Shown here one piece after another: positions 1 to 64,000 of a stretch of 64,000 nucleotides of DNA (the first letter of the stretch is position 1; each line of letters opens with the position of its first letter). Made by a program: the position numbers and the translations under genes. Location of the stretch: contig CP092886.1 in NCBI GenBank assembly GCA_030710605.1, positions 48,337,794-48,401,793 on the forward strand. Reading direction: 5' to 3'. Below the pieces are notes generated by a model, which was not told the DNA's origin, did no database searches, and saw only the letters and a list, made by a program, of their open reading frames with translations. Source of the stretch: Cordylochernes scorpioides. Its lineage: Eukaryota; Arthropoda; Arachnida; Pseudoscorpiones; Chernetidae.

Positions 1-180
1 GGCCAGGGGACCATATTATCGAGGAACCACCAGGAGAGGGCATAGAAAGACTACTGGAAAGCTGCAGGACATCAGGGGACCATATCTGCAAGGGCTACAG
101 CACTGACCAGGAGTCAAGATAGCAAATGTAAATATCTTTGTTTACTTTTACTGTTGTTATTTATTGAAGTTGTAAATAAA
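1..180 (+). other. Open-frame tail running in from outside the window, unidentified
   Basis: A reading frame is open from base 3 to a TAG at 120-122, followed by an AATAAA at 175-180 and another at 244. It could be the 3' end of a gene or of a retroelement that starts outside the window. The short peptide (contains GDHICKGYSTDQESR) matches nothing I recognise. The TAG-rich simple repeat at about 250-300 after the second AATAAA would suit a non-LTR element tail, but that is inference. Confidence 0.2.
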
Positions 181-378
181 AATATATAAATAGATTGACC
201 ATTCGCTACACTTTTTAGAGAAAAAAATGTAACCTTTTTCAAAAATAAAGTTTTAGTAGTAGTAGTGTGTGTAGTAGTATTAGTGTATAGCAGTAGTATA
301 AATATAATAGTAGTAATGATAGGAATGAATATAAGAATTATTTTAAAGTAATTTTAGAATGATCATTTTCAAACTCCA

Positions 379-419
379 GAATATGCTAATTATCCTGTTA
401 TCAGATAATTAGCATATTC
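379..419. repeat. Short perfect hairpin, 15-bp arms
   Basis: The arm GAATATGCTAATTAT (379-393) is followed after 11 nt by its exact reverse complement (405-419). It lies about 110 bp outside the CTAG end of the Helitron-like copy at 533. No function is evident. Confidence 0.6.
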
Positions 420-532
420 CAGGTAAGAAATTATGAAACTTAATTTACTCAAGACTCACTCTTCATCCTGTCAACGTTTCATCTATGAAGTTAATTGGTA
501 ATTGTGTGAACGCATGCGGAATATAAGTAATA

Positions 533-1510
533 CTAGACGAATGACCTGGCTTTACCCGAGAATTCCCCCGAGTGCAATTTCCTTCATACTGAAAGTACAT
601 CAATAATAAATAGTAGAAGTGCCATAGAATAGCAATACAGAAGTAACACATAAACCACAGGCAAAAATTGTGAGTGATGGCAAAAATTGTATTATATTAG
701 TGTTTAGGTATTTGATTTAATTATTTTTTTGCAATCCATTTAGTTGTTTCAAAATCAATATAGTTTAAATAGATGGCAGCTTTTCCACCCAACCCCCGAG
801 GTGCCCACCCCAGCGCATTAACCCTTGAAATTGCCTGAGTTGAGTGAGTGACTGCGATGGACCTTGACTGCGATGTCCATCTTCTCAGTAAGAATAAGAA
901 AAAATAGGTTTATAAAAAAATTAATCCAAAATACTGGCATGTAAATATTTTTCTGTAAAAAAATAAAAGAGCAAATGGAAATTAGGTAAACATATGTGTT
1001 TGCTAATGACTGCGACTGCATTTTAAAACGATTTTTTTAAGTGATAAAAAAAAAATAAAGGCCAGAATAAAATTAATAAAAATTACGAAAGCCATTATTT
1101 ACATACAGTAACGCTAATTTTGTAGTTTTTTTTTCAAATTGCATTGTGTGCACTTACCGTAACTTAGTAATATAAATTTCTCTCTCAATATTCAATACTT
1201 TTGTAAAAAAAAAAATTAACACTCGTATAAAAAAATATTTCAAAAAAAGTACGCACAAGCAACTTGAAAAAAATGCAGAACGCTCATTGGTCGCTTAATT
1301 GGCCTGGTGATGTTACTTCGCCTCGAATTTACTCCGCGTAAAAAAAAGTTCTTCAAATATTAGTCAAAAATACTAATCAAAATATAGCCGAAAATTTTCC
1401 TCAGGTTTATAAAAAGCGACATGCAAAAATTGGTACCAATTGGTTCAGTAGTTTTTGAGTTTATCGCGAAACAGACAACAGACATTGACTTTTATATATA
1501 AGAAGAAAGA
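533..1510 (-). mobile_element. Helitron-like non-autonomous element, copy A
   Basis: Read on the minus strand, this about 980-bp unit starts TCTTTCTTCTTATATATAAA, soon followed by AGTCAATGTCTGTTG and a CTCAAAAACTACTG stretch. It ends in a GC-rich segment and CTAG at 533-536. The flanks are A before TC and T after CTAG on that strand, which fits the Helitron habit of inserting between A and T without duplicating the target. Copies B (1682) and C (25455) share most of the length. No Rep/helicase ORF is present, so it would depend on an autonomous relative elsewhere. Assignment rests on termini and sequence style, not on a protein. Confidence 0.6.
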
Positions 1511-1681
1511 TAAAAATTCGCCTCTAATTGTGCGCTAATTGCTTATTTCGATCGTTGAAACAATGGCAATTATATTGGTCAGACACAGACTCTATATATT
1601 ATTGAAATTTCATCTTGACAGATAAAACATTGTCGAATATCTGAACAAAACAAACAAACATTTCTTCATTTTATATATATA

Positions 1682-2425
1682 CTAGAAGAATGACCCGACT
1701 TCGCCCGAGAATTCCCTCGAGCGCAATTTCCTTCATACTGAAAGTACATCAATAATAAATAGTAGAAGTGCCATAGAATAGCAATACAGAAGTAACACAA
1801 AAACCACAGGCAAAAAGTGTGTGTGATGGCAAAAATTGTATTATATTAGTGTTTAGGTAATTGATTTAATTATTATTATTATTATATATATATATATTAT
1901 TTTGAAAACCATTTAGTTGTTTCAAAATCAATATAGTTTAAATAGATAGCAGCTTTTCCACCCAACCACCGAGGTACCCGCCCCAGCGCATTAACCCTTG
2001 AAAATGCCTGAGTTGAGTGAGTGACTGCGATGGATCTTAATGCGATGCCCATATTCTCAGTAAGAATAAGATTAAATAGGTTTATAAAAAAATAATCCAA
2101 AATGCTAGCATGTAAATATTTTCTGAAAAATAAAAGAGCACATGGAAATTAGGCAAACATATGTGTTTGCTAATGACTGCGACTGCATTTTAAACGATTA
2201 AAAAAAAAAAAGCCAGAACAAAAATTAGCAAAAAATACGAAAGCCATTATTTACATACAGTAACGCTAATTTTGTAAAGTTTTTTAAAATTGCAATGTGT
2301 GTACTTAACGTAACTTAATAACGAAAATTTCTCTATCGATACTCAATACTTTTGTAAAAAAAATTAACAATCGTGTATAAAAAGATATTTAAAAAAAAAA
2401 GTACGCAAGCAACTTGAAAAAAAAA
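1682..2425 (-). mobile_element. Helitron-like element, copy B, 5'-truncated
   Basis: Same family as copy A; its CTAG end is at 1682-1685, only about 170 bp from the 5' end of copy A. The internal order is the same: poly-A stretches, a GTACGCAAGC segment and the TTTACATACAGTAACG block. Similarity stops near 2425, inside the segment that reads on to TGCAGAACGCTCATTGG in copy A, and LINE sequence follows at once. Either the LINE inserted here or a deletion joined the two. The missing Helitron 5' part does not reappear after the LINE. Confidence 0.55.
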
Positions 2426-2429
2426 AAGC

Positions 2430-4790
2430 AGCTCTTCGTCTTCGCTTCAGGGGAACGTCGTCGAAAACTTTCTACGACAGCGCAGGTCGAATAATTACGG
2501 GACCAGCGGTGAGAGAAATGGCTTTCGTCAACCTAAAGGAGCGCTTTTCCCACCCTTCGTGCTCATCGGAGCACATCTATTGTTTCCTCCTAGCTATGGG
2601 ATCGGCGAGGAAGAGATTTTTGCTGCCATCGGCCGTCTGCCAACTGGGAAAGCGGCCGCGTGGGATGACTTGCCTTGCGAGCTCTTCAGGGGTTTCGAAG
2701 ATTTCTTCGCAAGTGCGCTCCGTCGGGTCTTCGAGGCGTCCCAGTTCTGCGGCGCTCTGCCCTCTTCCATGCGGCGCAGCGAAATTTACCCGATAGAAAA
2801 ACCACACGGTGGTTCAGGCCTAGCCGGACTTCGACCTCTATCATTGCCAACCGACGGACTACAGAGTCATCAGCGGGGTTCTCTACTGGCGACTACGACG
2901 TCATCTCCTGGATATCGTACCTGAATGCCAGAGCAACGCCGTTCCAGGTAGAACACCAGCCTGTAACATAGCCCGCGTAACTGACGAAGTTGCCACTGCC
3001 TGCAGAGATGAAACCCCGCTGGCAGTTGTCGCCACCGACTTAGAGTCAGCGTTTGACACGCTAGACAGAGGCTTCCTGGTGTCAATTCTTCTCTCCGTCG
3101 GTCTGCCGCTGGTCTTCGTGGGGTGGGTGAGTGCTTCTGCTCTACGCTGGGGCCGAGGCGAAGGCGAGAATAGAAGGAATTGGAATAACTCCCCTGTTCC
3201 ACATGCTCAACGGAGTGAGGCAAGGATGCGCTGCCAGCTCAGCGTTCTTCACCATCTCCACCGGTCCCCTCCTGCTTCGCAAGGAGCAGCTACTCGGCTG
3301 GGATAATGTCCTGGCGTACGCCGACGACATCGTCCTACTTATCCGCGAGGATGGGCAGCTAGAGGTCGTCAAGAAGATCTTCGAGTACTTCAGGCATGCG
3401 TCAGGAATAAGAGTCAACTTCGGCAAGAGCCAGGGCCTCTGGTGCGGGATATGGAGGAACCACACCGACTCCCCGTTGGACATCTTCTGGAACAGGGAGA
3501 AAATCAAATCCTAGGGACCATAGTGACCTCTGGTGTGGGAACTTTGGCCCAAGACCAACATCTGCAGGAGTTACTGGAGAGGGCCATTGCTAAGTGGTCC
3601 CCCTTTGTCCGCGGTCTCTCACTTGCTGGTCGAGCAAAACGGCCAGTAGCCTGGTGCTCTCGGCCATCTACTATCACCTCCAGACTTACCTGCCCAGCGA
3701 GACCACCATCGCAAGACTGCAGGTAAGATTGGCCCGATTCGTATGGGGGCACGATCGAACCTCATGACTTCCCGGCAGCATTCTAGCGCGGCCAATCTCC
3801 GTGGAAGGCATGGGAATTCTCGACGTCGGCACTCAGCTCCGGCTTTCGTGCCTCAAGGGCGTCCAGACAGCACTGCGTGGAGGCCGCAACTCTCACTCTT
3901 GGCTCGCCGAGAGCGGGTTGTGGCTGTCTCCTGCGTCTACTCCTGGCACCTGGCTTCCCCCGCGGCGTCGTCGGAGTCTTCACCTCTTCGAAGCTGCCGC
4001 GGAGATCATAGAGCTGAACAACCGGATCCTACAACCAGCACTCCTCCAGGCTCTTCGAGTCGTGGGCGACTGCCGTTTCCTGCGGCCCCCTGAGCTCCTG
4101 GCTCCTACAAGATGGGGGCTGGCGCATTGGAGAACTAACCAGGCTACTACAAATATCAGCATCGCTACGCGTGGCGCCCTCACAGACGTCGCTTCTCTGG
4201 GGATCTTTGCTCACGCCTGGTCACCCTAGAATGCCCGGAGACGTTATCGTGTCGCTAGCCTGGCGAACGCAATCGCGGTGCGCGGGACGACCAACGCCTT
4301 CCAGCGCCTAACAACCGCACTGTCCACCGCATGCTGGAGCGTCCATGCCTGGCTGCACTGCCCATCACCCAGCTGCTAGGACGGTGGCTCCCCCACGTCA
4401 GTATCCCCATCTCTATCAGCTGGTCTTCTCTCCGGCGATGTGCCTTCTCGGGGCACAATGCTGACGTTGCCGTGCGGCTGGCCCTGCATCGCCTGTGGGT
4501 CCGGAGACCTGTCACTGTTTCTGTAGGCGGATCAGGCCAGTCATCGTGGAGGCCCTCAACATCATCCAGCGGCCCCCTGACCTGCAGAGGGGGATCTTTG
4601 GGCATGACCTGGAGGACGACACCTTGGCCATCATGGCGTCTGCCAAGACCCGCATCTACAAGCACTTCCTGGGCCTGGAGATGCAGGGAGTCCAGGGCGA
4701 CCCCCTCATCGTCTGGAGGAGGACCTTATCAAGGTGGTGGAGCCTCCCTAGCTCCTAAAATCATTGTAGATTCCCATATTTTATTCATTT
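2430..4790 (+). pseudogene. LINE copy 1: broken non-LTR reverse transcriptase ORF2
   Basis: Decayed ORF2 of a non-LTR retrotransposon, read across several frames. Recognisable RT pieces in order are a LRPLSLPT-like fingers motif near 2830, motif A ATDLESAFDTLDRGF near 3030-3075, motif B GVRQGCAASSAFF near 3210-3250, and motif C NVLAYADDIVLLIR at 3306-3347. The thumb/C-terminal part follows to about 4200, then a Cys/His-rich segment near 4440-4530 and the C-terminus SRWWSLPSS ending at 4758. The same C-terminus is present in LINE copy 2. The endonuclease domain is absent, so the copy is 5'-truncated. Multiple frameshifts (for example near 2900, 3130 and 3515) make it non-functional. GC content is far above the surrounding DNA. 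The clade is not resolvable by eye; R1/I-like groups are candidates. Confidence 0.8.
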
Positions 4791-4886
4791 TTATTATATA
4801 TATATATAAGACGAATAATCCTTTCAATATATTATAATAACGATTAGATTCGATAAGGATAAGTTTCTTTATTTGTAAAATTAATT

Positions 4887-4919
4887 CGAGCTTTCGGGCG
4901 CAAGCTGCCCTTCTACAGG
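4887..4919 (-). ncRNA. Hammerhead-like motif (family 2), left palindrome arm
   Basis: Mirror copy of the motif at 5358-5390: core CUGUAGA, stem II GGGC/GCCC, GAAA, then AGCUC. Position 6 of the usual CUGANGA core is U, so activity is doubtful. Confidence 0.4.
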
Positions 4920-5357
4920 AATAAAGGATACAATTTCAAATAAACATGTATGTACAAATATATATATTTTCTTTAAATGATATCTTGCTCTGGTCTTGTA
5001 TAGCGTGAGTGGATCACATGCCCGCGTGATTTAGTTTAAATCAAAGAAAAGCCCTGATAAAGAGAGGTGTGTTGCCCCTAAAAATACTGGTCGATTAATA
5101 AACTTATATCCAATATATGCCCCATATCTATCTATACATACATAGATAGATATGGGGCATATATTGGATATAAGTTTATTAATCGGCCAGTATTTCTAGG
5201 GGCAACACGCCTCTCTTTATCAGGGCTTTTCTTTGATTTAAACTAAATCACGCGGGCATGTGATCCACTCACGCTATACAAGACCAGAGCAAGATATCAT
5301 TTAAAGAAAATATATATATTTGTACATACATGTTTATTTGAAATTGTATCCTTTATT

Positions 5358-5390
5358 CCTGTAGAAGGGCAGCTTGCGCCCGAAAGCTCG
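5358..5390 (+). ncRNA. Hammerhead-like motif (family 2), right palindrome arm
   Basis: CCTGTAGAAGGGC, loop AGCTTGC, GCCCGAAA, then AGCTCG. Laid on the hammerhead fold, stem I pairs ATTC (just upstream) with GAAT (just downstream), stem II is GGGC/GCCC, stem III is the self-complementary AGCU, and the cleavage triplet would be CUC. The U-turn reads CUGU instead of CUGA. The same substitution recurs in the copies at 32.4, 36.4, 38.0 and 49.3 kb. Confidence 0.45.
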
Positions 5391-5440
5391 AATTAATTTT
5401 ACAAATAAAGAAACTTATCCTTATCGAATCTAATCGTTAT

Positions 5441-5445
<5 letters not shown>

Positions 5446-5479
<34 letters not shown>
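5446..5479. repeat. (TA)n microsatellite
   Basis: About 17 TA repeats adjoining the right arm of the palindrome. Confidence 0.95.
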
Positions 5480-5482
<3 letters not shown>

Positions 5483-5592
5483 TAGAATTGACTAATTGTC
5501 AATAAAATTATTTCAAATGTCAATGTCTACCGGTAGACTACCCTGCTGGTCCAGGTAGCGCCGGAGGAAAGCAGCCCTCCCCTTCGAACACC

Positions 5593-6040
5593 ATGCCGGC
5601 TGTAACACCATCGCCAGCCGCAGCTTCAGCATCAACTCCAACTGCATCGCCAGCTCCACCTGTAGCTCCTTCAACTGCTGCAGAGACCCTACCTGCTGCT
5701 TTTACGGACCCAGTCCCTCCTACATCAAAGGTGTCCAGCGACGTTCGGAAGAGACAATCATCTTCACAGAAAAAGCTCAACCAGACCCGGCATCAGCTCA
5801 ACGAACTCCTTGAGCGCATTCTCAGCAACATCTTGGACCAGTCTGGGCTCGAAAGAGGTGGTCTTGGAGGCACTAACCTCTATCCCCGGTCTGAAGAGCC
5901 TGCAAAACAAGATGGGGAGCGAGCAGAAGACCGCGCTCAACAATACTGCCCAGAAGCTGATCGACGCCCTGCCCGACTCCAACTCCGCTATTTACAAGCG
6001 CCTATCGGACGTCCGTGTCAAGACGAGGAGCGCCCAATGA
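5593..6040 (+). pseudogene. LINE copy 2 ORF1 (gag-like), frameshifted
   Basis: The open frame begins with an Ala/Pro/Ser/Thr-rich stretch (residues 1-45), then a charged segment (KRQSSSQKKLNQ). The continuing ORF1 frame shifts near 5800 into a frame with LKSLQNKMGSEQKTALNN and ends in KTRSAQ at 6040. Its TGA overlaps the ORF2 ATG as ATGA (6037-6040), an arrangement used for termination-reinitiation in several non-LTR elements. I see no zinc knuckle in what remains, so identification as ORF1 rests on position and the overlap. Confidence 0.55.
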
Positions 6041-8159
6041 GCTTCCTTCAGGCATCCATCAACGCCCGCGGACTCGCCGTTGGCGAGAGGAGCATTGAGC
6101 TCTGTCACTTCCTGCATCCACATCGCGTAGACGTCGCCTTTGTCCAGGAGACCAACGCCAGGTCGAAGGGCGCCATTCAAAATCTGTGTCTGGGCTACAG
6201 CGCCGTCATCGTGCCCCCCCCCGCAGCCCTCAGAGGTTCGGGCCTCGCCAACCTCTTCGCCCCGGGGGTCGCTGTCCTGCGGCAGCGCGTCCTGTGGCCG
6301 GGCAACATCTCCATCGTCTCCATCGACGTCCGTGGCCAGGAAGTGCGCATGATCAACTGTCACCTTTCACACATCCCTCGCGAGCGGCTCGAACAGCTGG
6401 AGTCCATCACGGCAGCCGCAATCCAGGAAGTAGCCTGGGTGGTGGGCGACCTCAACATCGACGAACAAAGCACGAACGACACAACATCCGGCTCGGTGGA
6501 GTCCCTCACGGAGCTGATGGATTAGACATCCCTCGTCGATGCGGCTACCCTCTTTGACGCTAGAAACCTTCTATCCAGAGTGGCCTACTGCGACATCTGA
6601 ATCTATCTATGGAGAAGCTGGTCCAAGATCAAGGCCGAACTCCTGGCAGAGGTGAGATCCCTCCATGTCCCACGCATCGCTGATGACAATCACATCGCGC
6701 GCACCAGGGGGTTTTTGCAGGCCAAACTAGAAGAAGCGTCGTCAGCAGCCGATTATCCATCGCTGCCCGACCTCGGGCGTTCGCTTCGAGCCCGACGGCC
6801 CGCTGGCACGAACATCCGCGATGAGAATGTAAACATCATCGAAGGCGGGGAGCTCCGACGACGAGCATTCTCTATCTTCCAGCGCCGCTTTGCCCGTGGC
6901 TCCAGCGACCCCATCGCCTTCGCTGAGTTTATCCGGGGGACAACCACCACCTTCACCCTGGAAGATGATGATCCACTGCTGCGTCCTGAGATCACCGGCT
7001 CAGAGATCGCGGTGACCATCCGTCGACTGCCCGGCCATCCGCTCGGAAGGGCTCCCGGGTGGGGCGACTTGCCCAGTGAGTTCCTGATCGCCTACGAAAA
7101 TTTCTTCGTAGAGGCTCTAAGGCGAGTCTTCGAGGCCTCCCAACTCCGCGTGGCCTTGCCTTTATCGTTCCGGCGCAGCACCATCTGCCTCGTCCCCAAG
7201 TACAACGGTGGCCCCGGGCTCAGCGGCTTCAGACCAATATCTCTCCCCACGGCGGACTACCGCGTCCTGTGCAACATCCTCCTCCAGCGTCTGCGGACAC
7301 ATCTTCCCGTCTTGGTACCTCGGTGCCAGACGTACGCAGTCCCGAGAATATCTCCCAGTTGGAACGCGGCGCGAATAACCGACGAGGTCGATATGGCTGA
7401 GAGGAACGGGTCGGAGCTGGCTGTCATCTCGACGGACCTAGAATCCGCCTTCGACACCCTGGACCAGTGCTTTCTTGTGTCCCTGATGGTCTCCCTGCGG
7501 TTGCCACCTGCCTTCATCAAGTGGTTTCTCCTCCTGTATGCCGGGGCGGACGCGGCGGTGCGTGCCGGAGGCCTTCACACAAAGCCCTTCCATCTGCTAA
7601 ACGGGGTGAGGAAGGGCTGCGCTGTCAGCGCCGCTGTGTTCAGTCTCGCCACTGGCCCTCTCTTGGTGCGCCTTGAGCGAGCGCTTGGCCCCGGAAACGT
7701 CCTCGCCTACGCCGACGACATCGTGCTGCTCATCAGGCGCGACGAGCTCTTCGACGTGGTGAGCACTATCTTCGAGGACCTCCGGCCTGGCTTCGGGAAT
7801 AAGTGTCAACTTCGCGAAGAGCAGGGGCCTATGGTGCGGCGCTTTGCGGGCCCTCACCGACGCGCCGCTCGGCATCCCCTGGACATCGGGGCAGCTACGG
7901 GTACTGGGTTGCATTATAACACAAGCAAGGACATCCTCCGCCCAGGAACAACATCTCCTCGCACTGCTCGACTTTCAGAGCTGGATCTTCGGGCATGACC
8001 AGGAGAACGACGCCCTGGCCATCCTGGCGTCTTCCAAGACAATCATCTATAAGCACTTCCCCTGGGCCTGGAGATGCAGAGGGTCCAAGAAGACCCCCTC
8101 CTGGTCTGGAGCAGAATCTTCTCTAGGTGGTGGAGCCTCCCCAGCTCATAAACCATTGT
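6037..8159 (+). pseudogene. LINE copy 2 ORF2: endonuclease plus reverse transcriptase, broken
   Basis: The start ATG at 6037 overlaps the ORF1 stop. The N-terminal APE endonuclease (6037-6525) has FVQET with the metal-binding Glu and VGDLNID near the usual GDFN position. The frame then meets TAG at 6523 and TGA at 6598, and the endonuclease C-terminus (SDH motif) appears deleted. The same frame resumes to about 7790 with the RT: FRPISLPTADYRVL (fingers), STDLESAFDTLD (motif A), GVRKGCAVSAAVF (motif B), YADDIVLLIRR (motif C with both catalytic Asp). A frameshift near 7790 moves the protein to the +1 frame (ALTDAPLGIPWTSGQ onward). A large part of the thumb is missing before GHDQENDALAI, and another shift near 8060 leads to the SRWWSLPSS end. 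In life it would have nicked target DNA and reverse-transcribed its own RNA. Confidence 0.85.
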
Positions 8160-8215
8160 AAATTCTCATTACTTTTCATTTATTCATTTAAAATGTATTA
8201 TTGACTAGATTACAA

Positions 8216-9164
8216 TAAAAGTGTTTCTATTCTCTATATCTCTAATTGAAAGACAATTTTATTTCAAAGTTTTTTTCCGCCGTATCATCGATGTTCAAAA
8301 ATCATTGTATAACGTACTCGGCATCAAAGGTGTCCATTGTATTCTGCCGCTCATTGGCTCTTTCTAGTGGTGACGCATGCTTATTTCATTTATTTTCTTT
8401 CGTCTTAGAGTGTGGAAGGCTAGGTCTCTCCGGCTGCAAACAACGCCAGTCGGTCACCTTACCCAGGTGCCCTTTCTGACCTTATTGATCGATCGGACGC
8501 ATGCGCGAACTCTCCGGAGAAGACGTTCGATTTCCTTCTAAGAAGCAGAAGAACCGCCATCATCTCTCGATCGATCGCGCCATTTTCCTGAGCCCAAAAG
8601 GTTGCACCGGATGAAATTTGCCAGCTAGTTTAAAAATTTAAATAGTATTTTTAAAGCACCATTTATAAATATATTTCACTTACAATATATTGATTAAAAA
8701 ATAATGTGTCGTGTTTTTTACGTAAAAATGAACAAAATAAAACATACTCGTATACTAGTTTTTTTTTTCATTAAAAGCGTCGAATCAAGTGTTAAATGTT
8801 TTAATTTAAAACATCAAATATCTCGCAAGTGTTAAATGTTTTCAAATTAATGAATCAAATCAAGTGCTATTATATTAATATAGTTTATATTTTAAAAATA
8901 CCAGTTAAACACCATTAAGATAACAATGCTATTTACTTAAAATTGACTTGAAACTGAACAGACGTGGAGGACACCTTGTGGACCTACTACCATCTTTTAC
9001 ACTCAGTTTCCCATACATCATCCAACTTGGTGTTTTGATCAGATAATTGTGTCTTCTCTACTCTTTGGATCTCGACCAGCAAAAATATTCCATAAACGTC
9101 TACTTACAGAATTAAGTACATACGCGTAGAGTTGAACCCACGTATATATGAAACTAGACATGTA
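8216..9164. other. No recognisable gene
   Basis: A GC-richer stretch at about 8330-8620 contains paired GATCGATCG motifs but no convincing ORF or splice structure. An AT-rich part follows, in which CAAGTGTTAAATGTTTT occurs twice about 40 bp apart (near 8788 and 8827). Confidence 0.5.
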
Positions 9165-9330
9165 GTTTTAAATGAGGTCAGGTATTTTATCAAAAACAAA
9201 ATAGGCATATCCTGACCGCTCATGAGCGTTTTAGATGGCAGAGCGTCATCTAGTAGAACAGAAATAAACTGTGTCGTCCAAATATCAGGGAATGGGTTAA
9301 TATAAATGTTTAGTTGATTTCTGTGGCGCT
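9165..9330 (-). mobile_element. Remnant of the family 1 hammerhead-unit tail
   Basis: On the minus strand this reads CTAGATGACGCTCTGCCATC, then a TCATGAGCGG/GGTCAGGATATGCC segment. It matches the 3' part of the foldback element at 14.2-14.3 kb (CTAGATGGCGCTCTGCCATC, then GGTCAGAAGATGCC). The ribozyme part is not preserved. Confidence 0.55.
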
Positions 9331-9679
9331 TAGTTTTAGCGTCTATTTTGCCGGGAAAGGCGACCTTTATTTTTATAGATAAATTTCCTCCCGACAAAAT
9401 TTACATATATATAACAAAGCTGCGGGACAATGGTGTTCATGTACCAGAAGAGGCACCTCTCCCTTTAAATGATCGTTCAAATTTACCATACAGGTGGTTA
9501 TGAAATCGAATACTGTACCACTGTACTAATGAGGGACAAACCCCTAAATTATAGTATACAGGTTGGCTTTTTGTCTGAATTTGTCAAAACTGGTGGTGTG
9601 GGGCTGATAATTTATCATCACTAGTAAAGTTTTTCTACTAGGGTGATGCATAGTGTCATCGGTCTGATGCGCATTTAAA

Positions 9680-9835
9680 ATTTTAAAAGTTGCTGATGGC
9701 TTACGCCATCCATCGAAATAAATATCAACTATTCAACTTCATTTGCACGATAAGGAGATGCCTTTTTATTAATATATCCACATTATCCAATACAATTTTA
9801 CAATTGTACTATTTTTTCATATATAATATATATAT
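9680..9835. mobile_element. Rearranged family 1 hammerhead-unit fragments
   Basis: Bases 9685-9740 resemble the minus orientation of the unit (GTTGCTGATGGCTTACGCC, ATAAATATCAACTATTC). From about 9745 the text switches to the plus orientation (GCACGATAAGGAGATGCC). This head-to-head joint is also seen intact at 25.2-25.4 kb. It is decayed and has no ribozyme. Confidence 0.5.
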
Positions 9836-11976
9836 GGGTTTCGAGTCAATCTGTTCGGCCTATGTAATGCCCCAGCCACATTCGAAAGAATGATGGATAA
9901 TCTTCTGGCAGGACTCAAGTGAACAATTTGTATTTGCTCCCTGGACGATATAACTCTCTATGCTTCTTCTTTTAAAGAGCATGTGGAGCGCCTGGAAAAG
10001 GTCTTTAAAAGTATCCATAAGGCAGGTTTATGTCTTAATCCCGAGATGTGCCAATTTGGATAAAATATAGTCAGGGTATTAGGGAATTTGGTTTCAGAGG
10101 ACGGTATACGCCCAGATCCTGTAAAAATAGAAGCACTCACAAATTTTTCGACTCCAAAAAAACACAGCTGATGTCGGATTAAGTTCTTACTATAGACGCT
10201 TTGTGAAGAACTTCGCGAATAAAGCAAAGCCATTAAGTAATGTTCGTTTTGTCAAAGGAGCAAGATGAGGCGTTACAGATATTAAAATGGGCGTTAACCA
10301 CCGATCCTCTGCGCGGCCATTTTAAAGAAGAAGCCGAAACACATCTGCACACAGACCCAGGCGGACATGGCATTGGAATAGTATTGATCCAAATTCAGGA
10401 AGGGGAGGAAAAGCCAATCGCCTACGCTTCAAGAACTCTCAACGCTGCAGAAAATTACTATTCAATGACGGAGATAGAATGTCTGGCCGTAGTATGGGCT
10501 ATTTACAAGTTTAGAACTTGTTTATTCGGGAGGCATTTTACTGTAGTCTCCGACCACCATTCTCTGTGTTGGTTAGCCAATATAAATGATCCATCAGGAA
10601 GGCTAGCCAGATGGGCCCTACGTCTTAAAGAATTTGACGTTCCTTTTTTTATTATACGAGCAGTAAAAACACCAAGATGCGTACTGCCTTCCACGAAGCC
10701 CTCTTCTAGAAACGGACCAAGACATTCCAGAGTTGATCTCAATTACCGACACACGTGAGGAAAGAACAAGAAAAGGACCTTCAAATAAGGAAAATGATCC
10801 AAGAGGGCCAATCTAAAGGTGATGGAGGTTTTAAAAATTAATCAAAGGTATTTTTTACAGCAATAACTGCGATCCCATGGGGAAAATGTGGCTTCTAGTG
10901 GTTCCTAAGCAGATGAGAAGTGACATCTTGAGGGAAGCTCATGATTTACCGATGGCAGGACATTTGGGATTTGCCAAAACCTACGATCGAGTTGGGAAAA
11001 AATACTTTTGGTCCGGTCTGTACAGATCTGTGAAACAGTACGTGTCGCATTGCAGAGAATGTCAAAGGCGAAAAGGATCCACGGGGCTCCCACCTGGGCA
11101 TCTCATACCAATCCCACCTGTAGCTCTGCCTTTTCAGAAGGTATGAATAGATCTGGTGTGAAGATTGCCTGGACGGCAACAAGTGGATCGTGGTCGCGAC
11201 AGATTATCTATCAAGATACGCAATGACCAGAGCAATACCTAATGGAATTGGGGAGGAAGTTGCCAAATTCATGGTCGAAAACATATTACTTAAGCATCGA
11301 GCTCCTAGGGAGTTAATTTCAGATCGAGGTCAGACCTTTATATCACGAACATTAAAGGAAATCAACGACGTCTGCGGGACTATACATCGATTTACGTCAG
11401 CCTACCAACGGCTTAACCGAGAGACTCAACAAGACTCTCGCCGATATGTTGTGCATGTATGTCGATGTAGAGCAAAGAAACTGGGATACAGTGCTCCTAT
11501 ATGTTACCTTCGCCTATAAAACCTCCCAACAGGAAACTTCTGGGTTAAACCCTTTCTATCCCATACACGGACGAGATGTAGAGACTCCGCATGACACCAT
11601 CTTAGCCTATAGAGAGAACACCAGCCTGGAAGACTATGTAGAGAGTATGGTGGAAAATGCCGAAGATGCACGCCAGTTGGCTCGGATAAACATTTTGCGA
11701 TCGCAAGAAAGAGACAAATCTCGATATGACCAGAGCCACAGACCAGTCCATTATCAGATGGAAGTCCTGGTGTGGGTGTTCACGCCTGTCCTTAGACAAG
11801 GGTGGTCGGAGAAGCTCCTAAAGAGATGCTTCGGCCCTTATAGGGTGAACATCCTAGAAGCAGATGGCCTCCCAGACCTTTCGGTCCATAAGCCGGCATG
11901 CAAAGCATGCAATCGCTGCTATCTTGTTCAACTCATAAGCCAAGTAACGGTATCCAAACTGGTGTTTGGACATTGA
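9836..11976 (+). pseudogene. Ty3/gypsy pol: RT, RNase H and integrase, broken
   Basis: Decayed pol of a gypsy-type LTR retrotransposon. RT: FGLCNAPATFERMMDNLL near 9850-9905, and the DD motif as LDDITLYASSFKEH near 9935. After frame changes, RNase H (10240-10740) has HTDPGGHGIG, EKPIAYASRTLNAAE, YSMTEIECLAVVWA and VVSDHHSL. Integrase: an HHCC zinc region (HDLPMAGHLGFAKTYDR and CRECQRR, 10930-11070), then ATDYLSRYAMTRA with catalytic Asp, SDRGQTFIS with the second Asp, and a frameshift near 11410 beside the catalytic Glu region. The C-terminus follows to FGPYRV near 11850. Stops and shifts inactivate it. Gag and protease were not found upstream, nor a 5' LTR; the 3' LTR is at 13280. Confidence 0.88.
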
Positions 11977-12102
11977 ACTTGGAAAAACCACCTCCCAGAC
12001 AACGTGTATGGAAGGATTTCTATCCCGGTGGCTTTTAGTGACAGCAAAATAGAAAACTATCTACTGTGTCCAGCAGGGACCGCGGCCACCGGTCGACCCT
12101 GT

Positions 12103-13063
12103 TCACTCACAGCTGAGGAAAAGCTCAGTTGCCACGTCGTGGGCTTTCTCAAGAAGCTTGCTGTGATTTCTCAGCAGCTCGCTCTCGATCGCGCCCCTCG
12201 CCCTCCTACTCTCCTCTTGCACACCCACTACCCTTGGACAATCCAAGACGTAGTGGCGTGCTTCCACATCCGTTTCTCCACAGACGCAATCAGGATTGAT
12301 TTTAATTTTAAATCTGTGGAGACTCCTGGGAAAGGGCCCATGTCCCGAAACTACCCTAATGAGTTCCTGGATTATTTAATGCGCGAGTTGCCCTTTCTTC
12401 AGATTGATGGCGATCAGGGCCGACATACAATCTGAATAGAGGCGATCCGAGCTGATGTTCTTCTCGGCGCACATTCTGAGGGCTTCCCTGATCGCAACCA
12501 GCTCGGTTGAAAAGACCAGTTTGTCCACTCTGAGTGTTAAGCTTTCTTGGAAGATCAGATCTCCATTAGTGAAGATCACTACCCCAGTTCCAGTTCTGAT
12601 TCCAGACTTACTCCCATCAGTGAAAACCTCATTACCAATCCCCACTCCAGGACATCCCTGTTGGCACTACAGGACTTCAATTCCACTTTGGCAACCACCT
12701 CGGAGGCTTCCTTGGGTCCCTCTTACATTCCAGGGCACCCACTTAAAGTCCCAGGGCATCTTCACTGTTCTCCCAGATCTTCTGTCTGATGGCCTCCTCC
12801 TCTAGTTTCAATCCCAGGGGAATAAGCCCAGCGAGGACCAACAAGGCCTCCGTGCTGGTAGTGCGATATCCCCTGTGATTCTGAGTGCCGCTGTCTCCTG
12901 CACTCTCTCTAGAATTGTCGATACCTTCTGATCCCTGTTTCGGCGCCACCAGGCCCTGGAAGCGGATAGCAGGATTATAGGGTGAACAGACAACTCTCCG
13001 AGGTAACCTATGGAGCCTTTGAAAAAAAGACCACGACAACGGAAAATCAAAGATATCGTTCAT
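12103..13063 (-). pseudogene. LINE fragment: RT thumb, RNase H, C-terminal CCHC
   Basis: Minus-strand tail of a second type of non-LTR element. From the upstream end: SASRAWWRRNRDQKVSTIL, a frameshift near 12850-12900, TTSTEALLVLAGLIPLGLKL, then RNase H with VFTDGSKSGIRTGTG (catalytic Asp), STELVAIREAL (Glu) and DRLYSDCMSALIAI (Asp) at 12400-12645. A TAA interrupts at about 12376. The same frame continues through CVCGETDVEARHYVLDC, a Cys/His finger near 12270, to a TGA at 12103. RNase H places it among I/R1/Jockey-like LINEs and separates it from copies 1 and 2. It interrupts the gypsy element, whose integrase end resumes at about 13045. Confidence 0.8.
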
Positions 13064-13279
13064 GTCCAGCGGATGAAGCCATGCCCATAAAGAGCAAATT
13101 CAGGACTGAGAGAGAAGAATAACGGGATTGGGGAAATAGAAGGCAAGTTGGAAATTTTTTATTATTTTTTTTTCTTGCACTTATAATTCCTTTCTGCTTC
13201 TTTTTGTATATAATTTTTTAGTTTGTGTTTGTTGTAAAATCAGCGGGTCACTGCTTGTTTTTGAGAGAGGGGGGGGTAA
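13045..13279 (+). mobile_element. Gypsy integrase end and polypurine tract
   Basis: IKDIVHVQRMKPCP followed by TAA (about 13047-13091) is the typical last segment of a gypsy integrase, here cut off from the rest of pol by LINE sequence. After a spacer, GAGAGAGGGGGGGG at 13263-13276 is the polypurine tract that would prime plus-strand DNA synthesis directly before the LTR. Confidence 0.7.
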
Positions 13280-13499
13280 TGTTATTGTATAATATTTGCA
13301 TAATTTTAATATCTCTATTTCAAATTTGTTATGTAAATTTTTCTTATAATAATTTTTATGTAAATAGATAGCCAAAATTGAATTTATAAAAGAAGCTTGT
13401 TTTGGCATGCATAGTGAATAAAGTTTAGATAGAAAACTGTACTTCGCGTTATTAGTAGCGCTAATTCTAGTGCCTATTTGACAAGGGAAATCCGTGACA
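13280..13499 (+). repeat. 3' LTR of the gypsy element
   Basis: Begins TGTTATTG just after the polypurine tract and ends CCGTGACA, so it has TG...CA termini and is 220 bp long. It contains GAATAAAGTTTAGAT near 13420 as a likely polyadenylation signal. No second copy was found 5' of pol, so the element has probably lost its 5' end. Confidence 0.7.
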
Positions 13500-13539
13500 A
13501 TTGATTATTCTATATTTTTGACCACATAAGTGTTTTTTA

Positions 13540-13785
13540 GAATATTATACACTTTTAATATTGTTGTTGATATGTATAGTTAACTTACCTATTTTTTAGA
13601 TTCACTAATATAGAATTAATTTTGTAAATACTATATAACTGTAAATATATTTAATGTCTAATTTTTTTCTTCAAGTAATTCAAAATCAAACTACTTGATA
13701 GTAAATAATTATTTTTTACTTTTCTATTATCACGGCTGCACCTTCAATTCTTTATCTTTGCAACAATTAATATTATTCATATATA
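13540..13785. repeat. Left member of a diverged direct repeat flanking a foldback element
   Basis: Shares ordered blocks with 14355-14620: TTTTTTAGAAT, TATAGTTAACTTACCTATTTT, ATATAGAATTAA, a TTTTTCTTCAAGTRATT segment and TATCACGRYTGCACCTTCAAT. The two members surround the family 1 hammerhead element. Confidence 0.65.
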
Positions 13786-13800
13786 TATATATATCATATA

Positions 13801-14310
13801 ATGAAAAAAACAATAGAAAAAAATAAAAGATAAGTGGGTCAGGTGTTGATATTAAAAATAAAAAAGGCATCTCCTGACCACGAGCACATGTGCTTTTTAG
13901 ATGGCAGAGCGCCATGTGCTCGTGGTCAGGAGATGCCTTTTTTATTTTTAATATCAACACCTGACCCACTTATCTTTTATTTTTTCTATTGTTTTTTCAT
14001 GTGTTAAGCGTCTTTACGCAAATTTGGCCTTAAATACCCATTTTCTGATTTCTCGGGAAGCCATTGGGACCGAAATTCTTTTTTGGTCGCAGTGGTTACA
14101 GCCTTCTCCACGCTGACTAGCGCCAACAGCGCGAAACGCGTTCGTGGATGGCTTTTCTTGATAAATCAAGAAATTGGGTTTGCCAAATATCACGGAGCAA
14201 GCTAAATAAACGTTTAGTTTATTTTTGCTCCACTAGATGGCGCTCTGCCATCTAAAAAGCACATGTGCTCGTGGTCAGAAGATGCCTTCTTTATTTTTAA
14301 TATCATATAA
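13801..14310 (+). mobile_element. Family 1 hammerhead foldback element
   Basis: Starts with an inverted repeat: arms 13801-13890 and 13913-14000, about 89 bp, loop 22 nt, one indel. A leader related to the one in the 23.6-kb element follows (GCGTCTTTACGC, GGCCTTAAATACCC, TTTTTTGGTCG). Then come a hammerhead core (14107-14148), CTTTTCTTGATAAATCAAG, and a 3' part ending CTAGATGGCGCTCTGCCATC, CTCGTGGTCAGAAGATGCC, TTTTTAATATCA. That 3' part is the same sequence as the foldback arms, so the unit is arranged head-to-tail with an inverted end, as in PLE terminal repeats. No ORF. Confidence 0.75.
14107..14148 (+). ncRNA. Hammerhead ribozyme relic (family 1, G8 to U)
   Basis: Stem I TCCACG/CGTGGA is perfect, stem II is GCGC/GCGC around CAACA, GAAA is present, stem III is the palindromic ACGCGU, and the triplet is GUU. 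The core reads CUGACUA instead of CUGANGA: the invariant G8 is U, which should abolish cleavage. Confidence 0.7.
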
Positions 14311-14354
14311 TATAAAACTCAAATATTTTATTTTCATTCTTTGATAATTCTACT

Positions 14355-14620
14355 TTTTTTTACTATCGTTTTTTAGAATGACTTTCAGTTTTGTTGTAAA
14401 TGTGCATAGTTAACTTACCTATTTTTTTAAATACATTAAAATATAGAATTAAATCAATAAATTCTATATAATTGTGAAAATAATTAATGTGTAATTTTTC
14501 TTCAAGTGATTAAAAATAAAAACTATTTGATAGTATTTAAATTTTTTACTTTTTTCTTTTATCACGATTGCACCTTCAATCCTTTATTTTTTGACAACAA
14601 CAAACATATATTAATCATCA
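14355..14620. repeat. Right member of the direct repeat flanking the foldback
   Basis: Diverged copy of 13540-13785, displaced by about 820 bp. The pair may be an old segmental duplication, or a duplicated resident sequence into which the hammerhead element inserted. Confidence 0.65.
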
Positions 14621-14745
14621 CATATATATGTATATAATCTGCCGTGTAGAGATGATAAAATGTTAGAGATATTATCAAATGGTCCATCCCCATAAATAAT
14701 ATCATTGTGGAATTATGATATCATAACCTTCTTTACATTTGTCAA

Positions 14746-14973
14746 TCACCTAACTAGGTCAGCTGCACCCGTATCATACCAAACGAGGGCAATATATTTA
14801 TTGGAGATAAGAAAATTGGTTGCAAATAGGTTGGGAACATTCGTGGTTTCTTCACGGAAAATATATATCATGTGAATAAGGAATATTTTGGTATCATTCA
14901 CTCCTGATAAAATATTTCCAATAAATTGCCTTGAAGTAGCATCGATATCCTTCCACCCAATTTCTTGGTACAT
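14746..14973 (-). CDS. Unidentified 75-codon ORF
   Basis: Open frame from ATG with a plausible amino-acid mix (RQFIGNILSGVNDTKIF, SNKYIALVWYDTGAADLV). I do not recognise a family. It lies about 90 bp downstream, on the same strand, of the exon-like block at 15095-15174 and might be a 3' UTR coincidence. Confidence 0.2.
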   Translation of the reverse strand: MYQEIGWKDIDATSRQFIGNILSGVNDTKIFLIHMIYIFREETTNVPNLFATNFLISNKYIALVWYDTGAADLVR

Positions 14974-15079
14974 ATTTAGAAAATGTTATATATCATAAGC
15001 CTTTGTCAATTAAAATCATAGCAATTCTGGAATAATTTTTCAAATATCTCCATCGAATCTACGGCGAAACCAAACATCT

Positions 15080-15174
15080 ACTGGTGAAGTAAACGTAGAC
15101 CGCCAGCTCTCCGCCGACGAGTGATCTTCATGGCTTTACCGCGAGCGAGGACTGCAGGTCCGGCTGCTGTGACT
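15080..15174 (-). other. Exon-like GC-rich block with a 3' splice-site pattern
   Basis: On the minus strand a T-rich tract ending TTTTTTTCAG precedes an island of about 95 bp that is much richer in GC than its surroundings. One frame reads TAAGPAVLARGKAMKITRRR, then AGGLRLLHQ and a stop, which would be a Lys/Arg-rich C-terminal exon. An AATAAA lies about 300 bp downstream on the same strand. I cannot name the protein. Confidence 0.25.
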
Positions 15175-15210
15175 GAAAAAAATGTCAAATTTTAAATATA
15201 TTTTTAAACA

Positions 15211-15385
15211 CAGTAGAACCTCCCTGTAAAAGACACCTAATTGCATAGCTAAAATGTCCTTTAGGGAGAGGTGTATTCTTACCAGAGAGTTGCTTAATAG
15301 TAAAAATGATAATTTTGCAAATGAAAACTGTCCTTTATAGAGAGGTGTCCTCTAGCGCAAGTGTCCTCTCATGGAGGTTCTACTG
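15211..15385. mobile_element. pogo/Tigger-like MITE, copy 1
   Basis: A 175-bp element with inverted ends CAGTAGAACCTC/GAGGTTCTACTG and internal GTCCTTTA-type repeats. It is the reverse complement of the copy at 63813-63990. The TA target has decayed on both sides. CAGTAGAACCTC is a terminal sequence typical of pogo-superfamily elements. Non-coding. Confidence 0.8.
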
Positions 15386-15437
15386 AATTCTATATAAGGT
15401 TATTCACATAATACTTGTAAATATAGAATGGAATATA

Positions 15438-15780
15438 TTGTAACGTAGAAAATTAGGAAAGACAAGCTTCAGGGTGACACAGCAATTTATTTAATGTAAA
15501 ACCAAATTAAAACTAATAAAATAGCAGAGAGGCAATGAAAAAATATACAATGTATCAAAATACAAATTTATAAAATTAAAAATATTTACATAGAATAATA
15601 AATAATCTGCTACGATATAGTTCCGCGGCGTGTTTGTTAAAATTAGCAGCATTTCACAAGGAAATAAGGCTATCGCTTTCGCTGCAAACGAGAGCGTTCG
15701 TTCCATTGAAGCTCTCGTATCTTCTTTTGAAGCTTTTTCTCCCATATTCTGTACGATTCAACTCGGTGAACGTGCTGGAT
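15438..15780. repeat. Dispersed repeat, possible solo-LTR family Z
   Basis: TGTAACGTAGAAAATTAGG, then AAGACAAGCTTC, resembles 26607-26640 (TGCCACGTG...AAATTAGG, GAAGACCAACTTC), and both continue into AT-rich sequence ending with a GC-richer block. The boundary type TG...ACG is LTR-like, but I could not pair ends. Confidence 0.35.
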
Positions 15781-16271
15781 ATTCGAAAATATATGCATTT
15801 CCAAAATAATAGTCGAATACTCTTTATATAATGTGAAAATTACACTATGTTAGAATTTTTTTTTCTATTCTTGGACGTTTTATATATATTCCTGATCCCT
15901 ATATCGATAAAGTACAGAAGATGGCATTTATGCTGAATATTTTCTTTTGTGGCTCGAAATCTGAAATTCGGAACTTGCATATTTTTGCATTACATGTATC
16001 AAATTATCCTATACTGTGTGTAAATTAGATAGAAAGAGGCCTAGAATCTACAAACATCCAACATAGTCATTTTGCTATGTCTGTGGAGAATGTATCTGGA
16101 CACGAACAAAAATGCACTCTGCTGAAGCATCATCATTCATCGTCATTATCATGCCATTATAATTATCCATAACTATAAATACTCGTACATTAATAATAAT
16201 ATTCGATCTTAAATTTATCTTTGTTTGGAAGTAAAAATAAGCATTTCTTTCGATTCTTTTTATAAAAAAAA

Positions 16272-16640
16272 AGGTATGGTTAAAAAACTTTCCCGCACTG
16301 AGACTTTAACTTTATCCATACGATATTTTGAAAATTGCTAATAGTTTTCAAAATATGACCCTTCTGCATCGATGCACCTTTGCCACCCTTTCTTCAAACT
16401 TTGGAAAAACTTGAATAATTCGTCTTCCTATATGTCCCGCAAAACGATCAACAATTTCTCTTTAATGGCTTGCATCGTGTCAAAACGCTTTCCGTTGAGT
16501 GTCATCTTTAATTTTGGATGAAGAAAAAGTCACTCGGAGCTATATCGGGAGAATAGGGAAGGTGTTGAGGCACAATGGTGTTTTTTTTTTTTACTCTAAA
16601 TATTTTTATTAGACCAATGAAAGAACTTTTTGATCATACC
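16272..16640 (-). pseudogene. Deleted mariner-like transposon with transposase C-terminus
   Basis: Terminal inverted repeats GGTATGGTTAAAAAACTTT (plus strand, left) and AACTTTTTGATCATACC (right) bound about 370 bp. The minus-strand coding remnant reads PQHLPYSPDIAPSDFFLH, the C-terminal D34D-type motif of mariner transposases, then KMTLNGKRFDTMQAIKEKLL and a stop, and KKGWQRCIDAEGSYFEN. Most of the transposase, including the DNA-binding part and the first catalytic Asp, is deleted. It therefore resembles the internally deleted, MITE-like derivatives common for mariner. Confidence 0.8.
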
Positions 16641-18340
16641 CTGTATTTGTTAAAACCATTTTCGTTTATAGGGATATATATATTTTTTTCACTTTCTCTT
16701 CAGTACAAAAGAAAACTCTGAAAATATAATGACCATTCTATAGTCCCCAATAAAATGCTTGTTGTTGATTGTTCAAGGGGGTATTCCTCCAGTTATATAT
16801 GGTCAATAGACGACCTCTCCCATGACTCTCTTAATACATGTCCAGCAAACTCTTCCTTTTCCTTTGATAATTTCATTAAGTAAGGTATATTCTCCAATAG
16901 ATCTCATCTTCAAAATTTTATGTACGTTTCCATTAATCCTGAGAATTATTCTAACCCATCACATGTTTAAAGAAAATTAATTTTCCGTTTCAGTCATTTG
17001 ATCATTGTCCAAGCTGCCCATCCATACAGGAAAACTGACCGAGCAAAAAAAAAAAGGTATAAAGGAGCGATGAGAATTGCTTAGAACAGGGTAAATGGCG
17101 ATCCAGGATGGCCGACTTCGGAGATAACCCTACAGATGAAGCATTCAGTTGATGTTTGAATTCAAATTAACCTTGGCTAAGGTAATATTTAAAGCAATGC
17201 AGAGTTGTCCTTTTTCTATAGTTGAGGATTTTATTCTATAAAATCCTTCACTCTCTCCGATTGTCTGTTCACACTCTATTAGCCAATCAGCCTTGAGTTA
17301 ATTAACCAATTAGAGTGCAGAGTTTCTCTAGCTCGAGGCATTGTGGCTATCAAAATTCTTACTATATTAAATATAAGAACGCAGGTTATATTCTAAGTCT
17401 TATTTTTTTATCACATACACAAAGCTTTTATTAAGACAAAAGCGACCAGTGGTGGAACATGCCGCCGAGACTAGCAATCCGCTAAGTCAGGTTGTTTTAA
17501 AATGTAACTATTTTCTCTGACGGCGATATTGCCAAGCGAGGAATAATACAATCGCCGATCTGTTTTCAACCAATTAAAATGTGCATACAATCACATTTTT
17601 GAAAAATGTCTTGTTTTATTTCAACTAATATTTCTATAATTCCTACTGAGCATCAGCGTCTGCTGTCTCCAGCCTGAGAGACGAGTCACCTGGCATCTAC
17701 GGGGTGCAACCGCAACAATGGTTGCGACATTTCATGACGGGAAGATCGTAGACAACAAATGTCATTATACTCCCCCACCCCCCGTTACTTTGAGAGCTCA
17801 TTCTTCTTTCTTACATATTGATTATAAATGGTCTGACCTTCACCTAAATAACCTGGAAGCTTCAACATATTTTAAATATTTTTAAATCTACGAAACTTTG
17901 TCAATGTTTTTTTTGTTTGTTTTTTCCTTCTTCTTCTTAGATACTCTATAAACGTTCGTAAATTTCTGAAGAATGTGTGATTTTTGTGAAGTAAATATGT
18001 GTATAATATTTATCAAAATTAGATATTGCTCAGAATAAAGAATGCTCTTCGGATATTTAGAAAGAGTCAAAAATTCCCAACACACAAGTAACTCCATCTA
18101 TCCTCCAACATCCTAACTATTTTAACGATCGACGTCAAAGGGTAGAATAACTTGATCGTTGTTTTTCTATAAGATTTATTGAGATAACGCGACACAATCA
18201 AAGTCACTATATGTGTAGTATTCGCCACTATGAAACAGGCCTCAACATTTTTTAATTCTGTATAATAGAGCTAACACTACCAATATTTTAAAATATAAAG
18301 AAAAAGGAGAGCAAATATTTTAAAATATGATAGAATTATA
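16641..18340. other. No recognisable gene
   Basis: AT-rich spacer. Some GC-richer patches (near 17450-17560 and 17640-17760) give no convincing ORF, splice pair or repeat that I can name. Confidence 0.5.
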
Positions 18341-18344
18341 TTTG

Positions 18345-18430
18345 TGTTTTATTTGAAAAGATGCTTCGGCCAGATGGAAAATCTTAATTTTCACCACGTT
18401 TAGGTGAATATTCATCGTCAGGTGTGAAAT
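18345..18430 (-). ncRNA. Decayed hammerhead (family 3) remnant
   Basis: On the minus strand: TCACAC, CUGACGA, a hairpin TGAATATTCA as stem II, then UAAA where GAAA is expected, ACGUG, and GGTGA. The flank GGCCGAAGCATCTTTTC matches the arm of the foldback at 40475-40606 (GGCCGAAGTATCTTTATT). Core G12 is lost and the triplet is altered, so it should be inactive. Confidence 0.5.
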
Positions 18431-18678
18431 AAGTGTGTCGGAAGTGTTGAATTTAAAAAGAAATATACCCGTTAAAAATAGTTTGAATTTTTCTTATAAC
18501 ATGCATAATGTAAATATCATTTTGTTATTTTCAATTCTTACTAGTGTACCAATTTGAATGTCCAATAGTGTATTTACAGTAAAACTTACTCTAGGAACAC
18601 CGATGGGAGAGAGAGACTGTATAGGTACGTAAATCACTATAGCAGAGATAGATTTTATTCTGGAATTGAGATTATAAT

Positions 18679-19230
18679 GTTACGTCGTACCCAGACGCTA
18701 TTCGTGTACGTTGTCTACTCAGGATGCCACAAAGATACACATGTGAGTTCGAAGGGATTGCAGCTAAATTTAGCGCTTTATTGTATCTCACTTAACAGAA
18801 GGAATACAACAGTGGGACTTGCCTTCAACCTCCCTGTCAGAAGAATCCTTGGCGCCGTGGATGTCCTCTTGTGAAGCGTTCCACTCCGCACTATACACAT
18901 GCAGACTGGACTACACCGCCTTACAGGATCATCCACACGCCCCGTAAGGTAACTCTTCGCCGTCTTCTCCTTGCCGCAGATCTCGATGTCACCAGACTGA
19001 CTTCTCCCCCCAGACCGCACAAACCCCCGCTATCTCGGCTCCTTCTTTTACGACGGCACCAGCTGGACTCTCTGTCCGCCGCCCCCTCCTCTGGCATCTG
19101 TCAATCAACACTTCCTTGTGGAGGGGGGGCCCTGCATACCTTCTTTACTGGCTTTGCCCACATCTTCTCTTCATCTGCTTTGCTGCATCGCTTCACTATT
19201 TTAAAGAGAGAGAGATATTTTTTTTAGATT
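18679..19230. other. GC-rich patch, no certain gene
   Basis: From TGTTACGTCG a GC-rich sequence runs to about 19130. Both strands have medium ORFs (118 codons plus strand, 80 minus strand) with no recognisable domain. On the minus strand ACAATAAAG at about 18778-18786 could be a polyadenylation signal. A retroelement LTR or a decayed gene end are both possible. Confidence 0.3.
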
Positions 19231-19929
19231 TAAAAATATTTTATTGACACCATACACAAGTCAATGGTGGTATGATAAAATAATCATAAAAAGAGGGATA
19301 AATAAAAGAATAAACTATATACAGTTATGTAAAGTCCAGGAGATTCCGCCAACGACAAAGAGTCCTCCTCCAGACAGTAAGTCACGTTCTCCCCTCATCT
19401 CAAGGCTCAGAAAGAACCTCAGAAAGAGAGAGAGAGAGTTTATTATGAGGGAATGTGTTAGCTATATTCGCTTCAACATTTTAGCGTATATACACTGACA
19501 CTAAAAGCACAAAAACCAATAGTCGGCTCCTTTTTCCAAGTTAAACAACGGAACCGTTATAAAAATCCACGCACTCTCTCTAACTCAAATCGATTTTAAA
19601 TATATTCACATATAAACCTATACCAATATTTTAGTAAAGATATTGACATACTATCTTTTATATATACCTGAAATTAAATAGATAGATGCAAACTAACTTT
19701 TTAAATTATTTTTAAAAATCCCTTGGTATCTCACCCGTTTATAAAAATGCTTTATATAACGTTTTGTTTTGTCCCGGCATTCATTTTTCTAAAAATTTAA
19801 CACAATGTGATACATGAGCGCGCCATCTTTTATGATAATTCGAAGCTATTATAGACGCGTATGATATCAGTATCAGTATAAAAGGGAAACCGAAAAATTC
19901 AATATAACAGCGGTATGGTAGATTAAACT

Positions 19930-20060
19930 GGCGAAACCGCTGGGAGGGTTCACCACTGATGAGTCAGGCCTTCCCATTAATTTTTCATTCCAGTAAGGGC
20001 AGTATAAAATTGTTTAATTTCTAAAAGAATCATACCTGTCTGTAATAGTTTCGAGTTTAA
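19930..20060 (+). repeat. Dispersed repeat family Y, copy 1
   Basis: GGGTTCACCACTGATGAGTC, then TTCCAGTAAGGGCAG and AAAAGAATCATAC. The second half recurs at 22998-23060 (plus strand) and 46385-46432 (minus strand); the first half recurs at 46748-46770. It is probably a short non-autonomous element. Confidence 0.55.
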
Positions 20061-20754
20061 CACAAATTGAATCATGCGCACGCTCGAGATGTATATCTAG
20101 AGGCGACTTTTTACAAGATTTTTATATTCAATAATTTATAAGCCTAATTTTAATTATATTTAGTAGTTTTTCAAACGTTTGAAATACGTTTATTTAATAA
20201 CCGATTAGTAAAATTAATAAAAAGAAGCATATCGTTTATCAACTGAATATATTTGTCTTTCAAAAAAAAAAAAAAAAACAGAAATTTTACCTTGTAAAAG
20301 AAAAATAGTTACAACATTGATCAAAAGATGGCGCTAGTGTTTTGCTTGGTTCCTATACTCGCTTGGTATTCAGTGAATAGGAATTATTGATTAATTTTTA
20401 CTACGCAGTGATATTCGGCAGCATTATTATGATATTCGGAAACAATTTCCATTTGGTTTGTTTTCTTGAATGGAGCTCCCAATTCTAGCTAATTTTTTTT
20501 CCTGAAAGATATTTAGTAATGCTTTTAATCGCAAAGTTTATCGATATTTTGAACAATACACACTTTATGCAAAAAAATATATATTATAAAAATTTAAATA
20601 AAGATATTTAAAAATCTTTAAATAACGAAGATATTTTTAATTCTTCTGACCGCAGGTCCCGTGAAGTTAGGGAGCTTCCCAAAAGCAAAAGTACCCCATC
20701 GGGCAAGTTCAATGTGTGTGTCCTTCTTTGAATAAACATAAAGACACGCCACAA

Positions 20755-20860
20755 ACACATTAGATAGCAAAACATACGTTAGATAGCACAGACACTTACG
20801 CTACTTAGCACAGACACACACTAGATAACACAGGACACACACTAGACTCTCCACTTGACT
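20755..20860 (+). repeat. Irregular tandem repeat of about 20-bp units
   Basis: Repeats of the pattern (T)TAGATAGCACAGACAC and ACACACTAGATAACACAGG lie directly upstream of a SINE. Confidence 0.6.
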
Positions 20861-20883
20861 TTGATAAGACAGTAAAAGAGGGG

Positions 20884-21200
20884 AGGGGGGGTCGGTGGAA
20901 GGATGGTTTAAACCTTTGGTTTTCGACCGCTACAGCCCGGGTTCGATTCCCGCATTCAGCACTTTTTTCTGATAAAAAAAATAATGCTCCAATGATCCCC
21001 GATTCTTGCAAAAGACTAACCCCAACAGCGAGTGCAAGTAACCAAACGGGGCTCTGGCACATTTGTAAGTGCAAAGTCGAACTGCTTTTCACATTTGTAG
21101 ACATGTGGTGCACTTACAGTAAAAGCAGTCGCCTACTTCAACCCACCATGATTATCAGGGCCTGTACCACGTGTACTAGGGATAAGCAGGGATAGCGTCG
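20884..21200 (+). mobile_element. tRNA-derived SINE, copy 1
   Basis: The tRNA-like head contains a perfect RNA polymerase III B box GGTTCGATTCC at 20940-20950, preceded by a decayed A-box region. A tRNA-unrelated body ends GTACCACGTGTACTAGGGAT. Copies at 21822 (inverted) and 54225 share the body (GAGTGCAAGTAAC, TAGACATGTGG). It is not a tRNA gene: no acceptor stem closes. Confidence 0.75.
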
Positions 21201-21821
21201 TTGTTCGAAATCTCGCTTTTTAACAATAAATCAGATACTTATCGCGCTACTTGTTTTTATCTCTCTCTAAATAACTATTAATAATTCTACTTAATATAAT
21301 GAACCTAAAATGTTTGTTACTTGTGAAAATTTTCGGATTTACCCCCAATGTCTATCCGTTGTCTATTATGCCGTTTGGTTAGGTAATAGATCATTTTATA
21401 TTTTAATTTTGTAGAAAGAAATCTTAATCTGGGTTAATTAATTCTAACTTATTAGAATGTCTGTGTATTATTTCTGTTTGTGTTTACCTTGAAGCGGATT
21501 GATTTTATTAGTTTCATGTTACTGGAAAAAAGTGTTTTATAAAAAATTTTAAATGGTCCTATATCTTGGTTATAATTTACCTGTATTTAAATAAAAAAAT
21601 ATTTTTCCTAAAACTTGATCACCTTCTTCGAAAATGGGTTCCGAGTGTCTAATATCATAAGGGTGTTTACTATGTTCATGTGAATTTAAGGTGTCTCAAA
21701 AGTTAATAAACTCTTTCTATATTTCCATAGCGTGTGAAACTGTTCCATGCGCTGTGATAGTATGCCATAAATTAGGAATTTAAGTGTGAAACCTGTAATT
21801 GTATGTAATGTTTTTTTTTTT

Positions 21822-22120
21822 TGCTTATCCCTAGTACACGTGGTACAGGCCATGATAATCATGGTGGGTTGAAGTGGGCGACTGCTTTACTGTAAGTGCA
21901 CCACATGTCTACACATGTGAGAAGCAGTTCGACTTTGCACTTGCAAATTTGCCAGAGCCCCGTTTGGTTACTTGCACTCGCTGGTAGGGTTGGACCTTTG
22001 CAAGAATCGGGGGCCATTGGAGAATTTTTTTTTATCAGAAAAAGTGCCTAATGCGGTAATCGAACCCGGGTCGTAGCGGTCGAAAACCAACGGTTTAGAC
22101 CATCCTTCCACCGACTCCCA
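21822..22120 (-). mobile_element. tRNA-derived SINE, copy 2 (inverted)
   Basis: Reverse complement of copy 1 over its full length, with B box GGGTTCGATTAC at 22056-22068 on the minus strand. Together with copy 1 it forms an inverted pair 620 bp apart, so a transcript through both could fold back. Confidence 0.75.
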
Positions 22121-22552
22121 TGTATGTAATGTTTGGTTATGGCTATTGCAATTTCAGGAAGGTACTTTGTTCAAGCAATGCTTGAATTATTATTGTATTC
22201 ATATCTTAACCTATTTATAATTGTTGAATTTATCTTTCAATTTTGGATATTTTTTTTCTTTAGCAAGTGTTTGACATTGTTATTTTCTAAAGAAATGCTT
22301 GGATTTACTACCCTGATAATATCTACGTTTCGGGCTGAAATTAATGTTTCTGGATTATGAATTCGAAATATTTGTAAACAAGATACTTGTATAGAGGAAT
22401 CAGTCAATTAAAATTTAGGTGCAAATATATTAAAAATCTTCTATGATGATCAATTGTCATATGAATGCTGTTTTGCTGTCTCATAATTATGTAAATTAGC
22501 ATTATGTAAAAGGATTTAATGTGGCCAAGATGTCTAGCAACAGGCATTTGTA

Positions 22553-22583
<31 letters not shown>

Positions 22584-22997
22584 GCAACGAACATAAATAA
22601 TTCTGTTATCAATATTCTTCAATCGTGTTACATTTCCAATTCAACACTGTTTTTCTCTAGTCTCAAATTCTTCATAAAAGTAAACAAATAAATTAATACT
22701 CTTATGAATATGGAATTTTTACTTTGTCTTTCTTCTATAAGTAGATATCTTCTCAAACCCGTGATTTTAGGGTTTGTTGTCTAAGAATTTTCAAAGCAAT
22801 TATGCGTTCAACATGTTTATAAATTGAAGTTCGGTTAGATTTAGGAATTTGAGTACCATAATTCGAATATTTGGTGCATAGAATCTCTCCAAGGTCACTT
22901 AACTCACAATTGCGATGTCACCTGATAGAATATCGACGAAGGGGTGGCATTGAAAAATCTCCAAATTGGAGAAATACTATTTAATTTATGAGTTTAA
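22121..22997. other. No recognisable gene
   Basis: AT-rich spacer with a (TG)n and T run near 22550-22580; the 75- and 72-codon frames show no domain. Confidence 0.5.
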
Positions 22998-23060
22998 AAC
23001 ACATTCAAAGCAGTAAGGGCAGTAGAAATTGTTTATTTTTAAAAAGAATCATACGCGTCT
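22998..23060 (+). repeat. Dispersed repeat family Y, copy 2
   Basis: AGCAGTAAGGGCAGTAGAAA, then TTGTTTATTTTTAAAAAGAA and TCATACGCG. Close to 19995-20040 and the inverse of 46385-46432. Confidence 0.6.
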
Positions 23061-23214
23061 AAAATAGTTTTCAATATTTTAGTGGAAATAGCAATATATA
23101 TATATTGCCAAATTAATTTTAAAAAAGCAGTTTAAGCTTATCAGTAAGGTGGTTTTTTTTTGTTTGTTTATTCATATTTGACTAGCGAGCTGATCTCCTA
23201 CGCCTTCTTTTTGA

Positions 23215-23396
23215 ACGAATGTGGCCATGTTTGTATATAAAGGGGGTCCATAGGTATGCGTGGTCGGTCCCACAAATTAGTTGTGTGGGATGGGTTTAAA
23301 GTGTTCTCTGCGCGCTTGGTCCGTGTCTGGTGATCTCGCATACTTGCGTAACCTCGGCCCGCTCCCTATCAACGCTGCAATAAAAGATAAGTACTT

Positions 23397-23400
<4 letters not shown>
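23215..23400 (+). promoter_or_regulatory. Promoter/LTR-like block with TATA box and AATAAA
   Basis: TATATAAAGGGGG at 23234-23246 is a strong TATA box. It is followed by a moderately GC-rich 130 bp and AATAAAAG at about 23379. TATA followed within 150 bp by a polyadenylation signal is an LTR-type arrangement (U3-R). No partner LTR was found. Confidence 0.35.
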
Positions 23401-23434
<34 letters not shown>

Positions 23435-23624
23435 AAATAGTACAAATGTAGTATTGTACTGGGATAAGGTGCATAAATTAAGAAAAAGGCATCTCCTTAT
23501 CGTGCAACTGAAAGTTGCTAATGGCTTGCGCCATCTATCGGAATAAATATCAACTATTCTCGTTGATTTTTTAATTATTCCAGAATTGGCCAAATACCCA
23601 TTCTTGATTAATCAAGAAAAGCTA

Positions 23625-23666
23625 ACCACGGACGCGTTTCGGGCTGTTGGCCCTCATCAGCGTGGT
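23625..23666 (-). ncRNA. Hammerhead ribozyme, intact core (family 1)
   Basis: On the minus strand: stem I ACCACG, CUGAUGA, stem II GGGC-CAACA-GCCC, GAAA, CGC, triplet GUC, and stem I CGTGGT. All invariant core nucleotides (C3 U4 G5 A6, G8 A9, G12 A13 A14, A15.1-U16.1, C17) are present. Stem III is minimal as a monomer, but ACGCGU is self-complementary, so a dimer could build a 6-bp stem III, as known for PLE-type hammerheads. Predicted cleavage lies between minus-strand bases at 23631 and 23630. It lies just 3' of the zinc-knuckle ORF. Confidence 0.85.
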
Positions 23667-23675
23667 GCAAGCTGT

Positions 23676-23737
23676 ACCTCAACGACCAAAAAAAAAATGT
23701 GTCATTAAGGCATCCTGAAAAATCATGTAACGGGTAG
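23676..23737 (-). repeat. 61-bp direct repeat, 3' of the ORF
   Basis: Nearly identical to 25037-25097 (one extra T). On the minus strand it starts CTACCCGTTACATG, contains GGATGCCTTAATGACAC and a T10 run, and ends GGTCGTTGAGG. Confidence 0.95.
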
Positions 23738-23746
23738 CCTGGAAGC

Positions 23747-24964
23747 CTAGAATTTGAGGGCTTTAAGCTTCAAGGTGGGGCAGCTTGAGGCTCTCGCCTC
23801 GTGCTTGTCTGAGAGGCCCTGGGCACAGCAGTTGGCGCACTTGGAAGTGCGCCGGTCGGCAGCGGAGGGGCAGGAACGGCCATCATGGCCGCCTTCACTG
23901 CAGTGGAAGCACTTGGGATCTCTGGTGCATTGGGCAGAGTTGTGGCCGAAGCCACAACAGCGGAAGCAGATTCGTGCGCGGATGGACTCCTCGAAGTTGA
24001 GGATCACTCCATCCACCACGATCCTTCCGCGAATGCCCAGAGCTCTGAAGGTGTTGAGGTCCACCTCGATGAAGGCGGTGCAGGTCCCGTTTCTGGTTGC
24101 AGAACGGTGCGCCACGCTCACCACCTTGTCCCCAGGTAGTTGGCTGACAGCAGGAGTTCCCAGCAGCGTCTCTTCAATGGTGGAGTTGGATGTTTCCTCA
24201 TCCACTTTGAAGAGGCAGATGCGAGGAAGGATCACCTTCTGTTGGCGGACCTTCATTCCCGTTAGCTTGCTGGCCAGGGAGGTTGTAATCTCAGGGATGA
24301 TGTCGGGATTGCTGGAGTGGAGGACCAGCTTCCCCTTGGTGCGGAGAGAGGCCCAAACACCTTGGGGTAGAGTGTGGGCAGCGCGGACAGCCTTGTAAAT
24401 CTCCCTTGGGTCAGCCTGTGGGTCATCAGAAACGACCACTGTGTGGGCCGCCGATTTTTCCCCATGGAGGACCACTTGGGCGGCCGCAGGCTTGGGTACG
24501 CGGGAGGGCACAGGTTTTGCGGGACCTTTAAAGTTGGTCCTCTTTGCGGGAGGGTAGGGAGCCTCAGGGTGCTTCCTCTTGGTTGGAGCGGGAGTGGCGG
24601 GCATGGTGGGGTCAGTCTGGGAGCTGGTTTCCTTTAAGCAGGGAGCAGGGCTGGTTTGGGTGCTGTGGCAGGCAGTCAGGGGCTTGTTGGCATCTTCGTC
24701 CAGCTCCTTAAAGGACGCGAGGATGCCAGAGAGGCTCTCCACCTCAGCAAGGAGGGCATTGATCTGCCCGGACCACAACCTGATGAAGCCGGTCATGGCA
24801 GCGTACAGTTGCATCAGGGTTCCAGGACCAGAGGACGTCATGGAATCCCTGAAGGGATTCAGCGCCTCATCGTTCTCCTGTTGCAGTTGAGCGAGGGTCA
24901 CAAGGGGCTTCGCGGCATTCTCGGCGTTCTCGGCCTCCTTCTTCTTCTTCCTAGAGGGAGCCAT
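23747..24964 (-). CDS. Gag-like zinc-knuckle protein (retrotransposon ORF1), intact
   Basis: 405 codons without interruption, from ATG (CTGCCATGG) to TAG. The N-terminus is Lys-rich (SRKKKKEAENAENAAK), residues about 20-95 could be helical, about 100-165 are Pro/Thr-rich and basic, and about 175-330 are a folded-looking region with VVVSDDPQADPREIYKAVR. Three C-terminal zinc knuckles: CFRCCGFGHNSAQC (333-346, CX2CX4HX4C), CFHCSEGGHDGRSC (352-365, same spacing), and an extended third CANC...H...C (376-395). This domain order is that of ORF1 proteins of non-LTR elements (I/Jockey/R1-like), which bind element RNA in particles. No RT ORF follows: the frame ends 10 bp before a 61-bp repeat and then a hammerhead. 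It has stayed open while every other retroelement ORF nearby is broken, so it is young or under selection. Confidence 0.8.
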   Translation of the reverse strand: MAPSRKKKKEAENAENAAKPLVTLAQLQQENDEALNPFRDSMTSSGPGTLMQLYAAMTGFIRLWSGQINALLAEVESLSGILASFKELDEDANKPLTACHSTQTSPAPCLKETSSQTDPTMPATPAPTKRKHPEAPYPPAKRTNFKGPAKPVPSRVPKPAAAQVVLHGEKSAAHTVVVSDDPQADPREIYKAVRAAHTLPQGVWASLRTKGKLVLHSSNPDIIPEITTSLASKLTGMKVRQQKVILPRICLFKVDEETSNSTIEETLLGTPAVSQLPGDKVVSVAHRSATRNGTCTAFIEVDLNTFRALGIRGRIVVDGVILNFEESIRARICFRCCGFGHNSAQCTRDPKCFHCSEGGHDGRSCPSAADRRTSKCANCCAQGLSDKHEARASSCPTLKLKALKF

Positions 24965-25036
24965 GGCAGGAGCAGGAGAGCAAAGATGTGCACAGGTAGA
25001 GAGCTAGCTGCGAACTCGATGAAAACGAAAACAACG

Positions 25037-25097
25037 ACCTCAACGACCAAAAAAAAAAGTGTCATTAAGGCATCCTGAAAAATCATGTAACGGGTAG
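25037..25097 (-). repeat. 61-bp direct repeat, 5' of the ORF
   Basis: Partner of 23676-23737. It lies about 70 bp upstream of the ORF start codon and would be part of its leader. Confidence 0.95.
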
Positions 25098-25178
25098 TTA
25101 AGGCCAGAATTGCGTGAGAACGCTACACAATGTGAAAAAATAGTACAAATGTAGTATTGTACTGGGATAAGGTGCATA

Positions 25179-25445
25179 AATTAAGAAAAAGGCATCTCCT
25201 TATCGTGCAACTGAAAGTTGCTAATGGCTTGCGCCATCTATCGGAATAAATATCAACTATTCTCGTTGATTTTTTAATTATTCCAGTGATCCGTGGTTAG
25301 CTTTTCTTGATTAATCAAGAATGGGTATTTGGCCAATTCTGGAATAATGAAAAAATCAACGAGAATAGTTGATATTTATTCCGATAGATGGCGCAAGCCA
25401 TTAGCAACTTTCAGTTGCACGATAAGGAGATGCCTTTTTCTTAAT
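25179..25445. repeat. Terminal inverted repeat of the composite element
   Basis: Arms 25179-25286 and 25339-25445, about 107 bp, with almost no differences; spacer 52 bp. The spacer carries CCGTGGTTAGC at 25291, which is the hammerhead 3' product sequence in plus orientation starting at the predicted cleavage point. Confidence 0.9.
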
Positions 25446-25454
25446 ATATATATA

Positions 25455-26376
25455 TCTTCTTATATATAAAAGTCAATGTCTGTTGTCTGTTTCGCGATAA
25501 ACTCAAAAACTACTGATCCAATTGGTACCAAATTTTGCATGCCGCTTTTTATAAACCTGAGGAATATTTTCAGCTACATTTTTATTAGTATTTTTGACTA
25601 TTCATTTTTTTTTTATTTGGAGAACTTTTTTTTTTTACGCGGAGTAAATACGAGGCGAAGTAACAACACTAGGCCAATTAAACGACCAATGAGCGTTCTG
25701 CATTTTTTAAAGTTGCTTGCCTATTTTTTTAAATATATTTTTATATGAGTGTTAATTTTTTTTTACAAAAGTATAAGTATTGAGAGAGAAATTACTAAGT
25801 TATGGTAAATGCACACAATGCAATTTTTAAAAACTTTACAAAATTAGCGTTACTGTATGTAAATGGGCTTTGTTATTTTTATCTTTTTTTTTTAAATCGT
25901 TTAAAATGCAGTCGCAGTCATTAGCAAATACATATGTTTTCCTAATTTCCATGTGCTCTTTTATTTTTTACAGAAAAATATTTACATGCCAGTATTTTGG
26001 ATTATTTTTTTTATAAACCTATTTTTTCTTATTCCTACTGAGAAGATGGACATGGCAGTCACTCACTCAACTCAGGCAATTTCAAGGGTTAATGCGCTGG
26101 GGCGGGTACCTCGGGAGCTGGGTGGAAAAGCTGTCATATATTTAAACTATATTGATTTTGAAACAACTAAATGGATTGAAAAAAATAATTAAATCAAATA
26201 CCTAAACACTAATAAAATGCAATTTTTGCCATCACATACACTTTTTGCCTGTGGCTAATGTGTCACTTCTGTATTGCTATGCTATGACACTTCTACTATT
26301 TATTATTAATGTACTTTCAGTATGAAGGAAATTGCACTCGGGGGAATTCTCGGGCGAAGCCGGGTCATTCGTCTAG
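25455..26376 (+). mobile_element. Helitron-like non-autonomous element, copy C
   Basis: Starts TCTTCTTATATATAAAAGTC after an A and ends GGGTCATTCGTCTAG before a T, 922 bp. It is the inverse orientation of copies A and B. A GGGCGAAGCC mini-hairpin lies about 13 bp before the CTAG end, in the place where Helitrons carry a terminal hairpin. It inserted immediately beside the tail of the composite hammerhead element. An open 79-codon stretch at 25953-26192 is not conserved as protein in the other copies. Confidence 0.65.
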
Positions 26377-26606
26377 TATATAATAAATCGTGAGTTTTTA
26401 TTTAATATACGTCATTTTGTTTTGTTGTAACCCCTGAGTGTACACTTTTCTGTGTGTTAAGTTACTTTTACTTTAGGCCCTATTAAAATGTACTTTGTGT
26501 GTTATATAACCCGTAAAATTTTGTCAATATTATTATTTTTAAGAGTTATATTATTTTTACTATTCATTCTTAATGTTAATTTTGACTTTAAATTGTATAT
26601 ATACAT

Positions 26607-26890
26607 ATTGCCACGTGGGGGGGAAATTAGGGAAGACCAACTTCGGAATTAGACAACAATTTTACTTCAGGCAAGGACAAACTATGAGGGGTAAACAAAA
26701 AATAAGCCACGAGGGAAATTTACAGAGTAGCAAAATATAAACATAAAAATGACCACTTTGTTAATAAAAATAATAAAATTAATAAATACTTTGTTACAAT
26801 ATAATATAGATAAGATTTGTGTAGTACTTCGGTGGAGCAAAACTCTCTTAAATCTCCTAATTTTGCTTCTTCGAATACAATAAATAAGTT
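26607..26890. repeat. Dispersed repeat family Z, copy 2
   Basis: Similar to 15438-15780 at its start (AAATTAGG, GAAGACCAACTTC). AT-rich inside, with a GC-richer end. LTR-like, but unproven. Confidence 0.35.
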
Positions 26891-27049
26891 AAAAACATTT
26901 GTATATATATTATAATATATTAAAAACTTAAAATATCAACACTTCAAATTTAAATATACACAAATAAGTAATATAATAAGTAATATACGCAAATAAGTAT
27001 ATATTATAGATTATTAATTATAATATATAAAAAGTACACGTCTTCTATC

Positions 27050-27330
27050 ATAAATGTTTTCGCTGGTTAGTTGTCCCCAGGGGCCAGTTATTCTCCAATC
27101 CGCACCAACTCATCCATCAAAATAAATCCGTCCACCCCGTAGACAATTGATTTGACCCCGCCTACCGATCCATCGGAGATTCACCTCAGCACCAGAGGCA
27201 AAGTAAACTGTTGGTTCTCTCAGATTGATAAGATACAAAAGGTTTTCCTTGTCGTGAGGTCGTTCATTTCCCATATACCTCACATGTGACATTTGTTGAG
27301 ACTGTGACAATACCTTCCGCAAATTCCTTC
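27050..27330 (-). other. Unidentified ORF-bearing block
   Basis: The minus frame 27110-27322 (70 codons: EPTVYFASGAEVNLRWIGRR, QINCLRGGRIYFDG) ends in a stop, after which the same frame continues VGADWRITGPWGQLTSEN. The residues look protein-like and GC is raised relative to the flanks, suggesting a broken exon or transposon piece. I do not recognise it. Confidence 0.25.
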
Positions 27331-27954
27331 CTACATTTTTAAAATAGCTTTTGAGATTATCTTCGAGATTTATATTTACTATTTGAAATTACGTAATCGG
27401 GGTTTTAAATTCATATTTTAAAAAATGAATTTGTTAGAAATGTAAATATTTTAACCGAAATTTTCTTCTTTCATTTCCTATTCATTTTCAACTGACAATA
27501 TTTATGATTTATAAAGGAGACTTATTATTTTTTTCTATTTATTAATATATTAGTAATTATATATAAAAAGTGTGGATATATTGATATTTTCAGAAGAGCG
27601 TTCATTGGCCTATATATACAGCGTAAGGTTCGAAAATTAAATAAAACTTTGTTCTTTATATACCGATATCCAAAATTAAGTGCATACACAATTTTTTTAA
27701 ATTAACTCTATATTTATTGAAGTTTAAAAGACAAAAACGCACTTTTCTATAGTAAGCAAATAAGCAATATTATCTGATAAAAATTAACCTGTCACAATAT
27801 GAAATTTTAATCATTCTTGGTAACTACCCGTTCTTGAAGCCCTCCATAACAGTTATCCACTTACGACCTAGCACATTTTGAAAGAAATCAAACACAATAA
27901 CTCGCAAACTTGTTTATCCGGTGCCATAAAATGAAGTGCTATAAGGAGAATGGA

Positions 27955-28450
27955 AACAGGCCAATCCAAAACTAAAGTCGTTATTGGTTAAATAGTGAGA
28001 GAAATGCGCATGATAGCTCTGTAAACAGTTCAGTGAAGCCGAGACCATTGTCAGAAATCCAAAGCAGGGTCGAAAAAATCCCTCACAACCCTAGAAGACT
28101 ACTATAGAGGGGGGGTGACAGTTACTCCGCTCTCCAATGAGCTCGCATGTGCCTTTAGAAGGATATTTTCAAGACAAATTTTCATTAAAGGTTCAGAAGA
28201 ATGATATTTAAGAAATACGGCTCTAATTGTGTGTTCGTTTTTCTTACACCTTCTCACACGAGATCCCGCTTGAATGGGTGCCGTGAACACCAGTTATGGA
28301 CCAAGGATCAGTGAGCCCATGTTCTCTTCAATAAAGAGTCAAGATTATGTCTAGACACTGATCATCGACAAGTTTTTCAGGTGCTTCAACAAGTAATATA
28401 CCCTGCGAGCATGCTCTGTCACGGCGAATATTTCTCTGGTACTTTACTAG
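27955..28450 (+). pseudogene. Tc1-like transposase remnant
   Basis: Across frames the plus strand gives a Tc1-family pattern. Near 28222-28385 it reads CVFVFLTPSHTRSRLNGCRE, HQLWTKDQ, a stop, AHVLFNKESRLCLDTDHRQV. In the family the matching block is WT...QW..VLF(T/S)DESRF; here the catalytic Asp of DES is Lys. Upstream fragments near 28020-28130 may be the helix-turn-helix region. Stops and shifts are frequent. Function lost. Confidence 0.65.
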
Positions 28451-28860
28451 GAGTGTTTGTAATATGAAGCTATTATAATTTGTTTAAATTTACAACGAAA
28501 TAAACTTCATTCAACTTTTAGTTATGAAAATTTTGATTCTTGTGATAATTATGCAAATTATAGTTTGGCAATTGATTTAAGCTATGCTAAAAATTTTAAA
28601 TTCAAGATTCATATTCAATATAAGCCAAATCTTAGATGTATAATTTGTATTTTATTATCAATAAGTATAATAGAGCGAAATACGGGACCTACGCCCACTA
28701 AACAAACAACGCTCGAGTCTTGTATGGAAGGTGATATTCGATAATTGATTGGTGCGCTCTCGAAGAAAATGGATGACGGGGGGAGAAATTAGAAACAAGG
28801 TTACTTTCTTTAGAGCACGGAGTGGATAAATTAGATCGATGATTTAAACAAGGGAATGCA

Positions 28861-29094
28861 ATGAAAAACACGGTAAAATCTGTCTCAAAGAATTTTGAAA
28901 GGATCCGAGAAATTGAGAAAAGAATAGAACTCATGCGGAGAGATGAAATGAGTGAAATTTTTTCACCAAGTCGAAAAGAAAAAAAAAGTGAGACAAGAGA
29001 TAGATCTCTGGCAAAAATAAAACAAATAATTACGGATAATATGGAAATCTCCGAAAAGATTGACATCCTTAAATGTCATCGATTGTCTAAATAG
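28861..29094 (+). other. Charged coiled-coil-like ORF, possible LINE-X ORF1 remnant
   Basis: 77 codons, Lys/Glu/Arg-rich with heptad-like spacing (NFERIREIEKRIELMRRDE). It lies about 500-700 bp upstream of the LINE-X endonuclease on the same strand, where ORF1 would be expected. No family motif is seen. Confidence 0.3.
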
Positions 29095-29619
29095 CCTAGC
29101 GCACCATACTGGTTGAAATATCTAATTATGAAGACAGAATAATATTAATATTAAGGAATCAATAATTTGCCTATATAAGTATTACACCTTTAAAGTTAAA
29201 GAATAGCGTCGATTATTGATTAATAAGAGAAAATTCATTTTGGCTAAAGGAATCTCGTAAAAATCGGAAGTATTGTCTACCCAGTGATAAAGGATAAGAC
29301 GGATTATGAGTTCAGACTGAACTGAGTTATAGAAAACAAAAATGAACTGGAAGTATCACATGATCTATTTTTTTTTTTACAGTCAAGAAAATATCACCAA
29401 CAACTACATTTAACTAGTAGGAATGGAAAACTCAAAACTGCTCGATTGAGCAACTATAAAAACTAGGTCACAATTATGAAAAATTATGTATTGGAATATA
29501 TATATATATATCAATGGTTTCTTTAGAATAAATTACGTTTTCCCTTCATCGATTATTTAAAGCAGTTTGAAATATTTGCTATAACGTAAAATTTGTGTCA
29601 ATCTATTCTAAAACTCAAG

Positions 29620-32130
29620 ATCGAGGATTTCCAAATTTACCAACCACCTGCCCCGACGACCTTCGGGTCGGAGAAGAAAGATCTGGAGGCCCCATTGTGG
29701 GATTTGTAACAAAAATAAACACACACTAGAGAATGTGGATGTGTAAATTCATTTAATTTCATTTATTCTTAAAATAAACTTTGATTTAGAATCATTACTG
29801 ACTTGTACAATGTTTACGTATATACTTCCTAACGAACTCCAATTAGAGAATATGAATAAACTATTTTCCTATATTATTGAACAACAATTTTTTCACCAAT
29901 CACCACGGAGACTTTAATAACCTGCCGGATATCCCAACTTTATTGTCGCGTAACCGTACCTCTAGAGATTTAATCACATCTACCCAAGCTGATATTCTAG
30001 TGGAATTTCTTGATGGAAGTTTCATCACTATTTTAAATTGAAGGTCTCTTAGTGATAAATGGAAATAGTACTTTTATTTATAGCGTGGGTTCCTCGGTCG
30101 TTGATTTATGTATAGCTTCCTCAGCACTACTCGGACTTATTAATGACTTCACTATTAAATGTTGCCTATATTCTGGTCATCTACTTTTCATTATAAGCAT
30201 CCATGTTTTAAACTAAAATGTTAAAAAATTACAAAACTATTCTACGCCAAGAAATGCTTCTGTGTTGCAAATAAAACTTCATTATTCAAAAGAAATTAAA
30301 AAGATCTGACCAATACGCCACTTCCTTTGCACCCAACTATTGACTCTCTAGTAAAGATGCTTTCAGATGAAATTCTGTCAGCGATGACGCAACTAGAGAT
30401 GTGCTCTGAAAATAGATCCAACAGTTTAAGACCAAACAATGGTTGAGGCGAAGAAAAATATGAATAAAAAACTTAAGTTATATTTAACAAAGAATAGTAC
30501 ATGCTATTCATTCATCAGGAAAAACATATTTATTACAAATAAAATCAAACAATAAAAATACTTTGAAGAGGTACAAAATACTTTTTTTGGTGTTGAAAAT
30601 TCCTCTTAATTTTGGAAGATAAAAAAAGAGACATTAAAAAAAGAGACACCATAAGAGAAGAAATTTCGATATCATACTGGCAGACTCTTTACTAAACGTT
30701 GCTGTCTGTACCTTCGTCAAATGTGCAAATTCTGACTGATTTATCTTGTTCTTACCCTGAGTTGGATTCTGAGATCTCGTTTAATGAAGTGTGCAGAGAA
30801 ATACAAAACCTTAGGAATAATAAAGCTGCGGGACAAATATTCACCATAAATTATTGGTAAACAGGCTTAGTTCCTGTGCAATGCTGTGATCCACCCTATA
30901 TTAAAGAATGGTGACCCAGGTGACCCCTCAAACTACAGAAGAATCGCACTAATAAATAACCTATCTAAAAATTTCACAACAATATTAAGGGTGATATTAT
31001 TTAATTGGATCGAAATAGAAAAATTATACCTGATAATCAAGCTGAGTTCAGAAAAGGATATTCTTACCTTGAACATATTTGTACTCTTTACTCTATTAAT
31101 AACATGACTTTAAGCCTTAAAGGAACTATTCTTTGTTAAATATAACTTAAGTTTTTTATTCATATTTTTCTTCGCCTCAACCATTGTTTGGTCTTAAACT
31201 GTTGGATATATTTTCAGAGCACATCTCTAGTTGCGTCATCGCTGACAGAATTTCATCTGAAAGCATCTTTACGGCTTTATACGTTTTTACTGACCTAAGA
31301 ACAGCTTTTGATACTGTCCCACATTATCTATTATAGAAGAAGTTATCCAACTTAGGCATAAGTAGCAAATTTACCAAGATCTTGCAAAATTATTACAACC
31401 AGATGACAGTTGCTGTTAGATGGAACGGAGCACTAACCGATCAAATTAAGATTGGAGCGGAAGTACTGCAAGGTGAACCGTTGTCTCCCTCTCTCTTCAT
31501 ATTATTTTTGAATGATTTGATTTCTGTTTTTGATCACTCAGAGATGCCTGGAATTTACTTGCCTGACTATGGAAATGTTCATATTCTTCTATGCGCAGAT
31601 GATATGGTAATATAAGGTGAATCCAAAATTAATTAGCAGAAAAAATAAACTTGCTAAAAAATATTTTGAGGTAAACCATCTGACCTTCAATCGAGGCAAA
31701 TATAAAAATGGTGTTTAGAAATGGAGGCCGTATAGGCAAAAATAAAAGATAGTTTGGGGACAAGAACCTTTAATTATAACTAATAACTATACGTATTTGG
31801 GATACCCATTGACTACATTAAAATCAACCTATCACGCTGCGCAATATTTAAAAAATAAACCAATAAATTCAGTATGGAAAATTCTGATTAAAACAAAGAA
31901 GACTTCAATAAGAGAAGAATTAAAACTACGAGACTCGAATGTAGTATCATCTCTTCAATATGCAGCACCAATTTTGGCAATTAACCAAATAAAGATAGTG
32001 GATCAAATTTTAAATATTTTCTTGCGACGGTTTCTTAAATTACCAAAATAGACACCCGGATTCATACTAAGAGCCGAATGTTGAAGAGTAACGCTAGAAG
32101 TGGTGGTTACTAAAGTGATCCTAAGATTTA
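29620..32130 (+). pseudogene. LINE-X copy 1: endonuclease and RT, heavily decayed
   Basis: Plus-strand remnants in order. APE endonuclease near 29900-30200: HGDFNN, LSRNRTSRDLITSTQAD, SSVVDLCIASSALLGLINDF and CCLYSGH at the SDH position. Linker about 30300-30600. RT: NGDPGDPSNYRRIALIN (30905-30955), TDLRTAFDTVPH motif A (31290-31322), VLQGEPLSPSLFILFLNDL motif B (31465-31520), LLCADDMVI motif C (31587-31613), then YLGYPLT and FLRRFLKLPK (to 32050). It has many stops. A near-perfect 148-bp inverted duplication interrupts it (separate entry). The 3' end is cut by a foldback element at 32174. Other LINE-X copies are at 41.2, 44.5 and 58.8 kb. Confidence 0.8.
30351..31272. repeat. 148-bp inverted duplication inside LINE-X
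   Basis: 30351-30498 and 31125-31272 are reverse complements of equal length with, by eye, a single mismatch. The left arm is in element orientation (endonuclease-RT linker). The right arm is an inverted copy set between RT motif 2 and motif A. Its near-identity contrasts with the heavy decay of the surrounding LINE, so the duplication is recent. Confidence 0.9.
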
Positions 32131-32173
32131 TTATAATAAGTGATAGAACTCTTCCTGTTTAGATAATCAAATA

Positions 32174-32476
32174 AAGTAAAGCGCGAAGAAAGATGAGTTT
32201 CTTTTTAATAAACGCGAGCGAGCTTTCGGGCCACATTTAGAATTTACCTCATTGTCTTTTTTCCCTATATTTTACATATCTTAATTGTAATCATAGTTGT
32301 ATTTTGTTTCTCCGTCTATAAGAAAAATGTAAATATGCTAAAATATTGCTTACCATAGTATAAATAAGCTTGTATCTCTTTGAATCTCTTAGCTTTTTAG
32401 CCAGTAGAAGGGCGTGTGGCCCGAAAGCTCGCTCGCGTTTATTAAAAAGAAACTCATCTTCCTTCGCGCTTTACTT
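32174..32476. mobile_element. Foldback element, 59-bp TIRs, PLE-related
   Basis: Arms 32174-32232 and 32418-32476, one mismatch, 185-bp centre. The arms contain GAGTTTCTTTTTAATAAA and the GAGCTTTCGGGCC block shared with the 5-kb palindrome. A family 2 hammerhead-like motif spans the inner edge of the right arm. No ORF. Confidence 0.85.
32398..32433 (+). ncRNA. Hammerhead-like motif (family 2)
   Basis: AGCCAGTAGAAGGGC, loop GTGTG, GCCCGAAAGCTCGCT. Stem I AGC/GCT, stem II GGGC/GCCC, AGCU, triplet CUC. The core is CAGUAGA: positions 4 and 6 deviate from CUGANGA. Confidence 0.4.
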
Positions 32477-33249
32477 GATTTATTATAGTGTAGTAAATTT
32501 TTATTTTTATGAACAGATTATTAATTTTTATATTCATATTTTGCTACTCTGTATACTTCCCTTATATTGCTTCTATTGTATTTTATAATTTTTTTTTGTG
32601 CTTGTGCCTTAAATAAATTGTCGTGACATTCTGAAAGTTAAGTTTCATTTTTATCTTTTTAAAAAGTGGAATACGGATAAATACATTGGTTTTCAATCAA
32701 AAGGATTATTTTCGATCAAAATCCGAAAAATATATATATTTCTTTTAAATTAGATATTCGAAAGGCTGTGAAACATCTTAATCAGGAGATCTCTCGTTAT
32801 TGATTTATATATGCAAATAATTACCTATAATTACAACTAAAACTTCATGTTTTTTTAAATAATAAAAAAAAAAATTAAATAAACAAAAAAATTTTTTTTT
32901 CATTTCACTATACATATACTATAAAGTAAAATGAAGCTAAAATAACGTTAATTTTTAAAATATTAATATTATTTGTCGAAACATCATTCTAATTGTGCGT
33001 TGAAAAGAATATTTTCATATTTTAAATATCTCATGATAAGGGTTTCCGCGAATATTTTCATATTTTTAGGGCAAAGTCGTATGTGAGCATACGCTTCCTT
33101 ATGCCTTATAGACCATAGAAGTGCAGCTCAACCAGACGCATTATTTAAAACGTAAAGTGAGGAAAAGAGTTACATATTTCTGGTATTAAAGGCATTGTTC
33201 ACAGAAGAGACAGAGTAATTATTTACAAGGTAAATATAACATTGAATAA

Positions 33250-33661
33250 AGTAACATAACTAACCTATGGCTGTGAGTCGTGGACGTTATTAAAATCTTT
33301 AATCAAACGAATAGAAGCTTACGAGACCTACCTTACAGAAAATCTCTCAAAATTCCTCTTGGACACAGACATAGTAACAAATAATCAAGTCCTCGATCGA
33401 ATGGGTACAGAACGCCAGCTGATAAAGTTCATAAAACAACAGAAACTGACGTTTGCTGGACATGTGATGCGCGGATCAGCAGGAGAGACATTGCTGAGAG
33501 TGTTGGAGGGAAGGCTCCAGGGGAAGAGATCGAGGGGAAGGAGACGACGGGGATACACAGACGATATAAAACAATGGACTGAACGACACACCTACGAGGA
33601 GATGAAGAGGATGGTGGAGGACCGGGAAGTATGGAGCGACCATGTGGCCCATCCTCAGTAG
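33250..33661 (+). pseudogene. RTE-like LINE ORF2 C-terminus
   Basis: Open frame to TAG at 33661: LTYGCESWTLLKSLIKRIEA, NNQVLDRMGTERQLIKFIKQ, KLTFAGHVMRG, LLRVLEGRLQGKRSRGRRRR, EEMKRMVEDREVWSDHV. This is the conserved tail of RTE/BovB-type endonuclease-reverse transcriptases (YGCE.W...KRI.AFE, GHVMR, L.GK..GKR.RGR, M..DR..W). The upstream RT is absent, so it is 5'-truncated. The last codons and stop have been amplified into the tandem array that follows. Confidence 0.8.
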
Positions 33662-34290
33662 AGGAAGGCATTGAAGGAAGGATATATGGAGAGACCATGT
33701 GGCCTAACTTCAGTAGAGGAAGGCATTGAATGAGGGGGATATGGAGAGACCATGTGACCCACCCTCAGTAGAGGAATGCATTGAAGGAGGGAGATATGAA
33801 GAGACCATGTGGCCCACCCTCAGTAGAGGAAGGCATTGACAGAGGAGATATGGAGAGACCATGTGGTCCACCCTCAGTAGAGGAAGGCATTGAAGGAGTG
33901 AGATATGGAGATACCATGTGGCCCACCCTCAGTAGAGGAAGGCATTGACAGAGGAGATATGGAGAGACCATGTGGTCCACCCTCAGTAGAGGAAGGCATT
34001 GAAGGAGGGAGATATGAAGAGACCATGTGGCCCACCCTCAGTAGAGGAAGGCATTGACAGAGGAGATATGGAGAGACCATGTGGTCCACCCTCAGTAGAG
34101 GAAGGCATTGACAGAGGAGATATGGAGAGACCATGTGGTCCACCCTCAGTAGAGGAAGGCATTGAAGGAGGGAGATATGGAGAGACCATGTGGCCCACTC
34201 TCAGTAGAGGAAGGCATTGAAGGAGGGAGATATGGAGAGACCATGTGGCCCACCCTCAGTAGAGGAAGGTATTGAAGGAGGAGGAAAGTA
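33637..34290 (+). repeat. Tandem array, 12 units of about 54-56 bp
   Basis: The unit is GACCATGTGGCCCACCCTCA, then GTAGAGGAAGGCATTGA, then a purine-rich spacer. The first unit is the end of the RTE-like ORF itself (codons for DHVAHPQ and the stop). Units alternate between GGCCCACC and GGTCCACC types, suggesting spread by dimers of about 109 bp. Frames on the minus strand are open by chance because the unit has a regular period. Confidence 0.95.
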
Positions 34291-34326
34291 ACATAACCCT
34301 GGCAGTTTGCTACCGTTCTTAAAATG

Positions 34327-34545
34327 AGAATTATTTACAACGTAAATAAAATATTGGGTAGAGTTTCATAACGCTGTCATAAAGAAGCATCGTGTTCACA
34401 TACAACGGAATTATTTACAACGAAAATAAAAGGATGTGTGTATGGATAGAGTTATATAGTGCTGACATAAAGAGACATCGTGTTCATACTATGAAATTAT
34501 CTACAGCGTAAATAAAGGATGGGTGAAGTTACATAGCGCTGACAT
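34327..34545 (+). repeat. Second tandem repeat, about three 80-bp units
   Basis: Units begin GAATTATTTACAACGTAAAT or similar and contain GCTGACATAAAGA and CATCGTGTTCA. A related unit (AATTATTTACAAGGTAAAT) sits at about 33216 before the LINE tail, so the LINE fragment lies inside or was copied with this array. Confidence 0.75.
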
Positions 34546-34549
34546 GAAG

Positions 34550-34950
34550 GTGTGAGGCAGGAAGTGACCATATCGCTCTATCACAGCAGAGGAGAAAGTC
34601 AGGTGACATGGATCGATAGCATTTTAAAAAACGATCGATATCGGAGAGATATTAAAAAAACGTCATTCTCTCGATACATGTTCATTGTAAAACTATATAT
34701 ATTGCTTGACGTTTTAATATCATCAATCGCGCTCCCATCAATAACGCTAATGACATCTTCCCCGGCCATAACCGAGATTAATGGCGCCCGCAGACGACAC
34801 AATGAATTCCTCCAGGCGACCTTGAGCGCGGCCAGGGTCACTCAGGGTGGCAGCGTTACGCCATCGCGCCCATCAATCGTGCGATTATTGTTCTCCGCTC
34901 AGCTCTCCGGTGGGATGACGATGCTATTACAATTCTGGGAGTCTTAAAAT
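34550..34950. other. GC-richer unique-looking block
   Basis: Around 34730-34925 GC rises (CCCCGGCCATAACC, GGCGCCCGCAGACG, GAGCGCGGCCAGGGTCA) without matching any repeat in the window. The 131-codon plus frame has no recognisable domain. Homeobox-type ATTAATGG and CATCAATC motifs occur. It could be a conserved non-coding element. Confidence 0.25.
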
Positions 34951-36319
34951 TTACTACACTGGATTCCTGTTATTTGGAACACCTGTTAGTAGCGACAGTT
35001 GATATTAAAATATGTGAAAGAAAAATGATTTTTCCATTTTTCAATAAGGTGAAATCGATTTATATCAATATATGTCCCAATTGACCGCAATCTACGGTGT
35101 TCATTTCATGAGATAAATTAATAATCCGTTTGTAATTCATTTCTTTTAATGGTGGAAACCGGTGACTCTCGCTCTCGATTCTTCCTCGGACACCTGGTAC
35201 ACAAATGAATAAATTAAAATTTAACACTAAAATACGTATATCCAAATGACCCGTTATCGCCGATGATTCCTGTATGACAAATTTGTTACTTCTAGCAATT
35301 TTCTCTGTATTTTTTTTTCTGTTTTCTTCTCTAGTCTTCCGACTCTTGAATAATCTTGGATTGAGCTTTTTGAATTTTATTTTTGAAAAGCGGTTATACC
35401 ATTCGTAAAAACTAGGATTTTCTTCAGGCATTTCTCGCTGAATGCCTTTCGAAAGATTAACAACGCTTTTCTATAACGGAAATTTAATTTTACACATAGG
35501 AACGAATGCATATTCGCTGTTCATGAATTTTAAGCATCAAAAACTCGCTGTAGAACAATAATAGAAAACAAAAATCGATATATTATGAAAACCTAAGAAT
35601 ATTTCTCTAGGAAATAATGCTTGTGTATGTGTGACTTTTAAGGCTTAATGTTCACGAATCATAAACGCATGCTTTTTTTTTATTTGGTCCATAATAAGAT
35701 TTTTTTTAAAGTTGATTCTTTCCGGGATTCTATTTAAAGTACCTTGTACATATCTGCAATTTTACTCTATTGTAACAATATTTTTCAAGGTTTTTGTTAA
35801 TAATATAGATCAATTCATACTTTTTATATCGATGTCGCGTAGAATTTGTATGTGTATTTATAACGTCTGTTTTATTCCGTCGGCTCAGATACCTTTGTTT
35901 TGACCTCCTGCCAAGGTGGTTGGGGCATTAGGAGCCTATCCTATTTGACTGACAAAATAGGACTCTGCCGTGTCCTGGGTGATAATATTTATGTTTATGA
36001 TGACACGAGATAAAATGATAAATATCTATAGAGTGTTTTTTTTTAAATATCGCTCTTGCCTGTTTTCGGTCATTCATTGCCAAACGGAGCAGACGCGAGG
36101 GCCTAGTTAAATATGATTATAAATGTGACGTGTACATATACGAGAGGGGATCATATATGGAATCCAAATATATATGTATTCGTGGCGCTGACATATCTGG
36201 AAAACATCCGACAATATCCGGAAGACATATGTAACGTGTATACATATTTTTTACATACTATATGTATAATTTTTGCATAGAAAAAACATGTGTATATACG
36301 GAAAAATATTTGTTATTAA
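34951..36319. other. No recognisable gene
   Basis: AT-rich spacer. The 123-codon minus frame at 35060-35431 is Lys/Arg/Asn-rich with no domain that I recognise. Confidence 0.5.
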
Positions 36320-36579
36320 CACATTGCTTTTTAAAATTACAAAATATTTTCTCACAATGAGTTTCTTTTTATTACAAAACGCTAGCTTTCAAGCGATTAT
36401 CGCTCTTCGACGGGCTTTATAAAACATCGACTATATCCTACAAGAAATATTTACAAAAAATACACGCGCAGCGTGGATATTTACAACTGAAATTTTAAAT
36501 TGATATGTAATTAAAAAAAAAAAAGAAAATCATTGTGAGAAAATATTTTGTAATTTTAAAACGTTTTTCACATTGCTTT
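36320..36579. mobile_element. Foldback element with 32-bp perfect TIRs and 11-bp target duplication
   Basis: Perfect inverted repeats 36329-36360 and 36530-36561 enclose GAGTTTCTTTTTATTAC and a family 2 hammerhead-like motif. The flanks CACATTGCTTT at 36320-36330 and 36569-36579 are identical, an 11-bp target-site duplication. It is non-coding and related to the foldbacks at 5.1 and 32.3 kb. Confidence 0.85.
36381..36415 (-). ncRNA. Hammerhead-like motif (family 2)
   Basis: Minus strand: GCCCGTCGAAGAGCGATAAT, then CGCTTGAAAGCTAGC. Core CCGUCGA (positions 4 and 6 altered), stem II AGCGAT-type hairpin, GAAA, self-complementary AGCU, triplet CUA. Confidence 0.35.
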
Positions 36580-37284
36580 GTAGCATTATTTCACCATCTC
36601 AATCATTGATCACTGCGTTTATCCCTACATCGAAAATTCATCGACTCTCCCAAGAATTGCTAACTTATGAACGTGTCTGTCAAGTTATGCTGATATCTTA
36701 AAGGGCAATGATGACAAAGATATCATGACCATGGCTCTAAACGTGGAAGAATGGCTACTGTGCCAGTAAATATCAACTGAACACGACGAATATTTTTTAT
36801 TTCAAAACTATATTTATGTGAGAATTACTCATGAAGATACAACATTACATATTTTAAATATTTGTGATAAGTTATATCTTCCAAGATATTTGTGTCACAG
36901 TAGTGTGTACATGACCAGGTGTTACATAGCTATGATCTGTCTTGTATATATAAATGATGAAACCTATCGAGGAACATTAAACAGTTGTATGATTTAAAAA
37001 GTTTACTTTATTTTTATATCGGGTGTGTGTCTCTTATCCATGTTTGTGTGAAATATCCGGGCTAAATTCAGCCATCTCTCTGACATTTTCTGAATTCTCT
37101 TTCTCATATCTCCAAACACCTGCGCAAACGACATTTGAAAACATTCATTTGGAGAATAGAATTACACGAGAGCTAAAAGTGCGCCAACGACGTCAGATTT
37201 CTGGAAACCTTTGAGATGTGATGTTGGAGACATTTGCCAATGGAGTGCACGTGTCACAAATAATGAGGTTACATCGCTATTCTG

Positions 37285-37430
37285 AGAGAACAGCTACCAC
37301 AATATAAAATACTAAGAAAACGGAAATTGAATTGGATAGACCATATGTTAAGACAGGATAGAGAGTCTACTGAAAATATTGATTGAAGGGCGCATTGAGA
37401 CACCGGGCCAAGAAGACGCTCTTGAATTAC
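37285..37430 (+). pseudogene. RTE-like LINE C-terminal remnant
   Basis: Fragments RKRKLNWIDHMLRQDRES and LLKILIEGRIE resemble the RK.KL.W.GH..R and L..ILEG.I.GKR segments of the RTE tail at 33250-33661. A frame change near 37370 and loss of the rest make it a short relic. Confidence 0.6.
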
Positions 37431-38030
37431 ATTTGTGAACCAACTGAAGAGAGAAATCTACACCGTCTCAGCACCAGTTGAAGTCAGTTATCAACTTGGA
37501 GGAGCCTGATTCAGCGCCAGTCTGAGGAATTATCCACATGCAATAAATGAAACCTCTATATAAAGGCTTCAGCTGTTCTCACATTGACCACGTCCTCTTT
37601 AAAAGTTATGACTGAAATAAGCAAGTGGTCATATATGTCGAGGAATACTTCAAATGTGATTAATATACTGTATATCTTTTGATGGAACTTGTCTTTATTC
37701 TGTTGAGCTATTTTGAATTTAATACCGCAATTGCATTTTTTTTGCATAAATTATCATTGCATTTGCTTTATATAATATTTATTATTTTTTATTCTATTAT
37801 CTATACCACATATATTAAGAGCAATATCACTTATATAAAGTTGTAATTATATTTTATGCAGCATAGTCTGCTTAAAAAATCCAATATTTGTGTGAAAGTG
37901 TGCAATGTGAATCTTAGATCACATTCCATTGTGAATGCCTCAACAATTCCGTGTTGAGTATGTATTTTTTAAATCACAAGAGGAAACTCGGTCGCCAAAC
38001 GATACTTTTCGTTTATTCATCTAAGTATAA

Positions 38031-38059
38031 GTCGAGCTTTCGAGCTAATGGCTCCACTA
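38031..38059 (-). ncRNA. Hammerhead-like motif (family 2), degraded
   Basis: Minus strand: TAGTGGAGCCATTAGCTCGA, then AAGCTCGAC. The GAGC...GCTCGAAAGCTC hairpin block is retained and stem I is lost. It lies about 450 bp 5' of the PLE endonuclease remnant and in opposite orientation to it. Confidence 0.3.
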
Positions 38060-38499
38060 AATGCGGGACACTATAATTGAGGTATGCAGATGAAATCTGG
38101 CGAATTACAAAAAAAGGTAAGAGTGTAAATTCTTGATGATCTCAATTCATATAAGACAATATCAAAATTTGAAATAGAAAAAGAAAAATACAACTATAAT
38201 CTTTTTAGATATTTACATAGATAGGAATATACATTTTTGGAAACTTACGTTCATCGCAAATTAAAAATAGACAATTGTATATCTGCATTTTACATCTTTC
38301 GGAGCCCTATATTACATAAAATTACAGAAGTAAGAACTTAAGAGCATATACTCACTCTCTCTTCAACGGAGAGAAAGAGAGAGAGAATCAAGAACAAACA
38401 ATTTTAAAGGAAAATATAATACTCTTAACAAAAGAGGATATATCCAAATAACTCTATCTAAATACAGAATACTTATAGTACAATAGCAAATATTCCCTT

Positions 38500-38830
38500 T
38501 CAACTTTGTCGTTAGCCTGAACCGTTATCTCCAGACCGGATAATAAGGTGATAAACTTACCCGATATACAAGATTCCTTGTAATACTCTTATATAGGTGA
38601 AACTTTAAGAGACCCGATGACAAGAATTAAGGAGCATAAATACAATCAAGAAAGACCATAGATCCCATTTGTACCACCATCATGAATCCATAGGCCAACT
38701 TCCGAACTTTGAATCTGAATAAATATTGGAAAATATTCAATATTCAAGTATTCAAAACTAAATGCAAAGACAGAGGCCTTAGAATATATCAAGACTCCTT
38801 CCTCAATTATTGTAAATAAAGTATTGTGTA
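38500..38830 (+). pseudogene. Penelope-like element GIY-YIG endonuclease remnant 1
   Basis: Across frames: YPIYKIPCNT (38556-38585 region), YIGETLRDPMTRIKEHK (38593-38641), RSHLYHHHESIGQLPNFE (38658-38712), then ILENIQYSSIQN. PLE polyproteins end in a GIY-YIG endonuclease with the order Y.IPC, YIGET.R....R..EHK, H....GH.P.FE. All three blocks are here in order, but with frameshifts and stops. The upstream RT is not recognisable. Confidence 0.75.
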
Positions 38831-39439
38831 TTCGTGTCCAGCCTGTCGAAAGACCTTATTGTCAGAAAACTCGCCAAACTTTTACCTTTGCATTAAATAA
38901 ACTCTTCGCCGTCAACTTTTATCTCTTCCCAGAAATGGTACCCGGCGATTTCTCATATTGTAATAAATGAAAATCCCCAACTATATAATATGTGTTGAAG
39001 TGTTATATACACAATTTATTTTATAATAATAGCCTTATAAAGTAAGTGCACATATACATATTTCCATATAATTACCAATAATGTATACATATTAATTAGA
39101 TAATAATATCAATAATTATGCAATTTTTCACCTTTTCTCATATTTCTTAGATAGTACCTTGTTGTGTGTATATATATTCTCACAACCTAATAGCTACCCA
39201 GTGCCATGCCAGCTTTCTTGGCTTTATGAAGACTTCTCAGAAAGCTCAGTTTGTTTTGTGTTCGTTTAAAATATATGTATAAAAAATGGCGCTTACACAA
39301 TTTCATATCCTTGATTATACTATAATTATTGCTTAATTTTATTTATTTTATATGAAAGAATTTTTCTGAAAGAAAATTAATAGCACACAGTCTGATAAAA
39401 CTAGCGTAAATCGTTTATTTTGAAGAAAAGTGTCTTTTT

Positions 39440-40460
39440 CAAAATGAGATATTTCAATTTTAAAATTTTATTTCATATGTGCAACATTCAATGCTGTCTG
39501 TGTCTTCAGAAGTTAGCCTTAACGGGGTTGAGATGTCTGTATATGATCCAGTGGATTCCTCGGCTGAAGAGGTTAGACATTCTCACGAGAATGGAAGTGT
39601 TGGGACAAGTGAAAGTGGAGATAGGTGATGTAAGACCGCCTCCCCCCCACCAGCCACATCATTTGTCCCGGCCACCACATTAGGAAGCGTGAGTGATGGC
39701 TTTGGTTCCTGGAAGACGACTGGAGATGTCAATTGGAATTGATTCGTTCTGATTTTTTTTAGGATCGGAATTTGAATAGAAAAATTTACTTGAAATGAGA
39801 GAGGGGAGGGAAATACCCACATAGATAATGCGAAATTGCAATTTGATGTTTTTTTTTTCTCTTTTGCGAATGAGCAGAGAAATATTGCTAGTAGTAAGAG
39901 CTCGGTGCTCTCATTTTGTGAGGTATTTGACCAGAATAGGTGTGTGGGTATTTTTATAGGCATTATTTTTCTCCGCGAAAATATACTGTTTGGAAATTCC
40001 GAACTTGTTTCACTCCGCCAACTAACGACCTTTCTTTCCTCACCGACTTTTTTGTCCATTCTGAGTGATAACAAGTTACAGATACATTGGGCCGTCAGAA
40101 AATATGTTATACAGGATTGGCTTCAAGCAAAATCGTCTAATTATTCAGAAAATTGATTTTATTTTTCAATTCGAATTAGTGATTGACATAATATAAAATG
40201 TGTGCTTCAGCTTTAATTACACACATCTGATTATTAAATATTTTAATTGTTGTGGGAAAAGTTTTTAAAATGAATATTAGTTGAATTAATTCATCCATAG
40301 CATTTTCTATATATTTAGTTTCTCAAATATCTTCATATTTAAAGATTTATCAGAATATAAACCAAAATGTGTATACTCTCTCTCTCTCTCTTGCTATTCC
40401 ACGAATTTACAGAAGAGTAGTACATTTTAATAATCGTAAAGATAGAGGCTGCCTGGCCGG
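39440..40460. other. Mostly unidentified, possible RTE-like scrap
   Basis: Near 39520-39600 the plus frame gives RCLYMIQWIPRLKRLDILTR, which loosely resembles the RTE tail segment before the MGTERQ motif. Otherwise I see no gene; the 163-codon minus frame at 39583-40074 shows no domain. Confidence 0.25.
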
Positions 40461-40474
40461 CATTCATTTTTTTT

Positions 40475-40606
40475 TTGAAAATAAAGATACTTCGGCCAGT
40501 AAACAAGCTGTTTTATTTTTCGTTTGCTCTTGACGAGGGCAAAAGATTTTTGTCGAAACGTCGAGGTAATAAAAAGATTTACTGGCCGAAGTATCTTTAT
40601 TTTCAA
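40475..40606. mobile_element. Foldback with perfect 29-bp arms around a hammerhead (family 3)
   Basis: The arms 40475-40503 and 40578-40606 are exact reverse complements (core CTTCGGCCAGTAAA). The 74-bp loop holds a hammerhead motif. The decayed relative at 18.36 kb shares the arm. At 132 bp it is the smallest ribozyme-bearing unit in the window. Confidence 0.9.
40527..40565 (+). ncRNA. Hammerhead ribozyme (family 3), C3 to U
   Basis: Stem I CTC/GAG, core UUGACGA, stem II GGCAAAA/TTTTGTC (7 bp with one G-U, loop GAT), GAAA, ACGU, triplet GUC. Only C3 of CUGANGA deviates. Stem III is the palindrome ACGU with no loop, so only a dimer could fold. Stem I of 3 bp is weak. Confidence 0.65.
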
Positions 40607-40959
40607 GAAAAATTTTAATAAGTTTGTTTTATGTTTCTTTTCAGACTTCCCTTTAGCGCGATGCCAACGTTATAGGTTAATCTTATTGGAGACTCTATTA
40701 CGACTCATTCTGACCTAACAAATCGGAAACGGAGAATCACCCGAGCGTCTACTTTCCTGCGACTATCAACGAAGAACCAACACCAAATAAATAGTAAAGT
40801 AATCGCAACCAAATTGCCAATGATTACTCTAATGGGGGAATAAGATAAATACAAAAATATATTTTATTCGATCGATATGTATTTTGAAACATGTTAATGC
40901 AGAAGTTAGTATTGTTATAGAGTTTGTTGAGTATTTTGAATAAGGCTTATGAGATTTAT

Positions 40960-41195
40960 AAAACTTTTATTTAACTTGCCTCCATGTGTGTCTGTCCACA
41001 AATTCTAGGATAAAATTTCAATTTACTCAGAAAGTACATAGAAGTCTGATTTTAGTATAGCTGTTCAAACTTGATGGCAATGTAATTGGACAAAATGTCA
41101 GAATCTTAGGTAGTGTCGGGGTGGTCGGAAATGAACTCATTTTTATATTTCCTTTCAAATTTTAAATTAATTTTTACAATACTTCCTAACACAAC
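40960..41195 (+). repeat. Dispersed repeat family W, diverged copy
   Basis: AACTTTTATTTAACTTGCCT, then CCATGTGTGTCTGTC and a tail with TTCAAACTTGATGGCAATG and GTGGTCGGAAATGAAC, matching the units at 62062-62780. Confidence 0.6.
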
Positions 41196-41207
41196 GTAGG
41201 ATTATAG

Positions 41208-42484
41208 TATTTTAAAGACTAACAACAACAACAACAAAAGCCTTTATTAAGGGCCACTCGCTCTATACAGGATTCGCCAGTTCACAAGGGATAGGGAGAA
41301 CACTGTGAGGCCTTTTTCCGGGATATAGTCTTGTGGAATCCAAATATCGCCATCGCTATATACCTATTCTTTGATATTTCATTGATCAGTGCCGGAAATG
41401 AAGGACAAAGTTGCCCCGTTTTATCATTTAGTTTTCGTCTTTCCTCAGACAGAGCAGCACAGTCAAATATGTAATGCAACATCTCCGTTGTTATTCCTGA
41501 TCCACAGAAAGTGCATTTCAGGTCTTCACGCCTCAATAAAATCAAGTGGTGTTCTCTGAAAAAAATTGAAAGGGTTCTAAATTGTGCAATTAATCTGGTG
41601 ATAGGAAAAGGGAGTTCAGTTAAGAAGTATTCTTCGGTGGTAAACGTTGTATATATGCCTCTATAGTGGGAATATAACTTTGATTGGGTTATTCTTGTTA
41701 GGTCGTTTTGTATTGTTTGCTCTATCGCAGTTCTTAATATTCCAGGGATAGCATTCCTTAGTGAATCAGGATCATTACAATAAGTAAGCCACGAGGATCC
41801 GTTATTATTAAGTAAATTGCTTAATTGTTTTATAAAACCGATGGGCGCACCTGTAGCACAGGATACTTGCCTCATTCTAATTAAACATATTCGAGGCAAT
41901 CTATTTGTATCCATACTCAGCACCCTCAGCCAATATTTCAAGGTCAATTTCAGAGCTGTTATTATTAATGAGACGCGGCCTGTTTCTGGTCTTATTATGT
42001 ATCCTGGTGTATATCTAGGCAAATTCAAAAACCTACGAATAAATGTATCTTGTATATGGTCTAATAAATCTTTATACTCTGTTGCCCAAATTGGAGCAGC
42101 ATACATCAAAACAGCCATCACAATTGAGTCAAACAGTTTCATTGCAGAGTTTAGTGATTTAATTTTTGATTTTGCCAATATTGGGGTTGTAGCATTTATT
42201 GCCGCAAGTGCTTTTCCTTTGAAGAAGTTTGCGGCTTGAGTGGTTTTAGTTGTACTGACCAGAGGGTATCCCAAGTAATTATATCTTCTTGTCACCATCA
42301 GAGGTTTGCCATTCCAGTACCATCTATCTTCTCTTGAGGGTTTACCACCAGTGCGAAATACCATAACCTTCGATTTGGACTCGTTCAGTGTCATATAGTT
42401 CACACCAAGATATTCTTTCAATAAATTAATCTTTTTTTTTTTTAGGTTTACCCTCGACTCCCCTATAATATATTTTAAAGACTA
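41208..42484 (-). mobile_element. LINE-X copy 2, 5'-truncated, with 14-bp target duplications
   Basis: TATTTTAAAGACTA occurs at 41208-41221 and again at 42471-42484, bounding a minus-strand LINE. The 3' end is CTTAATAAAGGCTTTTG followed by a (TTG)n tail (plus strand 41221-41238). The 5' end is truncated just after RT motif C. The remaining ORF is in the next entry. Confidence 0.9.
41282..42421 (-). pseudogene. LINE-X RT C-terminal half, long open frame
   Basis: 379 codons open from MKEYLGVNYMTLNESKSKV. Segments: SKSKVMVFRTGG, YLGYPLVSTTKTTQAANFFK, YAAPIWATEYKDLLDHIQD, FIRRFLNLPRYTPGYIIR, and a C-terminal Cys/His motif CTFCGSGITTEMLHYIFDC. It lacks the palm catalytic Asp residues by truncation, so it cannot be a working RT even though the frame is intact. 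It is the same protein as at 59.2-60.6 kb. The intact frame means a young insertion. Confidence 0.85.
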
Positions 42485-42628
42485 TTGAATCTCTCTCTCT
42501 CTCTCCTTCTGACAATGTAAGTGTACAAAGTTCCATGTGCTTCTAGGTAGCCATGGTGGTTGAGAATAGACTAGAGAATAGAATTTGTGTATCTCGTTAA
42601 AAAAAAATAGGCGTGACTATATCATTAG

Positions 42629-42917
42629 AATGCACTAAAAGAAGAAAAAATACTTCAGTTATCATCATTAAACAATTAGATTTATACGAGTCAAAATAAT
42701 AGCTGCAGGGGATGATCATCGTTTATAAGGGGGGAGGTAAAATATTTAGCAAACCACAAAAACTTGATAATCAGTTGTTTCATATTAAATCACATCAAGT
42801 TAGCAATTCATGATCATAGTCTCTCGCTGCTTTTATTTTGACTCGTATAAATCGAATTGTTCAATGGTGGTGTACGTATATAACTGAAATATTAAATTTA
42901 CCCTTCTTAATGCATTT
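42629..42917. mobile_element. MITE/foldback with about 90-bp TIRs
   Basis: Inverted ends share AATGCAYT, TTCAGTTAT, AACAATT.GATTTATACGAG, TCAAAATAA.AGC and ATGATCAT, with several differences and indels. About 70 bp of unique centre. Non-coding. I see no family match. Confidence 0.75.
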
Positions 42918-43016
42918 TTAATAAAATCTTAAAAAACAATTTTGTGTGTGTATTAATTAATTAGTTTTCAAAATAATAAGTTTGACCAAAGAGATAGAGT
43001 CAAATATGTTTTTAGA

Positions 43017-43041
43017 GGGGGGTGGGGGGTGGGGGGGGGGA
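43017..43041 (+). other. Strong G-quadruplex-forming tract
   Basis: GGGGGG, T, GGGGGG, T, GGGGGGGGGG in AT-rich surroundings: at least four G3+ runs with 1-nt loops. No gene is nearby to suggest a role. Confidence 0.8.
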
Positions 43042-43984
43042 GGAGAATTATAAAAATGACGTTAGCGGAATATCTCTATTTTAGCGGGAGGCCTAAACCA
43101 TCATGTTGCTCATTACACGAGCTGCTTTTTTCCCTGCTGGTTCATCACACATGTGCCTTCACACTCTAATTAGACCAATATGCACTAACCTTTCGGCCAA
43201 ATTGGTTTCTCCATGAAGTGAGCCAACGCTCTTTAGAGATAAATTGATGGGATTAAACCGATATCTGATATCCAATATTTCATAAAGAGATTATAGATAA
43301 ACTGCTGACATAGGTTTTATAAACATGAAAGTTATTAAAAACGGAAATTAATTTCTATAGATGACAATATTCATAAGAAAAAAAATATATTTTTCTGTAA
43401 ATGATTTACCTTATAATGGAAGTGAAAAAAAGCCAAAAAAATTACAAGCTGGAGTCATTTTATTATACATCTAATTGAAATTGAATAAAGGTACATTTTA
43501 TATGACCCAGGAGAACTTAAAAACGAGATATTTAATGACTAGGGTAATTATGAGATTCTCGAATTCATACTAAAGAGGAATAAAATTTAAGACAAAATTT
43601 CAAAGATTTTAAAAAGTATTATTGCATATACTACAACTCATTGAGGTGAAATGAATTAATCGTTTGAAGACAGACGACCATTTGTTATGTAGAGGGTATT
43701 ACTTCAAGCACATACTTAGTTGAGTCGAATGTTTGCGATTCCGTCTGAAACTATATTCAAGTTGAGGTATATCTTGAGAAATTTTCCTTTTATATTGATC
43801 ATGGATATATATGTATTTAGTAATTCTTTGAAAAAACATATTATTTAAATTAAAATATAAGTAAAAAATTCACCTGCGTTTGGATTTATCCTAGCCAATT
43901 AAGCTTTGTGGTTATAATATCACCTATTGATTATGGACTACATAGATCGAAGCGTGTCTGTCGCCCAAATTGGTTCAACAGCAA

Positions 43985-44062
43985 CCAATATAATATAAAG
44001 AAAATAAAAGGCATCTCCAACTGAAAGTTGCACGATAAGGAGATGTCTTTTTAAAAATTTCT
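43985..44062. repeat. Hairpin scrap of a family 1 hammerhead unit tail
   Basis: AAAGGCATCTCC and GGAGATGTCTTT are inverted around AACTGAAAGTTGCACGATAA. These are the tail blocks of the 23.4-25.4-kb element collapsed to a mini-hairpin. Confidence 0.6.
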
Positions 44063-44539
44063 GCACTTTATGTGTGTGTGTCACGTATAATTTATTTTTC
44101 TTTAAGATGAAAACAAGTCTGCTGAATTTTAAACCTCAAATATGAGAATTCATCGAAAAGCACGAAATTCTTAAAACTCTTAGGATGCCCCAATTTCTGG
44201 AAAATTATAGCCTCTTGGAAATAGAAATACCATATACAAATATGTATATGACAATCTTAAAGTAGAAACGTTTCTACGAAGATTTCTCAGTGCTGAAACA
44301 ATGATGAAAAAAAGGTCTACCGCCGGTTCTTATTTCACCAATTGACCTTGAAAATAATTTTCGGAATTTCCTTGACAGTTATTATAAATGAAATATTCTC
44401 TCGGGCAAATCACAAAGCCTTTGGTTTCGACGATATTCCAAATGAATCAATAAAGACCTTGAGACCACTTAATTGCTTAAAAAATATATATTTATAATAC
44501 TGAATTCTTGATTTTTTTTCAGGTTCATTCCCTCGATGT

Positions 44540-45970
44540 AGTCTAAGTCAATTATACACCTTATCTTTGAAATCGGTGACATGGATAAACGATCCAATTA
44601 TCGTTATATTTCCTTATTATTTATCTTTCAAATCTCTTAAATCGATACAAGAAATACCGGTTAAAAACAATTGGATTGAAAAAAAGAATTTTCAGGGAAA
44701 CCAGGCCAGTACAGAAAAGGTCATTCTTGCCAGAATCACATATTTTCCATAGTTTATCTGATCCAGTTAATATTTAGAAGCAAAAGAGGAAATTTTTGAA
44801 ATTGTTTGTGACCTACAAAGGTTTTGATGAAATTCCCCATTCTCTTCTGTGAGATGGTAACTAGCGGAACCAGACCTGGCCTTTATCAACCTAATTAGAA
44901 ACTACGATGAACAGATGGCAGCGGTGGTGAGATAAAACGGTGATGTCCATTCAAATTTGCTCGCGAGTGTTACAAGGAAAACCTTTAATATCTTATCTTA
45001 ACCCATTAAATTAATGACTGATATTTAGATGGTATTTCGCTTGGTATATGGTATATCACCTTCTCTCTTGTATTTTGTTGATATAGTACTTAGAGGCGAT
45101 TCAAAGGTCAATTTTCAATAAAAAAATTATGAGTTAAAAATATTTCAAATCAAGGCACACTTGAAACTTAAAGAAACTAATTTCAAGATTATATGCAATG
45201 GTGGCCATGTCTCTCAATCCGACAAATGGTTTTACAGAAGCAACCATTGACTGTAGCATCGAAATATCTTTACTTTGGCTATCCACTCGCGACAACCAAA
45301 CTCCTTTAGACATATTGCATTACCCTTTAAGGGCAAATCGCTCGGTGCTATAAGAGCGCAGTATGTGAAAAATAAATTTATTTTGTTCATCATCTGAACT
45401 ACTGAACTCAATTGTTCTGTCAACGTTGCTGTACGCTGATCCGATCTGGGCAACTGATTAGGATAAGACCTCAGATAAATTTCAAGATAACGTACTTTGA
45501 TGACTTTTAACGCTACCAAGTTACAGCTATATCCTTCGCGTGGAATCCGGACAGAGTTCACTTGGGTTCTCAAAATAGATTTAACCTCAAAGTTCTGGCT
45601 CAGAATAAAATATAATTTCAAAAACCGGGAAACCATCGATCTAAGCAATACGGGGCATAACTGCTGTGACAAGGACGCTTACGGGATTCACAGAAAGCTT
45701 GTCTCTCTCTTTTTAATTTCACAGGATTCCCCTCCTGATACTGTGCAGATTAGGATATTTCCTTGAAGAAGAAATGCCTTTAATTATCAAGACCTCTGAA
45801 GAATAATCTTTATTCGCCATTTATAGCAGAGTATTATTTAAACAATGGTCTATCTCTCTTCCGTCGCCGTCAAAGTCTTCATTACGCAACTAAGAATTTT
45901 TTAAAACTTTTTTCGAGAAAATTAGGTCGAAATTTTAAGAAAAGGCGAATTATATTGTAGACTGAAATTT
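44540..45970 (+). pseudogene. LINE-X copy 3, heavily decayed RT
   Basis: Plus-strand scraps in LINE-X order. GDMDKRSNYRYISLL (44574-44620, fingers); NWIEKKNFQGNQASTEKV (44668-44722, the W.E..I..E.QAGFRK block); an EQMAAVV segment and VLQGKPL, matching the motif B region near 44910-44990; a VES/LG...FWLRI-like region near 45540-45620; possibly the C-terminal region to 45970. Stops are frequent. Confidence 0.6.
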
Positions 45971-46384
45971 CCATTGAAAGGAAATTATCAAATTTCATTA
46001 ATATAGGTTCGTTTTCTTGAGATCATTAGATCCGTTGTTCCAAAACAGAATATTTTTAAAGGTACTGATTTTGTGTCCATTCCTTTATCAATTAATTTTA
46101 ACATAATTTTCATTGTTTTATTTTTACTTTTAAAATCAATTTTTCACTTAAGGATAATACTCTAAAGAACTACTCTAAACTTTCCTTTAGGTTCTACTCA
46201 ATCGAAAATACTCATTCACATTTCTGTTTGTAAACTAAATATGCAGATAGGTCTATATATAATGTAAGTCACTTTTTGTATATTAGCCATATTTTTGTAG
46301 CACTAGAGCTAGCTTGTACCTAGGGAAGAAGGTTCAGGATTGACATCTAGCATATAAGAAATTCAAACTATTTTTTACGCGCAT

Positions 46385-46432
46385 GATTCTTTTTTTTTTT
46401 AAATAAAACAATTTCTACTGCCTTTACTGGAA
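46385..46432 (-). repeat. Dispersed repeat family Y, copy 3
   Basis: Minus strand TTCCAGTAAAGGCAGTAGAA, then ATTGTTTTATTT and GAATCATGCGCG, matching 19995-20040 and 22998-23060. Confidence 0.6.
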
Positions 46433-46727
46433 TGATAAAATAATCTAGTATGGTGAGTTTATTAAAGAAAAACTCACATATCCATTTTTAAAATGCATAA
46501 AAATTTCTGAGTCTGCGCAGAGGAGATCAATACAAAGCTTTGATTCAATACATTTTAAAAAGCGAAATGTTTCATATTTCATATATATAATTTATTTATA
46601 ACAGAGAGAGAAGACACGCGAGTGTTAAAATATCAACTTAGTGCCATCTATCGCTGAAAATTAGAACTATATTTTATAGTACTGGACTTTTAAAAAAATA
46701 ATAATTAAAACCTAGTTCCACAGCCTT

Positions 46728-46803
46728 TATTCCACTGATTAAAAATTGAAAGGGAAGGTTCACCACTGATAAGCTATTAGCTCCCTCTTTCAATTTTTAA
46801 TCA
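46728..46803. repeat. Foldback related to repeat family Y
   Basis: GATTAAAAATTGAAAGGGA and TCCCTCTTTCAATTTTTAATC are inverted around GGTTCACCACTGATAAGC. The central phrase recurs at 19949 as GGTTCACCACTGATGAGTC. Confidence 0.7.
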
Positions 46804-46980
46804 TTGCAGCCAGTATAAGGACTGTGTAAATAAATAGGTTTTAATTATATATATATTTTAAAAATTAGCGTTTAAAATAAATTTTTAATTGTCAGACCCG
46901 TGAGTATACCTATATCAATTGTGTATTACAATGTTGAGGAAAGTGAAAAATGAAAAATAATAAATAAAATGGGAAAATAT

Positions 46981-46986
46981 TTTATT
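46981..46986 (-). terminator. Candidate polyadenylation signal of the chitin-binding gene
   Basis: AATAAA on the minus strand, 360 bp downstream of the stop codon at 47346. Several other AATAAA-like hexamers occur in this AT-rich 3' region. Confidence 0.35.
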
Positions 46987-47345
46987 GTCAAATATCATTA
47001 CAAAACGACACAAATTTCTAAAAGATAATAAATAAATTAAATATATATAAATAAATATATGAATATTCATGTGTGTGAGCGAAAGAAAATAATGTATATA
47101 TATATATAATAAATAAAATAATTTAATTAAATAATATTTAAATTATATGTAATTTTATATAAATATCTGAATTTTTCATATATAACAAAAATAAATTATT
47201 TTTTAAAAATATTTTCTTACATGTGAGAAAGGAATAGTATGGTTGCATATTCTGAATTGTGCTTGAGGAACTCTATATAAATGACCTTGATGGAAGAAAA
47301 TAAATAATATTATTTTTTAAGGCCAAATTTGATCATGCTTGTCTT

Positions 47346-48310
47346 TTATCTATATGAGGAGTGTTCTTTGCTTGAAATATATTCGTCATCTTGGTCGTAG
47401 TCCATAGGCCAGTATGGATGGGAGTTTGGCCAAACGTCTTCGGGGGCACTTTCATCCTCCTGATCCGCCTCGTAGTCTGGGATGTAATGGGGAGGGATTC
47501 GGTGTAGATGGTGATGGTGGTGATGAGGCTTATTCCATTTTGGCCTCAACTTTGGAAGAAGTTTGCCTTTAATTTTTTCATGGAGCTTGTCAAGCTCGAT
47601 CTTTATAAGTTTTGCAATGGTCTCCTTGATCGTTTCAGGCGTTCCAATTCCGACCTCAGTAGAGGAAATTGTACTTTCCGTTGAGGAAGGTAAAGGTCTC
47701 GGAGTTGTGGGTCTGACAGACGGGGCTGAAGTTGTTGTAGGCCTAGGTGCTGGAGTGCTCGGTTCAGGTTTTGCAGTCGATGGTTTTGGGGTTACAGGAC
47801 TGACAGTAATGGTCTCGGGCTCTGGCTTATTTTTATACCAAGGTTTGGGAGTTGAAGGCACGGTGGGCTTCACAATGGGTAGTTGAGTTGAAGTAGTTTT
47901 AGGCTTGACTGTGGTAGGAGCTGTTGGCTTTTCCGTCGGTGGGGATGTGACTATAGGAGGCCTAGTAGTTTCTTTCGAGTCGGGAGACTGATCGCAAGAC
48001 ACCGCGGCAGCATGGTTACATACGAGGTACTTTTGATCGAATTTTGTAGATTGTGGGCAGAAGAAGCTATATCTCCGGCTGTAGGTCACATCGCCATACA
48101 CTCCAGGGATCTCCTCACATCTGTGGTAGATCTTGCAGTCGTTCTTCACATCAGCGTAGAATCCTGACGGCCTTCCTCGGCAGGAGAAGGAAGAGTCAAT
48201 GTTCTTTACCACCGTTTCATAGCCGCTCGGGAGGCCCAGGCGGGCGGCCGCTCGCCTATCCTGATACACATCCTTTGATGTTAATATCTCAGAGGAGAAA
48301 GGTTCAATGG
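47346..48310 (-). CDS. Chitin-binding (CBM14) cuticular/peritrophin-type protein, last exon
   Basis: Secreted matrix protein expected to bind chitin. The frame ends at 47346 and is open back to about 48310. No convincing ATG or signal peptide is inside it, so the 5' end is probably a splice acceptor (candidates CTCTGAG or ATCAAAG near 48275-48290), with earlier exons at higher coordinates. Counting from the GTG at 48269, one peritrophin-A domain has Cys at 30, 45, 51, 71, 84 and 92 (FYADVKNDCKIYHRC, FFCPQSTKFDQKYLVC). This single-domain pattern fits the CPAP1 class of arthropod cuticle proteins. A Pro/Thr/Ser-rich, probably O-glycosylated spacer follows (about 95-205), then a Leu/Lys-rich segment (205-245), a run of six His, and an acidic Tyr/Asp tail. 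It is the only convincing host gene in the window. Confidence 0.8.
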
Positions 48311-49230
48311 TGAAATATCATTTAAAGATAGTTATGGGGTATTTATTGGAAAAAAAAAATAAATTTATTGGAAAGTTATCTCTCTCACACTTAAATGTGT
48401 GCTTAGTTACTTTTTATTCTCTCTCTAAGAAGACGATAAATCCATTTTACTCAGATTATTAACGCTCTTGTTTCCCTAAAAGTAAAAACAAACCTCCAAT
48501 ATTAGAGTAAGACACAAAACTTTTGTAAATAGTTATTGCTGCCTGGAGTATATAGGAGCTCCATCTATACTTCCTTCCTGAATCTGAATCTGTATATGAC
48601 CGCTGGTCTCAATAAATCTGTATGTGTGGGAAAACAGTTATTATATATATATTTTATTGATTTTTTTTTCAAATTAAGGCTGTTAATATCCACGCTACGC
48701 GCGTACCGTTGCAAAACAATCCTAGTTAGAAATGGTCGATATTTTCATGTAAGCCTGTCGAGGAGCGATTTCGGTTTAAAAGCTAGCATTTACAATAATA
48801 AAAAAGGCATTGTGAAAATTATTTATATATTTTTAATTACCTTTCATAATTGTACTTGTAATCAAATTAATGTTCAACAGGCGAATGGCATTTATATTAT
48901 GTGAAAGTTGTGGAATCTGAAGACTAGCACAGCGATTCAAAATCTCTAACAATTCTTGAAACACTTTTGTAGGAAAATGAGGAAGAAGAATCTTAAAAGA
49001 CTCATCTAACCAGAATTCACAATAACTTAAGAATATCAATGAAACAAAAAGAAATGGTTCTTAATGGTTGGAACAACGCATATAAATATATTGCAAACAT
49101 TTTTTTTGCACATAAAATTTATCTACATGTCTATTTATTTACTTTTTGCGAGTTATAAATAAAATATTATATCTTCCTCTCTCTCTCTCATAAAATATTA
49201 AAGTGAAATATAAAAATATCTTAAAACCTT
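48311..49230. other. No recognisable exon
   Basis: AT-rich DNA upstream of the chitin-binding exon, presumably its intron. No signal-peptide exon was found on the minus strand. Confidence 0.4.
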
Positions 49231-49237
49231 ACGCAAT

Positions 49238-49294
49238 AAGTTTCTTTATTACAAAACACCGTGAGCTTTCGAGCTTTCGCTCTTCAACGGGCGA
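49238..49294 (-). ncRNA. Hammerhead-like motif (family 2) at a PLE 3' end
   Basis: Minus strand: GCCCGTTGAAGAGCGAAAGC, TCGAAAGCTCACGG, then TTTTGTAATAAAGAAACTT. Core CCGUUGA (A6 is U), stem II GAGC/GCTC, GAAA, AGCU, CUC. It follows the PLE endonuclease remnant on the same strand, which links this motif family to PLE termini. Confidence 0.4.
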
Positions 49295-49347
49295 AGTTAC
49301 AACTGAGAGTGAGCACGGAGAGCGAAATTTACTCAATGATGGCTGTT

Positions 49348-49600
49348 TTATCTTGATTTGGGGTATGACAGAATTGTTCTGGGATGTCTTCTGTTGATAC
49401 TGTTCTTATTTTTCGATATGAGAGATTCGAGGATTAATCTTTCTGACTTGGACGGTATATTACAGTAGTGGCAGGTAGGAATTTCTAGATTGAATGTATC
49501 GCATGTATTCGTAACATGCTGGAATGCACATTGGCTTTCTATCACAGGAACGTCTCGTGCACATTTCTGGAGGTGGCGAGATAGAGAGGTTCTATTTCTG
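49348..49600 (-). pseudogene. Penelope-like element endonuclease C-terminus, remnant 3
   Basis: The minus frame reads VIESQCAFQHVTNTCDTFNL, then a CHYC segment, SKSERLILESLISKNKNSIN. It resembles the end of the PLE GIY-YIG domain (H...T.H.F....... ....R...ES..I.......N). It is less certain than the 38.5- and 61.1-kb copies because the YIGET block is missing, but its position directly before a family 2 terminal motif supports it. Confidence 0.5.
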
Positions 49601-49620
49601 CTCTTGTTCTACGTAGCTGC

Positions 49621-49860
49621 TGTGACGTAAACAACAACAACAACAAAAAAGTTTTAAAGCTCTTTTCAAGGGTGTCAGGACATTTCTATATTTTTCAGAT
49701 GTATAAAAAAGTTGACAATATGGCAAGGGGTTATAATGGGCATCAACATTTTTTTTTCTAATATTAATATTAAAAGATGAGGTAGCTTCCTTGGAGAGAA
49801 TCCTAAACGGAATTATTCTTAAGACGGAAGTTCCTGGTTTGCACACTGCGCACATAGCTT
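49621..49860 (-). mobile_element. Possible LINE-X 3' end fragment
   Basis: Minus strand: CACCCTTGAAAAGAGC, then TTTAAAACTTTTTTG and a (TTG)n tail, resembling the LINE-X 3' end at 41.22 kb. The upstream 87-codon frame has a CAVC pair that may be the C-terminal finger, but similarity is weak. Confidence 0.4.
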
Positions 49861-50138
49861 CTTAGCCGGGAAAATATCTCTATTTGTTTTAGATATTCTC
49901 CCCAGAACTGCCCTCATCATTACACTTTATTTTCACTAAGAGTGGGTGGCGGTGTCTTGTCCAGCTCCATGGAAAGGGGGTGCCATTGCCCCGTTAGTCA
50001 GCCACTGAGAATAGTACAGGTTTTAAGAATGAGTAAATTATCATAAATTTAAAATTATTCCGTTTATATTATTATATAAATTTACATATTAGAATATCAA
50101 TGTTTTTCTCTATTTATTCTCCACTTTGTTTTTTAATC

Positions 50139-50285
50139 TTATTCTGGAGTGTTGGAGTTACCATTTCCTCGGTGCTCCGGTCCTCTGGGCTGTGGACCAG
50201 GAGGTTGGGGTGGGAGCTGGCGAGGCAGAGCCCGGCGCACGTCACTGCACGCCGTTGTGGTCAGCACGTATCTCAACAACCAATC
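50139..50285 (-). other. GC-rich exon-like block
   Basis: The minus frame gives a Pro/Arg-rich run (RRALPRQLPPQPPGPQPR) in an island much richer in GC than the flanks. AATGGTAACTCC at about 50152-50165 on that strand resembles a 5' splice site. Neither protein family nor partner exon is evident. Confidence 0.25.
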
Positions 50286-53200
50286 TGATCTACACTGCGT
50301 AAATATATATATAGATAATTCAATTTTCATTTTAAAAACTCCCAATAAAAATTAAATTTTAATATAACATCCAAGCAAACTTTCGAGGAAAAGCCCATAG
50401 AAGGGCGACTTTGCTAGGAAATTAGCTTGTTTTTATAATAAAAAGAAAGTTGACACAATTTTAAGGCAAAGTTTTCTTTTGCAAAATAATTTCTTACCGA
50501 CCTTCTTGTGATAGGGAATTATTGGGAGGGCCTCTCTCTCAGACAACGGTATAAGCCTTTCCAATAATTATTCCATCGCAGAAAGAACCGTAGGCGATTA
50601 TTTTATTCTGTAAAAAGAAAATAGCGCTCTATAATAATTTGCAATTTCATATACAGACGGCGTGCTATCTTCTTATAACAAAGGATATTGTTATTTTTTA
50701 CTATTTTTGTATTTTTTTAAAAAATATTTAATAATTTCACCTAATATTGAGTTAATTAACAAACATAAAATATCGTTCTTCAAACTAAAGAGTTGTTCTT
50801 TATCATAAAAAATGCGTAAAACTTTTACAATTATCGGAAAATTTCTTTGGAGTCATTAAATATTATTCCCAAAAATGCATGTGTGAACCTTCAAAATCTG
50901 ACTTCATAGGTAAAGTGTTCAATGCAACACTTTCAGCTGCCTATCATATCAAACTGGCCAAAGCTCTGTAAGGGTAAATGACTGGTGTGAGCTAGGCTCT
51001 TATAATATTTTAATCTTTTGTACTGTGATTGTAGGAATTTGTCTTATGTGCTCTTCAAAAACAAGCCCATCAATTTTTCACCAAGTTGTAATAAAATGCC
51101 AGAAAATGAATTCAATTCAGAGATTTTATGAAATGGTTAACGATAACAGGAAATTTAATCCTCTTCGCTCAATCGTGCAAAAAGTGAGGCTCAGTGGCAA
51201 GATGATATTGCACATTCACATATATACTTTTATAAGAAATTTAGTTTTCTATCTAAACGTCGGTATAAAATATGCAGATATTGAAGATTAAAATCTTGTA
51301 CTTTCAAAAACAATAGAGTAAGGATGGTTATGAATAAATTGGTGAAATATAAATAGAAAAGGGGGGTGGTTAATTATTATTCTTTTATATGGAAAAAATA
51401 ATATTTTATTATTTAACAAAAAACGTATCCTGTCAAAAAACCAGAGAAGAAATATCAGCCAACTAATGACACTGTCTGCAGTCATGCTCGGCTAATATAT
51501 TTAGTTTCTTATTTCAGCGCTCTTTCTCTCTTCACCAACCTTATCTCTAAGTTAAAAAACAAGAAAACAATATATATATATATTTGATATAAATTCTTAT
51601 CCTTTCAATACGAATTATTATACGTATTGTATTCAATACGTTCGAATAATAAAATGTTTTTTTTTTGTGTATTATCTAAAATTTACAATTATATATATAA
51701 AGTAATATCAGGAATAATTTTGATAAACTCTCTCTATCTTTTTCAGATACAATATACACCTTAGTCTAGGACCAACTTAGCTCGAAGCTATTGGGATGCC
51801 GTGGATGTGGCTAAAAATGGTTGCGGAAGAAATATTATTCTGTTGATAGGAAGAAGCTTTCAAAATATATTTCCATCGAAACTACAGAAAGTCTTCAATG
51901 CAGATTTTTAAACAGTATTATAATTATATCTACTACAATTAACAATTACAACTACAAACTACACTACTACTACAATTACAAATAATTAATTATATCTACT
52001 ACATACAAAACCTTTCTTCTTCTTCATTTCCGACACTTTGGCGATCCACTGTCATCCTTTTCAAGGAAAACTAAAGATGCTACACTCCCCCATCCCAATT
52101 CATAAATATAATGTAATGTTGTTACCATATATTATTAGATTAAGACACACTTAAAAAGAAAAAAAAAATCCTTTAAAAGCAGCAAAATTATATCAAAGAG
52201 TTTATTTACAAACTGACTACTGACCCATCCCAAGGACAAACCGACGTGAAAGAAAGTGTCCAGGTTGCTTAATCCTTTCGAAATTTGCTATAGACTTTAC
52301 AATGGGAAAGTATCACCCTCACAATTAATTCTCTTCATAGTTATATCCGAAGTGATGTTTTCTCTAATATTTTTATAACTTTGGCAGAAACTTTGTAATA
52401 ACGGAGACACGAGCAGTTGGTGATTCATTGCTTGGATAGGAGCAAATTACGCAATCCCAGAAGAATAATTCTCAATCAAGTTTTTAAATGATATGCCTAA
52501 AGAGAGAGAGATCAAGATGATTGTTTCTAGGGCGATTTAGTAGGGGACATTTCGTTTCCATTGTGCAAAACCTTTCAGGATTCAACCTTAAGCGTTCAGA
52601 CGATCAAACAACCTATCTCTGTAGATAACTCTTGCCAACAGAATGTTATTCAATGTTTACTATCACATTGCAACAATTTAATATTTACAAATAACGTAAT
52701 TTTTATTCTCTATTTTTTAAATATATATCTCTGTCTTAATATGCTTTACAATTTCTTTTGCAAAATAGCAAATGCTTTGTTTTTATTCGGTATGTGCATA
52801 TACCATGGTAATAGTTTAGTATATTCAAATAATTAATGTAGTTATAGCATCACAGCATTTTATAAATACATTTGGTTTTAAAATTTTATAATGTACTATG
52901 TTGTATTTAATTCACAAACATCTATATAGATATCAATTTTACTTGGATAAAATAGATACAAATTTTGTTATTCATTTCAAATTTAAGAATATATTTTTAT
53001 GTAAAAATGTGTTATTTTTCGAATGTTAAAAAGCATATTCAGAGAGAAATTTAGATATTCATATAAGCGCTTACAAAGTGAACAACATATAGAGGTGAAG
53101 CGCAGGTTGATGTGCGGAGAAGCAACGTTTACATGATGTGAATTGTCCACTCACCATTTCACTGACGTCTCTCAGAGCAGCAGCTGGATGAGTCGCTACC

Positions 53201-54224
53201 CTCTCAACCGAACTTTCCGTCCAAGTTTAACCTTCTCAGGCACAATTTACATTCCAACATTATCAGCATGTTAATTTGTATGTTTGTTGGGCCATAGCTC
53301 TTGGTAAAGCTGAAAAATGCAGACCTCAGCATTAAAACAGATACCCATAAATAGAAATTGTCATATGTGATCACTATGCCATGATTAGCATTAGAACAAT
53401 TTTGCCATCGGTGCATATTTTATGCTTAATTTATATGGGTAAAGAGAAATAATATAATTTCTTTTTTTAAATATGTCTATTTATGTATGCTTATGTTTTT
53501 TTTTTCAATTTTAAACTTTTTTTAATATGATGTTTTTTCCCCATAAAGAAAAATAAATTGAACATTATTTTTGTTTATACGCACAATCAAGTCATTTCTC
53601 CTTTTTTAGAGATGCATTTATCAATCAATCCTTTTATCTGATTTATGTCAGAAATGTTGCTTTAGTCACCAATCAGTATCTTGTTTAATGTGTTTTAAAA
53701 GTAATTTCATGGCACAATATCGGGTTATATATATCTTGATTTTATAATTTACATCTTGAATGAGTAGAGAGCGTAAAGATCTTTGGACATCCTTTGATCG
53801 TCACACGAGTAGGCCAACAACGCCGATACTGTCTGTAGAAGAACCTCTGATATCAATTACATCAAATTTTTCGATTTCAGACGAGAACTGGAGAATGGTA
53901 TCAATTTTTTATGATAATGCATGAAGTAATATTGTGATTGGAACTTCATATATGTTTTCTCTTTTTCACTCGATTATCTCTTTTAACCAAAAAATCCAAA
54001 TGTACGAATTAATATCTAAGAAGAATCATAAATTATATATATATATAATCAAACCTTTAACAAACTAGACATAATACGTCAAAATAGTTACAAACTTCGT
54101 TTCATGAAAATAACTTTATACCAAGGATCACTGGAAAGCACACGTTGTTAGAGAACTAAACATGTCTTTGACGGACTAAAATAAATAAATGTCAACCTAC
54201 CTACACATACGTCTAACATAGGTA
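50286..54224. other. Long AT-rich stretch without recognisable genes
   Basis: Frames of 65-91 codons are scattered on both strands with no domain. Simple repeats only: (TA)n near 51575, ACTACTACAATTACA-type repeats at 51920-52010, and poly-T runs. Confidence 0.5.
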
Positions 54225-54495
54225 GTGGGGGATTAGCTTAGTGGAAATAATTAGATTTTTAAAACAACCCGAACCCGGGATCGAATCCGATATATTGAGA
54301 GGTTTTTATATCAATAAATAAAGTTATTATTTCATAAGAGTCCAACCTTATTACTGAGTGCAAGTAACTAAACGGATCTGTGACATCTTGTAAGTGAAAA
54401 GTAGATTACTTTTACTTATGTAGACATGTGGCGAGCTTAAAGCAGCCACAAAGTACCTAGAATATCTTGTACCATGTGTACTGGGGATCGCTGCT
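54225..54495 (+). mobile_element. tRNA-derived SINE, copy 3
   Basis: The head GGGGGATTAGCTTAGTGGAA contains a good pol III A box (TTAGCTTAGTGG). The B box GGATCGAATCC lies at about 54278-54288. The body shares GAGTGCAAGTAACTAAACGG and TAGACATGTGG with copies 1 and 2 and ends TACCATGTGTACTGGGGATC. This copy best shows the tRNA-like origin. Confidence 0.75.
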
Positions 54496-56150
54496 AACTA
54501 TCAGTGTAATATACAAAAATAATAATTTAGTTGTGAAAGCTTTATTTGTGTAATTCCAGAGATCCTCTAAAATATATGTCGCAAAGAAAATAAGACCTCA
54601 GGCCATTTTATATTCAGAGGACCATCAAATAGAAACACATTCCACTAAAACACATATAGTATGACTGCATTCTCAATCAAAGTATAGGTGATCTGCTAGA
54701 AGATGGCAACCAGTATCAATGGTTGTTAATAACGGAGGAAGAAAGAGAGACAGAGACATCGACAGAGATTGAGATAAATAAAAATCATCACACAATATAG
54801 TAAATAGCGATAGTGGAATCAACGGTACAGGTCATTAACACTCACCTAATAATCCCAGCAATCTCATTGTATGAAATCTTTATTTACCTGAAACAAACAA
54901 GTCACACATATTTTTAAACACAACAAATACTTCGAGACCTTCTAGAAGATAAACTATTTAGATAATAAAAATTATAAGTTATGAAAAATGAGGATGTGAA
55001 CTGTTACTACCAAATAAACGGAGTTTCCAAATCTCATATAAAGTCGTTTTTCGCGCGCAAATGGCGCGATATAATTTCAAGTTAAATTTAGAGAAAAATC
55101 TCTATTGGCCAAATAATGAAACAATATTTCATGGTTATATAGTATAAGGTAATCCTTACATCTGGTATAAGGAACAACTTAGTGCTAAACAAAGCAAAGG
55201 GTGTAAATCTGCCTCGAGGAAAGTCTCTGGTGACGAATATATGAATCCCTTGGGGATCCCTGTTGACTACATATAAGCTCACTGCGGAATTGAAATATTC
55301 GGAATAGACGAAACCTCTTTAAATGATATATGTGCATAATGAGGTACATATATACTCCAGGAGTATTCACTAGGGGGATCTGCTAGTAGTAATACGGTAT
55401 ATACCAGCGAGGAACCAACAGAAAGGGAAACTTTCTCATTACCTCGACTAGACCCCACGCCTCTATCTCCTCTTTTGAATTTAATTTATTTTTTATCAAT
55501 ATTTTATAAATCCAATCGCTTCTTGGCGTAAATAAATTGGTGTTTAGTTGATTCCACAATTAATACCCACCGAATCCTAAATCCTTTATCTTGAATTAAA
55601 CTCATTTACAAACTTAAGGAAGTTGTATTTTTAGCATGTATATAGGGTTTCAGGCCATAACTCTAGAAGATATTTGATACACAGTGGCCATTATTGAAGA
55701 CACACGAGATAACCAAGTGTGAACAAAACTGTCTCTGTCTCCTCAATAAAACAGACGACCGGCGACATCAAAATTTTGTCCATGAGTGTAAATGCCACTC
55801 CCTGCACGAACAATTTTGTTTCAGTTTGTTTAGATTCTATTTAAAAGCTCTATTTTTATGACGGGTAATTTACAACGCGATTCCGGTTTTCTGAAAATAG
55901 AGCATGACCTGGCAGAGTTTAAATTTTAGTAGAAAATTAAAATATACATAATGGGGTCAATGAACCCAGGAATTGCCTAACAAAACAGCTATTTCAGATT
56001 CCATAATAAATTTCGCAAAAAGAAGAGCTGTAGCTGTTTATTTGAGCAATCTCTCTACTAGCCAATATCGGTAGTAAAACAGCTTGAAATTTAGGGGAGG
56101 GGGGGGGATGTTTAAACATAGTATATATTAGAGGATATCTCCCCACACGG
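54496..56150. other. No recognisable gene
   Basis: AT-rich spacer; a 10-nt G run near 56099. Small frames lack domains. Confidence 0.5.
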
Positions 56151-56154
56151 GTTT

Positions 56155-56350
56155 CAGGTAAACACATCAATGGCTTGAAAGTCGAGGTCTAAACTAGCGC
56201 CTACCCGGGTTAGATACATTGAAGGTCTATAGAACGTGGTTTCAATGGCCCCGGTTCTTGTACCACCCCCAGAAACTGGTATCACACCTTGGAAGTCGAA
56301 CTAATACCAACGGTTATCATGGCCTGTGCCATATAGAATGGCATAGGTAA
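56155..56350 (+). mobile_element. Possible SINE relic
   Basis: GTTTCAATGGCCCCGGTTCT, then CCAACGGTTATCATGGCCTG and TGCCATATAGAATGG resemble parts of the SINE body (CATGATTATC...GGCCTGTACC), with no clear B box. Confidence 0.25.
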
Positions 56351-56564
56351 CATGTGCATAATAGGTGTGATTTTAAAATAATAATTTGAAAAAAAGATCT
56401 ATTATATATATATATATCATATATAGAAAATATAATTAATTTTAAAAATCCTTAATATCTCTCGTTATATAAGTCCTAGGAGTATGAGAAAAGAATTTAC
56501 TCACTCCAAGTGTTATTCATAAACACTTGTGAAAAGTATAAAGTCTATAAAAGGGAGGACGGAG

Positions 56565-56770
56565 ACCCAAGAGTACTCACCGCAAGCGCTCCTCCCAAAA
56601 TAGCAAGAGGAGAGCCGCGCGGCGGGGTTATGTAGTGGCCGGGGCCCCCGCCCAGGAGGAAGTACTACCGCGGCCTGGAGGAAAGGCTAACGTCATCCAT
56701 TTCATCGCGGGACCCATCAATGGGTTTGACATTCGTACTATTCATCTTTGACCTAATCCGAAAGGTCAAA
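56565..56770 (-). promoter_or_regulatory. CpG-rich island with splice donor and paired nuclear-receptor half-sites
   Basis: In AT-rich surroundings, 56580-56690 is strongly GC- and CpG-rich (GCCGCGCGGCGGGG, GGCCGGGGCCCCCGCCC). On the minus strand it runs into CTTGCGGTGAGTACTC, a near-consensus 5' splice site at about 56575-56585. At 56749-56768 the sequence TGACCTAATCCGAAAGGTCA is an everted repeat of AGGTCA half-sites with 8-nt spacing. Together this looks like a first exon/promoter of an unseen minus-strand gene; I see no start codon that I trust. Confidence 0.35.
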
Positions 56771-57839
56771 ACTTTTCGGTTCTATTTATTTTCTTTCTAT
56801 TAATCTTTCTTACATTAATTCTTTTTAAAGGAGATATAAAGATTTTTGAAATTTGTTTCCTCCATTAGCCCTCCATTCCTTTGTCGTTAGTGTCTGCTGA
56901 TCGATCAATTCCCTTCCATTTCATCGGTTGTCATAGTGTGTGTTTAATGGCGGTTGACACTTTTTCTTTGTTGCCACTTTTTATTGAACATATTTCTGCA
57001 GCATGAATTAGTTTCGAAAAGATTGTGATTTATAATATATATACATCCGAGTCGCTACTTCTGCCTAATTAAAATTGTGTATTGAGATTACTATCCTGCT
57101 TCATGATGTTAAAAGATAAAATGCAAAAATCAACGCAAGGATCTTCACTCATCTATGATCGAGCGAACAGACATCTTATAACCGACTGACCATTATGGAG
57201 GTTCATACAGCATGGAGACTATTTAAGATGAATTTCTCAACTCATTCGTACTCGCAGAGCGACGACGTCTGCATCATAACGGATTGATTAGTCGAACCTT
57301 TGAACATTCACGAATACAAATTAAATAATTCCAAGTTGCAGAAATACATGTCTTTTTATTTTTCTACGAATTCAGTTTTGTTTGAAGTGTCAGGTTGGCA
57401 GTATCTGTTTTGTTTTTCTGCGTCTATTTTGACAGGAAAGAGATGTATCCTTTTCGTTTTCTTGATTAAAATTCAGCTAACTACCCAAAAATAACCATCA
57501 TCCTACGTCACCACATTTAAAAAAAAATACTTGATCTTATCTAGTGCAACCTTTACAAGGAGAGACTACCTCTAGCGGAGACCATAAGAATTCCTATTTT
57601 GGCACATGGTTTCTCATGGGAAATTCTTTTGCGTTACGCATTATGTTTAAATTTACTAATCATTTTGGATATATATTTTCAATGTGGCCTATAAAAGCTT
57701 CCAGTAAATGAAATAACGTAAGTGCTGACATATTTGGTTCATTTCCTGAAGACTTAATCATTCAAGCATGGAGGAACTGACGTGAGGAAAGTTGATGCCC
57801 GAAATATATTTTCCATCTTCAGTGGAATGCGCGTGTGAT

Positions 57840-58140
57840 GATGTATTATACCACTTTCCGGGCCTCGGCAGACTTATTGAGATGGTGGCTGAATATCTCC
57901 TCTGGTTGACAAGCTCTCTGGCCCAGATGGGTTTAGGGCAGCTTTGGGGAGTTCTAGTGGGACTGGGCAGCCTTATGTTGAAGCCATGGAGTTCCTCATT
58001 ACCGTGGAAAGTTTACCAATGTCCCTATATCTTAGAGAGAAAGAGAGAAATTTGCCGTACACTACTATCTCACATAAAAAAAAAATCCACACAGAACCAC
58101 GTCGGCCTGCTACTGATGAGTGTTCCTAATCTTAACGACT
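57840..58140 (+). pseudogene. Possible non-LTR RT fingers remnant
   Basis: One plus frame contains DKLSGPDGFRAA, then a GTGQPYVEAMEFLIT stretch, SLPMSLYLREKE and HKKKIHTEPRRPA, which follows the K..GPDG....F, ...LP.S...., KKG...DP.N.RP order at the start of LINE RT domains. A competing 116-codon frame overlaps it but has no domain. Confidence 0.45.
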
Positions 58141-58747
58141 AAGGCGACACATTGCTCACAACTACATCGGTTCACCTTTATATGATGGAAAGGAGACAAG
58201 AGAGATAAGACTACCTTGTTCGATGTAAGATACCATCTACGAAGCTTTACATTTACCACCAAATATTAAATTCAAAGAAATATATAAGAAAATACATCTG
58301 TTGTAATACGCCAGTTCTCGATTTTATCTTTGTTTAGTAAATAAACCTATTTTAAAATAGTCGCTTAAATATTTACGTTTACCTGTTTTAAGATTGAGAA
58401 TACACATACTTATTTTTCAGCGACAGAGGGCGATAAGTTATATTGATGATATTATACATATAGAGACATCTCAACATTTTTTAAAACTCTCTATCTTGAT
58501 TTAACTGGACTCCAGTCGCCAGCTGTCCAGGTTGGCCTTCAAACATAACATCTAATGGTGCTGGACATCCAGTTTATTAGGTGTCGCGCTTTTTTAGTTT
58601 GAAATTCATTTTTTTTTTTTAAGAAAATAAAGACAATTGACTATTTTAAATACTTATTTTGACATCTCATCAATTATATAGCTGCATAATTCTCACTATG
58701 TAAACAGATATTTAGTCCGGAAAGGCGTGAGAACGCCAATCAATGTG

Positions 58748-58786
58748 CCTACGCTGACGAGGGCTAACAGCCCGAAACGGGTAGGT
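58748..58786 (+). ncRNA. Hammerhead ribozyme relic (family 1)
   Basis: Stem I CCTAC/GTAGG, core CUGACGA intact, stem II GGGC-TAACA-GCCC, GAAA, then CGG directly before stem I. Compared with the 23.6-kb copy, about 4 nt including the cleavage triplet are deleted, so it has a complete catalytic core without a cleavage site. Confidence 0.7.
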
Positions 58787-58809
58787 ATTTAGATTTTCTT
58801 GATAAATCA

Positions 58810-60676
58810 CACACACACACACACACACAAAGCCTTTATTAAGACGTTAGTCTTATACAGATTCTCCGTACAAGGTGCAATAACAGGAAAAGAGCAGCAC
58901 AGGAAACCAGTAGTTCCGCAACTATATACAATTATTAGTAATAAGGAAAAGTAAGATTTAATATGAAAGGTCGACGCCATCGCCTCAAGTCTTCAATTCC
59001 ATAAGCGCGGAGCAGAAATAGGGACTAAGTTATTTAGTTCGCCATAAATATAGCATCCAGACACAAAAAGGAGGTTTACTCCAGGACAGCCATCCCTCTC
59101 ACCAGCTCCGCAATCTCATCGTCGACCAACACGATGGCCCCTCGATGTTTCGTCATCATTCTGAGGTGTAAGAACAATAGCTTCCGAGTTCTCTTTTCTC
59201 CCTCTTTACACCTACTGCCTTGTAAAAATTATATAGGGCCTGTGAGCAACTAGTCTACTTGTTTGGGCACTGGTTAACATCGTTTGGATTGACCTAAGTT
59301 GGCTGGTGTCTACCGTTGAAAAGAATGTCCTTCTCTCCTCGCTAATATATTGGCATTCATAGATATAATGAGATAGTTCAGTTTCCATATTTTCTTTGCA
59401 GAGATCACAAATCTTATCACCCTCCCTGAAAATTTGTGTATGGTTTTCCTTGAAAAACGAATAATGTATTCTCTGTTGTGCGATATAGCGTTTTACTGGG
59501 AATGGAAAGTTGCTAAGTGAATAGTTTTTCAATTCGGAATGAACTGTGTAAATACTTATAGTGGGGGTAGAATTTAGAATTCTCTATTTTTGCCTGGTCA
59601 CTTTGAATAGATTGTTCTATTGTAATTTTAGTTATTAAAGGTATTTCGTGCCGGATAATCCTTGCATCGTTGGCGTTAATTAACCAAGAAAATCCTGTTG
59701 AGTTGAGTATGTTGGCCAAACTTTCCGCAAGTCCAATATATATATTTCTATTTCTTGATATCTCATATAGTTGAGCTAAGCATATATGGGGGAGTCGGCT
59801 GCTGTTCATTTTTAGAATTCTAAGCCAGAACCCGAGTGCAAGTTTCAGCACCGTAACTCCCAGTGACGTTCTTCCGCACTCCATACGTAGAATAAAACCA
59901 GGAGTATATCTGGGTAAATTTAAAAGTCTCCGTAAAAAATTGTCTTGTACCCTGTCAACCAAGTGTTTTTGGTTGTTTGCCCAAATTGGAGCTGCGTAGA
60001 GCAAGGTTGACAGAGCCATTGAGTCTAGGAGCTTGAGTGAGGATCTGATAGAGTTGATTCTTGTTTTAGTCGATATTGCCCAGACCGCATTAATAGCATT
60101 TAGCGCCTTGTTTTTAAAATGCTTTGCCGCCTGTTGAGTTGAGTTTGACGCTGTCAGCTGGTAACCCAGATACGTGTATTTAGATGTTATAGTGAGAGGC
60201 AATTGTCCCCAGAACCAAACATCCGATCGGGCCTTTCGACCTCCATTTCTAAACACCATAACCTTTGATTTGCTCTGGTTCAGCGTTAAAAAATTATCTT
60301 CGAAGTATTTTCTGAGTACATTGATCTTTTTTTGTAAATTTATCTTGGATTCTTCGAGAAGTACGATGTCGTCTGCGAACAGAAGTAGATGTATATTTCC
60401 ATAATTCGGTAAATAAATACTTGGCAAATCAGCGTCATCGTACAGAGAAACCAAGTCGTTTAGAAAAAGGATAAATAGATAAGGTGACAGGGGTTCACCT
60501 TGTAGAACACCAGCTGATATTTTTATAAATTCTGTAAGTGATCCGTTCCATCTTATTGTTGCTGACATTTGATTATAATAGCTTTGTATAAGGCTGATAA
60601 ATCGGGTACTTAAACCGTAAACTGTCAACTTCTTCCAAAGCAGGGAGTGTGGTACTGTATCAAAGGCCTTTTTGAC
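58810..60676 (-). mobile_element. LINE-X copy 4, 5'-truncated, 19-bp target duplications
   Basis: Flanks 58791-58809 and 60677-60695 are AGATTTTCTTGATAAATCA and the same with one G/A change. Minus-strand 3' end: CTTAATAAAGGCTTTG followed by (TG)n. The 5' end is truncated at RT motif A (FDTVPHSLLWKKL). The insertion interrupts the hammerhead unit. Confidence 0.92.
59212..60670 (-). pseudogene. LINE-X RT palm to C-terminus, one frameshift
   Basis: First frame (60670 to 59513): AFDTVPH motif A, GVLQGEPLSPYLFILFLND motif B, LLLFADDIVLL motif C, SKSKVMVFRNGG, YLGYQLT, YAAPIWANNQKHLVDRVQD, FLRRLLNLPRYTPGFILR. A frameshift near 59520-59530 moves to the second frame, which holds FPFPVKRYIAQQRIHYSFF and the finger CDLCKENMETELSHYIYEC, ending at 59212. 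Fingers and endonuclease are missing by truncation. The family has no RNase H here. It is the most complete LINE-X palm in the window and the reference for the other copies. Confidence 0.88.
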
Positions 60677-60899
60677 AGATTTTCTTGGTAAATCAAGAAA
60701 GGGTATTTGGCCAATTCTGGATTAATCAAAAATCAATGATTAGTTGATATTTATTCCGATAGATGGCGCAAGCCATCATCAACTTTTAGTGGCACGATCA
60801 GGAGATGCCCGTTTTCTTAAATCTTCACCTGATCCAAATACAATTTCACTTTTGTACTATTTTACATATGGAGAGTTGTTTTCATAACCATTCTTTTGA

Positions 60900-61480
60900 C
60901 GAAGAAATATTTTGTTTACTATTCTTATCAATTATTAAAGTCCAAATCTTTTTATAGGAATATTATTTTTTGTTTAACGGGGATGTTATACTATATAATT
61001 TCGCTATTGCTCCAGTCTGTGATGTGGTTATTTACAGTGGCGTGCTCAATTAGTAAGGATAGCGGTCTATTGTCTTGTAGGGCGGATTTGTGCTGCTTCA
61101 CTCTTTCATCAAATGATTTCCTGTTTCACCTCTATATGTGGATAGGCAAGAACTGCAGGGATTTTGAAAAGAGATTCGCTTCTGCTTCCAGGATGTAGAA
61201 CGTTTAGTGATGGGATAGCGGAGTAGTGTTCTTAGCCGTCTGCTGTTACGGTATCGAGTGCCATGTCGTTTGAGAACCCTCTTCCCACTCCATGACTGTA
61301 GGGCTGAGGGCAGAAACGTTTTGAGCAGGAGTCGGATGGTTTATTGAAGCATTTAGCTTGTAGGGATGACCTTTAATAAAGTTGATTGGGTAACCGTTGT
61401 TAAAAAAAATTAATAGTTTGAAGATTGTTCACTTTTTTTAATCCTATATTTTACTTCAATAAGTATTGATTCGTTTGTGA
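60900..61480 (-). pseudogene. Penelope-like element GIY-YIG endonuclease remnant 2
   Basis: Minus-strand order across frames: NNGYPINFIKGHPYKLNASI (61400-61340), SLFKIPAV-type text overlapping CSSCLSTYRGETGNHLMK (about 61170-61115), then after a frameshift RVKQHKSALQDNRPLSLLIE and HATVNNHITDWSNSEII (about 61110-61000). This is the C...C...Y(I)GETG....R..QHK.A......S....H.....H.I.W...I pattern of PLE endonucleases; the usual YIGET is YRGET here. The RT domain is not recognisable upstream. Confidence 0.75.
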
Positions 61481-61859
61481 GCGTTTTGTGTTACTCCAGT
61501 TATTATTATTTTTTGCCAAGAATGATTCGAAGTTTAGAGAGGTTCCTTTATTTGAAGGCTTTTAGTAAAGGCTAGAGGCTTCGTTAATTCATTTTCAGAC
61601 CGCTCTCTCTACTATTATATTGAATTTATTACAAGTATATATACCGTGTGTATACTTCAGTTGTTTTTTTGGACAAGCTCATGACGTGTCAAAGCCGATT
61701 TAAATGCTTGGTTCTGTTGTTAAATCTTGCCGTTGAACATTTTAAATATTTTTATTCTGATACATTCATAATATTCACAAAAAAATAATAATCTAAACGT
61801 ATCTTATTTATTATATTTCTCTTTTTTTATCTTCATTAGTTTTTAGGTATATATATATA

Positions 61860-61873
61860 TGCGCAAATATGTG

Positions 61874-61908
<35 letters not shown>

Positions 61909-61910
61909 TT
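61860..61910. repeat. (TA)n microsatellite
   Basis: A long TA/ATAT run near 61879-61907, preceded by a shorter one at 61848-61861. Confidence 0.9.
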
Positions 61911-62061
61911 ACACATATAGATAATTGAAATGCTCTTATTACCTCAATATATGATATATAAAATGCTCATCAAATATATTCCCCTCCACTATTTCGTATG
62001 GCTACACGTCAAACTTTTAAAGGGAACACGGCAGTTTTGAGAGGCTCGCTTATTATTATTA

Positions 62062-62790
62062 TTAAAAGCTTTTATTTAACTTGCCTCCATGTCTGTCTGT
62101 CTGGATGTCTGTCGCCAAATCTTGTAATCAATTTTTAATATACTTATAGGGCACCTAGAAATATGAAATTTGGTACACATGTTCTGACCTGATGACAATG
62201 CTAGCTGACCAATTTTCAGAATTCTGGGTTGTCAGGTTGGCCAAGAACGGACAAATTTCCTAAATTCCTTTCAAATTTTGTATATTTAATTTTATTTATT
62301 TTGTTTTGCCAATATCTCGCGAACCGTTCGTTTTTAGCGATTTTCCTTCGATTTCTCCTACTTTGGATATGCTTTCTTGGTATACTTTTTACGTTCTTTC
62401 TAATGGTACCATTTTCATTGAGATTGGTCCACTTTTTCATTTAAAAGCTTTTATTTAACTTGCCTCCATGTCTGTCTGTCGCCAAATCTTGTATAATCAA
62501 TTTTTAATATACTTATAGGGCACCTAGAAATATGAAATTTGGTACACATGTTCAAACCTGATGACAATGCTAGCTGACCAATTTTCAGACTACTGGGTTG
62601 TCAGGTTGGTCAAGAACGGACAAATTTCCAAATTTTCTTTCAAATTTTGTATATTTAATTTTAATATGCTTCCAGACCATATAGAATAATGAAACTCACA
62701 ATACTCGCTCAGTCCAATTAACAATGCAAGTGTACTATTTTCAGACTTCTGGGTGGTCGGGAAGGCGGGAAATGAACCATTATATATATA
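62062..62790. repeat. Repeat family W: tandem copies 379 bp apart
   Basis: TTAAAAGCTTTTATTTAACT, then TGCCTCCATGTCTGTCTG at 62062 is repeated at 62441. The copies agree through GAAATTTGGTACACATGTTC and GACCAATTTTCAGA to about 62655. A third, more diverged partial unit follows to 62780 (ACTTCTGGGTGGTCGGGAAG). The copy at 40960 belongs here. Non-coding, no RT or transposase. Confidence 0.85.
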
Positions 62791-63238
62791 TTTCTTTTTT
62801 AATATTATGTGTTGCATTATATCTACTCGGAAAATGCTGGAGGTTGCGAAAGGATTTTTTCAATAAATGTTCAAGACATGGAAGGAATTAGAAATCCAAA
62901 TATTCAGATTCCTATCTAAAACGTCCTTGGAATTACAAGCAAATAAATGAGAAAAGCCAACAAATATATTAATTTTATCTGTTATAATTTAGTCATCTTA
63001 TTCCAATATCATCACGCATATATTTATATTCATTATATATATATATATATAGGTGTGTGTGTGTGTAACAATATACCACCATACATTTCACGACACCTTT
63101 TTAAATAGTTCCCCTTTTTCAATTAGTATGTTGTTACACTTTTAACTATTTAATCAATTGTTTAATTATAATTCAAATTTTATATGTACCAATTATCCCC
63201 TAACAATAATCCACTGGGTGTCTCTGTTAGTAACGGAT

Positions 63239-63390
63239 TTTGCTTACGTCACTTCCGACCTCCCACGAGGAATTGACCAATCTGCTGCGAGCAGGCTTGC
63301 AGCTATTTAAGGCCAACGTCGTCTCAGTGATAAGGCTTTTTTTGGACTGGCATATATACGACTAAAAATAGCGTGAATAATAAATTGTAA
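63239..63390 (+). promoter_or_regulatory. Promoter/LTR-like block
   Basis: CTTACGTCACTT near 63244-63253 is a CRE-type site. CTATTTAAGG at 63303-63312 is TATA-like, CTCAGTGATAAGG at 63323 has a TCAGT initiator, and AATAATAAATTG follows. A solo LTR or a gene promoter are both possible; the TATA-to-initiator distance of about 22 bp is short. Confidence 0.35.
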
Positions 63391-63780
63391 AAAAACACTT
63401 TTTAAAAAAAGCTTTTTTATTTAAAATGCACTAAAAATACCAAAATAAATATTTCTGAAGTATTGCTTTTTTTCTGAAGGTACCATTTAACAAATAAAAT
63501 AATAGACTTAGAAATAAAAGCGGTGGGGTACAATAATAATAAATTTGAGATTACTGTGATTTTATATGAAGCAAATGATTAGCAAGATTATGCCTTTCAT
63601 TAAATTTATACCTATGTGCTGCATAAATGATTACCATCCCCCACCGCTTTTATTTCTAAGTCTATTATTTTATTTGTTAAATGGTACCTTCAGAAAAAAA
63701 AAACAATACTTCAGAAATATTTATTTTGTTATTTTTAGTGCATTTTAAATAAAAGCTTTTTTTAAAAGTGTTTTTTTTTT
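63391..63780. mobile_element. Foldback element with about 140-bp TIRs
   Basis: Arms 63391-63530 and 63633-63780 are inverted with few differences (AAAAGCTTTTTT, TGCACTAAAAATA, AAATATTTCTGAAGTATT, GGTACCATTTAACAAATAAA, AAATAAAAGCGGTGGGG). The centre of about 100 bp has no ORF of note. Family unknown; no hammerhead found. Confidence 0.9.
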
Positions 63781-63812
63781 TAATATAATTATTTTAAGCA
63801 TATATATATATA

Positions 63813-63990
63813 CAGTAGAACCTCTCTTTAGGCGATACCCCGCTAGCGGACACCTCTCCACAAAGGACAGTTTTCATTTGCAAAATTACCATTTTTACAA
63901 TTTAGCAACTCTCCGGTAAGAGGACGCCTCTCCCTAAAGGACACTTTGGCTCTGCAATTAGGTATTGTCCTTTACAGGGAAGTTCTACTG
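63813..63990. mobile_element. pogo/Tigger-like MITE, copy 2
   Basis: Ends CAGTAGAACCTC and AAGTTCTACTG, flanked by TA on both sides (63811-63812 and 63991-63992). Reverse-complement relative of 15211-15385. 178 bp, non-coding. Confidence 0.85.
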
Positions 63991-64000
63991 TATAAAATCA

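Follow-up and report, generated by a model that had tools for sequence, protein, structure and literature searches.

Probable recurrent insertion of a gag-only retroposon next to a hammerhead motif in the pseudoscorpion Cordylochernes scorpioides

Organization of the locus and its hammerhead unit

We analysed a 64,000-nucleotide stretch of the Cordylochernes scorpioides genome, referred to here as the window (assembly GCA_030710605.1, contig CP092886.1, positions 48,337,794 to 48,401,793). At one locus a zinc-knuckle ORF, two 61-bp direct repeats and a hammerhead motif lie together, all on the minus strand, as do the features described below unless stated otherwise. Read 5' to 3' on that strand, the order is an inverted tail copy, a direct partial tail copy, a 33-bp segment, a 61-bp segment, a filler, a 5' UTR core, the ORF, nine bases, a second 61-bp segment, the hammerhead, and a tail that runs into a (TA)n tract. 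The ORF (23747-24964) is an intact open frame encoding ORF1, a 405-aa gag-like protein with C-terminal zinc knuckles. It is preceded by the conserved 52-bp 5' UTR core of an ORF1-only element (24965-25016), recognized by its identity with a copy dispersed elsewhere in the genome (L028); this identity extends over 56 bp, start codon included. A 20-bp filler, different in every copy read, connects the target to the core (25017-25036). The 5' copy of the 61-bp segment (25037-25097) ends at the insertion site GGTCGTTGAGGT, and upstream of it is the 33-bp segment (25098-25130), which occupies the same place in other hammerhead loci. The leader consists of a direct partial copy of the tail (25131-25286) and an inverted, plus-strand copy (25289-25449). 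On the other side of the ORF, nine element bases are left past the stop codon (23738-23746), followed by the 3' copy of the 61-bp segment (23676-23737), which abuts the hammerhead as in plain units. Alignment of the two 61-bp segments gave 61 matches, 0 mismatches and 1 gap. The tail occupies 23428-23630, and it matches the leader copies over about 160 bp. The inverted tail copy begins, to within about 2 nt, at the predicted cleavage site (between 23631 and 23630), as if a cDNA had ended at the cleaved 5' end; inverted units are also present in L011, L012, L013 and L015. The anatomy given in the original prediction, i.e. an intact 405-codon ORF with a 61-bp segment on each side, a hammerhead core and this order of parts, was thus correct.

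The hammerhead motif (23611-23676) has a very short stem III. Scanning the 23.2-25.6 kb stretch and its relatives identified one CTGATGA..GAAAC core, on the minus strand at 23636-23660, and the Rfam HH9 model matched 23611-23676 with an E-value of 8e-4; at 26.5 bits, however, the match fell short of the model's gathering score of 52. No Rfam family reached its own gathering score within the window. As the region did not fold better than shuffled sequences (z -0.61; 53 of 200 shuffles were as good), the ribozyme assignment is based on the core motif together with the sub-threshold Rfam match.

Elsewhere the same hammerhead occurs in plain units of 338-350 bp with the order 33-bp segment, 61-bp segment, hammerhead and tail. 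Successive hammerhead sites are spaced 338 bp apart, and one locus (L023) contains eight plain units in tandem. Within the window, an element at 13.8 kb has, as had been predicted, the unit order of our locus; it is 77% alike over 145 bp. A second supposedly ribozyme-only element, at 58.7 kb, proved to be something else: a hammerhead unit (58700-60863) split by a 5'-truncated LINE on the minus strand with a reverse transcriptase (RT) domain (RVT_1, E 6e-24) and a (CA)n end, the remaining part of the unit lying at 60678-60863. This LINE is flanked by 58792-58809 and 60678-60695, which agree at 17 of 18 positions and constitute an 18-bp target-site duplication (TSD). It is a second element type nested in the hammerhead repeat.

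An ORF1-only element with defined ends

The genome (2.62 Gb in 24 contigs) was searched with 23398-25445. Among the 40 best of 4,776 scored candidates there were two classes of locus, one in which the ORF has hammerhead-unit sequence on both sides and one in which the ORF occurs without a hammerhead unit. In 19 of 19 loci examined, comprising 15 hammerhead loci (L010-L024) and four dispersed ones (L025-L028), a 3' UTR comes after the ORF, running on as CTTCCAGGACCTCC... for about 212 bp and ending in TTAGCCCGGATTCTCAAC(TAA); loss of this 3' UTR is confined to the window copy and its segmental duplicate, and homology of the other copies to the window stops at 23738. The last 50-60 bp read GGGCTAGAAGACCC...CTCAACTAAC. 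At the four dispersed loci the entire element occurs by itself, flanked by duplications such as GAAGTTTTTGTCT and CCTTCCCTTTGCATT. The element therefore consists of a 5' UTR, ORF1 and a 212-bp 3' UTR without poly-A, and measures about 1.5 kb from TSD to TSD. The missing poly-A and 3' UTR had been taken as an argument against a standard insertion; this argument falls, since the family 3' UTR has no poly-A and the window copy has lost its 3' UTR.

An exact 21-mer from the 3' end was found at 118 places genome-wide, and at 406 places when up to 2 mismatches were allowed; both searches returned 0 places in a reversed control. Of the first 30 exact 3' ends, 27 had ORF1-element sequence directly upstream and three were truncated to the last 52-63 bp. 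The latter (L037, L048 and L052) were considered as a possible partner element and, by eye, are 5'-truncated copies with TSDs. One of them contains a composite insert: at L037:1197-1521 (3' end forward), a hammerhead fragment with tail, a piece that looked tRNA-like by eye and the terminal 63 bp of an ORF1-element 3' UTR lie inside a single TSD. This looks like template switching between RNAs, and ARAGORN detected no tRNA gene in L037. ORF1 elements directly adjoin one another head to tail in L038, L072, L073 and L050, the last of which carries a second, diverged ORF1 (70% identity).

TSDs of 9-17 bp were identified in 28 non-redundant loci, for which a TSD of 8 bp or more was required and L022, L029, L035 and L043 were dropped as repeats. 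An automatic search over 38 rows left four without a TSD and three with one of only 6 bp. The fillers between the TSD and the 5' UTR core were different in 28 of 28 loci, one being empty; over the 5' ends of L010-L057 their composition was 50% T and 12% A. The TSD-bounded copies carry ORF1 alone, with no ORF2 seen inside them. A tblastn comparison of the endonuclease and RT proteins of the window LINEs with 53 loci, from which a very different RT could escape, detected RT outside the elements only (L025, 3.5 kb upstream). An ORF1-type gag with no ORF2 between the element ends, together with TSDs and 5'-truncated copies, identifies the family as a gag-only retroposon. The suggestion that a LINE ORF1 had inserted at this locus was therefore nearly right about the insertion, although what inserted is an ORF1-only element rather than a LINE fragment.

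The ORF1 protein gave no Pfam match at E below 0.1. Comparison with PDB yielded a weak alignment of its CCHC knuckles to retroviral nucleocapsid (E 0.016) and nothing more, and no relatives were found among viral contigs. In a 13-member alignment, to which the window protein is 81-93% identical, a hypervariable N-terminal region contrasts with a conserved C-terminal one. A LINE adjacent to L040 has a zinc-knuckle ORF1 similar to ours (27-31% identity, E 3e-4), and its next ORF contains an APE-type endonuclease domain (PF14529, E 7e-14). Of 40 rows kept, 22 passed as intact, while six with a match starting at base 44 were not judged. The comparison across copies proposed in the original prediction, made with these 22 intact ORFs, gave dN/dS values of 0.36-0.54 by dS bin (231 non-independent pairs), indicating that the protein has been under selection. 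Selection on ORF1 would suit an element that depends on a partner or assists one.

The element may move by target-primed reverse transcription, with a LINE that recognizes the element's 3' end providing the enzyme in trans; the 5'-truncated copies with TSDs fit this. No autonomous LINE sharing the 3' end was found among the first 30 exact 3' ends. Two LINEs in the window, A (5506-8161) and B (2368-4837), were considered as partners and rejected: no TSD longer than 10 bp was found, and the comparison of tails showed no likeness (33 and 213 of 300 shuffles were as good). LINE A has a weak endonuclease match below the cut-off (PF03372, E 0.008) and an RVT_1 match (E 1e-18), and no zinc-knuckle ORF1 was noticed ahead of it. 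Between two LINE-like stretches lies a long near-perfect palindrome followed by (TA)n (4790-5470).

Target sites and history of the insertions

To describe targets we read the 3' flanks of 99 of the 118 exact ends, all from the first 100 places on the list (contigs C1-C19). The loci L010-L024 are the best matches to a hammerhead-containing query and are biased to that context; they were used for structure and for the tree, and are outside this count except for the listed exact 3' ends L010, L011, L013, L020, L021 and L022. Twenty-five of the 99 ends lie inside a hammerhead unit. In all 25 the first flank base falls at positions 281-288 of the 342-bp unit, an 8-bp stretch just 5' of the ribozyme, and the element has the ribozyme's orientation; none of the 99 flanks matched other parts of the unit. 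The site pattern of the unit occurs at least 21,255 times in the genome with up to 3 mismatches, a lower bound for diverged units. Of 99 random insertions, 21,255 whole units would be expected to receive about 0.27, compared to the 25 observed. Exact ORF-hammerhead joints number 21 genome-wide. The joint is thus recurrent, which speaks in favour of the original prediction and against the refuting case named in it, a single joint with ORF1 elsewhere followed by a LINE ORF2. Three further ends (L038, L074 and L075) share the TTGAGGTAC target of the hammerhead unit and then continue into other DNA. Other targets also recur among the 99 flanks, in clusters of 8, 8, 6 and 6, and 33 flanks are partnerless.

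A possible basis for this preference, which we hold tentatively, is that the element selects promoters by inserting 19-23 bp downstream of a TATA-like box, the hammerhead site being the transcription start of the retrozyme-like unit. TATAWA with up to one mismatch starts -23 to -19 from the TSD in 11 of 16 non-hammerhead 5' flanks and is exact in six, whereas letter shuffles gave means of 2.1 and 0.21, respectively, and reached the observed counts in 0 of 2000 trials. The excess survived correction for choosing the best 5-bp window (0 of 1000). Genome-wide, among 122 copies with an exact 5' UTR core, TATAWA was found upstream at 35-65 bp in 20, at 66-96 bp in 12 and at 97-127 bp in 7 (20 versus 7, Fisher p 0.013), although this count is coarse, is weaker than the 16-flank test and has oddly unequal forward and reverse tallies. 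On the other hand, the hammerhead site itself has CTTAATG rather than a TATA box at that offset, and the box is missing from five of the 16 flanks (L028, L033, L037, L050 and L057). Moreover, the pattern was tested on the flanks in which it was noticed, TSD boundaries were in some cases placed manually, and some of the flanks belong to a common repeat family (L025 with L049; L052 and L056 are alike by eye). If the rule holds, the TSDs would span about -9 to +4 of the Pol II start, the melted part, and GGTCGTTGAGGTAC in plain hammerhead units would be a candidate start site. A more extended version, which is doubtful, would have the element integrate into the DNA that Pol II melts, about 20 bp downstream of a TATA-like box, and thereby borrow host promoters. 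Its favourite host would be a retrozyme whose transcription begins about 25 bp ahead of the ribozyme core, and the ribozyme would trim the transcript of the inserted gene to a defined 3' end, yielding gag-coding, ribozyme-processed RNAs.

The window copy is atypical on its 3' side, where the 3' UTR is missing and the 61-bp segment is present a second time, while its 5' joint is the usual one (..GGTCGTTGAGGT, then filler). The most likely explanation for this arrangement is a deletion after insertion, which would have fused the element, 9 bp beyond the stop codon of its ORF, with an adjacent plain unit at the 61-bp segment of the latter. Such a deletion would have taken out the 3' UTR, the TSD, a ribozyme and a tail, leaving the 61-bp direct repeat. 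A single deletion that begins nine bases after the stop codon and ends where the 61-bp segment of the next plain unit begins yields the window arrangement exactly; no intermediate and no clear microhomology were found for it. L009 lies about 90 kb from the window copy and is related to it by segmental duplication (flanks 97-98%), with a further deletion of its own. The long target duplication suggested earlier, in which a 3'-truncated RNA inserted with a 61-bp TSD rather than an insertion with a 13-bp TSD being followed by deletion, would account for the near-identical 61-bp flanks on both sides and for the missing 3' UTR. We consider it unlikely, and less likely than deletion, given that the 28 non-redundant loci show TSDs of 9-17 bp, that the 5' joint sits at the family's usual site and that each plain unit has a 61-bp segment of its own. 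The 61-bp repeats are therefore probably not a long TSD.

The remaining question was whether the composites arose independently or from one moving ancestor. Counted by hand, the 25 hammerhead joints contain 14 different strings between the element and GAGG. Some strings are common (e.g. six copies with CTCGTTGAGG and five with CCTGGTCGTTGAGG), and near-duplicate joints occur on the same contig in L021/L022, L086/L087 and L111/L112. Flanks are shared over 600 bp on both sides only by L021/L022 among the 15 hammerhead loci, identifying that pair as a segmental duplicate. A tree was made from 40 ORFs, of which 19 were hammerhead-sited, 20 dispersed and one unassigned. Before its construction L009 was dropped as a duplicate, L029, L035 and L043 as the same places as L026, L024 and L018, and L046, L051, L054 and L058 as partial. 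The tree requires 10 changes between hammerhead and dispersed labels, at least five of them forced by starred branches, and contains supported mixed groups (L053 with L055; L017 with L028 and L050). The hammerhead labels are somewhat clustered (19 and 32 of 500 shuffles were as low; shuffled mean 13), so that limited co-amplification may also have occurred. The TSDs, the different 5' fillers and the mixed tree argue for independent insertions rather than for a hammerhead element that captured a gene and spread. From these sequence comparisons we conclude that most hammerhead-sited copies inserted separately and that local segmental duplication has added to their number.

The original prediction had raised the prospect of a new hammerhead element with a gag-like gene; that a retrozyme captured ORF1 once and spread as a coding composite, perhaps via a circular RNA encoding its own binding protein, is very improbable, for although the composite is found repeatedly at one fixed position and in one orientation, its ORF is intact in the window copy and several other hammerhead-sited copies, and hammerhead labels cluster weakly on the tree, the TSDs, fillers and joints differ between copies, the hammerhead-sited and dispersed ORFs are intermixed in a polyphyletic placement that does not indicate shared descent or movement, no tandem run of ORF1-bearing units occurs in the 15 mapped hammerhead loci where plain tandem units are common, and the ORF element also occurs by itself, flanked by TSDs, at other sites. 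Recurrent nested insertion of a non-autonomous gag-only non-LTR retroposon into a tandem retrozyme-like hammerhead unit thus very probably explains the locus.

Relationship to known elements

HAL1 (half-L1) elements of mammals are L1-derived and use a poly-A tail, whereas the family described here has a zinc-knuckle ORF1, no poly-A and strongly preferred targets. As outlined in the available text of PMC5753468, HAL1 is a non-autonomous LINE derivative coding for ORF1p alone, and in being an ORF1-only non-LTR element it resembles our family. HeT-A of Drosophila telomeres, according to the accessible part of PMC11698117, is a gag-only non-LTR element without ORF2 that relies on the enzymes of partner elements, and it shares the first two properties with our family. 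HeT-A differs in occupying chromosome ends in head-to-tail arrays, whereas copies of our family lie internally, are flanked by TSDs and often sit within other repeats.

Target-specific non-LTR elements of the R1 clade have a CCHC gag-type ORF1, TSDs of roughly 9-17 bp and repeated insertion at one site in a repeat. Our family differs in having several different target sites and no RT by which it could be placed in a clade.

The host unit, with a type I hammerhead (Rfam score below the gathering cut-off) in short tandem repeats of 338-350 bp, corresponds to the structural description of metazoan non-LTR retrozymes in the portion of Cervera and de la Pena 2020 consulted (PMC7229834). Retrozymes are non-coding, and the ORF at our locus is an insert rather than part of the unit. 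Penelope-like elements (PLEs) with hammerheads, as described in excerpts of PMC11167929, resemble the host unit in their partial tandem copies with inverted pieces and their AT-rich targets, and the minimal hammerhead variant at our locus is like theirs. They differ from the host unit of about 340 bp in that no RT or GIY-YIG frame was seen among the open frames read in 23398-25445, and we do not assign it to PLEs.

The family is nearest in kind to HAL1 and HeT-A and represents a variant of known gag-only elements with strikingly specific targets. Gag-only non-LTR elements are rare, and in the available portions of the literature searched we found no description of one with such a site preference for a ribozyme repeat. 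The locus also carries a warning, as a coding ORF within a ribozyme unit can arise via repeated nested insertion. Since one genome offers hundreds of copies, clear TSDs and both filled and empty targets, it is testable whether the cue for insertion is sequence or an open promoter, and the effect of the adjoining ribozyme on the retroposon RNA can be tested in the same genome.
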